Assembly (NCBI RefSeq): GCF_014204325.1
Contig: NZ_JACHKT010000035.1
Location: 1-55,920 of the forward strand
Reading direction: 5' to 3'
Length of the DNA: 55,920 bases
Origin: Arcicella rosea
GTDB lineage: Bacteria; Bacteroidota; Bacteroidia; Cytophagales; Spirosomataceae
Both the position numbers and the translations under genes were made by a program. Each line of letters starts with the position of its first letter. Within the stretch, counting starts at the first letter, position 1. The notes under the pieces were generated by a model. That model was not told the DNA's origin. It saw only the letters and a program-made list of their open reading frames with translations, and did no database searches. Of this stretch, positions 1 to 55,920 are shown one piece after another.

Positions 1-21
1 AGTAGGAATTCGTTGTCCATC

Positions 22-71
22 AATCATAAAAAAGCGGTCGAAAAACTAATTTCGACCGCTTTTTTATGATT
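22..71. terminator. Bidirectional hairpin terminator
   Basis: Two perfectly complementary 21-base arms (22-42 and 51-71) enclose an 8-base loop. The core is gcggtcgaa/ttcgaccgc, and A-runs on one side and T-runs on the other give a U-tract in both directions. It lies just downstream of the minus-strand amidohydrolase that stops at 108, and would also end a gene entering from the left edge. Bases 1-21 are too short to assign to a gene. Confidence 0.8.
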
Positions 72-107
72 TTAAAATTCGGGATGACTCATGTTAATCA
101 AGAAATA

Positions 108-1412
108 CTACTTCGTTCCATATTTCTCAGCATATTTTTTATACAAACGTTTTTGTTTGTCGTCCAAATCTACTTTGCGACCTTGGATGAATGCTTGTTC
201 TACTTTCGCAGTACGCATGTCTAATACATCGCCAGCAGAAACTATCAAAGTAGCGTGTTTGCCTACTTCTAAAGTACCTACATATTTATCAATACCTAAG
301 ATTTTTGCATTGTTGGCAGTGATTAACTTTAAAGCATCTTCTTTATCCATTCCGTGGCCAGCAACAGTTCCAGCTACGAAAGGTAAATTACGAGTTCTCC
401 AGTTTAAACCAATATAAGCTAAGCCAACCAAAACACCTTTTTGTTGTAATAATTGTGGTAATTTATAAGGCAAATCAGTATCGTCATCAACTTTGTTTGG
501 TAAACGGTGTGTTGTACCAACGATAACTGGAACATTATTTTCTTTCAAGAAATCAGCCGCTAATAATGATTCTTCACCACCAATAATTACGATTTTCTTT
601 ACTCCTTTAGCTTTAGCAAATTGAACTGCTTCGATGATTTCTTTTCCATAATCAGCAGAAATGTATAGATTTTTTGAACCATCAAAAAGTCCTTTCATGG
701 CTTCCAATTTTACATTAATAACCGCTGGACTTTTTACTTGAGCGTATGCGATGGCATCATCAAAAGTTTTGTCGATTTCTCTTAATAATTCATCTCTTTT
801 ATCATTTCTTTTTGTCGTTGCAGTGAAAGAAGCAAAATCAAATTCACGTTTGAAATAGCCAATCCAATTGATATGAATACCATCGTCTTTTTTCAATACT
901 GCGTCTTCCCAGTTCCAACCATCCAATTGCATGATTGATGACATTCCAGTAATAATGTCACCTTGTGGAGTAGCTTGTGTCAACAAAATACCGTTACTTC
1001 TTACAGTTGGAATCAATTCTGAATCTGTATTATAAGCAATCAAAGCACGAACGTGTGGATTGAATGGGCCAATTTCAGCTTGGTCGTCAGTAGCACGAAC
1101 AGCTTCAATTTCAACCATACCTAATTGGTTAGCAGGTGAAATTAAACCTGGATAAACGCTTTTGCCAGCTACATCAATTACTTCAGTATTTGCTTTGTTG
1201 AAAGAAGTATTAGCATCGCCAACAGCGGTAATAATTCCTTTGTCAAAAACGATTACTCCGTTCTGAATTACTTTTCCTGCGGCAGTATGAATCTTTGCAC
1301 CCGTCAAAGCGATAGCTTTGGTTTGTGGTGAACCCGCTGCCTGATTTTGCGCAAACATTGTATTCGCCAGCAATAGGAATACAAGGCAGTATATGTATTT
1401 TATGTTTTTCAT
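108..1412 (-). CDS. Exported amidohydrolase-family protein with degenerate metal site
   Basis: 434 residues. An N-terminal signal peptide (about residues 1-21, ending TMFAQ) predicts export to the periplasm or cell surface. The fold is read from the imidazolonepropionase-like pattern: an N-terminal beta-sandwich strand set (GAKIHTAAGKVIQNGVIVFDKG), a strand ending VYPGLI, and the C-terminal GTLEVGKHATLIV segment typical of the superfamily. At residues 92-99, where catalytic members carry the metal-binding HxH, this protein reads SPANQLG, so the usual binuclear site is not intact and catalysis is doubtful. It follows the larger amidohydrolase at 1527-4595 on the same strand with about 110 bases between, which suggests one operon and perhaps one complex. 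The substrate cannot be told. The family call is firm, the function is not. Confidence 0.75.
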   Translation of the reverse strand: MKNIKYIYCLVFLLLANTMFAQNQAAGSPQTKAIALTGAKIHTAAGKVIQNGVIVFDKGIITAVGDANTSFNKANTEVIDVAGKSVYPGLISPANQLGMVEIEAVRATDDQAEIGPFNPHVRALIAYNTDSELIPTVRSNGILLTQATPQGDIITGMSSIMQLDGWNWEDAVLKKDDGIHINWIGYFKREFDFASFTATTKRNDKRDELLREIDKTFDDAIAYAQVKSPAVINVKLEAMKGLFDGSKNLYISADYGKEIIEAVQFAKAKGVKKIVIIGGEESLLAADFLKENNVPVIVGTTHRLPNKVDDDTDLPYKLPQLLQQKGVLVGLAYIGLNWRTRNLPFVAGTVAGHGMDKEDALKLITANNAKILGIDKYVGTLEVGKHATLIVSAGDVLDMRTAKVEQAFIQGRKVDLDDKQKRLYKKYAEKYGTK

Positions 1413-1526
1413 TGTATGTTCTTTTGAAAAAATGTTTTAAGTCTATGAGTTCATGAGTTTAACGTTGATGAGTAAATGCTAAAAATAATTTTAATCACTC
1501 AGTCGCTATTCACTCAATCACAACTA

Positions 1527-4500
1527 TTAATCATGGTCATGACCTTCAGATTGAGAAACGCCAGTTTCCTTATAAGCTCCAGTTTCTTCGGTTAGGTCAC
1601 CTTCAGAATTACAAACGAATAATCTTGGTCTTCTAACTTCTGGTTTTACCGTAGCAGCACCGCCCGCTTTAGCGTTTAACATTTTTTGAGTAATACGATT
1701 ACGTTCAGCAGCAATTTTTAAACGTAATTCTTTATCTTTCTCAAGGTCGAAATACGTAGCACCGTCGATAATTACTTTTTCAGGTTTTGCATAAACTGAA
1801 AGTGGATTATTATTCCATAACACTATGTCTGCATCTTTTCCTACTTTGATACTTCCTAAACGATTATCCAAATGCAACATTTTTGCTGGATTCAACGTAA
1901 CCATTTTCCAAGCTTGTTCTTCAGTCATACCGCCATACATTACTGTTTTAGCAGCTTCTTGGTTCAAACGACGAGCCATTTCTGCATCATCAGAGTTGAT
2001 AGATGTATTTACGCCTACTTTCGTCATCAATGCCGCATTGAATGGAATGGCTTCTTTTACTTCCATTTTATAAGCCCACCAGTCAGAGAAAGTAGAAGCA
2101 TTTGCACCATGCTCTTTCATTTTATCTGCTACTTTATAACCTTCCAAAATGTGCGTGAAAGTATTTACCTTAAAGCCTAATGAATCGGCAACTTTCAATA
2201 ACATATTGATTTCAGATTGAACATACGAGTGACAAGTAATGAATCTTTTCTTGTTCAAAATTTCTACCAAAGCATCTAATTCTAAATCACGTTTTACTGG
2301 AGCCAATGCAGGATTTGCTGCTGCCGCTTTTGTTGCTTTTTCGTATTCTTTTGCTCTTAAGAAAGCATCCATCATGATTTGCTCAACACCCATTCTTGTT
2401 TGTGGGAAACGGATTCTAGCACGGTCGCCCCAGTTAGCTTGCTTTACGTTTTCACCCAAAGCGAATTTGATAAAACCATCTGCATTTGGAATTTTCAAAG
2501 CATCTGGTGCTTCGCCCCATTTCAATTTGATAATGGCCGATTGTCCACCGATTGAATTTGCCGAACCGTGTAATAATTGAGAAGAAGTAACTCCACCCGC
2601 TAATTGACGATAAATGTTAACGTCTTCTGAATTCACCACGTCTTCCATTCTTACTTCAGAAGTAACAGATTGTGTACCTTCGTTCACTGATAATAAAGCA
2701 ATGTGTGAATGTTCGTCAAAAATACCGTTTGTTAAATGTTTGCCAGTTCCGTCGATTACTTTTGCACCACTTTCAGAAAGATTTTTACCTACTTTCGCAA
2801 TTTTACCATTTTGTAAAAGTACGTCTGTATTTGCGATGATACCATCTTTTTCGTTCGTCCAAACCGTTGCATTTTTTACTAAAATAGTTTCAATTTTTGG
2901 TTTTTCTTCTGTTCCGTAGCTAGTGAAAGGATATGATAATTTTCCGATTTCTGGAACTACTTTTTTAGCAGTATCTACTTTTGCAGGTGTTTCTTTGAAA
3001 GCTTCTTTGAAAGTAGCGGTGAAAACAACCGCTTGTCCGTTGGCATCTAAACCATCACCTTTAAAATTCTTTCCATCGAAATAAGTGCTGATGCGAGTAT
3101 CACCTTTGTCTTTTTTAGGATCAAGTTTAAAACTCAAAGTGAAATTTTCGCCAACTCTAGTCACTTTAGGACTTACTTTGATAGAATCTGTTACCACAAT
3201 TTGGAAATCTGGTTTTTCTACTTTTCCAGTAACATTTAATTTCAAACCAGTTTTACTTCCTAAAGTTAAATCATAATTCGCACGAACATCAACAACGTTC
3301 ATGTTTGAAATCACATAACGTTTTCCTTTTACCCAGTTTTCAAAAATTACGTTTCCGTCTTTGAAAAGATTATCAGAAGTAATCAAAAAATTCGCCAACA
3401 TTCCCACTTTTAATGAACCTACTAAATTATCAACTTTCATCAATTGTGCTGGCGTAGAAGTAATGGCTGCTAAAGCAATTTTTTCATCTAAACCATATTC
3501 AATTGCTTTACGAAGGTTCGCCATAAAATCTGCTTTCGATTTTAAGTTTGAACTTGTAAAGGCAAAACTCACACCCGCTTTTGATAATAAAGAAGCATTT
3601 GCTGGTGCCATTTCCCAATGTTTCATTTCTGCCAAAGAAACCACAGAAGCATCATAAGGATCTTCAACGTCTGGTGTAGTCGGGAAATTTAAAGGTAAAA
3701 TTAAAGTAGCACCTGTTGCTTTTACCTCATCAAGACGTTGATACTCATCGCCCATTCCTTTGATGATGTATTGAACGCCAAATTCTTTAGCGATTTTGTT
3801 GGCACGAAGAATTCCTAATTTATCACCCACTTCAAATACTTGTGGAATGCCTTGATTGGCATTGAAAGCATCTAAAGAAATATTAAACTCAACTTTGTTT
3901 TTTGATTTTTTGAACCAATCTGCATCATAATAAGTCTGGCGAATTAATGCCACAGAACCCATCATAGAGTTTGGATAGTCTTGCGTAGAAGTTCCTTTTG
4001 AGAAAGAGTAATGAGCAGAAACTTTACTTTTTAACAAAGCGTCTTGGTCACGACCATCGCCCAAAGCCAATAAAGTAGAAGTACCTCTCACGATTCCGTC
4101 TTGCACGTGGCTAATAGTAGCACCAAATCCAGCTTTACGAAATTCGTCTGCTGTTGTTGGGTTGATGGTGAAAAGACTTGCCGCATCTACTTCTGGCAAA
4201 ATAGCTTGGTTCCAGTTATAAGCACCTTTTTTCTTAGATTCAAATTGTGGGTCAGCTCTGAAACCTCTTCCACCTTCACTTTTATTTTCGGGTATGCCAT
4301 AATTTGAATAAACTTCTACCAAAGAAGGATAAATTCTTTTTCCTTTTAAATCTGTAACGGTAGTTCCTGTAGGAATGCTGATGCCCTTGCCAACTGCTTC
4401 AATGACTGAACCACGAATTAATAATGTTGCCCCTTCAAGCGTAGTATTGGCATCCACAACAATCGTTACATTGGTGAAAGCGTAAAGGTTTGGTCTTTCG

Positions 4501-4595
4501 TCCTGAACGCCATTGCGAGGGGAGAATTGTGTTTGCGCATGAACTATTGACCCCAACAGTAGTATGTTAATAAGGGTAATAAAAAGTTTTTTCAT
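1527..4595 (-). CDS. Exported double-domain amidohydrolase
   Basis: 1022 residues from the ATG at 4595, chosen because MKKLFITLINILLLGSIVHA is a clean signal peptide. An upstream in-frame ATG at 4652 would put 19 residues in front of it. The protein holds two amidohydrolase-like halves joined by a beta-rich linker. The N-terminal half (to about residue 440) has the fold's strands (DLKGKRIYPSLVEVYSN) but no HxH. The C-terminal half has EHSHIAL near residue 625, later histidines (CHSYVQSE, THILEG) and NSDDAEMARR, which match the metal and catalytic Asp positions of imidazolonepropionase/dipeptidase-type enzymes. Only the second half is therefore expected to be active. The C-terminus ends SEGHDHD. 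It is the first gene of a two-gene minus-strand unit with the 434-residue amidohydrolase. A peptidase-like or cyclic-amide hydrolysis role in the cell envelope is an inference. Confidence 0.75.
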   Translation of the reverse strand: MKKLFITLINILLLGSIVHAQTQFSPRNGVQDERPNLYAFTNVTIVVDANTTLEGATLLIRGSVIEAVGKGISIPTGTTVTDLKGKRIYPSLVEVYSNYGIPENKSEGGRGFRADPQFESKKKGAYNWNQAILPEVDAASLFTINPTTADEFRKAGFGATISHVQDGIVRGTSTLLALGDGRDQDALLKSKVSAHYSFSKGTSTQDYPNSMMGSVALIRQTYYDADWFKKSKNKVEFNISLDAFNANQGIPQVFEVGDKLGILRANKIAKEFGVQYIIKGMGDEYQRLDEVKATGATLILPLNFPTTPDVEDPYDASVVSLAEMKHWEMAPANASLLSKAGVSFAFTSSNLKSKADFMANLRKAIEYGLDEKIALAAITSTPAQLMKVDNLVGSLKVGMLANFLITSDNLFKDGNVIFENWVKGKRYVISNMNVVDVRANYDLTLGSKTGLKLNVTGKVEKPDFQIVVTDSIKVSPKVTRVGENFTLSFKLDPKKDKGDTRISTYFDGKNFKGDGLDANGQAVVFTATFKEAFKETPAKVDTAKKVVPEIGKLSYPFTSYGTEEKPKIETILVKNATVWTNEKDGIIANTDVLLQNGKIAKVGKNLSESGAKVIDGTGKHLTNGIFDEHSHIALLSVNEGTQSVTSEVRMEDVVNSEDVNIYRQLAGGVTSSQLLHGSANSIGGQSAIIKLKWGEAPDALKIPNADGFIKFALGENVKQANWGDRARIRFPQTRMGVEQIMMDAFLRAKEYEKATKAAAANPALAPVKRDLELDALVEILNKKRFITCHSYVQSEINMLLKVADSLGFKVNTFTHILEGYKVADKMKEHGANASTFSDWWAYKMEVKEAIPFNAALMTKVGVNTSINSDDAEMARRLNQEAAKTVMYGGMTEEQAWKMVTLNPAKMLHLDNRLGSIKVGKDADIVLWNNNPLSVYAKPEKVIIDGATYFDLEKDKELRLKIAAERNRITQKMLNAKAGGAATVKPEVRRPRLFVCNSEGDLTEETGAYKETGVSQSEGHDHD

Positions 4596-4793
4596 GTTTT
4601 GTTGATTTATGTGAGTGTGATAAATAATAATAAGGTCTAAAAATAGAGTCAAAATTAGAAATATCCTATTTCACTTTTATTTTTTCGCTCAAATAAGCCT
4701 TTATAATGCTTAGTGGTTTGTAAAAGTGATAATTCATAAATAGTTTCTAATTTAAATTAACTGATTGACCTTCTTTTTTAGAAAAGTTTTGCT

Positions 4794-4822
4794 GTAAACG
4801 TTTCCGTAAACGTTTACGGAAA
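4794..4822. promoter_or_regulatory. Tandem LacI/GalR-type operator
   Basis: Bases 4801-4822 are a perfect 22-bp palindrome with a CG centre (core ccgtaaacgtttacgg, 4804-4819). A second CG-centred site, gtaaacgtttcc (4794-4805), abuts gtaaacgtttac (4806-4817) at a 12-bp step. AAACGTTT-centred palindromes are the usual targets of LacI-family regulators. The site sits about 85 bases before the ECF sigma gene at 4905 and about 200 bases before the divergent amidohydrolase start. No LacI-family gene is present in the window. Regulator identity is inferred. Confidence 0.6.
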
Positions 4823-4904
4823 AATATTCAAAAAAAACCTTGAAAAGTGATATTTATTTGATATATCTTTAAGAGAAAATTATACAGATACTTTTATTTT
4901 ATCT

Positions 4905-5486
4905 ATGATAACTACTAAAAAAATAATCGACGAGGTTGCATTATGGAATGAATTTAGAGCAGGAGACCATGCTGCTTTTTCTTCAATTTATCATAACTAT
5001 GTTAGTTTATTGTACAATTATAGTACAAGTATTACCGCAGATAGAGAATTGATCAAAGATTGCTTGCACGACTTATTTGTAGAATTGTGGAAAAACCATC
5101 GGAATTTAGGTGAAACAACTTCTATTCGCTATTACTTGATGGCTTCTATCAAAAGAAAATTGGTACGTCATTTAGAAACTCAACAACGCCATTTCCAGCA
5201 TCAAGAGGCTTATTATCTTGAAAACCCAGATTTTATTACTTCGCATGAAAACCGTTTGGTGGCTTTTGAAGAAGAACAATCTTTTAGTGATACTTTGGCG
5301 GAGTCATTCAAGTATCTGACAAAACGTCAGCGTGAAGCAATTTCATTGAAATTTTTTCATGATATGGACACTGACCAGATTTCTAGTAAGATGAGTATCA
5401 ATCCGCAGTCGGTTTACAATCTTATTTTTGGGGCATTAAAAATTTTAAAAGAACACATTTCCGTAGAAAAACTCACAATCGCATGA
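4905..5486 (+). CDS. ECF-family RNA polymerase sigma factor (FecI-like)
   Basis: 193 residues, normal length for Bacteroidota ECF sigma factors. Region 2 is visible at about residues 25-95 (YHNYVSLLYNYSTS, DCLHDLFVELWKN, SIRYYLMASIKRKL). Region 4 lies at about 135-190 (YLTKRQREAISLKFFHDMD, then the helix-turn-helix QISSKMSINPQSVYNLIF). Such factors in this phylum commonly direct transcription of SusC/SusD uptake operons and are held by a FecR anti-sigma factor. A FecR-like fragment and a SusC/SusD pair follow directly, so these are the likely targets. A strong terminator (5509-5544) separates this gene from the FecR fragment, so they are not simply co-transcribed. The upstream LacI-type operators suggest sugar-responsive control of the sigma factor itself. 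Confidence 0.88.
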   Translation: MITTKKIIDEVALWNEFRAGDHAAFSSIYHNYVSLLYNYSTSITADRELIKDCLHDLFVELWKNHRNLGETTSIRYYLMASIKRKLVRHLETQQRHFQHQEAYYLENPDFITSHENRLVAFEEEQSFSDTLAESFKYLTKRQREAISLKFFHDMDTDQISSKMSINPQSVYNLIFGALKILKEHISVEKLTIA

Positions 5487-5508
5487 TATAAATTTACTTT
5501 TTGTACTT

Positions 5509-5544
5509 AGAGCCAAAATCACCAGATTTTGGCTCTTTTTTTTT
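5509..5544 (+). terminator. Rho-independent terminator after the sigma factor gene
   Basis: A 12-bp perfect stem (5509-5520 with 5525-5536, agagccaaaatc), a 4-base loop and then a run of eight or more T. It ends the sigma factor transcript 23 bases after its stop codon. Confidence 0.85.
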
Positions 5545-5693
5545 GTCAAATTATTAGATTAATACATTTTTTAAAAAAAATAGTAATAAATGAGTAGAAA
5601 GCATAATTGACGAGTCTTTTATTCATAATACAAGTTTTACTTAAAATATTTATAAAATTGTTTGAACAGCGATTCACAAAGTACAAAGATTTT

Positions 5694-5921
5694 ATGTCTG
5701 AAGATTTTATGTCAGACAGTTGCTTCATTGATTGGGTAAAATCAGAAAATCAGGTAGTCGAAAATAATTTTTGGCAAGCCTTTTTAAAAAAATACCCTGA
5801 GAAGCAAGAAGAAATCGAAATAGCAAAATTTATTCTAAACAGCCATGAAAAGAATGTTTTGCCAGAAAACGAAGTAGAATCGCTCTGGAGTCGTATCAAT
5901 TTAACCATTTCAATTTTTTAA
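5694..5921 (+). CDS. Truncated FecR-like anti-sigma factor (N-terminal domain only)
   Basis: 75 residues from the ATG at 5694. A second ATG at 5709 is equally possible, because a 15-bp tandem duplication (5686-5700/5701-5715) repeats the start region. The pattern SCFIDWVKSENQVVENNFW, then FLKKYPEKQEEIEIAKFIL, then LWSRI is that of the cytoplasmic N-terminal domain of Bacteroidota FecR proteins, which holds the sigma factor. The chain stops right after LWSRINLTISIF, where a full-length FecR (over 300 residues) would continue into a linker, one membrane helix and the periplasmic signal-sensing domain. Only 45 bases separate the stop from SusC, so the rest of fecR is absent, not frameshifted. 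It may be a decayed remnant or a working soluble anti-sigma factor. An upstream extension to 5607 is possible but has no FecR character. Confidence 0.6.
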   Translation: MSEDFMSDSCFIDWVKSENQVVENNFWQAFLKKYPEKQEEIEIAKFILNSHEKNVLPENEVESLWSRINLTISIF

Positions 5922-5966
5922 TAATCAGAATACTTTAACTATCACAATTAAATCAATTAAAAACAC

Positions 5967-8900
5967 ATGGGTATGAAATCTTTACTTAAATTAAAAAGTA
6001 ATGTAGGTTGGGCAATATGTTTAATGCTCATCACGATTACGATGTCCAGTTTTGGGCAGCAGACGATTACTGGGAAAATCACGTCAGCAGATGATTCTCA
6101 AGCAATCCCAGGAGTTAGTGTTATTGTGAAAGGTACAAGCAGAGGAACTACAACTGATGCTTCAGGGGTGTATAAAATTGCTGCGGCTAATAATGCTACC
6201 TTAGTATTTTCAGCAGTTGGTTTTTCTTCAAAAGAAGTAGCTGTTGCGAATCGTTCAGTTGTGGATGTAAAATTGAACACAGATGTTCAATCTTTGGAAG
6301 AAGTAGTTGTAGTTGGTTATGGTACACAGAAAAAGAGCCAATTAACAGGGGCTATTTCTTCGGTATCTGCCAAGCAAATTACTGAAATGCCTATTACAAA
6401 CTTAGGTCAAGCTATTCAGGGACGTATCGCAGGGGTAGATGTAGCTCAGTCGGGAAGTAAACCAGGTTCAACTCCAAATATCCTGATTCGTGGTCGTCGT
6501 TCTTTTAATGCTGGAAATAATCCTCTATACGTGGTTGATGGAATACCGATGACAGGTGACAGAAATGAATTAGCGAACAATCGTCCTTTTGATTTTGCTT
6601 CAGGAGGTTACGAAGATATTAATCCAAATGATGTTGCTTCATTAGAGGTTTTGAAAGATGCTTCTGCGGCTGCAATTTATGGAGCAAGAGGTGCAAATGG
6701 CGTTATTTTGGTTACTACTAAGAGAGGCAACACCAAAGGGAAAACAACCATTACCTATGACAATTTCTTTGGAACAAGTAAAGTTTTAGATAAAATAAAC
6801 TTATTTAGTGGGTCTGAATTTGCTGAATATGTACGTGAAGCCTACCGTGCTACGGGTGGATACAAAGATGCAAATGGAGTAGCTGTTCCGACGGGTGTAG
6901 CTGATGCTTTTGCAGACTCAAAAGTTGCGGTTTTGGGAGGAGACCCTGCTGTAGCAGATGGTATTACAAACAATAGAAATACAGATTGGCAATCTTTAAT
7001 GTTGAAAACAGGGATAACTCAAAATCATACTTTGGGAATTCAAGGAGGTAACGAAAAAACTCAATTTTATATCTCAGGCGGGTTTTTCCAAGACAAAGGT
7101 ATTGCGGAAGGGTTGGATTTTACTCGTTATTCTTTCAGAGCAAACATTGATCATCAATTAAATAAAACATTCAGGATTGGGGTATCTTCTTACATGATGA
7201 ATAGCGTTAGAAATGGTGCAACTTTAAATCCTTACGCTTTTTCATTACAACAAAATCCTTTAGCCAATCCTTATAATGCGGATGGAAGTATCAAGTTTGC
7301 ACCTACCAATGATGCTCTTTTAACAAATCCTCTGTCAGAAATTGTACCAGGGGCTCAAGTGGATGAAATTAAGAAGTACCGTATTTTTAATAGTATCAAT
7401 GTTGAAGCTAAAATTATGGAAGGGCTTAGTTATAAAATCAATTTTGGCCCAGATTTTACCATTGCACGAAACGGACGATTTGTGGGTGCTTTAACAAATC
7501 TTAATAAAAATGGAAGCAATTTTGCTTCGGTAAACAATCAAATTGGTTTCAACTGGACACTTGAAAATATTATTAACTACCACAAAACTTTCAAAGGTGT
7601 GCATAATGTTAATTTCACAGCACTTCATTCTATCCAGCGTGAAAATTTCGAGTATTACAGCGTGTCAAATTCTGGCATACCTGTTGAAACTCAGCAATTT
7701 TTTAGTCTTGGAACTACCAGTGGAACAAACATAGTTCCTAATAGTGGTTTAATTCCATGGACTATTAACTCTTACATGGGACGTATCAACTATGATTATA
7801 AAGATAAATATTTAGTAACAGCTACTTTGCGGAGGGATGGTTCGAGTAAATTTGGAGAGAACGTGAAATATGGTAATTTCCCAGGAGTTGCATTGGCTTG
7901 GAATATTAGTAATGAACCTTTCATGAAGGAAGTTTTAGCAATTGATCAATTGAAGTTGAGAGCCAGTATTGGAACTGTAGGAAATCAAGGAGTTATACCG
8001 TTTCAAACCCAAGGACAGCTAGGTCGTACTGCTTACGCATGGAATACGACTCCTGCATTCGGTTATCGCCCAAATATCATTGGTAATCCAGATTTAAAAT
8101 GGGAAACCTCTACTTCTAAAAACATTGGAGTAGATTTCTCTTTATGGAAAGGTAAAATTTCTGGTTCATTAGAATTATATCAAACCAATACGACTGACTT
8201 ACTTTTATCTGATTTTTTACCAACTTCAACCGCATTTGAAGCAATAACTCGTAACGTTGGTGAAACTCAAAATTCGGGTATTGAATTAGGAATCACTACC
8301 GTAAATGTGGATAAAGGCGGTTTTAAATGGTCATCTGACATTGTTTTTACAAAAAATACTGAAAAAATCATCTCTTTGTATAATGGTGCAAAAGATGATA
8401 TTGGTAACAAATGGTTTATTGGTCAGCCATTATCAGCAATTTATGATTTAAAAAAATTAGGTATTTGGCAAACTAATGAAGCAGATGCAGCTAAGGCCTT
8501 AGGTAGTTCAGTTGGACAAATTAAAATTGAAGATAATAATGGACGTGATGCCAACGGTAATCTGACAGGTTTGCCTGATGGAAAAATCACGCAAGACGAC
8601 AGAGTAATTTTGGGTTCAGATATTCCAAACTGGACGGGAAGTATTACCAACCGTTTTAGTTATAAAGGATTTGATTTGAATTTTATTTTTTATGCACGTC
8701 AAGGACAAACAATTATAAGTGGGTTTCACCAGAGTTTAAACCAATTGGCTGGTCGTTATCAACAAATGAAGGTTGATTATTGGACTCCAAATAATCCAAC
8801 GAATGAGTTTCCACAACCAAAATCTAATCAAGAATTTCCAGTGAATAATGGTGCTATCATCAATTTTGATGGTTCTTTCGTAAAACTTCGTAATATTAAC

Positions 8901-9107
8901 TTTGGATATGCTGTTCCTCAGAAATACGCTAAAATGATTGGCTTGGAATCTTTAAGATTCTTTACCAGTATTCAACAACCATTTATTTGGTCAACATATC
9001 GCTCAAAATATAACGGTGTTGATCCAGAAACTGCTGGCAATAGAGTAGAAAGAGACGTTACTCCTGCTACTACAATCACAACCTTTGGGTTGAATGCTAA
9101 ATTCTAA
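5967..9107 (+). CDS. SusC/RagA-family TonB-linked outer membrane receptor
   Basis: 1046 residues. MKSLLK at 5973 is an alternative start 6 bases downstream. There is a signal peptide (about residues 1-30, ending SSFGQ), then a carboxypeptidase-regulatory-like domain (TITGKITSADDSQAIPGV to about residue 110). The TonB plug follows, with the diagnostic VVVVGYGTQKKSQLTGAISS, then LGQAIQGRIAGVDV, NPLYVVDGIPM and IYGARGANGVILVTTKRG (about 112-250). The remainder is a 22-strand-type outer-membrane barrel ending in the terminal aromatic FGLNAKF. It forms the outer-membrane gate of a nutrient importer together with the SusD protein 81 bases downstream. No glycoside hydrolase, peptidase or transporter that would betray the ligand is adjacent, so the substrate (glycan, peptide or other) is open. 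Regulation by the upstream ECF sigma factor is likely. Confidence 0.95.
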   Translation: MGMKSLLKLKSNVGWAICLMLITITMSSFGQQTITGKITSADDSQAIPGVSVIVKGTSRGTTTDASGVYKIAAANNATLVFSAVGFSSKEVAVANRSVVDVKLNTDVQSLEEVVVVGYGTQKKSQLTGAISSVSAKQITEMPITNLGQAIQGRIAGVDVAQSGSKPGSTPNILIRGRRSFNAGNNPLYVVDGIPMTGDRNELANNRPFDFASGGYEDINPNDVASLEVLKDASAAAIYGARGANGVILVTTKRGNTKGKTTITYDNFFGTSKVLDKINLFSGSEFAEYVREAYRATGGYKDANGVAVPTGVADAFADSKVAVLGGDPAVADGITNNRNTDWQSLMLKTGITQNHTLGIQGGNEKTQFYISGGFFQDKGIAEGLDFTRYSFRANIDHQLNKTFRIGVSSYMMNSVRNGATLNPYAFSLQQNPLANPYNADGSIKFAPTNDALLTNPLSEIVPGAQVDEIKKYRIFNSINVEAKIMEGLSYKINFGPDFTIARNGRFVGALTNLNKNGSNFASVNNQIGFNWTLENIINYHKTFKGVHNVNFTALHSIQRENFEYYSVSNSGIPVETQQFFSLGTTSGTNIVPNSGLIPWTINSYMGRINYDYKDKYLVTATLRRDGSSKFGENVKYGNFPGVALAWNISNEPFMKEVLAIDQLKLRASIGTVGNQGVIPFQTQGQLGRTAYAWNTTPAFGYRPNIIGNPDLKWETSTSKNIGVDFSLWKGKISGSLELYQTNTTDLLLSDFLPTSTAFEAITRNVGETQNSGIELGITTVNVDKGGFKWSSDIVFTKNTEKIISLYNGAKDDIGNKWFIGQPLSAIYDLKKLGIWQTNEADAAKALGSSVGQIKIEDNNGRDANGNLTGLPDGKITQDDRVILGSDIPNWTGSITNRFSYKGFDLNFIFYARQGQTIISGFHQSLNQLAGRYQQMKVDYWTPNNPTNEFPQPKSNQEFPVNNGAIINFDGSFVKLRNINFGYAVPQKYAKMIGLESLRFFTSIQQPFIWSTYRSKYNGVDPETAGNRVERDVTPATTITTFGLNAKF

Positions 9108-9188
9108 TATTTATTAAAAATTAATGGGTTGAATCATTTCTGTTTGTAAAAATATTTATTGGTTCATTCTGATATAAAACATAAGAAA

Positions 9189-10916
9189 ATGAAAAGAATA
9201 TATTTTAGTTTAAAAAAATCAATAACCCTAATGAGTTTTGCAGTCTTTATGCTCATTAGTCAATCTTGTTCAGACTTACTGAAAGAAGAAATAGTGTCGG
9301 GCGTTGGTAATGATTATATCAATACTCCTGCTGGATTCAATGCTGCCATAAATTCTGCTTATGCGTCATTGAGAGGATTTTATGGAACTCAAATGGGGCT
9401 AACCGTAACGGAGTATGGGACAGATTTATATGCCACAGGTGCCGATGGAAGTTATAAAGGCTTTCACTTCTATGACTCACAATTAAATTCACAAGTGGAT
9501 TGGTTAAAGTTAATTTGGGATGAATTGTATAGAGGTATCAATACTTGTAATGCAGTTATTGAAAGAGCTCCACAAGCAGCTGGTATATCTGATGCTTTGA
9601 AAAAACAGAGAGTAGCAGAAATGAAGTTTTTAAGGGGGCATCATTATTTCCTTTTGTTGCAACAATGGGGAGCAGTAGATTTAAGATTGACTGAAACCTT
9701 AGTCCCAACAAAAGTTACGAAAAGAGCAACCGAAGCACAAATGTATACCGCCATTATTTCGGATCTTGAAGGAGCATTGCCAGATTTGGAAAATAAAGCA
9801 AAATCATCTGATTATGGTCGTGCAACTAAGGCGGCAGCAGAACATTTATTGGCTCGGGTATATTTGGCAAAAGCAACCTCTTCGGTAAAAGCTGCCGATG
9901 ATTACACAAAAGCTGCTACTTATGCTCAAAATGTAATTTCTAATTATGGATTCAAATTATTACCTGATTTTGCGAGTGTATTCACTCAAGGTGCTGGTGA
10001 AATTAATGACGAGGTGATTTTTGCTGTTCAATACACAACTGACCCAGCAACAAACTTAGCACCAGCACCCTTAAATAATGGTCAACCAAGTGGTGATGGA
10101 AATACGCAGGGAAATAACCTTCATCTATTTTTCGGGATGCAATATGACACTCAGGCAGGTATGACACGGGATATTTTTTACGGCAGACCTTTCAAGCGTT
10201 TACGTCCTACAAAATACGCTCTTGAAACTGTTTTTGCTCTTGATAATCGTGTGAACGATTCTCGTTATAAAAAATCTTTTAGAGACACATGGTTGAGTAA
10301 TAACCCTGGAACTTACAACACGGCATTTGATAATTCAAAAGCTAAAGTTACCTACAAAGCTGGGGATACTGCCATTTATATTCCTGGATATGAAATGCCA
10401 TTAGCTGAAAGAGCTAAAAAACCTTATCAAGTATTAGTGCCAAGTGCTTACAATGAAGCTCTTTTCCCGACGTTGGTGAAGTTTATGGATCCACTTCGTC
10501 CTGATAGAACTTATGCACCGGGTAGCCGTGACTTCTTGGCATTTCGTTTGGCGGATACTTATTTGATGTTGGCTGAAGCATTGTTATTTCAAGGAAAAAC
10601 TGCTGAGGCTACTGCAGCAGTAAATGTTGTTCGTCGTCGTGCTGCTTGGCCAGGTAAAACAACCGCAATGGAAATAACGTCTGCACAAATGACTTTTGAC
10701 TTTTTGATGGACGAACGTGGACGTGAATTAGCAGGAGAACAAATTCGTTGGATGGACTTAAAACGTTGGGGTAAATTAGTGGAAAGAGTAAAATTAGCAA
10801 ATCCGCAAGCAGCTGGTAATGTGAAAGATTTTCATAATTTACGTCCAATTCCACAATCACAAATTGATAGAACAGATGGAGGAGCAACAGCATTTCCTCA
10901 GAATAATGGATATTAA
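9189..10916 (+). CDS. SusD/RagB-family surface lipoprotein
   Basis: 575 residues from the ATG at 9189, which gives a proper lipoprotein signal (hydrophobic stretch then LISQSC, acylated Cys). The upstream in-frame TTG at 9159 adds 10 unlikely residues. SusD features are the N-terminal LLKEEIVSG segment, the TPR helices (LIWDELYRGINTCNAVIERA, RVAEMKFLRGHHYFLLLQQWG) and the C-terminal domain with FRLADTYLMLAEALL and DERGRELAGEQIRWMDLKRW. It acts as the lid that captures ligand for the SusC barrel encoded just upstream. The pair is closed by the palindrome at 10932-10985, so the locus carries no further enzyme genes in the same transcript. Confidence 0.95.
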   Translation: MKRIYFSLKKSITLMSFAVFMLISQSCSDLLKEEIVSGVGNDYINTPAGFNAAINSAYASLRGFYGTQMGLTVTEYGTDLYATGADGSYKGFHFYDSQLNSQVDWLKLIWDELYRGINTCNAVIERAPQAAGISDALKKQRVAEMKFLRGHHYFLLLQQWGAVDLRLTETLVPTKVTKRATEAQMYTAIISDLEGALPDLENKAKSSDYGRATKAAAEHLLARVYLAKATSSVKAADDYTKAATYAQNVISNYGFKLLPDFASVFTQGAGEINDEVIFAVQYTTDPATNLAPAPLNNGQPSGDGNTQGNNLHLFFGMQYDTQAGMTRDIFYGRPFKRLRPTKYALETVFALDNRVNDSRYKKSFRDTWLSNNPGTYNTAFDNSKAKVTYKAGDTAIYIPGYEMPLAERAKKPYQVLVPSAYNEALFPTLVKFMDPLRPDRTYAPGSRDFLAFRLADTYLMLAEALLFQGKTAEATAAVNVVRRRAAWPGKTTAMEITSAQMTFDFLMDERGRELAGEQIRWMDLKRWGKLVERVKLANPQAAGNVKDFHNLRPIPQSQIDRTDGGATAFPQNNGY

Positions 10917-10931
10917 TTGAGTGTTTAAATA

Positions 10932-10985
10932 TTATTAAAAGAAAAGGGGAAATTGAAATTTCAATTTCCCCTTTTCTTTTAATAA
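10932..10985. terminator. Very long perfect palindrome, bidirectional terminator
   Basis: 54 bases are perfectly self-complementary without a loop (arms 10932-10958 and 10959-10985; centre ttgaaatttcaa, flanked by gaaaagggg/ccccttttc). It lies between the end of susD (plus) and the end of the decarboxylase gene (minus). Either transcript would form a hairpin ending in a T-rich arm, so termination in both directions is the simplest role. Confidence 0.8.
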
Positions 10986-11011
10986 GCATTCTGTATTTGA
11001 GTTTCTACAAT

Positions 11012-12148
11012 CTAACTAAGACGGTCTTTAAAGCTTTCATAACCAAAAGATTTAATCAAATCAAAAGTATCATCTTCTCTCCAAATACCAATTGAAGGCA
11101 AGTTTACGCCATTGAAAGTTGTCGTTTTTACCATCGTATAATGAATCATATCATCAAAAACGATTGAATCTCCGATTTTTAAAGGCTCATCGAATGAGTA
11201 ATCTCCGTAAAAATCACCTGCTAGACAAGTCATTCCACCAAAACGATAAGTATGTTTGCCCGCTACTGGTTCTTGATGTGCTCCTAAAATTTTAGGTTTA
11301 TAAGGCATTTCTAAAGTATCGGGCATGTGTGCTGCAAAACTTACATCCAAAATTGCCACATTAATTCCTTGAGAATCAAGAATATCAAGGACTGTTGACG
11401 TCAAGTAACCTGTTCTCCAACCCACGGCTGAACCTGGCTCTAAAATGATTTTTAGATTTGGAAATCTATTTTTCAAACCCTTTAAAACACTGATTAAATG
11501 TTCTGGCTCATAATCGGCACGAGTAATCAAATGTCCTCCGCCTAAATTCAACCATTTGGCTTGTTTTAATAAGTCTCCAAAACGTTCTTCAATGGCTTTT
11601 AAAGTACGTTCCAAAGTATAAGAATCGTTTTCGCATAAAGTATGTGAATGCAACCCTTCAATACCTTCGGGCAAAGTATCGCCTAATTGATTACGAGTAA
11701 TTCCCAAACGAGAACCCGCAATACAAGGATTATACATGTCTGTTTCTACTTCAGAATATTGAGGGTTGATACGAAGTCCACAGCTAATACCGTTTGCAAT
11801 TGATTTTTCTTTGAATTTTTCAAACTGATTCAAAGAGTTAAAAGAAATATGCGAAGAGTAAGAAAGTAATTCATCAAATTCTTTATCTAAATATGCTGGA
11901 GAATATACATGAGCCTTTGAACCCATTTCTTCAAAAGCCAAACGTGCTTCGTGTAAAGAGCTTGCCGTAGCTCCAGCCAAATACTGTCGAACCATCGGAA
12001 ATGTAGAGAACATCGAAAAGCCTTTTAAAGCACAGATGATTTCGATTCCTGCTTGTTGCTGAACGTATTGTAAAAGCTCTAAATTTTTACGTAATAACCT
12101 ATCTTCTAATACATAACAAGGAGAAGGTATTTGTGAGAAATCAATCAT
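11012..12148 (-). CDS. nspC: Carboxynorspermidine/carboxyspermidine decarboxylase
   Basis: 378 residues, the usual length of this fold-III (alanine racemase-like) PLP decarboxylase. The PLP lysine is in CALKGFSMF near residue 42. The family's substrate and cofactor segments are visible as HSHTLCE, WLNLGGGHLI, LEPGSAVGWRTGYL and GGMTCLAGDFYGDY. It removes CO2 from carboxyspermidine or carboxynorspermidine, the last step of the alternative spermidine pathway that starts from aspartate semialdehyde. The matching dehydrogenase is encoded 960 bases upstream on the same strand (13109-14323), interrupted by an Rpn-family gene. A hairpin at 12218-12245 lies between the Rpn gene and this one, so it may need its own promoter. 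The product is cytoplasmic. Confidence 0.92.
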   Translation of the reverse strand: MIDFSQIPSPCYVLEDRLLRKNLELLQYVQQQAGIEIICALKGFSMFSTFPMVRQYLAGATASSLHEARLAFEEMGSKAHVYSPAYLDKEFDELLSYSSHISFNSLNQFEKFKEKSIANGISCGLRINPQYSEVETDMYNPCIAGSRLGITRNQLGDTLPEGIEGLHSHTLCENDSYTLERTLKAIEERFGDLLKQAKWLNLGGGHLITRADYEPEHLISVLKGLKNRFPNLKIILEPGSAVGWRTGYLTSTVLDILDSQGINVAILDVSFAAHMPDTLEMPYKPKILGAHQEPVAGKHTYRFGGMTCLAGDFYGDYSFDEPLKIGDSIVFDDMIHYTMVKTTTFNGVNLPSIGIWREDDTFDLIKSFGYESFKDRLS

Positions 12149-12217
12149 ATTAAATTGAAATTGATTATCAGGAAAGTAGTTTACTTACCGTTGATTGTAT
12201 AATTCTTTGTTATTAAA

Positions 12218-12245
12218 ATTGCCCGCATTTTTCAACACGGGCAAT
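12218..12245 (-). terminator. Hairpin between the Rpn gene and nspC
   Basis: An 8-bp stem attgcccg/cgggcaat (12218-12225 with 12238-12245) and a 12-base loop. On the minus strand it is followed by TTTTAATAA. It lies 23 bases after the stop of the Rpn-family gene and about 70 bases before the start of nspC. Confidence 0.55.
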
Positions 12246-12267
12246 GGATTTTATCATTTTGATGTAA

Positions 12268-13119
12268 TTATAAGCTCTTTTTAATGTTTTCTACTTTAGC
12301 TATTGGCACTTTTAGCGTTTCAGCAATCTGAGCAACGGTCAGTAAATTTGACAATAGTAATTGTTTAATATTGTCGTTAAGTGTTTTTTCTTTACCTCTT
12401 GCTTCACCTCTTGCTTCACCCTTTGCTTCGCCTTTTGCTTCACCTTTATTCATACCTTGTATGAAACGGATGTCTGTTTCTAAATCATAAACTATTGGCA
12501 TATTAGTCGTCTGTTTGATAGTTTCTTCTTGTAAATCACGAAGTTTTGATAAAACCTCTAATTGCTTCATATATTTTCCAAAACGATTCTGTCCTTTTAA
12601 TAGTTCGTCTAATTTATTCAAAATCTTATGAATGACTTTTTCAGGTGAAGTATTTTTGAAGTTGCAAAGAATCGATAAAATTACTTCTTCTGGAATTTCA
12701 GATTTAAGAAAATATTCGTAATCAAATTCATGAATATCAATAATTTCATATTCAAAAGTTAATCCTTGACTAACCAAATGGTTCGTCATTCGTTTGTGTT
12801 TATTTTTACCAATGTATAGCACAAATTGACGAACATCTGATTTATATTTTCTTAAAAGTAATGATTTATACTCCAGCATTCTATAAACCATGTCTTTTTC
12901 ATCAATCGACTGGAACTCAATTTGTAGAATATAGCTCTGACTTTCTCCTATTTCTTTCACCTTTTTCAAAAAATCAGGCTTTCTTTCAATAGTTGTATGT
13001 AAGTCATCTTTAATAGTGGTGTATTTTGCTCCAGTTAAACCTAATAACTTCTGAGCAAAAGGAAGGAGAATAGGTTCAATATTCTCCTTTAAAATCCTAT
13101 CGTATTCATTAATACTCAT
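12268..13119 (-). CDS. Rpn-family (PD-(D/E)XK) recombination-promoting nuclease
   Basis: 283 residues from the ATG at 13119 (MSINEYDRILKENIEPILLP). An ATG at 13161 would overlap the neighbour by 53 bases instead of 11. Family marks are the N-terminal YDRILKENIEP, the nuclease core with KPDFLKK and ILQIEFQS (Asp, then ExQ of the PD-(D/E)XK fold), YRMLEYKSLLLRKY, and a C-terminal helical tail after a GEAKGEARGEARG repeat. That repeat is encoded by four 12-bp units at 12395-12442. Rpn proteins are DNA endonucleases with recombination-promoting activity and variable C-terminal tails. The gene overlaps the end of the dehydrogenase gene (translational coupling) and interrupts an otherwise functional polyamine pair, so it is probably a later insertion. 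Confidence 0.8.
   Translation of the reverse strand: MSINEYDRILKENIEPILLPFAQKLLGLTGAKYTTIKDDLHTTIERKPDFLKKVKEIGESQSYILQIEFQSIDEKDMVYRMLEYKSLLLRKYKSDVRQFVLYIGKNKHKRMTNHLVSQGLTFEYEIIDIHEFDYEYFLKSEIPEEVILSILCNFKNTSPEKVIHKILNKLDELLKGQNRFGKYMKQLEVLSKLRDLQEETIKQTTNMPIVYDLETDIRFIQGMNKGEAKGEAKGEARGEARGKEKTLNDNIKQLLLSNLLTVAQIAETLKVPIAKVENIKKSL
12395..12442 (-). repeat. Four 12-bp tandem repeats inside the Rpn-family gene
   Basis: Units at 12395, 12407, 12419 and 12431 read as variants of cctcttgcttca on the plus strand and encode GEAK/GEAR on the minus strand. Gain or loss of a unit keeps the reading frame and would lengthen or shorten the linker between nuclease core and C-terminal helix. Confidence 0.85.
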
Positions 13120-14323
13120 GCGGAAGTGTTCCGTTGATTTCCTCGTTCCAAGGTAAACCATGAATATTCAACATTGCCATAAATGGATCTGGATCTAATT
13201 CTTCACAATTCCAAACGCCTGGCTTCATCCATTCACCAGTTATCATCATCATGGCACCAATCATTGCTGGTACGCCTGTTGTATAACTTACACCCTGAGC
13301 TTGTACTTCTTTCCAACAATCTTGGTGTTTGCAATTGTTCCAAACATAATATGTTTTTTCAGCGCCGTCTTTAATACCTTTAATTTGACAACCGATTGAA
13401 GTTTCGCCTGTGTAGTTTTCTCCTAAAGAACCTGGTTCTGGAAGTACAGCTTTTAAAAATTCAAGTGGTACAATATCAATTCCTTGGAATTTGATGGGTG
13501 CGATGGATGTCATTCCAACATTTTCCAATACTTGTAAATGTGTAATATATTGTTGCCCGAAAGTCATCCAAAATCTTGCACGTTTTAAAGTAGGGAAGTT
13601 TTTCACCAATGATTCTAACTCTTCATGGTATAAAACATAAGATTCTTTTGGCCCGATGCCTGGGTATTCAATTGCTTTATGAATAGACATTGCTGGAATT
13701 TCTACCCATTCTCCATTTTCCCAGTAACGACCCGCTTGAGTAATCTCACGAATGTTAATTTCAGGGTTAAAGTTAGTAGCAAAAGCTTTTCCGTGGTCGC
13801 CAGCATTACAGTCGATAATGTCCAAATAGTGCATTTCATCGAAATGGTGCTTGTTTGCATAAGCTGTATAAACTTGAGTAACGCCCGGGTCGAACCCGCA
13901 ACCTAGTAAAGCCATCAAGCCAGCTTCTTTAAAGCGTTCTTGATAAGCCCATTGCCAAGAATATTCAAATTTAGCAACATCTTTAGGCTCGTAATTAGCA
14001 GTATCCATGTAATGTACTCCTGTTTCCAAACAAGCATCCATGATTGTTAAATCTTGGTATGGAAGTGCTACGTTGATTACCATGAATGGTTTTACTTGAT
14101 TAATTAAAGCAACCAATTCAGGAACATTATCAGCATCAACTTGAGCAGTTTCTACTTTAGTTGGTAAACCTATTTTAGCACATTCTTCAGCGATAGCATC
14201 ACATTTACGTTTTGTACGGCTGGCTAAAACTACCTCAGAAAATACTTCTGGATTCATGGCACATTTCTTTACTACTACGTTTCCTACGCCACCTGCACCA
14301 ATAATTAAAACTTTCTTACCCAT
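13109..14323 (-). CDS. Carboxynorspermidine/carboxyspermidine dehydrogenase (saccharopine dehydrogenase family)
   Basis: 404 residues from the ATG at 14323. MGKKVLIIGAGGVGNVV gives the Rossmann GxGGxG at the very N-terminus, whereas an earlier in-frame ATG (14386) adds 21 unlikely residues. Family segments are VVLASRTKRKCD, INVALPYQDLTIMDACLETG, ALLGCGFDPGVTQVYTAY and the C-terminal WKEVQAQGVSYTTGVPAMIGA. It condenses aspartate semialdehyde with putrescine or diaminopropane using NADPH, giving the carboxylated polyamine that NspC then decarboxylates. It is first in the minus-strand unit, and the Rpn-family gene overlaps its last 11 bases. The exact polyamine (spermidine or norspermidine) cannot be read from sequence; spermidine via this route is usual in Bacteroidota. 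Confidence 0.9.
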   Translation of the reverse strand: MGKKVLIIGAGGVGNVVVKKCAMNPEVFSEVVLASRTKRKCDAIAEECAKIGLPTKVETAQVDADNVPELVALINQVKPFMVINVALPYQDLTIMDACLETGVHYMDTANYEPKDVAKFEYSWQWAYQERFKEAGLMALLGCGFDPGVTQVYTAYANKHHFDEMHYLDIIDCNAGDHGKAFATNFNPEINIREITQAGRYWENGEWVEIPAMSIHKAIEYPGIGPKESYVLYHEELESLVKNFPTLKRARFWMTFGQQYITHLQVLENVGMTSIAPIKFQGIDIVPLEFLKAVLPEPGSLGENYTGETSIGCQIKGIKDGAEKTYYVWNNCKHQDCWKEVQAQGVSYTTGVPAMIGAMMMITGEWMKPGVWNCEELDPDPFMAMLNIHGLPWNEEINGTLPHEY

Positions 14324-14520
14324 TATTTTTTTGATGTTATCTGTTAGACGTTTATCACAAATACTTTTATTACCTATAATAAACATGAATATATCTGCAA
14401 AATTAGTTAAAGCTGAGAAATTATGGGAGATATATAGATTAAATTTGTATTGAGTAATTATAATTCTATAAATAGGCTTTGAAATGTATGTGCTAATGTT
14501 TGATAAAAAGAGTGAAAAAA

Positions 14521-15795
14521 ATGTTAGGCATGGACTATGTTAGGATTAAAAGTTTTGTACTTGTAAGTTTGTATTTTATCAACCGTTTCAGAAATTTTAA
14601 CGTTCTCTACGAAATGCTTCCAAATATTAGTCTCCTCTTTGCCAAATTCAATTATTTTGTCAGTAAGTATTTGCAAAATAAGTATTGGAATATTGGCGTT
14701 TGCCTACTGGTTTTTCTGGTTTTTTCTTTAATATATTTTCCAGAAGCTATTAGGAAAAGAGTAAACAATGACTGGCTAAGTATTGATCTTACAGTGCAAA
14801 AGTTTGTGAATGATAAAATTGAAAAGCCTTTACAACCAACTTTAAATTTCCCTTCTGAAGATCATTTTAGAAAGCGAGACCTGAGAATTACTCCTTATTT
14901 GTTGGCAAATATATTTGGGTTAAATGCTCTTCGATTATTCTATTTACAGATTTTATTACTTCCTGTTTTTATTTGGTTTTCAATCAGAATCATTTTTCGG
15001 GTCACCAAGAATGCTGCTTTGAGCTTTTGGGCAACCATTGCATTATTGTTTTCTTATGTTGGAAATTCATTTAATTACGATACGCTTTTTTACGATTCTT
15101 ACGCTTATCTTGGTTTATTGATTGCCCTGTATTTTTACAAAAAACCAATAAGTATTTTGTTTTTGTTAGCAAGTTATTTTGTTGATGAAAGAAGTATCGT
15201 TCCCTCTTTGATTATTCCCTTATTCGCTGGATTGGCTACTTTCCCTTTAGAGCAAACAACACAAGATTTTAAAACTACGTTTCAGAAATTATTTATCCAT
15301 AACAAATCATTTTGGATGGTTTTTATCAGTGTGTTGATTTATATTTTTATCAGAATTTTATTTTACAAAAATTATCATTTAGATACGCCTATCGGAAAAG
15401 ATAGTGGTGTTTCATTAGGATTAGGCTTTATCCATCGTACAAAAATTCCTTTTGCTATTTTCTCTTCATTAAAATTAAATTTACTTCTTATCTTATCTAC
15501 GTCTTTTTACTTAATCAAAAAGAAATATTACATAGTAGCACTTTGGTTTATTGGAATTTTTGTGGCTTGTTTTTTAGTAGGAACAGCCGTTGAAGATGTT
15601 ACAAGAAGTTTGGCTTATACTTTTTTACTTGTTTTTGTGGTCTATTTATTGGTAGGACAAACGAATGAAAAAGTGAGTAGGTTTATTTATTTCATTGCTT
15701 TGGTAAATATTTTAACGCCAACTTATTCATTATTGTCTAGTTTGTATAGAATAGAAGCTTTCAGTTGGTTTGTTCATTTTTCACAGAAATATTAA
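14521..15795 (+). CDS. Polytopic membrane protein of unknown function
   Basis: 424 residues from the first ATG (14521); a TTG at 14500 would add seven. About ten hydrophobic helices are visible, for example IGVCLLVFLVFSLIYF, SFWATIALLFSYVG, ISILFLLASYFV, YYIVALWFIGIFVACFLVG and YTFLLVFVVYLLVG. A loop of about 70 residues follows the first helix (RKRVNNDWLSIDLTVQKF...). The overall pattern of many helices and one early soluble loop resembles polytopic glycosyltransferase or polysaccharide-related membrane proteins, but no signature of such enzymes could be recognised. It is followed 35 bases later by the AEC transporter gene on the same strand. Location in the inner membrane is clear; role is unknown. 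Confidence 0.6.
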   Translation: MLGMDYVRIKSFVLVSLYFINRFRNFNVLYEMLPNISLLFAKFNYFVSKYLQNKYWNIGVCLLVFLVFSLIYFPEAIRKRVNNDWLSIDLTVQKFVNDKIEKPLQPTLNFPSEDHFRKRDLRITPYLLANIFGLNALRLFYLQILLLPVFIWFSIRIIFRVTKNAALSFWATIALLFSYVGNSFNYDTLFYDSYAYLGLLIALYFYKKPISILFLLASYFVDERSIVPSLIIPLFAGLATFPLEQTTQDFKTTFQKLFIHNKSFWMVFISVLIYIFIRILFYKNYHLDTPIGKDSGVSLGLGFIHRTKIPFAIFSSLKLNLLLILSTSFYLIKKKYYIVALWFIGIFVACFLVGTAVEDVTRSLAYTFLLVFVVYLLVGQTNEKVSRFIYFIALVNILTPTYSLLSSLYRIEAFSWFVHFSQKY

Positions 15796-15830
15796 TTCAC
15801 TAAATACGCTTTATTTTCTTTCTTATTTCC

Positions 15831-16760
15831 ATGAATCAAACTAATACTGTTTTTATTACTGCTTTGAGTATCATTTTGGTCGGATATTTTTTGAAACGCC
15901 AAAATATTGTTTCTGAAAAAGAGGGTAAAATTATTTCTAAATTGCTAATGCACACTACTTTCCCAGCGTTGATGTTTTTAACGATGAAACGTGTGCATTT
16001 TGAATTTAACCTCTTATTACTGCCAGTTATTTCTTTTTGCTTTTCATTGCTTACCATGTTTACAGCTGCGAAATTGTTTAAAAATCAAACGCAGAAAATG
16101 AAAGCAATTTTGATTATGGGAAGTGGAGGTTTTAATCTGGGGCTTTTTGCTTATCCATTGATTGAGGGCATTTGGGGACAAGCTGGAATGGTTTACGCTG
16201 CCATGTTTGATTTTGGAAATTCGTTCGCAGTTTTTGGCTTAGTTTATGGTACTGGCGTATTTATGTCGGATAGAAATGAAGGGGTAAGTATTTCACAAAA
16301 TGCCAAAAAAGCCATCCTGAAAATATTTACTTTGTTGCCTTTTCAAGCCATACTTTTGGGCGTTTTTGTAAACTTAGCAAAAATAGAAATTCCTACGATT
16401 GTGATTGATGTAATAGACGTAATGGCAAGAGGAAATAAAGTAATTGTTTTATTAATCATGGGAATTTATTTGAATATTTCTACTTCTGGAGAAATATTCA
16501 AAAAGGTGTCAAAAGTACTTCTAATTCGTTATTTCTGGGGATTTTTGTTAGGTTTTACCTTCTTTTACTTTCTGCCTGTAGAGCAATTGTATAGAAATGT
16601 ACTATTAATTGTTCTGATTATTCCTGTAGGGATGACAATTTTACCGTTTTCTGACGAATTAAATTACGATACCAAAATCGCTGGAATGCTGGTAAACGTT
16701 TCTATGCTGATAAGCTTCGCAATGATGTGGGCTTTGGTGATTGGGCTGAATTTAGCTTAG
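15831..16760 (+). CDS. AEC-family (auxin efflux carrier-like) transporter
   Basis: 309 residues, typical for the bacterial AEC family, with about ten membrane helices in two halves. The family pattern shows in the N-terminal ITALSIILVGYFLKRQNIVSEKEGKIISKLLMHTTFPALMF region, in GSGGFNLGLFAYPLIEGIWGQ and in the C-terminal half beginning LPFQAILLGVFVNLA. Members move small organic acids or similar solutes across the inner membrane; the substrate here is not predictable. The last four bases overlap the end of the convergent NlpC/P60 gene. Confidence 0.85.
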   Translation: MNQTNTVFITALSIILVGYFLKRQNIVSEKEGKIISKLLMHTTFPALMFLTMKRVHFEFNLLLLPVISFCFSLLTMFTAAKLFKNQTQKMKAILIMGSGGFNLGLFAYPLIEGIWGQAGMVYAAMFDFGNSFAVFGLVYGTGVFMSDRNEGVSISQNAKKAILKIFTLLPFQAILLGVFVNLAKIEIPTIVIDVIDVMARGNKVIVLLIMGIYLNISTSGEIFKKVSKVLLIRYFWGFLLGFTFFYFLPVEQLYRNVLLIVLIIPVGMTILPFSDELNYDTKIAGMLVNVSMLISFAMMWALVIGLNLA

Positions 16761-17311
16761 AACGGCCTACTTGCCTTGGCAAAACACCCCATCCAATATT
16801 TGCTGTAAAGATTGTCTTCTCTGATACCTTTTGATGAAGACGCATGAATAAACATTACTTCAGTTTTACTTTTTAGTTCTGTAATTAATCCAGCATGATT
16901 AATATTACTTACGTTGCCTTTATTGGTTACGAAAAAGACCCAATCGCCAGGACGAAGATCATCAATTGATATTTCTTTGCCAAAATCTGATTGTTGATAA
17001 GAAATTCGTGGAATTTTAAATCCTACTTGTGTATAAACACAGAATAATAAACCAGAACAATCCATTCCCTTTCTATCTGTTCCGCCCGCACGATATGGTA
17101 CTCCTGTGTAGCTTCTCGCTGCTGAAATTAAACTATTGATTGTTTTGGCATTGTAAGTTTTAGAAGTATTTGTTGCAGGTGCTGGTTTTGGACGAGTAAC
17201 CACAACGTTATTGTCTTCTTTTTTACGAAATAATTTACAAGAATCTAACAATACAACTACGCCAATTAGTACAGAAAAACGATAAAAAGTATTCAAATGG
17301 TTTTGTTTCAT
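16757..17311 (-). CDS. NlpC/P60 (C40) peptidoglycan peptidase lipoprotein
   Basis: 184 residues. A signal with a lipobox (VVVLLDSC) predicts membrane anchoring. The NlpC/P60 domain spans about residues 60-180: catalytic Cys in GMDCSGLLFCVYTQ, His in INHAGLITEL and the third polar residue His in MFIHASSSKGI. SYTGVPYRAGGTDRKG and LRPGDWVFF are the usual flanking motifs. Such enzymes cut D-gamma-glutamyl-diaminopimelate bonds in cell-wall peptides. The gene lies downstream of the DinB-family gene (23 bases) on the same strand and overlaps the convergent AEC transporter by 4 bases. Confidence 0.9.
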   Translation of the reverse strand: MKQNHLNTFYRFSVLIGVVVLLDSCKLFRKKEDNNVVVTRPKPAPATNTSKTYNAKTINSLISAARSYTGVPYRAGGTDRKGMDCSGLLFCVYTQVGFKIPRISYQQSDFGKEISIDDLRPGDWVFFVTNKGNVSNINHAGLITELKSKTEVMFIHASSSKGIREDNLYSKYWMGCFAKASRPF

Positions 17312-17334
17312 AAGGAATCAATAAAATAAATTTG

Positions 17335-17862
17335 TTAAAACTGGGTTGTTCCGTTCTGAGCATTTTTTAACATTTTTACGGTAACATAAAGTTGCCCAGT
17401 ATGGCGTTGAGTATGTTCAGCAGCATGAAAAAGCAATCCTAAAACATTCGTCGGTATTCGTTTTCTTCCGATTCCTCTTGTTTCCAACAATGTTTTTTCG
17501 TCAGTATTTTTTAACTGTGTCAATGCCTTGTTTACTTGGTTATTAAAACGTGTGAGTAATGACTTTACGTTTATATTGTATTGATTTTTTACTGATTCTA
17601 GTTGTAATAAATCTAACTGTTCTTCGCTCAACATCTGGTCGTTTGCATAAGTAAAAAGTCTGTCTAACACCCCTGATAAATGTTGTAAATGAAAAGCAAC
17701 AGAAGCACAATCCGAAGGAGATTCCCAAAGTAATTCTTCTGGAAAATCAATCATCATTAGATTTACTTCTTCACGTGCCTGCAAAATTGCATGAGCTACT
17801 GGTTGTAATAATGGAGCCAATCCAGCAATCGGCCCCCGCATCCATACTTCAAGGTTGTTCAT
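17335..17862 (-). CDS. DinB-family protein
   Basis: 175 residues forming a four-helix bundle. The metal-binding histidines typical of the DinB/YfiT fold are seen as FHLQHLSGVLDRLF near residue 58 and as LLFHAAEHTQRHTGQLYV near residue 150. Members are metal-dependent transferases (thiol or other small-molecule chemistry), mostly uncharacterised. It is probably the first gene of a two-gene unit with the downstream peptidase, though no functional link is evident. Confidence 0.8.
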   Translation of the reverse strand: MNNLEVWMRGPIAGLAPLLQPVAHAILQAREEVNLMMIDFPEELLWESPSDCASVAFHLQHLSGVLDRLFTYANDQMLSEEQLDLLQLESVKNQYNINVKSLLTRFNNQVNKALTQLKNTDEKTLLETRGIGRKRIPTNVLGLLFHAAEHTQRHTGQLYVTVKMLKNAQNGTTQF

Positions 17863-17871
17863 TTTATTTTT

Positions 17872-18009
17872 GGACTTTAGGATTGTTAGATTTGAAAGAC
17901 TTTAGGACTATATGATTATAAGACTTTAGGATTAAAAACAAATAAAGTGAACTATAGAATAGCCTCTTGAGTTCTTTTAAGTCCTAAAGTCCTAAAGTCC
18001 TAAAGTCCT
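17872..18009. repeat. Octamer repeats (gtcctaaa) with inverted copies
   Basis: The unit gtcctaaa occurs head-to-tail 3.6 times at 17981-18009. Its reverse complement (actttaggac/actttaggat) occurs three times at about 17874, 17900 and 17924. The block fills the gap between tex and the DinB gene and can fold as slipped hairpins of varying register. It may act as a terminator for tex or be a slippage-prone simple repeat. Confidence 0.7.
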
Positions 18010-18016
18010 GATAGAA

Positions 18017-20134
18017 TTAAACCGCCTTCATACTCAAAGCAATTCTTTTTCTGGCGATATCAACTTCCATTACTCTTACTTGTACTTGTTGTTGTAATTT
18101 CACCACCTGATTGGGGTCTGAAACGTATTGATTGGCTAATTGAGAAATATGTACTAAGCCATCTTGTTTTACGCCAACATCTACAAAACAACCAAAAGCA
18201 GTAATGTTAGTTACGATACCCGGAAGCACCATTCCTTCATATAAATCTTCTACTTTTTTCACATTAGCGTCAAATTCAAAAGCTATTAATTGTTCACGAG
18301 GGTCACGTGAAGGTTTTTCTAATTCTTTCAAAATATCTTGAAGTGTGAGTAAACCTACTTTTTCATTGGCATAAGCGTTTAAATTCAGCCGTTTTCTTAA
18401 TTCAGCCGAACTCATCAAATCTTTTACTGAACACTTTAAATCTTTCGCCATTTTTTCAACAATCGGATACGTCTCTGGGTGAACTGCCGAATTATCTAAA
18501 GGATTTTCTGCATTATGAATTCTGAGGAAACCAGCACATTGTTCAAAAGCTTTTTCACCCAAACGAGCTACTTTTTTAATTTGCTGACGAGATTTAAACT
18601 CTCCATTTTCCTGACGATACTTCACAATGTTGGCAGCTAAAGAAGGTCCCAAACCAGCAACATAACTCAATAAATGCTTGGAAGCCGTATTCAAATTTAC
18701 GCCAACAGCATTTACACAACTTTCTACCACAGTGTCCAAAGTCCCTTTTAGTAAATTTTGGTCAACGTCGTGTTGATATTGCCCAACGCCAATAGATTTT
18801 GGGTCGATTTTAACTAATTCTGCCAAAGGATCCATCAATCTTCTACCGATAGAAACTGCTCCACGAACGGTTACGTCTTTATCAGGAAATTCTTCACGTG
18901 CAATAGGAGAGGCGGAGTAAATAGACGCTCCTTGTTCTGAAACTACAAATATTTGTGGTACTTTTTTGAAAGCTAATTTCTTAACAAAATCTTCAGTTTC
19001 TCTTCCCGCTGTACCGTTTCCGATGGCAATGGCGTCAATTTGATACTTTTCAGCAATAGCTAAAACGGTATTTTGTGCTTCAATAGATTTGTCAAATGGA
19101 TAAATGACCGTATCGTGCAATAAATTTCCTTGAGCATCTAACACAACGGTTTTACAACCTGTACGATAACCAGGGTCGATAGCCAATACTTTTTTCTGTC
19201 CAAGTGGTGAAGCCAACAATAATTGACGAAGGTTTTGTGCAAAGATTTTTATGGCTTCTGTATCTGCTTTTTCTTTTGAAAAACCTGCGTATTCGTTTTC
19301 GATAGAAGGTTTCATCAATCTTTTATAGCAATCGGTGATAGATTCTTCTACGATTTTTTTAGCATCAGGTAAGCCTTTTAAGAAAATTCTATCTAATGCT
19401 CCTAAAGCGTTGTCTTCTTCTGGAGAGATACTAACGCTCAAAAATCCTTCTTCTTCGCCACGACGTAAAGCCAATAAACGATGTGAAGGTACTTTTTTCA
19501 AAGGTTCATAAAAATCAAAGTAATCTTTGTATTTGATGCCTTCTTCGTCTTTGCCTTTTTTTACTTTGGCATAAACCATTGCTTCACGCTCAAATACTTT
19601 TCTGACTGCATTTCTAGCTTCTACATTTTCGTTAATCCATTCTGCAATAATATCTCTTGAACCTTGTAAAGCTTCTTCTACATTTGCTACTTTATCATTC
19701 AAAAAAGCTTCTGCTTTTTTAAATACATTAGCCTCTTTTTGCTCGAAAATTAATTTTGCCAAAGGCTCTAAACCTTTTTCAATCGCAATACTTGCTCTTG
19801 TTTTACGCTTTTGTTTGTATGGTAAATAAAGGTCTTCTAGTTCTTGTAAATAATAAGCATTGTTAAGCTTTTCTAACAATTCTGGCGTCATTTTTCCTTG
19901 TTCTTCAATAGATTTTATGATGCCTTCTCTGCGTTTATCTGCTTCTTTGAGTTTGCCTAAAAGCTCTTTAATATCAAGGATTTGTACTTCATCTAAACTT
20001 CCCGTTGCTTCTTTTCTGTATCGTGCAATGAACGGAACTGTTCCACCTTCCTCTAATAAATTAATCGTATTTTGAACTTGGTTAACGTTTACGCCAACGG
20101 TTTTGGCAATAATTGAAAGCTGTGTTTTATTCAT
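18017..20134 (-). CDS. tex: Tex-family RNA-binding transcription accessory protein
   Basis: 705 residues, slightly shorter than typical Tex (about 720-780). Domain order is that of Tex: N-terminal helical region (VPFIARYRKEATGSLDEVQI, LEDLYLPYKQKRKTRA), the YqgF-like RNase H fold (VLAIDPGYRTGCKTVVLD, near residue 315), helix-hairpin-helix motifs (NLNTASKHLLSYVAGLGPSL, then FKSRQQIKKVARLGEKAFEQ) and a C-terminal S1 RNA-binding domain (YEGMVLPGIVTNITAFGCFV...QDGLVHISQLA). It binds nucleic acid and associates with transcription; its deletion affects gene expression in several bacteria. It is monocistronic here. Confidence 0.95.
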   Translation of the reverse strand: MNKTQLSIIAKTVGVNVNQVQNTINLLEEGGTVPFIARYRKEATGSLDEVQILDIKELLGKLKEADKRREGIIKSIEEQGKMTPELLEKLNNAYYLQELEDLYLPYKQKRKTRASIAIEKGLEPLAKLIFEQKEANVFKKAEAFLNDKVANVEEALQGSRDIIAEWINENVEARNAVRKVFEREAMVYAKVKKGKDEEGIKYKDYFDFYEPLKKVPSHRLLALRRGEEEGFLSVSISPEEDNALGALDRIFLKGLPDAKKIVEESITDCYKRLMKPSIENEYAGFSKEKADTEAIKIFAQNLRQLLLASPLGQKKVLAIDPGYRTGCKTVVLDAQGNLLHDTVIYPFDKSIEAQNTVLAIAEKYQIDAIAIGNGTAGRETEDFVKKLAFKKVPQIFVVSEQGASIYSASPIAREEFPDKDVTVRGAVSIGRRLMDPLAELVKIDPKSIGVGQYQHDVDQNLLKGTLDTVVESCVNAVGVNLNTASKHLLSYVAGLGPSLAANIVKYRQENGEFKSRQQIKKVARLGEKAFEQCAGFLRIHNAENPLDNSAVHPETYPIVEKMAKDLKCSVKDLMSSAELRKRLNLNAYANEKVGLLTLQDILKELEKPSRDPREQLIAFEFDANVKKVEDLYEGMVLPGIVTNITAFGCFVDVGVKQDGLVHISQLANQYVSDPNQVVKLQQQVQVRVMEVDIARKRIALSMKAV

Positions 20135-20282
20135 GAATTTGTATAAAATATAAACTTGACAGAGAAGTAATTAAGCGTATCTGACAGTGTTTGAATCTTG
20201 TTTTTGCTCAAATGATAATGCTTTAAAAAGCTTTTTTTCTAAATGATGTTACGTTTTTTGTTCGCTAAAATACGGATTTGTT

Positions 20283-20738
20283 TTATTCATTCCTCAACAT
20301 TTCGATATGTTCGATGCCATCTTCTAAATAAATTTCACTAACTTGTTGAAAGCCAAAAGATTCATAAAATTGCTTTAAATATAATTGTGCACCGATTCTG
20401 ATTGGACTGCCCGCAAAGATTTCTTCCATCATTTCAATTGACTTAAACATTAAAGTTTTACCAAAACCACCGCCACGAGCTAAAGGAGAAGTAACAACTC
20501 TACCAATTGAGGCTTCTTCATAGGAAATACCGGGTGCAATTAAACGAGTATAGGCTACAATCTTTTGACTGCTGGTATCAAAACCAATAAAGTGAAAAGA
20601 AATTAAGTCTTTATCGTCTAAATCTTGGAAAGGACAATTTTGTTCAACAATAAAAACCTCATTACGAAGTTGTAGAATTTGGTATAATTCGATTGTAGTT
20701 AAGTCTCTGAAATGCTTGAGGTACCAGTGAATGTTCAT
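20283..20738 (-). CDS. ElaA-like GNAT acetyltransferase
   Basis: 151 residues from the ATG at 20738 (MNIHWYLKHFRDLTT), the normal start for ElaA-type proteins. A longer frame to 20810 adds 24 residues without family character and runs into the promoter of the divergent gene. Family marks are LYQILQLRNEVFIVEQNCPFQD, the acetyl-CoA loop RVVTSPLARGGGFGKTLM and a C-terminal LKQFYESFGFQ. It is expected to transfer an acetyl group from acetyl-CoA to a small amine or protein; the substrate is unknown. It is divergent from the gene at 20821. Confidence 0.85.
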   Translation of the reverse strand: MNIHWYLKHFRDLTTIELYQILQLRNEVFIVEQNCPFQDLDDKDLISFHFIGFDTSSQKIVAYTRLIAPGISYEEASIGRVVTSPLARGGGFGKTLMFKSIEMMEEIFAGSPIRIGAQLYLKQFYESFGFQQVSEIYLEDGIEHIEMLRNE

Positions 20739-20792
20739 TATGAATTTAGTTTTGATGAGTAATTGATACAATCGTGAATATACAAAGTTTAT

Positions 20793-20800
20793 TATCTTTG
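20793..20800 (+). promoter_or_regulatory. Possible -7 promoter element
   Basis: tatctttg matches the Bacteroidota -7 consensus TAnnTTTG and lies 20 bases before the ATG at 20821. No clear TTTG at the -33 position was found at the usual spacing. Confidence 0.4.
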
Positions 20801-20820
20801 TAAAACTCAAACTTTCAAAT

Positions 20821-22428
20821 ATGCTAAATAGATTTATCTGGATTTTATTGCTACTGTTTACTTTCCAAGTCGGGAAGGCTCAGAATTCACTTCCTGAATA
20901 TGAGTTAGCTTATAAAAAAGCACTAGAATTATATAAAAATCACGAGTACGAAAAAGCAAAATTTGCCTTCACGAATCTCTCCAATAGCCAATTGGTCTCA
21001 GCACTTGTGCCTAATTCTTTTTATTTTTCTGCATTAAGTGCGATAAAACTAAAAGAATATTCAGCGGCGAAAACTGCATTGAAGAATTTGATTACAGTTT
21101 ACCCGTCGTGGACTGATAAAACTGAAATTAACTTTTTGTTGACACTTTTGGCTTTTGAAGATAAAAAATATTCGGAAGCTTTTGGCATTGCTCAAAAAAT
21201 CCCAGCAGATTCTTTACAGGATGATTTGAACGAGATGAAAGCATTTTACGTACGTAAGATTGACGCTCCAAAATTAGTTCAAGAATTATCTAAGAAATAT
21301 CCTAACGAAACAAGTTTGTCGGATAAAGTGCAACAAAATATCGTCATTAATACTACTTCTGCTGGTGTTACAAAGTCAAGAACAAGTAAAGGCTATTTCA
21401 ATTTTGGCTTATTGTTACCAGTTGAAATTGATAGTTTTGGACCAGATAAAACCCGTAAAAATCAGTATGCATTGGATTTATATCAAGGTATGAAACTAGC
21501 GAAAGCACAACTTTTGAAAGAGGGAATTACCTTGAATTGCTTTGTTTATGACATGATAAACGAGCCTGATGAAATGCTTGAGCTTGTAAATAATCGTTCT
21601 TTTCAAATGATGGATTTGTTGGTTGGTCCACTTTATACCGAAACCAATAAAATCGCAACAGCTTATTGTGAAGCCAATCAGATTCCGATTGTGAATCCGA
21701 TGTCGAACAATCAAAAGATTTTACAAGATTATAACTTGTCTTTCTTGGCACAACCTTCATTGGCGATGCAAGCTGCTAAAGCGGCAGATTTTGTGAGCAG
21801 ACAAGCATTTTTGGGAAGAAATACTGCGATTTATTATTCTGATGCACAAAATGATTCTCTGATGGCGGTAAGCTATCGTGAACAAATGGAAAAGATTGGT
21901 TATGAAATTGTGAAATTCGAGAAGATTAAATCTTATTCGGAAGACATCGTCGCTAAACTACCTGAAAAAAGAGTGAGTCATATCTTCATGTCAACTTCTG
22001 ATAAAAAGGCTGGACTTTCGATGATTACAGCTTTGAATAAAAAAGAAATCATGACGCCACTTGTTACCACAGCAGAGGCTTTTAATTCTTATAATTTGAG
22101 TAATGGTACTTTGTCGGGAAGAGAAATTTATTGTATTAATCCTGAATTTGTAGATAATGAAAAACCAGAAGTAGATGCTTTTCGTAAAGATTATTTAGCG
22201 AAGTATGGCGTAATTCCTTCTTATTATGCTTTTCATGGTTATGATTTAGCACTTTTTTGGGGAAGATTATTCGGTAAAAATGGTTATAATATCAGGAAAA
22301 GCTTAGATACGCCCGCTACTTACAACAATGCTTATACTTTAATGGGCTTTAATTATTTCAAATCACAAGACAATCAAATTTGCCCAATAACAACTTTAGA
22401 TAATTTTAAGTTTGTATTGGCAAAGTAG
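20821..22428 (+). CDS. Exported TPR plus periplasmic-binding-protein-like protein
   Basis: 535 residues with a signal peptide (residues 1-20, ending VGKAQ). Residues about 25-150 form TPR-like helical repeats (YELAYKKALELYKNHEYEKAKFAF, PNSFYFSALSAIKLKEYSAAKTAL). From about residue 190 the chain resembles a type I periplasmic binding fold (FGLLLPVEID, DLYQGMKLAKAQLLKEGITL, VGPLYTETNKIATAYCEANQIPIVNPMS, GREIYCINPEFVD). This TPR-plus-binding-fold architecture recalls LpoA-type activators of peptidoglycan synthases as well as amino-acid-binding proteins. No ABC transporter genes are nearby, so a cell-wall role is at least as likely as solute uptake. It is monocistronic. Confidence 0.7.
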   Translation: MLNRFIWILLLLFTFQVGKAQNSLPEYELAYKKALELYKNHEYEKAKFAFTNLSNSQLVSALVPNSFYFSALSAIKLKEYSAAKTALKNLITVYPSWTDKTEINFLLTLLAFEDKKYSEAFGIAQKIPADSLQDDLNEMKAFYVRKIDAPKLVQELSKKYPNETSLSDKVQQNIVINTTSAGVTKSRTSKGYFNFGLLLPVEIDSFGPDKTRKNQYALDLYQGMKLAKAQLLKEGITLNCFVYDMINEPDEMLELVNNRSFQMMDLLVGPLYTETNKIATAYCEANQIPIVNPMSNNQKILQDYNLSFLAQPSLAMQAAKAADFVSRQAFLGRNTAIYYSDAQNDSLMAVSYREQMEKIGYEIVKFEKIKSYSEDIVAKLPEKRVSHIFMSTSDKKAGLSMITALNKKEIMTPLVTTAEAFNSYNLSNGTLSGREIYCINPEFVDNEKPEVDAFRKDYLAKYGVIPSYYAFHGYDLALFWGRLFGKNGYNIRKSLDTPATYNNAYTLMGFNYFKSQDNQICPITTLDNFKFVLAK

Positions 22429-22435
22429 ATTTTTA

Positions 22436-22680
22436 GAAGTGAGATGTTAGATACAAGATACAAGAGGAAAGAAGTGAGATATAAGAGATAAGATGCAAGA
22501 AATAAGATTCGAGATTTAAGAATTGATGAAATAAAAAGTTATTAAGTAAGATTTATCAATCATAATTTGATTATCAATACCTTAGATTATGTCTTTTCTC
22601 TTCAATAATGTTTCTTTTATCTTATATCTTGTTTCTTTCCTCCTGCCTCTTGCTTCTTGTATCTAATATCTTGTTTCTCC
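22436..22680. repeat. Long imperfect inverted repeat, purine-rich then pyrimidine-rich
   Basis: The left arm (about 22436-22522) is built of words such as gatacaag, gaggaaag and gatataag. The right arm (about 22604-22680) is its imperfect reverse complement (cttatatc, ctttcctcc, cttgtatc). Both arms are made of degenerate short repeats. The structure fills the gap between the binding-protein gene and hemL and may serve as terminator; it has no coding potential that I can see. Confidence 0.6.
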
Positions 22681-22695
22681 ACAAAAACAAAAACA

Positions 22696-23979
22696 ATGAC
22701 ACAATCAGAACAACTTTTTCAAAAAGCTAAAAACTTTATTCCTGGAGGCGTGAATTCGCCTGTGAGAGCATTTCGTGCAGTAGGAGGAAACCCAATTTTT
22801 ATAAAATCAGCCAAAGGTGCATACTTACATGATGAAGATGGAAATTCATACATAGAATTAATCAATTCTTGGGGTCCAATGATTTTAGGTCATGCCCATG
22901 AATTGGTAGAAAAAGCCGTTGCCGATGCCATTCAAAGCGGTTTTTCATTCGGAGCTCCCACTCGTAGAGAAGTAGAAATGGCAGAATTGATTTGTTCGAT
23001 GGTTCCATCAGTTGAAAAAGTCCGCATGGTAAACTCAGGAACAGAAGCAACGATGTCGGCAGTAAGAGTAGCTCGTGGTTATACAGGTAGAGACAAAATC
23101 ATTAAGTTTGAAGGAAACTATCACGGACACGGAGACTCATTTTTGATTGCCGCAGGTTCAGGCGTAATGACATTCGGAAGTCCAGATTCACCGGGCGTAA
23201 CCAAAGGCGTAGCCAACGATACTTTAACAGCTCCATATAATGATTTAGCAGCCGTTCAAACTTTGGTAGATGCCAACAAAGGAAACATCGCTTGTATCAT
23301 TCTTGAACCCGTAGTAGGAAATATGGGCTTAGTAAAACCCGCAGAAGGTTTCTTAGAAGGACTAAGAAGTATCTGTGATAAAGAAGGAATCATCTTGATT
23401 TTTGATGAAGTAATGACAGGCTTCCGTTTGTCAAAAGGAGGTTTCCAAGAGCGTTGTGGCGTTACTCCTGATATGACGACAATGGGAAAAATCATCGGCG
23501 GAGGAATGCCAGTAGGAGCGTATGGCGGTAAAAAAGAAATCATGGATTGCGTTTCGCCAGCAGGACCAGTATATCAAGCAGGAACATTGTCAGGAAATCC
23601 AATTGCGATGGCAGCAGGTTTAGCGATGTTGAATCACTTGAACGAAACGCCTTCGGTTTATACCCGTTTGGAAGAAGTAGGCACAAGATTAACCGATGGT
23701 ATGAAAGCAAACATGGCTAAATTAGGATTGAATTATACCTTAAATCATGTTGGTTCAATGTTTACGCTATTCTTTACCGATAAGCCCGTAAACAATTTTG
23801 AAGATGCAAAAACTTCTGATACTGTAGCATTCGGAAAGTACTTCCAAGCGATGTTGAAAAGAGGCATTTACTTAGCACCATCACAATATGAAGCCATGTT
23901 CCTTTCAACAGCCTTGACAGACGAACATATAGCAACTATTTTACAAGCCAATTACGAAAGCTTACAAGAAATCCAGTAG
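22696..23979 (+). CDS. hemL: Glutamate-1-semialdehyde 2,1-aminomutase
   Basis: 427 residues from the ATG at 22696 (MTQSEQLFQKAKNFIPGGVN), matching the usual length. The upstream TTG frame adds 13 residues from the intergenic repeat. This class-III PLP aminotransferase fold enzyme shows VNSGTEATMSAVRVARG, YHGHGDSFLIAAGSG, LIFDEVMTGFR (PLP Asp), GGGMPVGAYGGKKEIM (PLP Lys) and YQAGTLSGNPIAMAAG. It converts glutamate-1-semialdehyde to 5-aminolevulinate, the C5-pathway precursor of haem. Other haem genes are not adjacent. The stop codon is immediately followed by a small hairpin (23980-23998). Confidence 0.97.
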   Translation: MTQSEQLFQKAKNFIPGGVNSPVRAFRAVGGNPIFIKSAKGAYLHDEDGNSYIELINSWGPMILGHAHELVEKAVADAIQSGFSFGAPTRREVEMAELICSMVPSVEKVRMVNSGTEATMSAVRVARGYTGRDKIIKFEGNYHGHGDSFLIAAGSGVMTFGSPDSPGVTKGVANDTLTAPYNDLAAVQTLVDANKGNIACIILEPVVGNMGLVKPAEGFLEGLRSICDKEGIILIFDEVMTGFRLSKGGFQERCGVTPDMTTMGKIIGGGMPVGAYGGKKEIMDCVSPAGPVYQAGTLSGNPIAMAAGLAMLNHLNETPSVYTRLEEVGTRLTDGMKANMAKLGLNYTLNHVGSMFTLFFTDKPVNNFEDAKTSDTVAFGKYFQAMLKRGIYLAPSQYEAMFLSTALTDEHIATILQANYESLQEIQ

Positions 23980-23998
23980 CTCGGATTTCCAATCTGAG
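23980..23998. repeat. Small hairpin related to the cassette-flanking repeats
   Basis: ctcggatt-tcc-aatctgag forms an 8-bp stem (one G-U pair) around a TCC loop directly after the hemL stop. Loop, stem length and sequence resemble the inverted repeats at 24281-24299 and 26484-26500, so it is probably a diverged third copy. Confidence 0.55.
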
Positions 23999-24008
23999 AA
24001 AATTTTAC

Positions 24009-24260
24009 TAATGAAATACTTGATGAAATAGGCATTTAGTAAGATTGAATGGTCATCTAGTAAACTGAAACAGGCATCTAGTAAGATTGAATGGTCATCT
24101 AGTAAACTGAAATAGGCATCTAGTAAGATTGAATGGTCATCTAGTAAACTGAAACAGGCATCTAGTAAGATTGAATGGTCATCTAGTAAACTGAAACAGG
24201 TATTTAGTAAGATTGAATAAGCATAAAGTAAAATGAAATGCTCATAAAGTAAGATTGAAT
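24009..24260. repeat. Tandem array with 21-bp period (42-bp double units)
   Basis: Eleven 21-bp units run from 24030 to 24260. Two alternating types (core catctagtaagattgaat, and core catctagtaaactgaaac) form four nearly identical 42-bp double units at 24030, 24072, 24114 and 24156. A fifth type-one unit (24198) and two diverged units (24219, 24240) follow. A further degenerate unit may precede (24009-24029). Units are contiguous with no unique spacers. The period equals two turns of B-DNA, so each core lies on the same helix face, as in binding-site arrays. The array fills the gap between hemL and the ATPase/HNH cassette; together with the hairpins it accounts for all of this 366-base gap. 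Confidence 0.85.
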
Positions 24261-24264
24261 AGGC

Positions 24265-24298
24265 ATAATTAAAACCGTAGGTCGGGTTTCCAACCCGA
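24265..24298 (+). repeat. Left 34-bp inverted repeat of the ATPase/HNH cassette
   Basis: This copy and the reverse complement of 26484-26517 agree at 31 of 34 bases. Its inner end is a hairpin (gtcgggtt-tcc-aacccgac, 24281-24299); its outer end reads ataattaaaaccgta. There is no T-run after the stem, so a plain terminator is unlikely; it resembles a REP-type palindrome. Confidence 0.75.
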
Positions 24299-24345
24299 CT
24301 TGCTGAAAAAACTAAAAATCATTGACTCCTAAATTTGAATAAAAA

Positions 24346-25722
24346 ATGAATGCGTTTAGACAAAATACAGACCAATTTGGGGTTTATTTGAATAAGCTAT
24401 ATCTAAAAAATGTACGCTGTTTTAAAGGTAATCATGAAATTAATTTGAATGATGGGAATAATAAGCCTATTCAATGGACGGTGATTTTAGGAAATAATAA
24501 TGTTGGAAAGACTACTTTATTGAGGGCTTTGGCGTCGCTTCAGTTTCAGCTTTTTGAAGGAGAGAAAGACATTAAAACTAATGTTAGAAATTTAAATATT
24601 TTTAGGAAATACATATCTTTTAAAAAGAATTTTCTTTTTTTTGGATACCAATTATTGACTACTAACAACAATGAATTAATTCCATTGAAAAATTCATCGT
24701 TTGATGATAAAGGAAATATATTGTTTGCAATTGAACAGGGAATAGTTGAAGAGTTATTATCAGATTGGATAACAAATGTAGATTTAACTTCATTTATAGT
24801 AAATGATTTAGTTAATGAAAAGCTAACTTACACTGGATTTTTAAAGGATCGTGATGATTTTATTGTATTCGGTTACGGCACTTCAAGAATGATGGTTGAT
24901 TCTCAATCTCCAACTGAAGATAGTACACAAGGTCTGTTCGATAATAAAACCTTATTATTGAATGTAGAAGAATGGTTGAAAGAATTACATTTTGCTGCAA
25001 TTAGTAAAATTGAGGGAGCAGAAAAAAGATATAATCAAGTAAAATATGTATTGTGCAACGGATTACTACCCGATGTAAGTGATATTCGTATCCAAACGAT
25101 TCCTGATAAATCAAGCTATGAAACCTTTCCTGAATTTTTGACCTCGAACGATTGGGTACGAATGGAAGATTTAGGCTATGGCTATCAAGCTACTTTGGCT
25201 TGGGTAGCTGATTTAGCCAAGCGAATGTTTGATACTTTCCCAGATTTACCTAATCCATTACATGGTTCGTCAGTTGTGTTAGTAGATGAAATTGATTTGC
25301 ATTTACATCCAGAATGGCAACGTAAAATTATAAAGTACCTAAGTGATTTGTTCCCCAATGTACAATTTATTGTTACGGCTCATAGTCCGCTTATTATCCA
25401 GTCTGCTGATAATGTAAACTTGATAATGCTTGAAAAAGATGATAATCCAGAGGGAAATGGCATTAATATCAGACAAAGATTTGGTTCATTTCAAGGTTGG
25501 ACGATTGATGAAATTTTAACAGAGTTAATGAGTTTAGGAGAACGTACTCGTTCAGATTTATACTTGAAATTGATGGAAGAGTTTGAGAATGCTATTTTAG
25601 AAAATAGTTACGAAAATGCTCAGAGCCTTTACAAGCATTTAGACGAAATTCTTTCACCAAGTAGTTATCAACGCAAAGTTTTACAAATACAAATGTCTTC
25701 TTTAATGCCCATTGGAGTATGA
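24346..25722 (+). CDS. AAA/ABC-type ATPase, PtuA-like (Septu-type defence candidate)
   Basis: 458 residues. Walker A GNNNVGKT lies at residues 49-56 inside a RecF/SMC-like N-terminus (LYLKNVRCFKGNHEINL). A long insertion follows, then a signature-like MEDLGYGYQATLAWVADL, Walker B VVLVDEIDLHLHPEWQ (about 308-323) and the switch region FIVTAHSPLIIQSAD. The C-terminal helical part begins GWTIDEILTELMSLGERTRSD. This order is that of OLD/PtuA-like ATPases that partner HNH nucleases in Septu defence and in retron effector pairs. Its stop overlaps the start of the HNH gene (ATGA), a sign of coupled translation and a stoichiometric complex. No reverse transcriptase is present, so it is not a retron. 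The defence role is inferred from family and arrangement. Confidence 0.75.
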   Translation: MNAFRQNTDQFGVYLNKLYLKNVRCFKGNHEINLNDGNNKPIQWTVILGNNNVGKTTLLRALASLQFQLFEGEKDIKTNVRNLNIFRKYISFKKNFLFFGYQLLTTNNNELIPLKNSSFDDKGNILFAIEQGIVEELLSDWITNVDLTSFIVNDLVNEKLTYTGFLKDRDDFIVFGYGTSRMMVDSQSPTEDSTQGLFDNKTLLLNVEEWLKELHFAAISKIEGAEKRYNQVKYVLCNGLLPDVSDIRIQTIPDKSSYETFPEFLTSNDWVRMEDLGYGYQATLAWVADLAKRMFDTFPDLPNPLHGSSVVLVDEIDLHLHPEWQRKIIKYLSDLFPNVQFIVTAHSPLIIQSADNVNLIMLEKDDNPEGNGINIRQRFGSFQGWTIDEILTELMSLGERTRSDLYLKLMEEFENAILENSYENAQSLYKHLDEILSPSSYQRKVLQIQMSSLMPIGV

Positions 25723-26459
25723 TTAAATTAGAAGCAGTTCCGCCACCCTCTCAACTTACACCACAATTAGTTGAAGACCTAACAGCAAAATTCAAACAAG
25801 ATGGAAGTGCTGTTTGGAATAAAGAATTTATTAAAAATAGATTACTTGAAATGAGTAATGGAAAATGTGCTTATTCTGAAATTAAACTTCGAGTAGAAGG
25901 GAAGTATGTAGAAGTAGAACATTTTTTACCTAAATCAGCATATCCAGATAAAGTAGTAGAATGGGATAATTTATTGCCTGCTAGTAAGTTTTGTAATTCA
26001 AAAAAAGGAGATAAAACCCATCCAATTGTTCATCCTGTTCGAGATATACCTAAAGAGCATCTTTACTTGGATGAACTTCATTTTATGTCAGGGAAAACTC
26101 CTAAAGGTAAGAATTCTGTAATCATATTAGGATTAAATGATTCAGAACACTTACTCAAACCAAGGTTGGCAATTCGTGATGCAATTCAAGCTGAACTTAG
26201 TAAGCAGAAATATCTCCTATCATTTTATGAAAGGGAGACAACAGAGAATCAAGGTTTATTACTTACTGGATTTCTTATAAACTTGCTGAAACAAGGAACA
26301 AGAAAAGAAGCTTATAGTGCAACGGTGGCAACGACAATATTAAACGACCCTCATTTTTTAGCAATTAAGAACGTTTTTATAGCCAATAATCTCTGGACAA
26401 GTGAAATAGAAGTATTGGAAGATGAATTAAAATTTTGTGCTTTAGATACTAAACCTTGA
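25719..26459 (+). CDS. HNH endonuclease-like protein, PtuB-like partner of the ATPase
   Basis: 246 residues, starting within the ATGA that ends the ATPase gene. The HNH/beta-beta-alpha core is at residues 50-98: C50-AYSE, the catalytic EH pair in VEVEHFLPKSAYP (H68), the WDNLLPAS segment (N84) and FCNSKKGD (N93). The catalytic His-Asn-Asn-type pattern looks intact. Each structural CxxC pair has lost one cysteine (C50/S53 and S89/C92), leaving two of the usual four zinc ligands. The C-terminal half is helical with no recognised motif. In Septu-type pairs the HNH protein cuts nucleic acid when released by the ATPase; that role is inferred here. Confidence 0.72.
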   Translation: MIKLEAVPPPSQLTPQLVEDLTAKFKQDGSAVWNKEFIKNRLLEMSNGKCAYSEIKLRVEGKYVEVEHFLPKSAYPDKVVEWDNLLPASKFCNSKKGDKTHPIVHPVRDIPKEHLYLDELHFMSGKTPKGKNSVIILGLNDSEHLLKPRLAIRDAIQAELSKQKYLLSFYERETTENQGLLLTGFLINLLKQGTRKEAYSATVATTILNDPHFLAIKNVFIANNLWTSEIEVLEDELKFCALDTKP

Positions 26460-26483
26460 CAGAAAAAGTGCCAAATCTCTTCA

Positions 26484-26517
26484 TCGGGTTGGAAACCCGA
26501 GTTACGGTTTTGATTAT
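26484..26517 (-). repeat. Right 34-bp inverted repeat of the ATPase/HNH cassette
   Basis: This is the inverted partner of 24265-24298, agreeing at 31 of 34 bases, with the same hairpin (tcgggtt-gga-aacccga, 26484-26500) on the inner side and acggttttgattat on the outer side. It lies 24 bases after the HNH gene stop and just before the response regulator gene. Confidence 0.75.
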
Positions 26518-26537
26518 CAACTCGACCTTCAGATTTT

Positions 26538-27230
26538 ATGGAAAATAATAAAAAAATATTACTCATCGAAGATGATAAAAGGGTTTCTGATAGTCTGAGA
26601 AATGGATTAGAGAAAAAGAATTATATCGTCGAACCCGCCTACGATGGTTTTATGGGAGCTAGTTTGGCTACCAATAATACCTATGATTTGATTTTGCTAG
26701 ACATCAATTTGCCTTTAATGAATGGTTTTGAAGTCTGTAAAATTATTCGTCAAAATAATATTCTTACGCCGATTTTAATGCTTACTGCGATGGGAGAGGT
26801 AGATGATAAAGTAAAAGGATTAGAAGAGGGTGCTGACGATTATATGGTTAAACCTTTTGAATTTAGAGAGCTAACCGCTAGAATTCAGGCTTTGATTCGA
26901 CGTGCGAACCAACAACAAGATGTGAGTACGGAGATTTTACGAGAAGCCAATTTGGCGATGAATTTAAGAAGTAAAACCGTAAGCCGAGATGAGCAAAGTA
27001 TTGAACTAACAGCCAGAGAATTTGAACTGCTGGAATATATGCTTAGAAATAAAGGAAGAGTATTATCCAAAATGGATATTGTAGAAAATGTTTGGGATTT
27101 GAATTTTGATACAAGTACCAACATCGTTGAAGTATATATTAATTACCTCCGCAAAAAGATAGACCGTGAGTTTGAGCCTAAACTTATTCATACTAAAACA
27201 GGCTTAGGATATGTATTAAAAACGCTGTAA
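26538..27230 (+). CDS. OmpR/PhoB-family response regulator
   Basis: 230 residues. The receiver domain (about 1-118) has the acidic pocket EDD, the phosphorylated Asp in LILLDINLPLMNGFEV, the conserved Thr in MLTAMGE and Lys in YMVKPFEFRELTARI. The C-terminal winged-helix DNA-binding domain (about 130-228) shows LTAREFELLEYMLRNKGRVLS and VYINYLRKKID...IHTKTGLGYVL. It forms a two-component pair with the kinase 95 bases downstream. The pair resembles ArlRS/CusRS-type systems that respond to envelope or metal stress, but the signal is unknown. Confidence 0.93.
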   Translation: MENNKKILLIEDDKRVSDSLRNGLEKKNYIVEPAYDGFMGASLATNNTYDLILLDINLPLMNGFEVCKIIRQNNILTPILMLTAMGEVDDKVKGLEEGADDYMVKPFEFRELTARIQALIRRANQQQDVSTEILREANLAMNLRSKTVSRDEQSIELTAREFELLEYMLRNKGRVLSKMDIVENVWDLNFDTSTNIVEVYINYLRKKIDREFEPKLIHTKTGLGYVLKTL

Positions 27231-27325
27231 GTCGCATCTGTAAGATAAACGACTTCATTGTATGAACTAATTGTGGTATTAAAATTCATAACTCATCAGT
27301 CACAATTTATCACTATTAGTAATAC

Positions 27326-28693
27326 ATGCAAATTCGTTATAAAATAGCCATTCAGTTTACCATCATTGTAGCGATTATCTTGCTGATTTTCTCTGCCATT
27401 GTTTTTCTTCGGGCAGAAAGTCAACGCAAAAAAAACTTCTATGACCGCCTGCAAGCTCGTTCAAATACTACCGCTCGTTTGTTGGTAGATGTACAAGAAT
27501 TTACCCCCAGATTATTGAAATTAATGGACAGTAATTCGTCTTTGCGTTTGCCCGACGAAGAAGTATTTGTCTATAATTTTAGAAATGAGCTACTATATAC
27601 CAATGTAGAAAAGCGAGCGAATTATCTTAATAATCATTTATTGGAAATGGTTCGGAAGGAGGGAAGAGTCACTTTTGAAAGTAATCAAAGACAAGTAATT
27701 GGGATATTGTTCGAAGGGAAATTCGACCGTTTTGTGGTAATAGCTTCTGCCACGGATAGCGTCGGCATTGAACAAAAAGAGAATCTTATCAAAACATTAG
27801 CCATCGGTTTATTGTCGGGAATACTTATCACAATAGCTTTAGGAGTATTTTTTGCCAGTCAAGCCCTGAAACCGATTCAATCAGTGAATGAAGAAATTTC
27901 AAGGATTACGGCTCATAATCTTAAAAAGAGATTAGACGAAGGCAATGGTAAAGATGAAATTGCAGCCCTTGCTGTAAATTTCAATAGTATGCTTCATCGA
28001 CTCGAAATGGCATTTATTCAGCAAAAACAATTTGTGTCACAAGCCTCGCACGAACTTAGAACGCCCTTGGCTGCTTTAAAAACAGAAGTACAAGTAGGCT
28101 TGGATGAGGAGTATTCCGCAAAGGAATATCAACAAATCTTAAATAATATTTTGAATGATACCGAAAGACTTATTCAATTATCCAATGGTTTATTGCAATT
28201 AGCTAAAGCCACAGATGATGGTGAAAAGTTTACTTTTGAGGTGCTTAGGACGGAAGATATTTTATTGAATGCCCAGAAAACAGTGCAGCAAATTCATCAA
28301 GATTATCGCATTACTTTTGATTTTGAAATCATTCCAGAAGAAGATAACCTTACTTTAATTGAAGGAAATCAAGTTTTGTTAGAAAACCTTTTTGTCAATT
28401 TGTTAGAAAACGCTTGTAAATACTCTGCCAATCAACAAGCCAATATTTTGTTAAGTTTTGATAAAAAGTATTGTATCGTAAAAATCCAAGACAAAGGAAT
28501 TGGTATTTCAAAAAGTGATTTGCCCAATATTTTTAATCCTTTTTATCGTGCCAGAAATACCAATAATATCAAAGGATTTGGCGTGGGTTTATCGGTAGCC
28601 AAACATATTATTGAACTTCACAATGGCATTATTCAAGTAAAAAGCAAATTGAATTTAGGAACTGAATTCGTTGTAAAAATTCCACATCAATGA
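27326..28693 (+). CDS. Membrane sensor histidine kinase
   Basis: 455 residues. The first membrane helix is at about 8-28 (FTIIVAIILLIFSAIVFL) and an extracytoplasmic sensor of about 130 residues follows. The second helix is at about 156-178 (LAIGLLSGILITIALGVFFA), then HAMP (ALKPIQSVNEEISRITAHNL). The HisKA domain has the phospho-accepting His in FVSQASHELRTPLAALKTEV. The ATPase domain has NLLENACKYS (N box), IQDKGIGISKSDLPNIFNPF (G1/F boxes) and GFGVGLSVAKHI (G2). It phosphorylates the response regulator encoded just upstream. The gap between the two genes holds only degenerate tcataactcatcagtcac-type words. Confidence 0.93.
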   Translation: MQIRYKIAIQFTIIVAIILLIFSAIVFLRAESQRKKNFYDRLQARSNTTARLLVDVQEFTPRLLKLMDSNSSLRLPDEEVFVYNFRNELLYTNVEKRANYLNNHLLEMVRKEGRVTFESNQRQVIGILFEGKFDRFVVIASATDSVGIEQKENLIKTLAIGLLSGILITIALGVFFASQALKPIQSVNEEISRITAHNLKKRLDEGNGKDEIAALAVNFNSMLHRLEMAFIQQKQFVSQASHELRTPLAALKTEVQVGLDEEYSAKEYQQILNNILNDTERLIQLSNGLLQLAKATDDGEKFTFEVLRTEDILLNAQKTVQQIHQDYRITFDFEIIPEEDNLTLIEGNQVLLENLFVNLLENACKYSANQQANILLSFDKKYCIVKIQDKGIGISKSDLPNIFNPFYRARNTNNIKGFGVGLSVAKHIIELHNGIIQVKSKLNLGTEFVVKIPHQ

Positions 28694-28870
28694 TATTTTG
28701 TACTTTCTAATCAAATTCTAATGTTAGGTTAAGCTCATCTTAAGATTAAAACGAGACCTTTGACGTATAAACAGTGTTCTTCTTATTTGAGATAAAAATC
28801 AAGATTTGATAAACATGAAATAATGATGGGATTTCTGTTATAACGTAGTAGAATAATTTGATCTGTTAAG

Positions 28871-28903
28871 GAATCACCGTTAGTTATGCTGACGGTGATT
28901 TTT
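28871..28903 (+). terminator. Terminator after the two-component operon
   Basis: Stem aatcaccgt/acggtgatt (28872-28880 with 28892-28900), an 11-base loop and a T-run. It ends the regulator/kinase transcript and isolates nhaD. The rest of 28694-28958 is AT-rich sequence in which I see no gene. Confidence 0.75.
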
Positions 28904-28958
28904 GTGAGTAATCATTTCTGTAAATATTTAACCAAATCCATATTCTTAAACCATAACG

Positions 28959-30230
28959 ATGCAAACTTTATTAATTCTTACTTTTGTAATTGGCTATTTG
29001 GCAATTGCTTTTGAACACACCATTCATCTTAACAAAACGGCAACTGCTTTAATAACAGGGGTATTATGTTGGACGATTTACATTCTTTTCGACCATGAAC
29101 CTGCTAAAGTTGGCGAAGAATTATCACATCATTTAGGCAGCGTTTCTGAAATACTTTTCTTTCTTTTAGGGGCGATGACTATCGTGGAATTGATTGATTC
29201 TCATTATGGTTTCAAGATTATTACCGATAAAATTACCAGTAAAAACAAAGTTACTTTACTTTGGATAATCAGTTTGATTACCTTTTTCTTATCGGCTGCT
29301 TTAGATAATCTTACCACGGCCATTGTAATGGTTTCTGTTTTGCGAAAATTGATTAAGGATAAAGAAACACGAATGTTTTTTGCAGGAATTGTCATTATTG
29401 CTGCCAATGCAGGTGGGGCTTGGTCGCCGATTGGCGATGTTACAACAACAATGCTTTGGATTGGCGGACAAGTTACTGCAACGGCTATCATCAAAGGATT
29501 GTTGATTCCGAGTTTGGTTTCCCTTTTTGTACCACTGATTTATCTTTCGTTTACGATGAAAGGAAATATTACCTCGCCATCTTCTAAAATTAGTGTAGAA
29601 AATGAAACGTATTTGGCTAGAAAACACTCTATAATAATGCTTTCAACAGGTTTGGGGATGCTTCTATTCGTACCAATCTTTAAAACCGTTACACATTTAC
29701 CTCCTTACATGGGTGTGCTTTTAGGCTTAGGAGTTGTGTGGGTTGTTTCAGAAATACTTCATCATGGCAGAGATGATGCTGAGAAAAAACCTTTTTCAGT
29801 TGCACACGCACTGAGTAAGATTGATTCTTCGAGTATTTTATTTTTCTTGGGAATTTTGTTAGCGATTGGTTCTTTAGAAGCAACACATTTGTTGACGGCT
29901 CTCGCTACTTGGATGGACAGTAGTATCGGTAATCAAGATGTGATTGTATTTGCAATAGGTATAGCTTCGGCTATAATAGATAATGTTCCTTTGGTGGCAG
30001 CATCAATGGGAATGTATGATTTAGCAAGTTTCCCGACGGATTCAAAACTTTGGGAGTTTATGGCTTATTGTGCAGGTACGGGAGGAAGTATTTTAATCAT
30101 TGGTTCAGCTTCTGGTGTAGCTGTAATGGGTATGGAAAAGATAGACTTTATGTGGTATCTAAAAAAAATAAGTTTGTTGGCTTTTGTTGGTTATTTAGCT
30201 GGAGCTATTACTTATTTGATACTTTTTTAA
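28959..30230 (+). CDS. nhaD: NhaD-type sodium/proton antiporter
   Basis: 423 residues with about 11-12 membrane helices (ion transporter superfamily). NhaD character is seen in the N-terminal VIGYLAIAFEHTIHLNKTATAL, in LSHHLGSVSEILFFLLGAMTIVELIDSHYGF, in FLSAALDNLTTAIVMVSVLRKL (the SALDNLTT ion-site motif), in ANAGGAWSPIGDVTTTMLWI and in IDNVPLVAASMGMYDL. It exchanges internal Na+ or Li+ for protons across the inner membrane. It is monocistronic, with terminators on both sides. Confidence 0.92.
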   Translation: MQTLLILTFVIGYLAIAFEHTIHLNKTATALITGVLCWTIYILFDHEPAKVGEELSHHLGSVSEILFFLLGAMTIVELIDSHYGFKIITDKITSKNKVTLLWIISLITFFLSAALDNLTTAIVMVSVLRKLIKDKETRMFFAGIVIIAANAGGAWSPIGDVTTTMLWIGGQVTATAIIKGLLIPSLVSLFVPLIYLSFTMKGNITSPSSKISVENETYLARKHSIIMLSTGLGMLLFVPIFKTVTHLPPYMGVLLGLGVVWVVSEILHHGRDDAEKKPFSVAHALSKIDSSSILFFLGILLAIGSLEATHLLTALATWMDSSIGNQDVIVFAIGIASAIIDNVPLVAASMGMYDLASFPTDSKLWEFMAYCAGTGGSILIIGSASGVAVMGMEKIDFMWYLKKISLLAFVGYLAGAITYLILF

Positions 30231-30241
30231 TGGATGTTAGT

Positions 30242-30281
30242 GAATTGCCAATAAATCATACAAACAATTTATTGGCAATTC
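30242..30281. terminator. Bidirectional terminator between nhaD and the LytS-type kinase
   Basis: A perfect 15-bp stem gaattgccaataaat (30242-30256) with 30267-30281 and a 10-base loop, lying between two converging genes. The minus-strand gene stops at 30283, directly beside the stem. Confidence 0.7.
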
Positions 30282-30282
30282 G

Positions 30283-31308
30283 CTATATCATAATTGAAAT
30301 TGTTGCTTCAACATAATCATCTTTTTGGGTTAATGTAAAAGATGCTTTGTCTTGAAAATTCAAAAACAAACGTTTTTGTAAATTCTTCATTCCAACGCCG
30401 TCTTCACTAGCCGTACTTACAATTTTTCCTGTGTTTATTACCTTTAGTGTAAAAATATTTTGACTATAATCTGATATAATTCTTAATTTCCCACCTAATT
30501 TGTTTTTACCAATTCCATGCTTGATTGCATTTTCAACTAAAAGTTGTACCGACATCGGAGGAATACTTAAACTTAATGTTTCGGGTTTAATATCGAAAGA
30601 GTAATCTAAACGTTTTTCATACCTTATTTTTTCAAGGAAAAGATAATCTCTGACTAAAGTCAATTCCATAGACAAAGGCACTAATTGCTGATTGCCCATG
30701 CTCAAAGACGTTCTCAGTAATTGAGAAAGCTCAGTCAAAGCTTGACGAGCAAGTTCTGGGTCGAAAATCGTGAGAGCCTTAATACTGTTGATGGCATTAA
30801 AAAGAAAATGTGGATTAAGTTGATTTTTCAGGTTTTCAAGTTCTGCCGTTTTCAAGGACATTTCTGCATTTGCCAATTCTAATTCTTTCTTTTGGGCTTT
30901 TCTGTTGCTTAGGAAGAGGTGAAAAAACAGAAACCAAATAATAACATATCGCACAGATTCAATAAAAAATTGATAATAATCATAAGCTTCTAAAGCGATG
31001 CCCATACTTGGTTTTCGGTAACGTTGAAAACCAAAAAAGTAATCAATCAAGAAAAAAACTAAGCCCAAGAGTAAGGAAGAAACGAAAGGGAAAACAATCA
31101 TCTGTCCGTTTTCTCGGTCTTTGGTTAAATAAATTTTTGCATAAAAGTGTGTAAAAAAAAGACCCACCAAGAAATTAATCGTTAGGTAGGAACCCAATTG
31201 CATGGGCTGGTTGAAGTATTTTGTTGTTGGTTGTCTAAGAACAAGTGTCGTAAAGAGCCACCAAGAAACTTGCATTATCCAATAAACTCGGTATGAGAAA
31301 AAATTCAT
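30283..31308 (-). CDS. LytS/YehU-type sensor histidine kinase
   Basis: 341 residues from the ATG at 31308 (MNFFSYRVYWIMQVSWW). The longer frame to 31380 would overlap the upstream gene by 17 bases. Four hydrophobic helices fill about residues 10-150 (YLTINFLVGLFFTHFYA, SSLLLGLVFFLIDYFFG, YVIIWFLFFHLFLS). Then comes the His_kinase domain with the phosphoacceptor in LKNQLNPHFLFNAINSIKAL and an ATPase domain with LVENAIKHGIGKN and GVGMKNLQKRL. Such kinases normally pair with a LytTR-domain regulator, which is not found nearby. It follows the metallopeptidase/barrel gene on the same strand by 55 bases and may be co-transcribed with it. Confidence 0.88.
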   Translation of the reverse strand: MNFFSYRVYWIMQVSWWLFTTLVLRQPTTKYFNQPMQLGSYLTINFLVGLFFTHFYAKIYLTKDRENGQMIVFPFVSSLLLGLVFFLIDYFFGFQRYRKPSMGIALEAYDYYQFFIESVRYVIIWFLFFHLFLSNRKAQKKELELANAEMSLKTAELENLKNQLNPHFLFNAINSIKALTIFDPELARQALTELSQLLRTSLSMGNQQLVPLSMELTLVRDYLFLEKIRYEKRLDYSFDIKPETLSLSIPPMSVQLLVENAIKHGIGKNKLGGKLRIISDYSQNIFTLKVINTGKIVSTASEDGVGMKNLQKRLFLNFQDKASFTLTQKDDYVEATISIMI

Positions 31309-31363
31309 ATTAGATGTACCAATTTGAACTGATAGATTATTTCTCAAACATAAATGTTTTTTC

Positions 31364-34288
31364 TTAAAAACCAATATCAATTACCAAGGGTTGAAAGATA
31401 AATCGTCCTTGATTTGGTAAATAAATCCCTCTACAACCTGCTTCAAATTGTTGTGAGAAACGCAAAAGATGGAACTGAGCGGTAAAATCAAAGCCGATTG
31501 AAGTGAAATTTCCTTTATCTGAACCTTTAAAAGTAACCGTTTGACCATTTCGAACTTCTGTCCAGTTATAATTGGTTTCACCTTGACCAAAATCTGCGAA
31601 GAAATTAGCTTTTAATCTTTTTAAATAAACTAATCTTCCAAAATTCCAGTCGGGATCTAATAATGGTAAACGATATTCTACTGAACCTGTACTAAGGTTT
31701 TCAAAAGCACGATAGTTATAACCTCTAGGAAAAAACGTTGGACTACCAAAAATATATACTTTGCTATTAGGTGAACCATTCGGATTTTTAAAACCACTCT
31801 GATTTTGTAAAGCTGCTCTTAAACGAATGCTATGATGTTTTAAAAAACCTGGGACATAAATACTTCCCTGAATCGCTGTCAATCCACCATTCAAATCTCC
31901 GCCAAAAGGCATATTTCGTGCATAAAAACTAATACTTTGTCCCCAACGTGGTGCTACGTCTCTCAAGGCTCTTTTCAATTGTCTTGAATATGCGAAAGTA
32001 TAAATCATTGAATTGACATTACCATTGAAACTTTCAGAAAGGTAACGGTCTTGTAAATCGTAGCCAGATACTTGTGAAATAGCCGTATTTACGCCAATTT
32101 CCATGGATTGATAATACTTGGAACGAGTAAAATTAAATGGTAAACTCACTCCCAATACCATTTGTTGCTGATTCCATTTATCAGATCTTAAACTATCTCT
32201 TGGACTGCTTTTATCTATATAAATATCCGTTTGACGTTGCCCGTTGGTATAGTTCAAATTGATTTTTGGATACCAAGCTTCAAAACTTAAATCAGCGAAG
32301 AATTGCCCAGTTTTTTCGTTGGCATTGTATGAATAACCAGTACTAATGGCAGTAGTACTTAATAAATCTTGAGAAGTTAGACCAACGTTAAGATTATTGC
32401 TATTTGAACTAAAAACTGCACCCCAATTATAAATATTAAAAATATTGGCTTTGCTATAAGGCTTGGTTTCGTAAACTTGATTTGGGATATTTTTGAGTAA
32501 GTTTTCTCCTGCTTCTTGAACCAGCATTTGTCCAAAAAACTTTACAGGTTTATTCAGAGATTCATCAAAAGCCAAGAAATTAGTAGGATTAAAAGGCATT
32601 TCAACTATGCGATTACCATTTTCGGTAAAATCGTTGAAGTAAAGCGTTTTTCCATCACTTGAAATGGCAGGATTAAAAGCACCAAATTTTCGATTAGTTA
32701 CTTGAAAACGCTTTTTTGTTTTTGTATCAAAAGCAAAAATATTATCAATTCCTGTTACTCCTGAATTAAATAAAATGTAATCGCCTACTTTTATAGGATG
32801 AGCGATGTTTTCAGTAATTGGCGAAAATAATTCTTTTTCAAAATTGCTTTCAGGATTAATGGTAACGATGTTTTTTTTGTCATCAAGTAATTTTACAGCA
32901 ATAATTTCATTGTTTTCCGTCCAACGTGGATGCAAGTAAAAAGCATTTTTAGGATTCTGAATTCTTGCAATTTCCTGTCCATTTTCAGCCTCTAAAATCA
33001 CTAAACTACATTTATTTTCAGGAGTATTTTCTATCACTACAATTTTACTAGCATCGTTTGATAAAGCTGGTGCTGTAAATTTTGTTTTGTGAGTAAGTGT
33101 TTTTGTTATTTCTGTATTAAAATCATACATTTTGATGACAGAAAAATCTTTTTGTCCCCAACGGACATCAAAATTAAATTCAGACCAAACTACTTTTGAA
33201 CCTGCAGTAGAGAGTATTCCTGCATTATTGAAAATACCTAATTCAAGTAATTTTTCTTCATTATTTTCCTTATCTAATAATACAAATTGTTGAATATCAG
33301 CCAAGCCAGATTTCAAGGCAATAATTCTGCCATCAGGAATAATTTGTGGAAATTCGTACTGCGTAAAAAACTTGTTTTTTGAAGTTTTCAAAGGAGAAAC
33401 TGCTGTTTCTTGAATGTCTTTTAACTGTGTTTCCCAAGCTTGTTTGGCATCATCAAAAGCATTTTTGTAAAGTTGTTCTGTTTTTAAACCTGTAACTTTT
33501 TTGATATTATTCGAAAAAGAAAAAGGATAAAAAGGCATTTTGTATGTTCCTTCCAAAATTTTATCCCAAGCATCGGCTCCGTACTTGGTTTTCATATAAG
33601 ACGTCATCAAATAACCATTTACATAATGATTAGGAATGAAATTTTTATATGAACCACTTACGGCTTTAGCATAACTATAAGTGCCTTTTGTCAGCAACTG
33701 TGTACGCAAAGCCATATCAAAAGTAGGAATTTTTCCTCTTCCAGAATGAGTCAATGCAGATTCTGTTCCAACCGCATCGCCTTCTGTAAACCAATTAGGA
33801 ACAGCCAAAGAGTTGATGATGCCCAAACCATTGTTTCCAAAAAGAGTGTGCATTAATTTGGTAGTTCCTGTTAATGCTTTGTCGTATTGAACGATGTGCC
33901 GAAATTCATGGATTGCTAATAAATCTAACCAATTGTTAGTGCCGAGTAAAGTATAGTCTTGCGGAGGAGTAATATAAAATTCTGAACGACGAGGAAACAA
34001 AGTAACAAAACCATTTGAAACAGTCGTTTGATTTTGAAGAAGTATAGCAATCGGACGTGGATTTTTTCCAAGTGTTTTACTGACAGGCTGATAAACTGTT
34101 TCTAATACATTGGCGGTTCTTTCACCTAATGACTGGATATTGCTAGGAAAAATTAAGCGAAAGTGAGGTGTTTTAATCTGTGACCATTTCAGCGAAGCAG
34201 GGTTTTGAGATAAATTGACAGCGTTTTCTTGAGCAAAAATTTGGCATCCACCAATCATGATGAATAAAAAAAAGAATACTCTTCTCAT
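31364..34288 (-). CDS. Predicted outer-membrane metallopeptidase/beta-propeller/barrel fusion protein
   Basis: 974 residues with a signal peptide (residues 1-20, ending QIFAQ). Residues about 35-260 look like a gluzincin peptidase: HEFRH at 127-131 fits HExxH and E169 in NWFTEGDAVG is the expected third zinc ligand. Residues about 290-600 contain repeated short blades with Ser/Asp-Gly turns (PQIIPDGRIIAL, PALSNDASKIVVI, PRWTENNEIIAV, PAISSDGKTLYF), as in TolB-like propellers. From about 640 the sequence is amphipathic beta, ending in a BamA/Omp85-like part (GSVEYRLPLLDPDWNFGRLVYLK). The combination suggests a surface or outer-membrane protein that binds and perhaps cleaves protein. The peptidase call is by motif only. 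Confidence 0.65.
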   Translation of the reverse strand: MRRVFFFLFIMIGGCQIFAQENAVNLSQNPASLKWSQIKTPHFRLIFPSNIQSLGERTANVLETVYQPVSKTLGKNPRPIAILLQNQTTVSNGFVTLFPRRSEFYITPPQDYTLLGTNNWLDLLAIHEFRHIVQYDKALTGTTKLMHTLFGNNGLGIINSLAVPNWFTEGDAVGTESALTHSGRGKIPTFDMALRTQLLTKGTYSYAKAVSGSYKNFIPNHYVNGYLMTSYMKTKYGADAWDKILEGTYKMPFYPFSFSNNIKKVTGLKTEQLYKNAFDDAKQAWETQLKDIQETAVSPLKTSKNKFFTQYEFPQIIPDGRIIALKSGLADIQQFVLLDKENNEEKLLELGIFNNAGILSTAGSKVVWSEFNFDVRWGQKDFSVIKMYDFNTEITKTLTHKTKFTAPALSNDASKIVVIENTPENKCSLVILEAENGQEIARIQNPKNAFYLHPRWTENNEIIAVKLLDDKKNIVTINPESNFEKELFSPITENIAHPIKVGDYILFNSGVTGIDNIFAFDTKTKKRFQVTNRKFGAFNPAISSDGKTLYFNDFTENGNRIVEMPFNPTNFLAFDESLNKPVKFFGQMLVQEAGENLLKNIPNQVYETKPYSKANIFNIYNWGAVFSSNSNNLNVGLTSQDLLSTTAISTGYSYNANEKTGQFFADLSFEAWYPKINLNYTNGQRQTDIYIDKSSPRDSLRSDKWNQQQMVLGVSLPFNFTRSKYYQSMEIGVNTAISQVSGYDLQDRYLSESFNGNVNSMIYTFAYSRQLKRALRDVAPRWGQSISFYARNMPFGGDLNGGLTAIQGSIYVPGFLKHHSIRLRAALQNQSGFKNPNGSPNSKVYIFGSPTFFPRGYNYRAFENLSTGSVEYRLPLLDPDWNFGRLVYLKRLKANFFADFGQGETNYNWTEVRNGQTVTFKGSDKGNFTSIGFDFTAQFHLLRFSQQFEAGCRGIYLPNQGRFIFQPLVIDIGF

Positions 34289-34322
34289 AGATTTTACACA
34301 GTAAAAATTGGTTAGGAAATGG

Positions 34323-34351
34323 AAATAGTCGCTCCACGAGAACGACTATTT
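34323..34351. terminator. Hairpin terminator
   Basis: Stem aaatagtcg/cgactattt (34323-34331 with 34343-34351) and an 11-base loop, followed on the plus strand by TTAATTTTTT. It lies between the stop at 34363 and the start at 34288 of two minus-strand genes. The T-run is weaker in the minus direction. Confidence 0.5.
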
Positions 34352-34362
34352 TTAATTTTTTA

Positions 34363-35130
34363 CTATAAATATGCTTCAAATTTTTGATATAAATCTACAA
34401 TGTAAGCTCTGTTTCCATTCGGATTTTTTAAGCTTTTCGTGAATTCATACCAAAAACCATCACCAATTGAAATGAATTTTCCAACGGTTTTGGGTTCAGC
34501 TTTTTGTGCTTTATCAGTGATAAAATCACCGATGAAAATGTGTTGTAATAAATCGCTGGCTTCTTCCCAAGAAAGATTTTTACTTTCTTCAATTCCATTC
34601 GTAGTGGTTGACGCAAGTACTTTTCTATCGGTATAATGTAAATTCAATTCAAATGTTGAAGTACTTTTATCTTTTTCTATTTTTTTGAAAACCAATTGAA
34701 AAGGAGCTTCTTTGCCATAAGTTTCATAAACAGCTTGCGTAAGTTCTTGTAATAAATATTCCCAAACGTCTTGATTTACAGGATTTCCTTTTATTTTTTG
34801 ATTGATAGATATTTCCAAAAAATTCTGTTCTTCTTCCAATGCTTTAGTATTGAATTTTTCCGAAGTTTGACCAATAAGTTTTAGAATCGGAGCTTCCCAT
34901 GCTTTTGATAATTCGCCAGCCCAAGCCAAATCTTCATTGCCAGTAAAACCTTCTTCTAAAATTTCTTCGTCGGTCAATTCATCTCTGTAAGTATAGGCAA
35001 TCTCAAATTTTGTATCAATAAAGTTTTCTTTAAAATCTAAAGTGAGGAGAATTTGGTGTGAAAAAGGAGGAGGCAAAATGTCTGCTGTCTCGAATTTGAT
35101 TTCTAATTGTGATAATTTTTCTACTTTCAT
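34363..35130 (-). CDS. Uncharacterised cytoplasmic protein
   Basis: 255 residues, no signal peptide and no membrane helix. Acidic and rich in Glu, Phe and Leu, with an alternating alpha/beta look (LTLDFKENFIDTKFEIAYTYRDELTDEEILEEGFTG near the N-terminus, SIGDGFWYEFTKSLKN near the C-terminus). I recognise no catalytic motif. It lies 42 bases after menE on the same strand and ends before a hairpin, so it may be the second gene of a menE operon. No role in menaquinone synthesis can be argued from the sequence. Confidence 0.6.
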   Translation of the reverse strand: MKVEKLSQLEIKFETADILPPPFSHQILLTLDFKENFIDTKFEIAYTYRDELTDEEILEEGFTGNEDLAWAGELSKAWEAPILKLIGQTSEKFNTKALEEEQNFLEISINQKIKGNPVNQDVWEYLLQELTQAVYETYGKEAPFQLVFKKIEKDKSTSTFELNLHYTDRKVLASTTTNGIEESKNLSWEEASDLLQHIFIGDFITDKAQKAEPKTVGKFISIGDGFWYEFTKSLKNPNGNRAYIVDLYQKFEAYL

Positions 35131-35172
35131 GCTTTCTATTTTCCTTTAGTCATGTTGACTTCGCTATTTTTA

Positions 35173-36231
35173 TTACAAATTTAATCTTTTTATGGTAGCT
35201 TTTTTATCAATTTTTCCTGTTGGTGTTTCCGAAAAAGTAGAAATTGTAAAAATGTTTTTGGGAATTTGATAAATAGTGTCCGACACATTTTTTATATCCT
35301 CCAACAATTTACGTTTTATTTCATCGTCCAGATTCTCTGATTCAAGTACTAAAATTAATTTTTGTCCTAGTCGTTCATCTGCCATGCCAAAAGCAAAAAA
35401 ACGATTGATATGAAGCGATTCTAGAAAGACTTCAACAGTATTTTCTACTTTTTCAAGCTGAATTTTTACGCCACCGCTATTAATGATATTATCAAAACGA
35501 CCAAGTAATTTAAACTCATCTTTAGCAATTATTTCCACCAAATCGTTTGTTTGCACTAATTCAAAATTGCTTGCTGCTGACAGAATATTCAAGCAATTAC
35601 GTTCGTCAATTCCGATTTTTACGCCTGATAAAACTTTAAAGTTTTGAGAAGTATTTTCTCCATTTATCCTACGAATGGCAATGTGTGAAACCGTTTCCGT
35701 CATGCCATAAGTACTATAAGCTGGAACTGATAATTCTTGAGTTTGTTCAACCAGTTGTTGACTAACTGCCGCTCCGCCAACGATAATGGCTTTCATCCGA
35801 TTTAAAGTAATCAACAAATGCTTGTTATCACTTTCTAAAATACTTTGTAATTGTAAAGGAACAAAAGCAGCGAAATCAATCTTTTGATTTTCAATGTTTA
35901 ATAATGGATTACTGGAAGGAGGAAGAATCAGCAGTTTCAGCTTCAAAACCATACCTCTGACCAACATCATAATGCCTGCGATATACTCTACATTCAAGCA
36001 AACCAAGGCTAAATCTTGTTCTTTTAAACCAAAAGTTTTGCCTGTTAATAAAGCACTCGCTTCCATTTGCTTTCTGCTCAATGAAATGGGTTTAGGTTCA
36101 CCCGTTGAGCCAGAAGTTTTTAGAATAAAACTTTCTTGTCCATTTAGCCAAAGTTTACAAAAGGTTATTACTTTTTCTTCATACTCCGAATTGGGCTTCG
36201 GTAAATTATTATAATCGTCGATCAACATCAT
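35173..36231 (-). CDS. menE: O-succinylbenzoate-CoA ligase
   Basis: 352 residues, short for the acyl-adenylating superfamily but usual for Bacteroidota MenE. It carries the AMP-binding P-loop ILKTSGSTGEPKPISLS, the adenine-binding YSTYGMTETVSHIA, the ribose-binding LGRFDNIINSGGVKIQLEKVE and the C-terminal catalytic Lys in TPTGKIDKKATIK. It activates 2-succinylbenzoate with ATP and CoA during menaquinone synthesis. menB, the next enzyme in the pathway, lies 1.5 kb away on the opposite strand, separated by the Rieske and DUF2452 genes. A second Met at 36228 is an equal start choice. Confidence 0.9.
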   Translation of the reverse strand: MMLIDDYNNLPKPNSEYEEKVITFCKLWLNGQESFILKTSGSTGEPKPISLSRKQMEASALLTGKTFGLKEQDLALVCLNVEYIAGIMMLVRGMVLKLKLLILPPSSNPLLNIENQKIDFAAFVPLQLQSILESDNKHLLITLNRMKAIIVGGAAVSQQLVEQTQELSVPAYSTYGMTETVSHIAIRRINGENTSQNFKVLSGVKIGIDERNCLNILSAASNFELVQTNDLVEIIAKDEFKLLGRFDNIINSGGVKIQLEKVENTVEVFLESLHINRFFAFGMADERLGQKLILVLESENLDDEIKRKLLEDIKNVSDTIYQIPKNIFTISTFSETPTGKIDKKATIKRLNL

Positions 36232-36244
36232 TTCTCAAATAAAA

Positions 36245-36287
36245 AACACTCCTGAAAATACCAAAGTTAGCATTTTTGAGGAGTGTT
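36245..36287 (-). terminator. Terminator after the Rieske gene
   Basis: Stem aacactcct/aggagtgtt (36245-36253 with 36279-36287), extended by a further A/T stretch after a G-G mismatch. On the minus strand it ends in T-rich sequence. It separates the Rieske gene (stop 36309) from menE. Confidence 0.7.
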
Positions 36288-36308
36288 CTTAATAAAAGGT
36301 TAGTTTTT

Positions 36309-36809
36309 CTAAGATACTTTTAGCGTGTTCTTAGCACTATCAAAAGAAGTAGAGAATTGTGTGAGTGGACTAGCCGCTGGGCCATTGATTACTTTTCCAG
36401 TCAAATCAAAATTTGAACCATGATTTGAACAATTAAAACGGTTATTATCTGCTTGGAAATCTACCGTGGTTCCTTGGTGAGTACATGCTTTGGCTACTGC
36501 AATGTAATTTCCTGCTTTCGTTCTAGCAACAATTACATCGCCAGTTACAATTGCCTTTCCATCAGTTTTTAAATCAGCAAAACTTGTACTTGTTAAATCT
36601 AAGGTAAAATTTATGGCACCTTTTGAGATTGTGTTATTACCTGTTAAACCAGTTGTAGTACCACCAGTACCACCAGTGCCACCAGTATTACCATTGTTGT
36701 TGTTTGTAGGCGTTGGGTCTGACGAATTTGAACAACCCGACAAGCAGCTTTGTAAAATAATAGCACCAACACTTACTCCAACCAGCGATAAAAATTCTTT
36801 ACGTTCCAT
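36309..36809 (-). CDS. Rieske [2Fe-2S] lipoprotein
   Basis: 166 residues. The N-terminus MERKEFLSLVGVSVGAIILQ followed by SC gives a lipobox (IILQSC). A flexible Asn/Gly/Thr linker follows (NNNGNTGGTGGTGG). The Rieske domain fills the C-terminal 110 residues with the two cluster motifs CTHQG and CSNHGSNFD, 17 residues apart. GPAASPLTQF is the usual proline-loop region. It is a small electron-carrying envelope protein of the arsenite-oxidase/dioxygenase-ferredoxin-like kind rather than a cytochrome bc1 subunit, since no cytochrome genes are nearby. The redox partner is unknown. The 395-base gap upstream (36810-37204) is AT-rich and holds only promoter-like sequence. Confidence 0.85.
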   Translation of the reverse strand: MERKEFLSLVGVSVGAIILQSCLSGCSNSSDPTPTNNNNGNTGGTGGTGGTTTGLTGNNTISKGAINFTLDLTSTSFADLKTDGKAIVTGDVIVARTKAGNYIAVAKACTHQGTTVDFQADNNRFNCSNHGSNFDLTGKVINGPAASPLTQFSTSFDSAKNTLKVS

Positions 36810-37204
36810 AGGACTGAAATTTTAAATTAAATGAGAAGATTTAGTTTTTTAAACCATACGCCAAAAACTTTGGTGAGGTTGCGTTTGTTATAATTATTAA
36901 ATGATTGAAAAATTGTTAAAAAATATTTTCGATGTAAAATAATAGCCTTATTGAGCATTTATTTGCAGGGAAAATGTCTTTTAAGGAAACTATTTGTTAA
37001 TAATTTTAAAAGAATACTCTTTTGGTTTCTTATTTTAAAGATTTATTATCTTCATTTTTATTGAAAAGTAATTATATTATCCTTATTTCTTAATTTTGGC
37101 AGATATTCAATGGCGTTTTGTTTAGAGAATTTATATGTTGAGCTCAAGACAAATGCTAATCAATGTTCAAATCATTTCATCATTCAATTAAATAAAAGCT
37201 CGTT
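36810..37204. other. Intergenic region between divergent genes
   Basis: This 395-base AT-rich gap lies between the Rieske gene (minus) and the DUF2452 gene (plus). taattttg at 37091-37098 fits the -7 promoter element TAnnTTTG for the plus-strand gene, but it is about 107 bases from the start codon. No RNA gene, repeat or small reading frame of note is visible. Confidence 0.5.
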
Positions 37205-37657
37205 ATGGCAGCAACTGAAGATAAATTTTTAAACCCTATCAATAAAGATAAAGTAGCCGAAAATCCCGGTTTACTTCCTTATGCTCATACGGCTGGCGGC
37301 GCCGTTATCAGACCTGAAGATTTGGGTAAATCAAAAGGTCGTTCGGTTTTAGCGATGCGTCAACAAACTGATAGACAAATGAATCAGTTGTATGAACAAA
37401 TGGAAACCTTGGCTCGTCAGGCAAAATTATTAGCCCAACGCAAAGAGATTTCAGAAAGAATTTATGATGCTGCCATCGGTTTTGAACCTATTATTAATGA
37501 AACCTATTACATGTACGAGAAAGAAGATGGTACGGATTTACTTTCATTAATTGCACCAAATGAATGGGGGCGTTCGTTTAAATACAGCAGATATTTAGCG
37601 AAGTGTTTATTGTTAGCAGACCATACTTGGGATGTTCAATATAATGAAGAAGCTTAA
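37205..37657 (+). CDS. DUF2452-family protein
   Basis: 150 residues, soluble. The family is recognised from NPINKDKVAENPGLLPYAHTAGGAVI, VLAMRQQTDRQMNQLYEQMETL (a probable coiled coil, about residues 50-85) and AAIGFEPIINETYYMYEKEDG...LSLIAPNEWG. The function of the family is unknown. It is followed 95 bases later by the menB fusion gene on the same strand. Confidence 0.8.
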   Translation: MAATEDKFLNPINKDKVAENPGLLPYAHTAGGAVIRPEDLGKSKGRSVLAMRQQTDRQMNQLYEQMETLARQAKLLAQRKEISERIYDAAIGFEPIINETYYMYEKEDGTDLLSLIAPNEWGRSFKYSRYLAKCLLLADHTWDVQYNEEA

Positions 37658-37752
37658 AAAGAATAATTGGAGCTTTGTAAATGAGTGATTAATTTTGAAG
37701 TTGTTTCTACAAAATAGCTGTCAATAAAATTTTCACTTTAAATTCAAAATCA

Positions 37753-39087
37753 ATGGAGCAGTTGCAAAAAGAAGAAGAACAGCTTGTAAAAAATTTAGTA
37801 TTTACTGCTCAATGGGCTAATCCTAGAAAAAACGGAGATGGGTACATCGTTACCTATTTAATTACCTCTCCAGAGATTCAAGTGCAGTCTGACGGGATGT
37901 TAGGTATCAAAGAGCAGAAAGGTATATTTGTCCGTTTACAAGCGAATGAAAGACCTGATTGTTTGCGAGACGAAACTGGTGCAATCATTGATGAACCAGG
38001 ACACACTCCTAAGTCATGGACAATTTCTGTTGAAAAGTTTGTAGAACGCTTTATGATTGTTAGCCGTAGAAATAAAGCCTACACAAAACGAGACGGAACC
38101 TTTGTACCAGAAGCTCAGTTTGTGGAATCATGGATTGAACCAGTAAATAATAACTTCCTTAGAGATGCTTTGCATGTAACACAGGCTTTAAACAGACCTG
38201 CAATTCCTGAACAAGAGCAAGTAAATCAGCAAGGTATGGCTGAATCTAAAATAAACATTATAACAAACAATAATATGAAGTGGGAAACCCTTAAAGAATA
38301 CAAAGAGATTTTATTTACTTTTCATGAAGGAATTGCAAAAATCTCAATCAACCGTCCACAAGTGCATAATGCCTTCACACCATTAACGGTGAAAGAAATG
38401 ATTGATGCAATGAACATTTGCCGTGATACAGAAGAAATTGGCGTAATTATTTTGACAGGTGAAGGCGGGAAAGCATTTTGTTCGGGTGGAGACCAATCAG
38501 TTCGTGGACATGGTGGTTATGTTGGCGAAGATACAGTGCCAAGATTAAACGTGTTAGATTTACAAAGACAAATTCGTTCGATTCCTAAACCTGTTGTAGC
38601 GATGGTAGCTGGTTGGGCAATTGGTGGAGGTCACGTTTTACACGTTGTTTGTGATTTATCAATTGCAGCTGAAAATGCTCGTTTCGGACAAACAGGTCCA
38701 AATGTTGGTTCTTTTGATGGCGGTTTTGGTGCTTCATACTTGGCTAGAGTAGTTGGTCAGAAAAAAGCTCGTGAAATCTGGTTTTTGTGCGACCAATACA
38801 ATGCTGAAGAAGCACTAGATATGGGCTTAGTCAACAAAGTAGTCCCTTTAGATAAATTAGAAGAAACAACTGTAGCTTGGTGTAAAAAGATTTTAGAAAA
38901 AAGTCCATTGGCTCTAAGAATGTTAAAATCATCATTCAATGCTGAATTAGACGGACAGGCAGGTATTCAGGAATTAGCAGGTAATGCTACTTTGTTATAT
39001 TATTTATCAGAAGAAGCGAAAGAAGGTAAAAATGCTTTCTTAGAAAAACGCAAACCAGATTTTAGCAAATTCCCTAAATTTCCTTGA
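37753..39087 (+). CDS. menB: 1,4-dihydroxy-2-naphthoyl-CoA synthase with an extra N-terminal domain
   Basis: 444 residues. From M175 (ATG at 38275, [19 protein letters not shown]) the chain is a complete MenB of about 270 residues: crotonase core [14 protein letters not shown], oxyanion loop [26 protein letters not shown], and [20 protein letters not shown]. It closes succinylbenzoyl-CoA to dihydroxynaphthoyl-CoA in menaquinone synthesis. Residues 1-174 are unrelated to MenB and unrecognised ([21 protein letters not shown]..., [20 protein letters not shown]). The joint ([11 protein letters not shown]) looks like translated leader. Removing one A from the A4 run at 38248-38251 would produce TCT-AAA-TAA, a stop after residue 166, and leave menB as a separate gene. 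Whether this is a real fusion or a one-base error or mutation is open. Confidence 0.88.
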
Positions 39088-39095
39088 CATTAACT

Positions 39096-39126
39096 TCCGA
39101 AAGTTTCAACACTTTCGGATTTTTTT
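39096..39126 (+). terminator. Terminator after menB
   Basis: Stem tccgaaagt/actttcgga (39096-39104 with 39111-39119), a 6-base loop and a T7 run. Confidence 0.88.
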
Positions 39127-39215
39127 ATTCCATTAATGGAGTAATAATTAATGAAAAAGAGTAATTTCATTCTCATCAATTAAAAATTTCTCAAAAAAAT
39201 AAAATTTAGAAAAGC

Positions 39216-39623
39216 ATGAATTATTGGCTCGTAAAATCAGAACCTTTCAAATATTCTTGGGATGATTTCGTTAATCAAGGCACAGGCGTATGGGATGGTG
39301 TGCGAAATTTTCAGGCACGAAATAATTTAAAGGCCATGAAAGTGGATGATTTAGTTTTGTTCTATCATTCAAATGAAGGCATGGAAGTAGTAGGAATCGC
39401 CAAAATTGTAAAAGAGGCTTATCAAGACCCAACAACTGATGATAAAAATTGGGTTGTTGTAGATCTTGTTCCTGTTGAGAAACTTCCGAAAACTGTTACT
39501 TTAAAACAAATGAAAGCTGATGAACGATTGAAGGATTTATCTTTAATCAAACAATCTCGCCTTTCGGTTGCTCATATCAAACCTGAAGAATTTGATATCA
39601 TCCTTGGTCTTGCTCATGAATAA
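39216..39623 (+). CDS. EVE-domain protein
   Basis: 135 residues, a single EVE domain (PUA-like fold): MNYWLVKSEPFKYSWDDF, GVWDGVRNFQARNNLKAM, DLVLFYHSNEGMEVVGIAKI and a C-terminal LSLIKQSRLSVAHIKPEEFD. EVE domains have an aromatic pocket that is thought to bind modified bases in DNA or RNA. The gene is cytoplasmic and sits 27 bases before an exported protein gene on the same strand. It is not next to a restriction system. Confidence 0.9.
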   Translation: MNYWLVKSEPFKYSWDDFVNQGTGVWDGVRNFQARNNLKAMKVDDLVLFYHSNEGMEVVGIAKIVKEAYQDPTTDDKNWVVVDLVPVEKLPKTVTLKQMKADERLKDLSLIKQSRLSVAHIKPEEFDIILGLAHE

Positions 39624-39650
39624 ACAAGCTCAAACATTTAATTTAAAAAT

Positions 39651-41249
39651 ATGAAAACCGTCGTTAAAAGTATTGCTTTTTTTGTATTGATGACATGCAG
39701 TTTTCAATTCTCACAAGCTCAAAGCGTTAAAAGAGTTGAAATCCCTTTGCCTTCAAGCAATTCCGAACTTTTTACCATTCCAATCAATGACCAAGGGGTT
39801 TTGGTACTTTCTCAAATAAGTAAAACCAATTTTACGCTTACCAGATTCGATACAAATCTAGAGCAAATTTGGTCGATAAATGGTACTATTGATGGTAATT
39901 TGGATTATGTAAAACATTGTTATGATGGTAAAAATTTGTATTTACTTTTTAGCCGTTATAGAAGTAACGTTTATGAAGTAATTAAAGTAAATATTGGTCC
40001 TGGTTTTATTGAGAAGTACCAAATTATGTCGGTTGATAGAATGGAAGTTTCTGATTTTCAGGCAATCAATGCTTCAATTTTTATTGCAGGAATGGTGAAT
40101 AATCAACCTGTAATTTTGTTTACAAATCTTGTAGAACGTAAAACAAAAGTATTGCCAAGTGCTTTGAAGAGCCAAGCTGAGATTCAATCAATGGAATTGG
40201 ATACAAGCACTGCCATTGTTAATGTTACTTATGCCGTTGGAACAAGAGGTAAAAATTATCAATTGGTCGTAAAATCGTTTGACGAAGACGGTAAACAGAT
40301 TTCGCAAGTAGTGATGAATCCTGAAAATGAATTTGCCATGATGAATGGGAAATTGAATCTTGTTTCAGATTCTACCGAAGTAATGTTTGGTACTTATGGA
40401 CATAAAAATTCAATAGGCTCATCTCGTGGACCAACCTCTCAAGGAATTTATTTTTCTAAGTTGCTCGACAATGAAATTACAGATTTGAAATTCCATAGCT
40501 TTACTGAATTCAAGAATTTCTTCAATTTCATGGGCGAACGCCAAAAGGAAAAACAAGAAAAGAAAATTCAGGATAAAAAAGAAAAAGGTGGCGATTTACG
40601 TTTAGATTATCGTTTGTTGGTACATGACATCATCAAACAAGACGATAAGTATATCATGGTTGCTGAGGCTTTTTATGCCGATTATCGTTACAACAATTAT
40701 AGTCCGTTTGGTGCATTTAATGGTTTTGGTAGCCCCTATAGTTCGTTTTATAATCCATATCGTTGGGGTTATGGTTATTATGGTTTGTATTCGCCATTTA
40801 GTTCATATTATAGCCCGTGGGGTTGGGGAAACAGATATTATGGAAACCAACAGACTTTTGATGGTTGGATTTATACTCACGCCATAGTAGCCGCTTTTGA
40901 TGAAAAAGGGAATTTACTTTGGGATAATAGCATCGAAATGAAGGATGTAAAAGAACAAAAGCTGAGTGAAAAAGTAAAAGCATCAGTAAAAGGGGATGAA
41001 ATTACGCTTTCATATAGTAACAAAGGACAAATTTTTACTAAAATCATCAAAGCAGACAAAGTTCTCGAAGATACTCAAAGTGCTAAAGTAGCTACTCAAT
41101 TGGAAGGAGATAAAGTAAAACAGACAACTTCTGATGCAATTGATTATTGGTATAAAAACTATTTTATTGCTTCTGGTTATCAGCGAATTACGAATGATAA
41201 TGAAGGTGGAAGAAGAAATGTATTTTATATGAATAAGATTTCATTTTAG
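39651..41249 (+). CDS. Exported protein with a Tyr/Gly-rich segment
   Basis: 532 residues with a signal peptide (about 1-24, ending FSQAQ). Residues about 25-300 look like repeated beta strands, perhaps a propeller (VLVLSQISKTNFTLTRFDTN, LYLLFSRYRSNVYEVIKV). A charged coil follows (RQKEKQEKKIQDKKEKGGDL). At about 340-405 the sequence turns into an unusual low-complexity stretch of Tyr, Gly, Ser, Pro, Phe and Trp (NNYSPFGAFNGFGSPYSSFY and onward). The C-terminal 120 residues are beta-rich again. I do not recognise the family. The location is periplasmic or outer membrane. An intrinsic terminator follows. Confidence 0.65.
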   Translation: MKTVVKSIAFFVLMTCSFQFSQAQSVKRVEIPLPSSNSELFTIPINDQGVLVLSQISKTNFTLTRFDTNLEQIWSINGTIDGNLDYVKHCYDGKNLYLLFSRYRSNVYEVIKVNIGPGFIEKYQIMSVDRMEVSDFQAINASIFIAGMVNNQPVILFTNLVERKTKVLPSALKSQAEIQSMELDTSTAIVNVTYAVGTRGKNYQLVVKSFDEDGKQISQVVMNPENEFAMMNGKLNLVSDSTEVMFGTYGHKNSIGSSRGPTSQGIYFSKLLDNEITDLKFHSFTEFKNFFNFMGERQKEKQEKKIQDKKEKGGDLRLDYRLLVHDIIKQDDKYIMVAEAFYADYRYNNYSPFGAFNGFGSPYSSFYNPYRWGYGYYGLYSPFSSYYSPWGWGNRYYGNQQTFDGWIYTHAIVAAFDEKGNLLWDNSIEMKDVKEQKLSEKVKASVKGDEITLSYSNKGQIFTKIIKADKVLEDTQSAKVATQLEGDKVKQTTSDAIDYWYKNYFIASGYQRITNDNEGGRRNVFYMNKISF

Positions 41250-41277
41250 TTCAAACAAAGGCTTTTGAGTAACTTGC

Positions 41278-41305
41278 AGCGGTATCTACGGATACCGCTT
41301 TTTTT
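41278..41305 (+). terminator. Rho-independent terminator
   Basis: Stem agcggtatc/gataccgct (41278-41286 with 41291-41299), loop TACG and a run of seven T. Confidence 0.9.
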
Positions 41306-41346
41306 ATGAATGAAAAAATCATTACAGATTTCATAGACATTACATT

Positions 41347-42243
41347 ATGCAACAAGAAATTATTAAACTTGAAACCCCGCAAAGCTGGAAAGAATATCAA
41401 TTGATAGATTCTGGAGGTTTTGAGAAATTAGAGAAATTTGGTAAATACATTTTGCGTCGTCCAGAGCCACAAGCTGCTTGGGATAAATCAATGCCAGAAG
41501 CAGAATGGGAGAGAACCGCAAATGCTACTTTTAAAAAAGACAAAGGTTCGCAAGAAAAAGGAGAGTGGATTTTGAAAAAAGGAATGGAAGAGCGTTGGTT
41601 TATGCCTTATAAAACGGATGCTTTAGATTTGAATTTTAAATTAGCACTTTCTTCTTTCAAACATGTTGGTATTTTTCCTGAACAAGCTTCAAATTGGGAA
41701 TTTATCATGGATAAAGTAAAAAAGCTTCCTGTTAAAAACCCGAAAGTACTCAATATATTTGCTTATACTGGTGGTGCATCAATTGCCGCTAAACAAGCTG
41801 GATCCGATATTACTCATGTTGATTCTATCAAACAAGTAATTTCATGGTCGAGAGAAAATATGGAAGCGAGTAACCTTGAGAATATACGTTGGGTGGTTGA
41901 AGACGCACTTAAATTCGTAAAGCGTGAAGCTAAACGTGGTAATATTTATCAAGGAATTATTTTAGACCCACCAGCTTATGGTCGTGGTCCAGATGGTGAA
42001 AAATGGATTTTGGAAGAACAAATCAATGAATTATTGAAAACAGTAGCACAAATTCTTGATAAAGAAAATTACTTCTTAATCCTGAATATGTACTCAATGG
42101 GTTTTTCTTCACTGATTGTTGAAAATTTAGTCAAATGTTCTTTTAGCCAAACCCAAAATCATGAATTTGGTGAATTGTATCTACAAGATGGATTCAAGAA
42201 AAAACTTCCGCTAGGAGTGTTTTATAGATTTGCTAGCGTTTAG
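41347..42243 (+). CDS. RlmI-like class I SAM-dependent methyltransferase
   Basis: 298 residues. An N-terminal beta region (WKEYQLIDSGGFEKLEKFGKYILRRPEPQAAW) precedes a Rossmann methyltransferase domain. Motif I is VLNIFAYTGGASIAA, the acidic residue of motif II is in THVDSIKQVISWSRENM, and the catalytic motif IV is IILDPPAYGRGPDGEKW. The pattern is that of the RlmI/RlmK-type rRNA methyltransferases, which act on 23S rRNA bases, but the PUA domain of RlmI is missing, so the exact target is uncertain. It is monocistronic. Confidence 0.82.
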   Translation: MQQEIIKLETPQSWKEYQLIDSGGFEKLEKFGKYILRRPEPQAAWDKSMPEAEWERTANATFKKDKGSQEKGEWILKKGMEERWFMPYKTDALDLNFKLALSSFKHVGIFPEQASNWEFIMDKVKKLPVKNPKVLNIFAYTGGASIAAKQAGSDITHVDSIKQVISWSRENMEASNLENIRWVVEDALKFVKREAKRGNIYQGIILDPPAYGRGPDGEKWILEEQINELLKTVAQILDKENYFLILNMYSMGFSSLIVENLVKCSFSQTQNHEFGELYLQDGFKKKLPLGVFYRFASV

Positions 42244-42327
42244 TGGGCAAATACTTCTATTACTTTTAATAAAAGTAAAAAAAGCACGAAATAGTACATC
42301 TTTTTCATTGGTATGTTTTATTTTTCA

Positions 42328-42439
42328 GTGGTTAATTATTTGATACAAAAGTAGTTATATTCTATTCGTTTTTCAAAAGAAAATATTTCAAAAAACTGTT
42401 TTTACAGAAAAATAATATTGTATCTAAATAATTAACCAC
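42328..42439. repeat. Long-stem inverted repeat
   Basis: gtggttaattatttgataca at 42328 onwards pairs with 42418-42439 (21 pairs with one bulged base), separated by 69 bases of A/T-rich sequence. It stands between the end of the methyltransferase gene and the end of the converging czcA-like gene, whose stop is only 20 bases from the right arm. It may be a bidirectional terminator or a small non-coding repeat. No T-run follows either arm. Confidence 0.6.
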
Positions 42440-42459
42440 CAAATATTTACCAAATCATT

Positions 42460-45400
42460 CTATCTATTACGATATACTCTTTCGTAAAAGAGGGGAAAGA
42501 TAAACAATGTTAGAATTGTTGCTCCAATCATTCCGCCGATTACCACAATGGCTAAAGGTTTCTGTGATTCCGAGCCAATTCCTGAAGAAGTAGCCGCTGG
42601 TAACATCCCAAAAATTCCCATCAAAGCTGTCATCATTACAGGTCTTACTCTCGACTGGACTCCTTGCATAATAGATTCATGCAGTGATAATTTTTGATGA
42701 AGGTTATCCTTAAATACTTCAATCATAATTACCCCATTCTGAATACAAATTCCAAACAAAGCGATAAATCCAATTCCAGCCGAAATACTAAAGTTTGTCC
42801 CCGTGACTAACAGTGCCAAAGAACCACCAATAATGGCAAAAGGAACATTGGAGAATACCAAACCAGCATCTTTCAAACTACCAAACATTAAATAAAGAAT
42901 GAAGAAAATCGTAATCATTGAAATTGGAACTACTTGAGCCAAACGTTTTGATGCTCTTTGTTGATTTTCAAAATCGCCTTTCCACTTCATTTCATAGCCT
43001 TTTGGTAATGAATGAATTACTTTGTTTACTTCTGTTTGTGCTTCTTCAATGGTACTTCCCATATCACGTCCACGGACTGAGAATTTTACGGCGATAAAAC
43101 GTTTTGTATCTTCTCTGAAAATCAAACTTGGTCCAGTTAAAGTACGAATCGTAGCAATTTCTTTGATTGGAATTTTTGTTCCATTCATGGTTGGTACCAT
43201 CAAATCGCCAATTTCAGCTTCTGATTTACGATATTCAGATTGAAAACGAATTCTAATATCAAATTTACGTTCGCCTTCAAATAACTGGCTAGCTGTTTGT
43301 CCACCAATTGCCATCGAAACTACAGCCTCAGCATCAGCCGCCTGAACTCCATATAAGTCCATTTTTTGTTGGTCGAGTTCAATGCGTAATTCTGGCTGTC
43401 CTAAGTTTTTGATGATTCCTAAATCTTCAATACCTTCAATTTTTTTCAAGACATCATTTACTTTTTCTGCTTCTTTTTCTAAATATTCAAAATCTTGACC
43501 ATAGATTTTTACTGCTATTGAACCTTTTACTCCTGAGACTGCTTCTTCAACGTTATCCATAATTGGTTGAGAAAAACCAAGACTTACTCCTTGGAAAACG
43601 TCTAATTTCTTTTGCATTTGCTCAATTAATTGGGCTTTCGTCAAACCACTTTTCCACTCTTTTTGCGGATAAATATCAACGTGAAACTCAACATTGTAAA
43701 ACCCTGTCGGGTCGGTTCCATCATTTGGTCGCCCAGCTTGTGACATTACTTGTCGTACTTCTGGAAAACCTTCAAATACTCTACGCATATCATTAGCATA
43801 GCGAACAGATTCATTCAAACTGATACTTCTTGGCATAGTTGCTCTTACATAAATAGAACCTTCGTTCAATTGAGGAAGGAATTCCGTTCCATGAATTGTA
43901 AGCGTCCATAAACCAACTACTGTTGTGATTGCTGTAATGATAAAGGTTTTCTTTTGATGAGAAAAACAGTAATTGAATAATTTCATAGAGTATTTTAGAA
44001 CAGCATCTACAAAGAAATTAGATTTTTCTTTGACGTTCTTATTCATCAAAATACTTACCATAACTGGAACAAGTGTCAAGGTAAAAATCAAAGCACCCAA
44101 CAAGGCTGCACCTAACGTCCATGCTAAAGGTGTAAACATTTTTCCTTCTACTTTTTGGAAGGCAAAAATGGGTAAAAGTGCAACCAGAATAATTACTTTT
44201 GAAGTAAAAATGGCTTTCCCCATCGAAGTACCAGTACGTTTAATTAGCGATAATTTGGCTAATTTATTAAAACGTTCCATACCAACTTCATGAGCTTTAT
44301 GAGAAAGAACTACAATCAATCCTTCTACCACGACGACCGTTCCATCAATAATAATCCCAAAATCGACAGCACCGAGCGAAAGTAAATTCACCGACATTCC
44401 CATTAATTTCAAACAAGTAAAAGCAAAAAGTAAAGCTAATGGAATAATCATCGCCACAATCAAAGACGCTCGCCAGTCTGCCAAAAAGATAAGTACCATC
44501 AGAGTAACTAAAACAATTCCCTCCAGCAAATTATGAGAAACTGTTTCAATACAGAAATCAAGTAAAGTTTGACGATTGTAAAACGCTTTGATATTTACAT
44601 CAACAGGAAGAATTTTGGTATTCAATTCTTCAACTTTTTCATTCAAACTTTTGATAACTGCCGAAGGGTCTTCACCTTTTCGCATCACAACAATACCTTC
44701 AACGGCATCATTGTTTTGTCCACGACCAACTTGTCCTAATTTTGGTAAAGCAGATTCGTTAACCGTCGCAACGGTTTTTACATAAACTGGAACGCCATTG
44801 ATATTTTCAACCAAGATATTTTCGATGTCAGAAATCTTGGCTAATAAACCAATTCCACGGACAACATAAGCTTGATTGTTTTTAGTGATAACATCGCCTC
44901 CTACGTTAATATTACTTTTTTGAACCGCCTGAAAGACATCTAACGGAGTAATATTATACGCTTGTAATAGATTTGGATTAACACTTATTTCATACGTTTT
45001 TACTTCTCCACCAAAACTTACAATATCAGCAACACCAGGAACTGAACGTAAATTTCTGTCAACTACCCAGTCCTGAATTTCTTTTAATTTTCTAGCATTC
45101 AGTGATTTAGAATCTAACGTATATCTAAAAATTTCACCAGTTGGGCCATAAGGAGGTTGAATTTCTGGTTCAACGTCGTCTGGAAGACTTAATCCTTGAA
45201 GTGCATTATTAATCTGAATTCTAGCAAAATTATTATCAACACCATCATCAAACATTACAACGACAACCGATAAACCGAAAAGTGTCGTAGAACGAACGGT
45301 CGTTTTTTTCTGTACACCATTCATTGAAATTTCGAGTGGAGCAGTGACAAATTTTTCTATTTCTTCTGCACTTCGCCCTTGCCACTGTGTAATAATAGTT

Positions 45401-45537
45401 ACTTGAGTGTTGGTAACATCAGGAAAAGCATCAATTGGCGTATTAATGAAACTAAAAATACCTCCAACAACAATAACAGCCGTAAAAAAAAATACGGCAA
45501 ATTTGAATTTAAGTGATAAAGCCAATAGTGTCTTCAT
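42460..45537 (-). CDS. czcA: Heavy-metal efflux RND pump (CzcA/CusA family)
   Basis: 1025 residues, the full size of an inner-membrane RND protomer, with twelve helices. The family is fixed by the N-terminal FINTPIDAFPDVTNTQVTI and by the proton-relay segment LGAVDFGIIIDGTVVVVEGL in helix 4 (two Asp and one Glu). The latter matches the divalent-cation (Zn/Co/Cd/Ni) subgroup rather than the Cu/Ag CusA type. The C-terminal half repeats the fold (GIGFIALFGICIQNGVIMIE, QSRVRPVMMTALMGIFGMLP). Pumping is driven by proton influx. It is the third gene of a minus-strand outer membrane factor-adaptor-pump operon. The metal is inferred from the motif only. Confidence 0.93.
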   Translation of the reverse strand: MKTLLALSLKFKFAVFFFTAVIVVGGIFSFINTPIDAFPDVTNTQVTIITQWQGRSAEEIEKFVTAPLEISMNGVQKKTTVRSTTLFGLSVVVVMFDDGVDNNFARIQINNALQGLSLPDDVEPEIQPPYGPTGEIFRYTLDSKSLNARKLKEIQDWVVDRNLRSVPGVADIVSFGGEVKTYEISVNPNLLQAYNITPLDVFQAVQKSNINVGGDVITKNNQAYVVRGIGLLAKISDIENILVENINGVPVYVKTVATVNESALPKLGQVGRGQNNDAVEGIVVMRKGEDPSAVIKSLNEKVEELNTKILPVDVNIKAFYNRQTLLDFCIETVSHNLLEGIVLVTLMVLIFLADWRASLIVAMIIPLALLFAFTCLKLMGMSVNLLSLGAVDFGIIIDGTVVVVEGLIVVLSHKAHEVGMERFNKLAKLSLIKRTGTSMGKAIFTSKVIILVALLPIFAFQKVEGKMFTPLAWTLGAALLGALIFTLTLVPVMVSILMNKNVKEKSNFFVDAVLKYSMKLFNYCFSHQKKTFIITAITTVVGLWTLTIHGTEFLPQLNEGSIYVRATMPRSISLNESVRYANDMRRVFEGFPEVRQVMSQAGRPNDGTDPTGFYNVEFHVDIYPQKEWKSGLTKAQLIEQMQKKLDVFQGVSLGFSQPIMDNVEEAVSGVKGSIAVKIYGQDFEYLEKEAEKVNDVLKKIEGIEDLGIIKNLGQPELRIELDQQKMDLYGVQAADAEAVVSMAIGGQTASQLFEGERKFDIRIRFQSEYRKSEAEIGDLMVPTMNGTKIPIKEIATIRTLTGPSLIFREDTKRFIAVKFSVRGRDMGSTIEEAQTEVNKVIHSLPKGYEMKWKGDFENQQRASKRLAQVVPISMITIFFILYLMFGSLKDAGLVFSNVPFAIIGGSLALLVTGTNFSISAGIGFIALFGICIQNGVIMIEVFKDNLHQKLSLHESIMQGVQSRVRPVMMTALMGIFGMLPAATSSGIGSESQKPLAIVVIGGMIGATILTLFIFPLFYERVYRNR

Positions 45538-45549
45538 TGTATCGATTCC

Positions 45550-46644
45550 TTAATTATTTAAGGCATTATAGATCATTAATTGATTTTTTACTACTACTTT
45601 TTCTCCTTCGGCTAAGCCGTTGAATACAAAAGCTTTGTTGTCTAATACTTTTGCTACTTGCACTCTTCTGGCTTCTACTTCTCTAGCATTTTTATAGACG
45701 ATTACAAAATTTCTATCTTTATCGAAAATGATAGATTCGGAAGGAATTGATACAATTTTTTGATTGTCAGAATAGCTCACCGTTACTTTTGCGAACATTT
45801 CTGGTTTTAGGATTTTTTCAGGATTGGGCAAGTTGATACGTACTTGCATTGTTCTTGTTTGTGGGTCAAGAACATTATTAATTTTATCAATTTTTCCTTG
45901 AAAAACTCTATCTGGATAGGCTACTAATCTAATAGTTGCCTGATAACCTACTTTGATTTTAGCAATGTCTGATTCATAAACATTGGCAATAATTTGTACT
46001 GTAGAAAGATCTGCTACTGAAAAGAATGGACCAATGTCACCTTCACGATATGCCATTTTTTCAGAAATATTTCTGTTCACATCTACGATATAACCGTCTA
46101 TTGGTGCTTTTACAGTATAAAATGAATTTTTTACGCCATAAATGCCAGAGATTTCATTGGCTCTTCTCAAAGTTCCCTCTGCTTTCAAAAGTTCATTTTG
46201 AGCGATAGTGATGTCTTTTTCAGAAGCTAAACCTGATTTATACAAATCTTGTTGTACTTGTAAGTTTTTCTGTGCTGTTAGAAAATCTGATTTTGCACTT
46301 ACAATTTGGTTTTCAACATCAGCAACTTCCGAACTATGGATGATTGCCATAGATTGTCCTTTTCTAACATAATCACCTAATGTGACAGAAATTTTCTCGA
46401 TTACGCCATCTACCAAAGGTGAAACTTTTACTTGTTTTTCCTCAAATGGAGCAAGCCTTCCAGTCAATTGCAATTCACTTGATATGTTTTCGACGATGGC
46501 TGGTGCTAAAACCAATTCTTTACGAAGTTTATCCGAAAGAACGAATTCTTCTGAATTATCTGTTTTTGTATCCTCTTTTTTTGATTGACAAGCCAAGCAA
46601 GTAGCAAAGAGCAGTACGCCTATTATGATTTTATTCTTTTTCAT
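45550..46644 (-). CDS. czcB: RND efflux periplasmic adaptor lipoprotein (CzcB-like)
   Basis: 364 residues from the ATG at 46644 (MKKNKIIIGVLLFATCLACQ), chosen because it gives a lipobox (CLAC). The longer frame to 46749 would run into the upstream gene. It has the adaptor order: beta-barrel strands, lipoyl half-motifs (GDYVRKGQSMAIIHS, FYTVKAPIDGYIVDVN) flanking a coiled-coil hairpin (about residues 105-170), and a C-terminal membrane-proximal domain (VKNQLMIYNALNN). It links the pump to the outer-membrane channel. The gene stops 12 bases before the czcA-like start and begins 46 bases after the channel gene. Confidence 0.92.
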   Translation of the reverse strand: MKKNKIIIGVLLFATCLACQSKKEDTKTDNSEEFVLSDKLRKELVLAPAIVENISSELQLTGRLAPFEEKQVKVSPLVDGVIEKISVTLGDYVRKGQSMAIIHSSEVADVENQIVSAKSDFLTAQKNLQVQQDLYKSGLASEKDITIAQNELLKAEGTLRRANEISGIYGVKNSFYTVKAPIDGYIVDVNRNISEKMAYREGDIGPFFSVADLSTVQIIANVYESDIAKIKVGYQATIRLVAYPDRVFQGKIDKINNVLDPQTRTMQVRINLPNPEKILKPEMFAKVTVSYSDNQKIVSIPSESIIFDKDRNFVIVYKNAREVEARRVQVAKVLDNKAFVFNGLAEGEKVVVKNQLMIYNALNN

Positions 46645-46690
46645 GATGTACGTGAAATAGTTTTTAATTTTTAGCAAAAAATAGTGGTTA

Positions 46691-47944
46691 TTAAAGTACT
46701 TTTTTCCCAACAACAAAGTTGAGTTCTTCGATTGAACGCATTCTATCACTTTTCAAAGCGTTGAGTTCCACAACTGAAGTTTTGTATGATTCTACAAAAT
46801 CTACAAATTCAATTAAAGAAATATTTCTTTTCTGATAACTCGCCACAGCTCCTTCAATTAACGTATCAAAGCTTCTAATGAATTTGCTGTCAATACTTTG
46901 TGCCAAGCGATTATTCTCTTGCACTTTCATAAAAGCACTGAGTACGTCATTTTGCAAACTTGTTTGTGCTTGTTCCAAGGTTTTTTGAGCAGCTTCAATT
47001 CTGAAAGATGATGTTTTGATATTTCCTTGATTTTTATTGAAAACAGGAATATCTATCTGTAAAGTAATAGCGTGATAGTTTGGAATAAAACTTCCGTTGC
47101 GGTCATACGAATAACCAAGTCTAAGGTCAGGGGTAGCCATCGCTTTTTGTAAAAGCAGATTTTCTTTTTCGTAGCGGACAGAAGCATCTTGCATTTTCAA
47201 ATCGTAACGATTTTCAAAAGCTGTCGCTGTTAATTGTGCTAATGTTAAGTCATTGATACCAAGACTATCCAATACTTTTTCATCAATTTTTGGAGCGATA
47301 AATAAAGTCTCTTTTGTATTAAGCAATGTCCTTAAAGTACTTTGTTTTTCGATAATCTGCTGACGAAGCTCATTTTGTTCCTTTTTCAATGAGAATAAAA
47401 AAGCCTTTAAACGAATCACTTCTTTCAAGGGAATATTGCCTTTGCCATATTGTTCTTCATAGGCAACCAGCAATTTCTGAAACGTCAGGATTTCCTCATC
47501 ATACATCGCTACAGATTTTATGATGAAGTAAGTATCATAAAAATTGGTTCTTAACTCAATGGCTAAAGTTCTCAACAAATCATAATAATTATATTCACTT
47601 GCTTCAGTATTGATTTTAGCCAACTCAATCTGTTTATTACGTTTGCCTGCCAGCAAAAAAAGTTGCTGAATTTGAAAGGCTCTTTGCCCCATGTTTCCGA
47701 GTGGGAGAGGCGTTCTTGTTTCCTGATTATAGATTTGTTGTTCTCCCGAAAAAGTTGGGTTATCCCATAATCTGGCTTGAATAATTTGGGCTTTAGAGGC
47801 TTCGATATTGTACTTTTGAGCCAATAAAAGTGCATTGTTTTTTAAGAAAATTGCTTCTACGTCGGTTAGAGCAAGTTTCAAAGTATCCTGCGAAAATGTC
47901 TTGAAGCAAGTCAAAGACAGCAGAATAATCCATAAACGTTTCAT
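46691..47944 (-). CDS. czcC: TolC/OEP-family outer membrane channel (CzcC-like)
   Basis: 417 residues with a signal peptide (residues 1-18, ending KTFSQ). The two outer-membrane-efflux-protein halves are seen as repeated long coiled coils (LALTDVEAIFLKNNALLLAQ; LTLAQLTATAFENRYDLKMQ). GYSYDRNGSFIPNYHAITLQIDIPVFNKN is the typical barrel-edge segment. It is the outer-membrane exit duct of the metal efflux complex and the first of the three core genes on the minus strand. Confidence 0.92.
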   Translation of the reverse strand: MKRLWIILLSLTCFKTFSQDTLKLALTDVEAIFLKNNALLLAQKYNIEASKAQIIQARLWDNPTFSGEQQIYNQETRTPLPLGNMGQRAFQIQQLFLLAGKRNKQIELAKINTEASEYNYYDLLRTLAIELRTNFYDTYFIIKSVAMYDEEILTFQKLLVAYEEQYGKGNIPLKEVIRLKAFLFSLKKEQNELRQQIIEKQSTLRTLLNTKETLFIAPKIDEKVLDSLGINDLTLAQLTATAFENRYDLKMQDASVRYEKENLLLQKAMATPDLRLGYSYDRNGSFIPNYHAITLQIDIPVFNKNQGNIKTSSFRIEAAQKTLEQAQTSLQNDVLSAFMKVQENNRLAQSIDSKFIRSFDTLIEGAVASYQKRNISLIEFVDFVESYKTSVVELNALKSDRMRSIEELNFVVGKKVL

Positions 47945-48115
47945 TTTAGTGATTTTATAATGAGAGAAAAAGAGAATACAGCACAGTTGTGCATTAGAAG
48001 TACATTTAGCTTCTAATGAAATTGATAAAAAATAAAAAACAGTTTTAGTGTAAGACAGCAGTTCATGTTATGCTACAAAAACAATTATATTATTTTTAAA
48101 AATAAAGGAAGGAAA

Positions 48116-48493
48116 TCAAAGACGAAGTACTCTGATTTTTAGATAAATTTTAGGAAGATAATTGAATATTAATTGATGACTGAACACATAGTTTTCACTG
48201 ATGTGATTAATGTAAACATGATGTGCATCTTTACTTGTTTTCGAGAACCAGCTTGTGTAGTAATCCTCATCGTCATTATCATCAGATTCTTCTGAATTGG
48301 AATTGACATGGTTTGTGTTGACGAAATCGTCAACGGCATCTGGAGAATCAGAATGCGTACTTCTGGTAGGAAGTTTGAATTTGGTAACTTTTGACGTACT
48401 AACTTGTTGGAATTCAGTAGAACATAAAATTCCCTTTATTCCTAAACCTAGGAAAATAAAGGGAATTAGATATTTGATGAATTTGAATTTCAC
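48116..48493 (-). CDS. Small acidic exported protein upstream of the metal-efflux operon
   Basis: 125 residues starting at GTG (48493); no in-frame ATG is available. The N-terminus KFKFIKYLIPFIFLGLGIKG is a signal peptide or membrane anchor. The middle is very acidic (HSDSPDAVDDFVNTNHVN, SEESDDNDDEDYY) and several His residues follow (KDAHHVYINH, VFSHQ). It lies 171 bases before the channel gene on the same strand. Acidic and His-rich small exported proteins at the head of such operons are plausible metal-binding accessories, but I recognise no family. A paired tttaagtaat/attacttaaa lies just upstream. Confidence 0.55.
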   Translation of the reverse strand: MKFKFIKYLIPFIFLGLGIKGILCSTEFQQVSTSKVTKFKLPTRSTHSDSPDAVDDFVNTNHVNSNSEESDDNDDEDYYTSWFSKTSKDAHHVYINHISENYVFSHQLIFNYLPKIYLKIRVLRL

Positions 48494-48515
48494 AAGATGT
48501 AAGCGAAACAGTATG

Positions 48516-48557
48516 TTTAAGTAATGTCTGTAATTTATGTAAAATAAATTACTTAAA
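48516..48557. promoter_or_regulatory. Inverted repeat upstream of the metal-efflux locus
   Basis: tttaagtaat (48516-48525) and attacttaaa (48548-48557) are perfectly inverted, 22 bases apart, 23 bases upstream of the GTG at 48493. A smaller aaaca-gta-tgttt dyad (48506-48518) overlaps it. These could bind a regulator; nothing in the sequence identifies it. Confidence 0.35.
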
Positions 48558-48631
48558 TGTATGTATGAATTCTATATTTAAAACTCATCACTCAAAATTC
48601 ACAACTGTAACTCAACGCCTATTAGCCAATT

Positions 48632-49192
48632 TTATTTCTTCTTTTCTTTCGGAGAAAACATAATTGACATTCTTTTACCTTCCAAACGTGGTAATTCGTC
48701 AGCTTTTCCTACTTCTTCTAAACCTTTTGCAAAGTTTAATAATAAGATTTCTCCTCTTTCTTTAAATACGATTGAACGACCAACAAAGTGAACATAAGCT
48801 TTCACTTTTGCACCTTCTTTCAAGAAGTTGATGGCATGTTTTAATTTGAAATTAAAATCGTGGTCATCAGTATTTGGTGAGAAACGAATTTCCTTCAATA
48901 CTGTTTTGGCAGCGTTTGCTTTAATTTCTTTTTGTTTTTTCTTCTGCTCGTACTTAAATTTTGCGTAATCCGTAACACGACATACTGGTGGATCCGCTTT
49001 TGGTGAGATTTCTACTAAATCTAAACCTTGTTGAACAGCAATAGCCAAGGCTTGCTTTATGTCCATGATGCCTTGCTCAACGTTTTCACCAACTAAACGT
49101 ACATTTTGTACTCCTTTGATGAGACCATTTATTCTGTAAGGCTCTTCTTCTCTACGATTATTTCTAAAATTGTTATTCGGGCGTAACGCCAT
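48632..49192 (-). CDS. infC: Translation initiation factor IF-3
   Basis: 186 residues from the ATG at 49192 ([18 protein letters not shown]), the normal length. The longer frame adds 18 unlikely residues. The N-terminal domain ([22 protein letters not shown]...[25 protein letters not shown]) and the C-terminal domain ([21 protein letters not shown]...[17 protein letters not shown]) are both complete. It binds the 30S subunit and checks initiator tRNA and start codon. It follows thrS on the same strand (178 bases), as in the classical thrS-infC-rpmI-rplT order, but rpmI and rplT lie elsewhere here (52833-53493, plus strand). Confidence 0.97.
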
Positions 49193-49370
49193 ATTATCTA
49201 AATGATTTGTTTTAAAATGATACAAATAGCAGGTTTGAGAACTCAAAATTTCACTGCCAATGCTAATTTAACGGAAAATTCGCATAAAAGGTTACAAATT
49301 AACACTTTAATTACGAATCTTCCGAAAGCTAATTCAAAAAATAAAAAAATGCAAGTTTAATTTTTAGTTC

Positions 49371-51317
49371 TTATTCTTTAAATCTTACAACATTTTTATT
49401 TATTTCTGTTTGCATTATGTTAATAAACTGGTCAATTGGCATCATTCCTAAATCGCCTTCACCTTTTTTGCGGACTGAAACCATTCCTTGTTCTGATTCT
49501 TTTTCACCAACAATCAGCATAAATGGTAATTTATTTACTTCTGCATCACGTATTTTTCTACCAATTTTTTCATCTCTATGGTCAATATAGCCACGTAAAT
49601 CGTTTTCTTGTAAACGTAAGAAAATTTCATTGGCATAATCCTCGTATTTTTCAGAGATGGGCAATACAGCCAATTGCTCTGGCGATAACCAAAGTGGGAA
49701 ATTTCCAGCAGTGTTTTCAATTAAAATAGCCACAAAACGCTCTAATGAACCAAATGGTGCTCGGTGAATCATCACTGGGCGGTGTTTTTGGTTGTCTGAA
49801 CCTGTGTATTCTAATTCAAAACGTTGTGGTAATTGATAATCCACTTGGATTGTTCCTAATTGCCATTTACGTCCTAAAGCATCTTTCACCATAAAGTCTA
49901 ACTTTGGTCCATAGAATGCTGCTTCTCCTAATTCTACTACCGTTGGTAAACCTTTTGCAGCAGCAGATTTGATGATAGCAGCTTCGGCTTTGTCCCAATC
50001 TTCGTCTTTACCGATGTACTTTTCTTTATTTTCAGGGTCACGTAATGAAATTTGTGCTGAGTAATTATCAAAACCTAAAGCTTTGAATACGTACAACACT
50101 AAATCAATTACTTTCATAAACTCATCTTCTACTTGGTCTGGACGACAGAAAATGTGTGCATCATCCTGAGTAAAGCCACGTACACGAGTCAAACCATGTA
50201 ATTCCCCTGACTGTTCGTAACGATACACTGTACCGAATTCTGCCAAACGTAAAGGCAAATCTCTATAACTACGAGGCTTAGTCTTATAAATTTCGCAGTG
50301 ATGAGGACAGTTCATTGGTTTCAAGAAAAACTCTTCTCCTTCGTCTGGCGTACGAATTGGTTGGAATGAATCCGCACCATATTTCGCATAGTGACCAGAA
50401 GTAATGTATAATTCTTTAGAAGCAATATGTGGCGTAATTACAGGCGAATATCCTGCACGTACTTGAGCTCTACGTAAGAAATTCTCTAAACGTTCACGTA
50501 ACATTGTTCCTTTCGGCAACCATAAAGGTAAACCCATTCCCACTTTTTCAGAGAAAGCGAAAAGTTCTAATTCTTTTCCTAATTTACGGTGGTCACGGCG
50601 TTTAGCTTCTTCTAATAAAGTTAAGTACTCTTCTAATTCTTTTTGTTTCGGAAAAGTAACGGCATACACACGAGTCATTTGTTTACGAGAAGTATCACCT
50701 CTCCAATATGCACCCGCTACCGACATCAATTTTACCGCTTTGATAAAACTAGTGTTTGGAATGTGTGGCCCACGGCATAAATCCGTAAAGTTACCTTGCT
50801 GATAAAAAGTGATTGAACCGTCTTCTAAACCTTCTAAAAGCTCAAGTTTATACTCGTCGCCTTTTTCAGTGAAGTATTGAATGGCATCAGCCTTAGAAAC
50901 TTCAGAACGTTGATATTGGTTTTTCTGACGAGCCAATTCCAACATTTTATCCTCAATTTTCTTAAACTCATCCGCACTCAATGCTTTTTCACCCATATCA
51001 ATATCGTAATAAAAACCAGTTTCAATGGCTGGCCCGATACCGAATTTTGTTCCAGGATGCAAGGCTTCAATTGCCTCGGCTAGTAAGTGAGCTGATGAAT
51101 GCCAGAATGTAGATTTACCATCGGCATCATTCCATGTCAGTAATTGAAAATCGCAGTCATCATTGATAGGCAAAGAAGCATCTACTACTTTACCATTTAC
51201 TTTTGCCGCTAAAACATTTCTTGCTAATCCTTCTGAAATGCTGAGGGCAATGTCCATCCCAGTTGTTCCCTGAGCATACTCTCTGACATTACCGTCGGGT
51301 AATTTAATTTTAATCAT
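49371..51317 (-). CDS. thrS: Threonyl-tRNA synthetase
   Basis: 648 residues from the ATG at 51317 ([20 protein letters not shown]), the usual length. An upstream in-frame start adds 26 residues of leader. Domains in order: TGS, the editing/second additional domain ([31 protein letters not shown]), the class II catalytic core with zinc ligands ([10 protein letters not shown]), motif 2 ([21 protein letters not shown]) and motif 3 ([15 protein letters not shown]), then the anticodon-binding domain ([15 protein letters not shown]...[16 protein letters not shown]). It charges tRNA-Thr. It leads a thrS-infC unit. Confidence 0.97.
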
Positions 51318-51484
51318 GGGGTTTGTGTTTGTTTTGAGCCTTGTTTTGGAAGAAAATGTTCTACAAATAACATTTCTTATCAAAAAGAATCTCAAAAAGC
51401 TTGTTTTAATTGTGTTGAGTAATATTTTGAAAATATTGGGTCAAAAGTATCTCTTTCATCTACAAAATACAAGATAATGTATTT

Positions 51485-52657
51485 TTAGTTATTCAGAATT
51501 CCTTTGGGTTTTAATGGTCTAATAGTGGTTGTATCAACTTTTCGAGTTGGTGCTTCAAAACTTGGATAAGAAGTTGTATCAAACTTGGTATCTAAACCTG
51601 TTGGATAAAGACCATACTTCTGTTTGTGTTGTGTTCTATATACTCCGTTCAATGCTCGGTAATCTTGACTATTGCTGGCCAGTAATTCGCTATAATAAGT
51701 TTCAGCTTTAGCAAAGTCACCTGTGTATTCAAGGCATTGAGCGTATAAGAATTTTACTTCAGGATATTTTGCATTTTGGTTAAATGCTTTTTCAATAAAT
51801 GGAAGGGCAAAACGATAAGCTTTTGATTTAAAGTAAATCATTCCTGTGTTGAAATTGGCTTCAATCAATGAAGTATCTAATGTAATCGCTTTATTGTAGC
51901 AAAGTATAGCACTATCTAGCTTCCAAGATTTTTGATAAGTATTACCTTTTTGTAAAAATAAATTTCCGTTTTTAGGATGAAACCTCAAACCTTTATCAGC
52001 ATAGAGTAAAGCCAAATCATATTCACGAAGGTTTGTATGGATTTGGGCTAATTTCAAATAAACAGGCAAAAAACTAGGTTTAAGGCTTAGCGTTTGTTGA
52101 AAATATCCTAAAGCAGTAGCCGTATCAGCCATTTTGGCGGAGATTTCTCCTTGTACAAAATAGGTTTCACCATTATTGGGTGAAATTTGTAAGGATTTTC
52201 TTAAATAAGCTTTTGCCTTTTCAAACATATTTAATTGCTGATATAAATCACCTAAAAGCGTATAAAGTTCTGGCGATTCAGCATTTAATACTTCTGCTTT
52301 TGATGCTGCTTCAAGAGCTAAACTTGGTTGATTGGATGCTCTTAGAATTAATGCTTTTGCTTGAAAATAAGTACCAACATTAGGTTTAATGCTAATGGAG
52401 GTATTGATGTCGTCGAGGGCATCGTTGATTTTTTCATTTTCCAAATAGAGTAATGAACGCTTGTAATAGTTTTCAGAACTACTTGGTGATGCTTCGATGG
52501 CATCTGTTAAAAAAGCGATGGCTGCTTCTCTACGAGCTTTTTCTGTTACTTCTGGCACAGGAGGAATATTGATTCCTTTTTTGGATTCAGAAATACAAGC
52601 ACTTACTAACAATAAAATAGATAGAAAATAAAGAGATATGTGACGATTTTTTTTCAT
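51485..52657 (-). CDS. TPR-repeat lipoprotein
   Basis: 390 residues. The signal ends in a lipobox (LLLVSAC), so it is membrane anchored. From about residue 45 there are eight or more TPR units (for example ENYYKRSLLYLENEKINDAL, PELYTLLGDLYQQLNMFEKA, GETYFVQGEISAKMADTATA, NLFLQKGNTYQKSWKLDSAI). The C-terminal 60 residues are Pro/Thr-rich (FDTTSYPSFEAPTRKVDTTT). It probably scaffolds protein-protein contacts in the envelope; partners are unknown. It sits between thrS and the divergent rpmI-rplT pair. Confidence 0.8.
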   Translation of the reverse strand: MKKNRHISLYFLSILLLVSACISESKKGINIPPVPEVTEKARREAAIAFLTDAIEASPSSSENYYKRSLLYLENEKINDALDDINTSISIKPNVGTYFQAKALILRASNQPSLALEAASKAEVLNAESPELYTLLGDLYQQLNMFEKAKAYLRKSLQISPNNGETYFVQGEISAKMADTATALGYFQQTLSLKPSFLPVYLKLAQIHTNLREYDLALLYADKGLRFHPKNGNLFLQKGNTYQKSWKLDSAILCYNKAITLDTSLIEANFNTGMIYFKSKAYRFALPFIEKAFNQNAKYPEVKFLYAQCLEYTGDFAKAETYYSELLASNSQDYRALNGVYRTQHKQKYGLYPTGLDTKFDTTSYPSFEAPTRKVDTTTIRPLKPKGILNN

Positions 52658-52755
52658 TACTCAAAATTACAAACTTAGGTGTTGAATTTATGCCTTAAAT
52701 GATAAAATCTTTCAAATAAAATCTACAGCACATTCATTTTATTTGAATCACAAGT

Positions 52756-52784
52756 ATTGTCTATCATATTTTTCCGTATCTTTG
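52756..52784 (+). promoter_or_regulatory. Promoter of the rpmI-rplT operon
   Basis: tatctttg (52777-52784) matches the Bacteroidota -7 element TAnnTTTG exactly. attg (52756-52759) lies 17 bases upstream as a weak -33 element. The likely start point is about 45 bases before the rpmI ATG. Confidence 0.55.
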
Positions 52785-52832
52785 CATCCTATTTTACAAA
52801 ATTTATATTTTTCATTTAAAACGTTTAATAAA

Positions 52833-53027
52833 ATGCCAAAAATTAAAACCAAATCTGGAGCGAAAAAACGCTTTAAGGTTACAGGAACAGGCAAAATCAA
52901 GCGTAAGCACGCTTTCCACAGCCACATTCTTACAAAAAAATCTACTAAACGTAAGCGTAACTTAGTTCACGATACTTTAGTTAGTTCTGCTGATATGGAC
53001 AGAGTAACGTTGATGTTAGTAATGTAA
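52833..53027 (+). CDS. rpmI: 50S ribosomal protein L35
   Basis: 64 residues from the ATG at 52833 ([20 protein letters not shown]), the typical bL35 start and length. The longer frame includes the promoter and is wrong. The pattern [24 protein letters not shown] is diagnostic. It is followed 121 bases later by rplT, the usual partner. Confidence 0.97.
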
Positions 53028-53148
53028 TTCTCGTTTCTTTAGATTTATTCAATCGAAACAAATTAAAATTTAGTTATTGTTCAACCAGAAAATTGGCTCA
53101 ATAAGTGTTAAGCATTAACCGCCATATTTCAAAAAACAACCAAAGATT

Positions 53149-53493
53149 ATGCCACGTAGCGTCAATCACGTAGCGTCGAGAGCAAGACGTAAAAAAGTGC
53201 TCAAATTAGCTAAAGGTTTTTACGGAAGAGGTAAAAACGTTTGGACGGTAGCGAAGAACAAAATTGAAAAAGGTCTTCAATATGCTTACCGTGACCGTAA
53301 GGTTAAGAAAAGAGATTTCCGTGCTTTATGGATTCAGCGTATCAATGCTGCTGCACGTCAAGAAGGTTTATCTTACTCAGCTTTAATGGGTAAATTAAAC
53401 AAACAAGGTATCGAGTTAAACAGAAAAGTATTAGCTGACTTAGCAATGAACCACCCAGAGGCGTTCAAAGCAGTAGTAGCGAAAGTAAAATAG
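53149..53493 (+). CDS. rplT: 50S ribosomal protein L20
   Basis: 114 residues, full length for bL20: [37 protein letters not shown] and the C-terminal [20 protein letters not shown]. It binds 23S rRNA early in assembly and in other bacteria represses its own operon through the mRNA. Here infC is not in the same operon, so such control would reach only rpmI-rplT. A strong terminator follows. Confidence 0.97.
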
Positions 53494-53500
53494 AAAGATT

Positions 53501-53529
53501 AGAGCGATTCATTGAATCGCTCTTTTTTT
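53501..53529. terminator. Terminator after rplT
   Basis: Stem agagcgattc/gaatcgctct (53501-53510 with 53514-53523), a 3-base loop and T7. It stands between the converging rplT and the gene ending at 53534. Confidence 0.9.
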
Positions 53530-53533
53530 GTTT

Positions 53534-53962
53534 CTAAGTTTCTATCAAAATTGTTTTTACGCCAATCCATTTATTTTCTTCATAGATTCCGAACAGAAAA
53601 ACATCAATTTCTACTGCTCCGATTTTTAAGACTTGTATGTCTGTTAGTTTTTCAGTAAGTAATGTTTGTAATTTCAGGGCATTGTCAGCATACTTTTTTT
53701 CTTCTTCGCCAAACCAATCTTCAATTCTGGTCAATGGTTCGAAAAAATCTTCGATGGCAATCGCTTCTACTTCTTTATCGGGTTCAATGCCATTGAATAG
53801 CTTAAAGTCTTGTACAGAAATACTTTCAGCAGTTGTGTATTCCATTTCAAAATATTCAACAGCTTCGTCAGATTCACTTGGGTATCGTAAATCATCAATC
53901 AGAGGTAGAATTTGTTCTTTCAAAGTGTTCACTTCGTTTTGATCTGTGCTTGTTTCGAGCAT
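53534..53962 (-). CDS. Small uncharacterised acidic protein
   Basis: 142 residues, no signal peptide. Strongly acidic with alternating helix and strand: LKEQILPLIDDLRYPSESDEAVEYF, IEDWFGEEEKKYADNALKLQTLL and a C-terminal beta pair (VLKIGAVEIDVFLFGIYEENKWIGVKTILIET). The second half resembles nuclease-A-inhibitor-like folds in its general look, but no firm family is recognised. It is divergent from the gene at 54073. Confidence 0.55.
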   Translation of the reverse strand: MLETSTDQNEVNTLKEQILPLIDDLRYPSESDEAVEYFEMEYTTAESISVQDFKLFNGIEPDKEVEAIAIEDFFEPLTRIEDWFGEEEKKYADNALKLQTLLTEKLTDIQVLKIGAVEIDVFLFGIYEENKWIGVKTILIET

Positions 53963-54072
53963 TGTATTAATTAATTTAATATTTCCTGATTCTTTTTGAA
54001 TAATTCTTGAAATTAGAAAAATCTGTCTATACTTTTACTCAAAATCACAAAAACTCACAAAAACAATTCCAA

Positions 54073-54597
54073 ATGTTAGAACAATTAATGAGTCTTATTC
54101 AAGACAATTCTCAGCAAGCTATCGTAAAAAATCCAGCTATACCAAATGAAAAAAATCAAGATGCGATGCAAACTATTATGAGTGCAGTAACAAATGGTTT
54201 GCAAGGTCAGGCACAAAATGGTGCTGGTGGTTTGGGTGCTTTAACAAGTTTATTAGGCGGACAAACGGGCTTGAATGCAAGTACTTTGATGTCGAACCCG
54301 ATTGTTGCGAACATTGCTCAACAAGCTATTACGGGTTTAATGCAAAAATTTGGTTTAGATAAAACCGCTGCGGCTGGTATTGTATCGCAGATTTTGCCAA
54401 ATGTAATGAACTCTTTAATCACTAAAACAAACGACCCGAACGATACTTCGTTCAATTTGAACGATATTACTGGAGCATTTGCAGACGGTCAGTTTGATAT
54501 GAATGATGTAAAAAATATTGCTGGCAAATTCATGAGTGGAAATGGTGGAGGTAGTGGTGTTGGTGGCATGCTTGGTGGACTGTTCGGAGGAAAATAA
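54073..54597 (+). CDS. Gly/Asn/Gln-rich small protein, DUF937-like
   Basis: 174 residues from the ATG at 54073 (MLEQLMSLIQDNSQQAIVKN). An in-frame ATG at 54007 would add 22 residues and is less likely. The sequence has helical segments with many small residues (ALTSLLGGQTGLNASTLM, GLMQKFGLDKTAAAGIVSQI) and a glycine-rich tail (GNGGGSGVGGMLGGLFGGK). The first part and the spacing of the helices recall DUF937/YidB-type proteins; the assignment is tentative. No signal peptide is seen. A hairpin with a T-run follows, only 55 bases before the cysteine desulfurase ATG. Confidence 0.6.
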   Translation: MLEQLMSLIQDNSQQAIVKNPAIPNEKNQDAMQTIMSAVTNGLQGQAQNGAGGLGALTSLLGGQTGLNASTLMSNPIVANIAQQAITGLMQKFGLDKTAAAGIVSQILPNVMNSLITKTNDPNDTSFNLNDITGAFADGQFDMNDVKNIAGKFMSGNGGGSGVGGMLGGLFGGK

Positions 54598-54621
54598 TTC
54601 CATAAGATTTTGTATCTTTCG

Positions 54622-54648
54622 AGGTAAGCTTTTGGCTTACCTTTTTTT
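54622..54648 (+). terminator. Terminator-like hairpin abutting the cysteine desulfurase start
   Basis: Stem aggtaagc/gcttacct (54622-54629 with 54635-54642), a 5-base loop, then seven T. It ends the gene at 54073-54597. The hairpin lies 3-10 bases before the next ATG (54652), so it also occupies that gene's ribosome-binding region. Confidence 0.75.
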
Positions 54649-54651
54649 GTT

Positions 54652-55800
54652 ATGAAATATCCCATTTACTTAGATTATAACGCTACTTGCCCAGTTGACC
54701 CACGGGTTTTAGAAGCCATGCTTCCATATTTTACAGAACATTTTGGCAATGCGGCTTCTCGTTCACATTTATTGGGTTGGACAGCCAAAGATGCTGTTGA
54801 AACTGCTCGTGAACAAATTGCAGAATTACTTCAAGCTAGTACTAAAGAAATCGTTTTTACAAGCGGAGCAACCGAAGCCAATAATTTGGCTTTAAAAGGC
54901 GTATTTGAAAGTGTTTTTCCTCAAAAAAATCACATCATCACCGTTCAAACAGAACATAAAGCAGTATTAGATGTTTGTTTGCATCTTGAAAAAATGGGTG
55001 CTGAAACTACTTTTTTACAACCTGATGAATTTGGGAGTGTAACGATTGAGCAAATTGAAGAAGCGATTCGTCCAGAAACTTTTTTGATTTCAATCATGTA
55101 TGCCAATAATGAAATCGGGACAATTCAAGAGATTGAGGCAATCGGTACTTTAGCCCAAAAACATAAAATACTTTTCCATTCAGATGCTACTCAGGCAGTT
55201 GGGAAAGTACAGATTGATGTAAAAGCTGCCAAAATTGATTTATTGAGTTTGTCGGGACACAAACTTTATGGTCCAAAAGGAATTGGTGTTTTATACATCA
55301 ACCGAAACTTGAAGAATCAAGATTTGGTTGCTCAAATGGATGGAGGAAAACACGAAAGAGGTTTTCGTTCGGGTACTTTAAATGTGCCAGCTATCGTTGG
55401 TTTGGGTAAAGCCTGTGAAATCGCCAATGCTGAATTATTGACTGAAAGTATTACTTTATCAAAACTAAGAGATTGTTTAGAACAAGGAATTTTATCGCAG
55501 ATAAAAGGAACAAAAGTGAATGGTAATACGAATAATCGTTTGCCAAACCTTACCAATATTTCTTTTGAAGGCGTTGATGGCGAATTATTACTTTCTTCGT
55601 TCCGAGATATTGCCGTTTCTAGCGGTTCGGCTTGTACTTCGGCTTCGGTAGAGCCTTCTCATGTGTTAAAAGCAATTGGTGTTTCTGATAAATTAGCCTA
55701 TTCTTCTATTCGTTTTAGTTTAGGAAGATTTACCAATCAGGAAGAAATTGATTTTACCATACAATATGTGAAAGAGGTTGTGGAAACATTGAGGGCTTGA
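54652..55800 (+). CDS. Cysteine desulfurase (IscS/NifS class)
   Basis: 382 residues, typical length, starting MKYPIYLDYNATCPVDPRVL. The PLP-binding features are FTSGATEANNLALKG, the HSDATQAVGK region (Asp and Gln), and the PLP Lys in LLSLSGHKLYGPKGIGVLYI. The catalytic Cys is on the mobile loop SSGSACTSASVEPSHVL, and the SGSACTSA pattern places it in the group I (IscS/NifS) class. It removes sulfur from cysteine for Fe-S clusters or tRNA thiolation. No IscU or IscA gene follows within the window, so the acceptor is undetermined. Confidence 0.93.
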   Translation: MKYPIYLDYNATCPVDPRVLEAMLPYFTEHFGNAASRSHLLGWTAKDAVETAREQIAELLQASTKEIVFTSGATEANNLALKGVFESVFPQKNHIITVQTEHKAVLDVCLHLEKMGAETTFLQPDEFGSVTIEQIEEAIRPETFLISIMYANNEIGTIQEIEAIGTLAQKHKILFHSDATQAVGKVQIDVKAAKIDLLSLSGHKLYGPKGIGVLYINRNLKNQDLVAQMDGGKHERGFRSGTLNVPAIVGLGKACEIANAELLTESITLSKLRDCLEQGILSQIKGTKVNGNTNNRLPNLTNISFEGVDGELLLSSFRDIAVSSGSACTSASVEPSHVLKAIGVSDKLAYSSIRFSLGRFTNQEEIDFTIQYVKEVVETLRA

Positions 55801-55862
55801 TTGGCTATAAGCTAAAATAAATTAGGGCTCAATCCTTAAATTAGGCTGATGACTTTTAATGT

Positions 55863-55920
55863 ATATTTTTGTATTCAAAACATATAAGATATGCAAATAC
55901 AACTACATAAGATTTTAGAT
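55863..55920 (+). CDS. Start of a gene cut by the window edge
   Basis: An ATG at 55891 opens a frame (MQIQLHKILD) that continues to the window end. A tatttttg at 55864-55871 matches the -7 promoter consensus 20 bases upstream, and the range given includes it. Ten codons are too few to identify the product. Confidence 0.3.

Follow-up and report, generated by a model that had tools for sequence, protein, structure and literature searches.

The two overlapping genes enclosed by inverted repeats in the 55,920-nt stretch of Arcicella rosea DNA analysed here (the window) are best explained as a Septu type I operon at a hotspot 3′ of hemL, around which REP elements have accreted at different times, a reading to which a probability of about 0.75 is given. 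The locus is a clean natural case in which alleles of a single operon, some flanked by REPs and some free of them, occupy the same site; to this are added empty sites in relatives of one carrier, exchange across genera and a swapped block of some 100 residues in PtuA. The features that matter are as follows.

22696..23979, plus strand: a gene which we take to be hemL, glutamate-1-semialdehyde aminomutase (Aminotran_3, E 6.7e-76; matches in all 8 genus genomes)
23976..23998, plus strand: REP at the hemL stop, GTAG (its TAG being the hemL stop) with an imperfect, diverged hairpin, CTCGGATTTCCAATCTGAG
24038..24268, plus strand: minisatellite of 11 units of 21 bp, extending into the left arm
24265..24298, plus strand: left 34-bp arm, a REP (GTAG 24277-24280; hairpin TCGGGTT-TCC-AACCCGA 24282-24298)
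24346..25722, plus strand: ptuA, 458-aa ATPase, Septu type I (PADLOC PDLC00304, E 3.9e-114; AAA_15; Walker motifs conserved)
24538..24840, plus strand: PtuA hypervariable block, residues about 65-165, from amino acid identity to the G120 homologue and from codon windows
25719..26459, plus strand: ptuB, 246-aa HNH nuclease, Septu type I (PADLOC PDLC00342, E 3.3e-76; HNH_4)
26484..26517, minus strand: right 34-bp arm, a REP in the opposite orientation (GTAA 26505-26502)
26538..28693, plus strand: right-hand neighbours, a response regulator and a histidine kinase (family scan)

The Septu operon and its inverted arms

The two 34-nt arms are complementary at 31 positions (91%) with 2185 nt between them, while 60 first-order Markov shuffles of 24001-26700 yielded no 34-mer inverted match better than 28 (mean 24.5). 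Both contain TCGGGTT-TCC-AACCCGA, and no T-run follows the hairpins in the window sequence. Enclosed are ptuA and ptuB, overlapping in ATGA, and according to the ORF list no other ORF of at least 80 aa. The first-pass annotation had described this arrangement, including the palindrome with its TCC loop in each repeat and a diverged third hairpin at the hemL stop, and it is confirmed, the third hairpin starting inside the stop codon. Its view of the pair as an ATPase/HNH system of the Septu kind is likewise borne out by the two PADLOC matches. Its 34-bp element needs qualifying: a genome search with the region matched the full length at the two window sites alone (E up to 0.001; 40 of 92 candidates scored), and it is the hairpin core that forms a dispersed family. 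The exact 34-bp end as the terminus of a mobile element is weakened as a candidate. In the left arm, the outer ATAA belongs to the end of the final 21-bp minisatellite unit (24248-24268), and 6 of 61 REPs, both window copies counted, have AAACC before GTAR, so that a defined end has little support from the outer 12 bp.

PtuA and PtuB are, judged by their sequences, clear members of Septu type I. The PADLOC PtuA1 and PtuB1 models cover nearly their full length, and the Walker A residues G49-N52 and G54-T57 and D314/E315 of PtuA, together with H68 and N84 of PtuB, show conservation in 18 or more of the 19 family homologues. H68 and N84 are spaced as are H75 and N91 of Septu EcB88 (16 residues; available text of PMC13096335). 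The same text reports of a Septu that the ATPase and HNH motifs are both required and that it cuts the variable loop of tRNA-Tyr. The targets of PtuAB systems differ, with DNA cutting reported for another Septu (accessible portion of PMC11555353). On infection, PtuA would activate PtuB, which would cut tRNA-Tyr or DNA and so abort the infection.

Among solved structures, the PtuA proteins with the best scores are effectors of retrons (9e8z, 9vh1), a likeness to Retron I-A (Ec78/Eco7, Ec83). The window proteins score below the NCBIfam cut-offs of the Ec78 PtuA and PtuB models. A retron reading is rejected, as Pfam scans of eight neighbours of ptuAB revealed no reverse transcriptase (hemL, the response regulator, the histidine kinase, tex, a GNAT gene, a periplasmic-binding-like gene, a transporter and a His_kinase gene) and no Rfam family match at 20000-31000. 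The operon is a stand-alone Septu type I operon, ordinary within the known system.

What departs from Septu type I is a strongly variable block in PtuA, residues about 65-165, with 30-33% amino acid identity to the homologue in G120, a genome of another genus, against 85-100% outside the block. The alignment shows a block swap within near-identical flanks in a defence ATPase, and the block is predicted to be the part deciding what gets sensed or hit. A shorter variable stretch is seen near residues 160-180 of PtuB in codon windows of the same two genomes. The PtuA structure model, built from 3 sequences with a mean pLDDT of 35.1, is of no use for placing the variable block.

The REP family and its probable RAYT

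The repeats are GTAG-type REP elements, as their sequence and copy number indicate, each with GTAR followed by a hairpin, and they belong to a lineage-specific dispersed family. The core CGGNTTTCCAANCCG has 17 copies in the 5.3-Mb genome (reversed control, 0), and the wider pattern GTARNNNGNNTTTYCAANNC has 61 matches against 7 for its reversed control, and in 57 of the 61 the stem has 5 or all 6 of its pairs; the wider pattern occurs 0-3 times in each of seven congeners, whose own controls give 0-4. The REP-like nature proposed in the first-pass annotation is thereby upheld, and the TnpA-REP-type gene that it suggested might exist elsewhere is present on contig C4. This gene (C4:15747-16388) has a Y1_Tnp domain on family scan, is surrounded by REPs at 15606, 15661 (minus), 15722 (minus), 16391 and 16534, and is probably the cognate RAYT of the family. 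GTAR with a hairpin, many copies, head-to-head pairs, stop-codon overlap and a RAYT gene between REPs are all features of GTAG-type REP/BIME/REPIN elements in the available text of PMC3733652. The present family differs in using GTAA besides GTAG, and in that one outward pair encloses a defence operon; among the literature matches listed, no paper on REP-flanked defence cassettes was found.

Among the 26 consecutive REP pairs less than 6 kb apart, GTAR faces outward in 14, of which 13 are separated by 51-117 bp and the remaining one, at 2228 bp, is the Septu pair. In nine pairs the distance exceeds 500 bp, and of these the Septu pair alone faces outward. The other eight such intervals include ordinary genes and none is outward. 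Genes that look ordinary by eye lie in the bracketed intervals at C4 194-198 kb, C7 120-122 kb and C8 170-172 kb, and a defence-specific association of the REPs is rejected, since bracketed intervals contain such genes besides Septu, a type IIG gene and the RAYT. Most other REPs are single or in short pairs, several beside unrelated genes. The window REPs share 11 of the 12 bp upstream of GTAR, joint highest among 1830 REP pairs, the other joint-highest pair being a local duplication at the RAYT. This shared flank hints at a linkage between the two, a hint weakened by the minisatellite overlap and the recurrent AAACC.

Neither REP of the Septu pair is at a stop codon. In the family as a whole, 13 of 57 REPs supply, with the TAA or TAG of their GTAR, the stop of an ORF 100 codons or more in length, against a background of 45 such stops among all 3645 GTAR in the same loci, the 13 included. 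Examples are C31:43055 (L035), C4:10323 (L032) and C20:66714 (L034), with ten others. Five of eight genes had relatives with which their stops could be compared (a nucleotidase-like, an NtrC-like and a glyoxalase-like gene had no comparable relative). In these relatives GTAR is at the stop in 17 of 30 sequences, namely nuoD 4/7, comB 7/8, ileS 3/7, trpA 2/5 and a GDSL gene 1/3 (names assigned by eye), the other 13 having non-GTAR stops, and in 0 of 30 is there a hairpin directly behind the stop. REP-free relatives thus often have GTAR at the stop already, and therefore the hairpins have been added behind an existing GTAR. Addition behind a fixed tetranucleotide is the expectation for an IS200/IS605-like enzyme. 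The REP hairpins would then enter 3′ of GTAA or GTAG tetranucleotides, probably by means of the resident RAYT. In one relative, G005, a separate GTAG hairpin resembling a REP follows trpA at a distance of a few bases. That stop codons are often supplied by GTAG ends is already in print (PMC3733652, in the part available), and how domesticated transposases such as RAYTs spread REPs is described as poorly understood in the accessible text of PMC8266576.

A restriction-modification gene of type IIG (PDLC03612, E 2.9e-275; 6657-11386 of L032, which is C4:5000-22000) also belongs to the C4 neighbourhood. It and the RAYT sit among REPs with a nuoD-like gene on one side and a TolC-like gene on the other, and neither turned up next to nuoD in any of 7 relatives, in flanks of about 1.5 kb. 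Within the genus, the C4 RAYT is closest, at 60-62%, to L167 2839-3471 (G005) and L168 5527-6153 (G007); both of these are about 3 kb upstream of hemL, between the GNAT gene and tex, and their loci have their own REPs of different sequence. No listed ORF lies between the GNAT gene and tex in the window.

The hemL 3′ site and exchange between genera

HemL was searched for in eight genomes of the genus, the window genome (G000) included. Directly after hemL, G003 has an operon of the same Septu subfamily, with 63% identity over PtuA and PtuB, and around it is neither GTAR hairpin nor REP, the sole hairpin after ptuB being terminator-like. G006 has behind hemL at least the start of a ptuA of the same subfamily, after which its contig ends. 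A different PtuAB is behind hemL in G002 (PDLC00268 and PDLC00331 on scan; L078 2883-4883) and in G001 (L079, assigned by likeness), and G005 and G007 have, by eye, a large secreted-type ORF there; the contig of G004 ends within hemL. The response regulator and histidine kinase of the window were not found behind hemL in the congeners. G006 has another PtuAB pair on its contig C150 (L165/L201), the ptuB match of which has one in-frame TAA.

Relatives of PtuB at E up to 1e-15 are present in 20 of 222 family genomes, its own included, where it has a single match and the operon no second copy. Its best match after itself is in G120 (76%, against 63% for the congener G003). G120 also has Septu behind hemL, with hairpins at the hemL stop and before ptuA: the hemL-stop position carries GTAACTCGGATTTCTAATCCGAG, and a hairpin homologous to the left one of the window is at the same place, without GTAG. 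After ptuB, the right REP is absent from G120 as it is from G003. The REP pattern has 11 matches in G120 (control 2) and 0 in its congeners G116-G119. All four of these other species of its genus have an empty site, where hemL is followed by a lipoprotein-like ORF with neither Septu nor GTAR hairpin behind hemL. Among 17 further PtuAB loci of the family, in stretches of 4-11 kb, hemL was not found beside the operon. The comparison shows the hemL 3′ side to be a recurrent Septu hotspot in this Cytophagales group, used by two PtuAB types.

At the DNA level, G000 and G120 are identical at 0.56 over the gene preceding hemL and at 0.76 over hemL itself; from the left hairpin on the similarity is higher, and it stops at the ptuB stop. 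Windows of 100 bp give 0.80-0.98 in ptuA, except near 0.5 at bases about 200-500, and 0.63-0.91 in ptuB. Third-position identity at identical residues is 190/367 (0.52) in hemL, 235/276 (0.85) in the part of ptuA that follows the variable block and 143/187 (0.76) in ptuB. The comparison thus shows that a block of left hairpin, ptuA and ptuB has passed between genera. The right REP is either outside the exchanged block or has since been lost in G120. Of the compact mobile cassette that the first-pass annotation envisaged, the horizontal movement of the two genes as a block stands. What finds no support is that the two REPs bound a unit mobilised in trans: the G003 operon is REP-free and G120 is without the right REP. 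A relative keeping the genes without the repeats had been named beforehand as telling against such a cassette, and G003 is one.

Probable accretion and the alternatives to it

With accretion, the two flanking REPs would have arrived separately, the left hairpin being old and having travelled with ptuAB between genera, and the right one being known from this genome alone. Several findings go against it: the two window REPs share their upstream flank, the Septu pair is the sole outward pair kilobases apart (1 of 14), the similarity of G000 to G120 begins at the left hairpin, as it would at the end of a cassette, neither REP of the pair is at a stop codon, 13 of the 30 compared stops are not GTAR, and G005 has its own hairpin behind trpA.

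Homologous recombination concerns the route of exchange and is compatible with accreted REPs. It supposes ptuAB to be old at hemL and its alleles to have been exchanged via shared flanks, with the hairpins as landmarks of homology, and it is tentatively entertained as somewhat short of an even chance. The site is the same in G000, G003, G006 (start only) and G120, PtuA is mosaic, a single block having been exchanged while its flanks stayed near-identical, and the hemL-stop hairpin is common to G000 and G120. Against these, the part of hemL adjoining the block has no raised identity to G120, its last 22 codons, tested for conversion from a G120-like donor, being at 0.68, and the empty sites of G116-G119 require either a gain in G120 or losses in the others.

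That the hairpins are kept for an RNA role in the operon, in attenuation or in stabilising its mRNA, and shield ptuAB from its neighbours hemL and the response regulator, is unlikely. Many REPs are close behind the 3′ ends of genes, and pairing in the G120 left hairpin is kept despite one changed pair (TCGGGTT/AACCCGA versus TTGGGTT/AACCCAA), but a single compensated pair is little evidence, there is no T-run behind the window hairpins and the REP-free G003 operon has its own terminator-like hairpin after ptuB.

Less probable again is a non-autonomous cassette with REP ends, in which the left REP, ptuAB and the inverted REP were moved in trans into GTAR sites by the C4 RAYT or a relative. It has in its favour an outward pair like the 13 short ones, though with 2.2 kb between, the 12-bp upstream flank common to both window REPs, an exchanged block bounded by the left hairpin and the stop of ptuB, the lack of Septu behind hemL in G116-G119 and a RAYT with its own REPs in the genome. 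Spacers in REP dimers are mostly 20-100 bp, and most families favour the head-to-head GTAG dimer; DNA inserted between dimer partners is mentioned too (PMC3733652, available text). Neither independent copy has both ends, G120 having the left hairpin only, and that without GTAG, and G003 none at its operon at the same site; the operon has no second copy in the genome, and the other eight wide REP-bracketed intervals, with ordinary genes among their contents, lack the outward orientation. Mobilisation of the block by a RAYT is possible, and RAYTs carrying gene-sized cargo would bear directly on how domesticated transposases spread REPs. Least likely of all is that the RAYT moves REP-headed, gene-sized units besides bare hairpins, so that a single-strand insertion of the IS200/IS605 kind, with the hemL-stop hairpin as its left end, brought in ptuAB behind it. 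GTAR with its hairpin at the hemL stop is common to G000 and G120, and the empty sites of G116-G119 are without it; if this reading is true, defence genes (Septu, and the type IIG gene of C4) would be loaded directly behind the GTAR stop codons of housekeeping genes.

Minisatellites are a recurrent neighbour of the REPs. The C7 array has no REP-pattern match nearby, and arrays with 21- or 42-bp units adjoin REPs in the window (24038-24268), on C4 (L032 6365-6680) and on C18. Further minisatellite or periodic sequence is at L171 about 1300-1540, L041 from 2519 and L222 9310-9693, and in G120 an ORF with a 14-residue period adjoins REPs.
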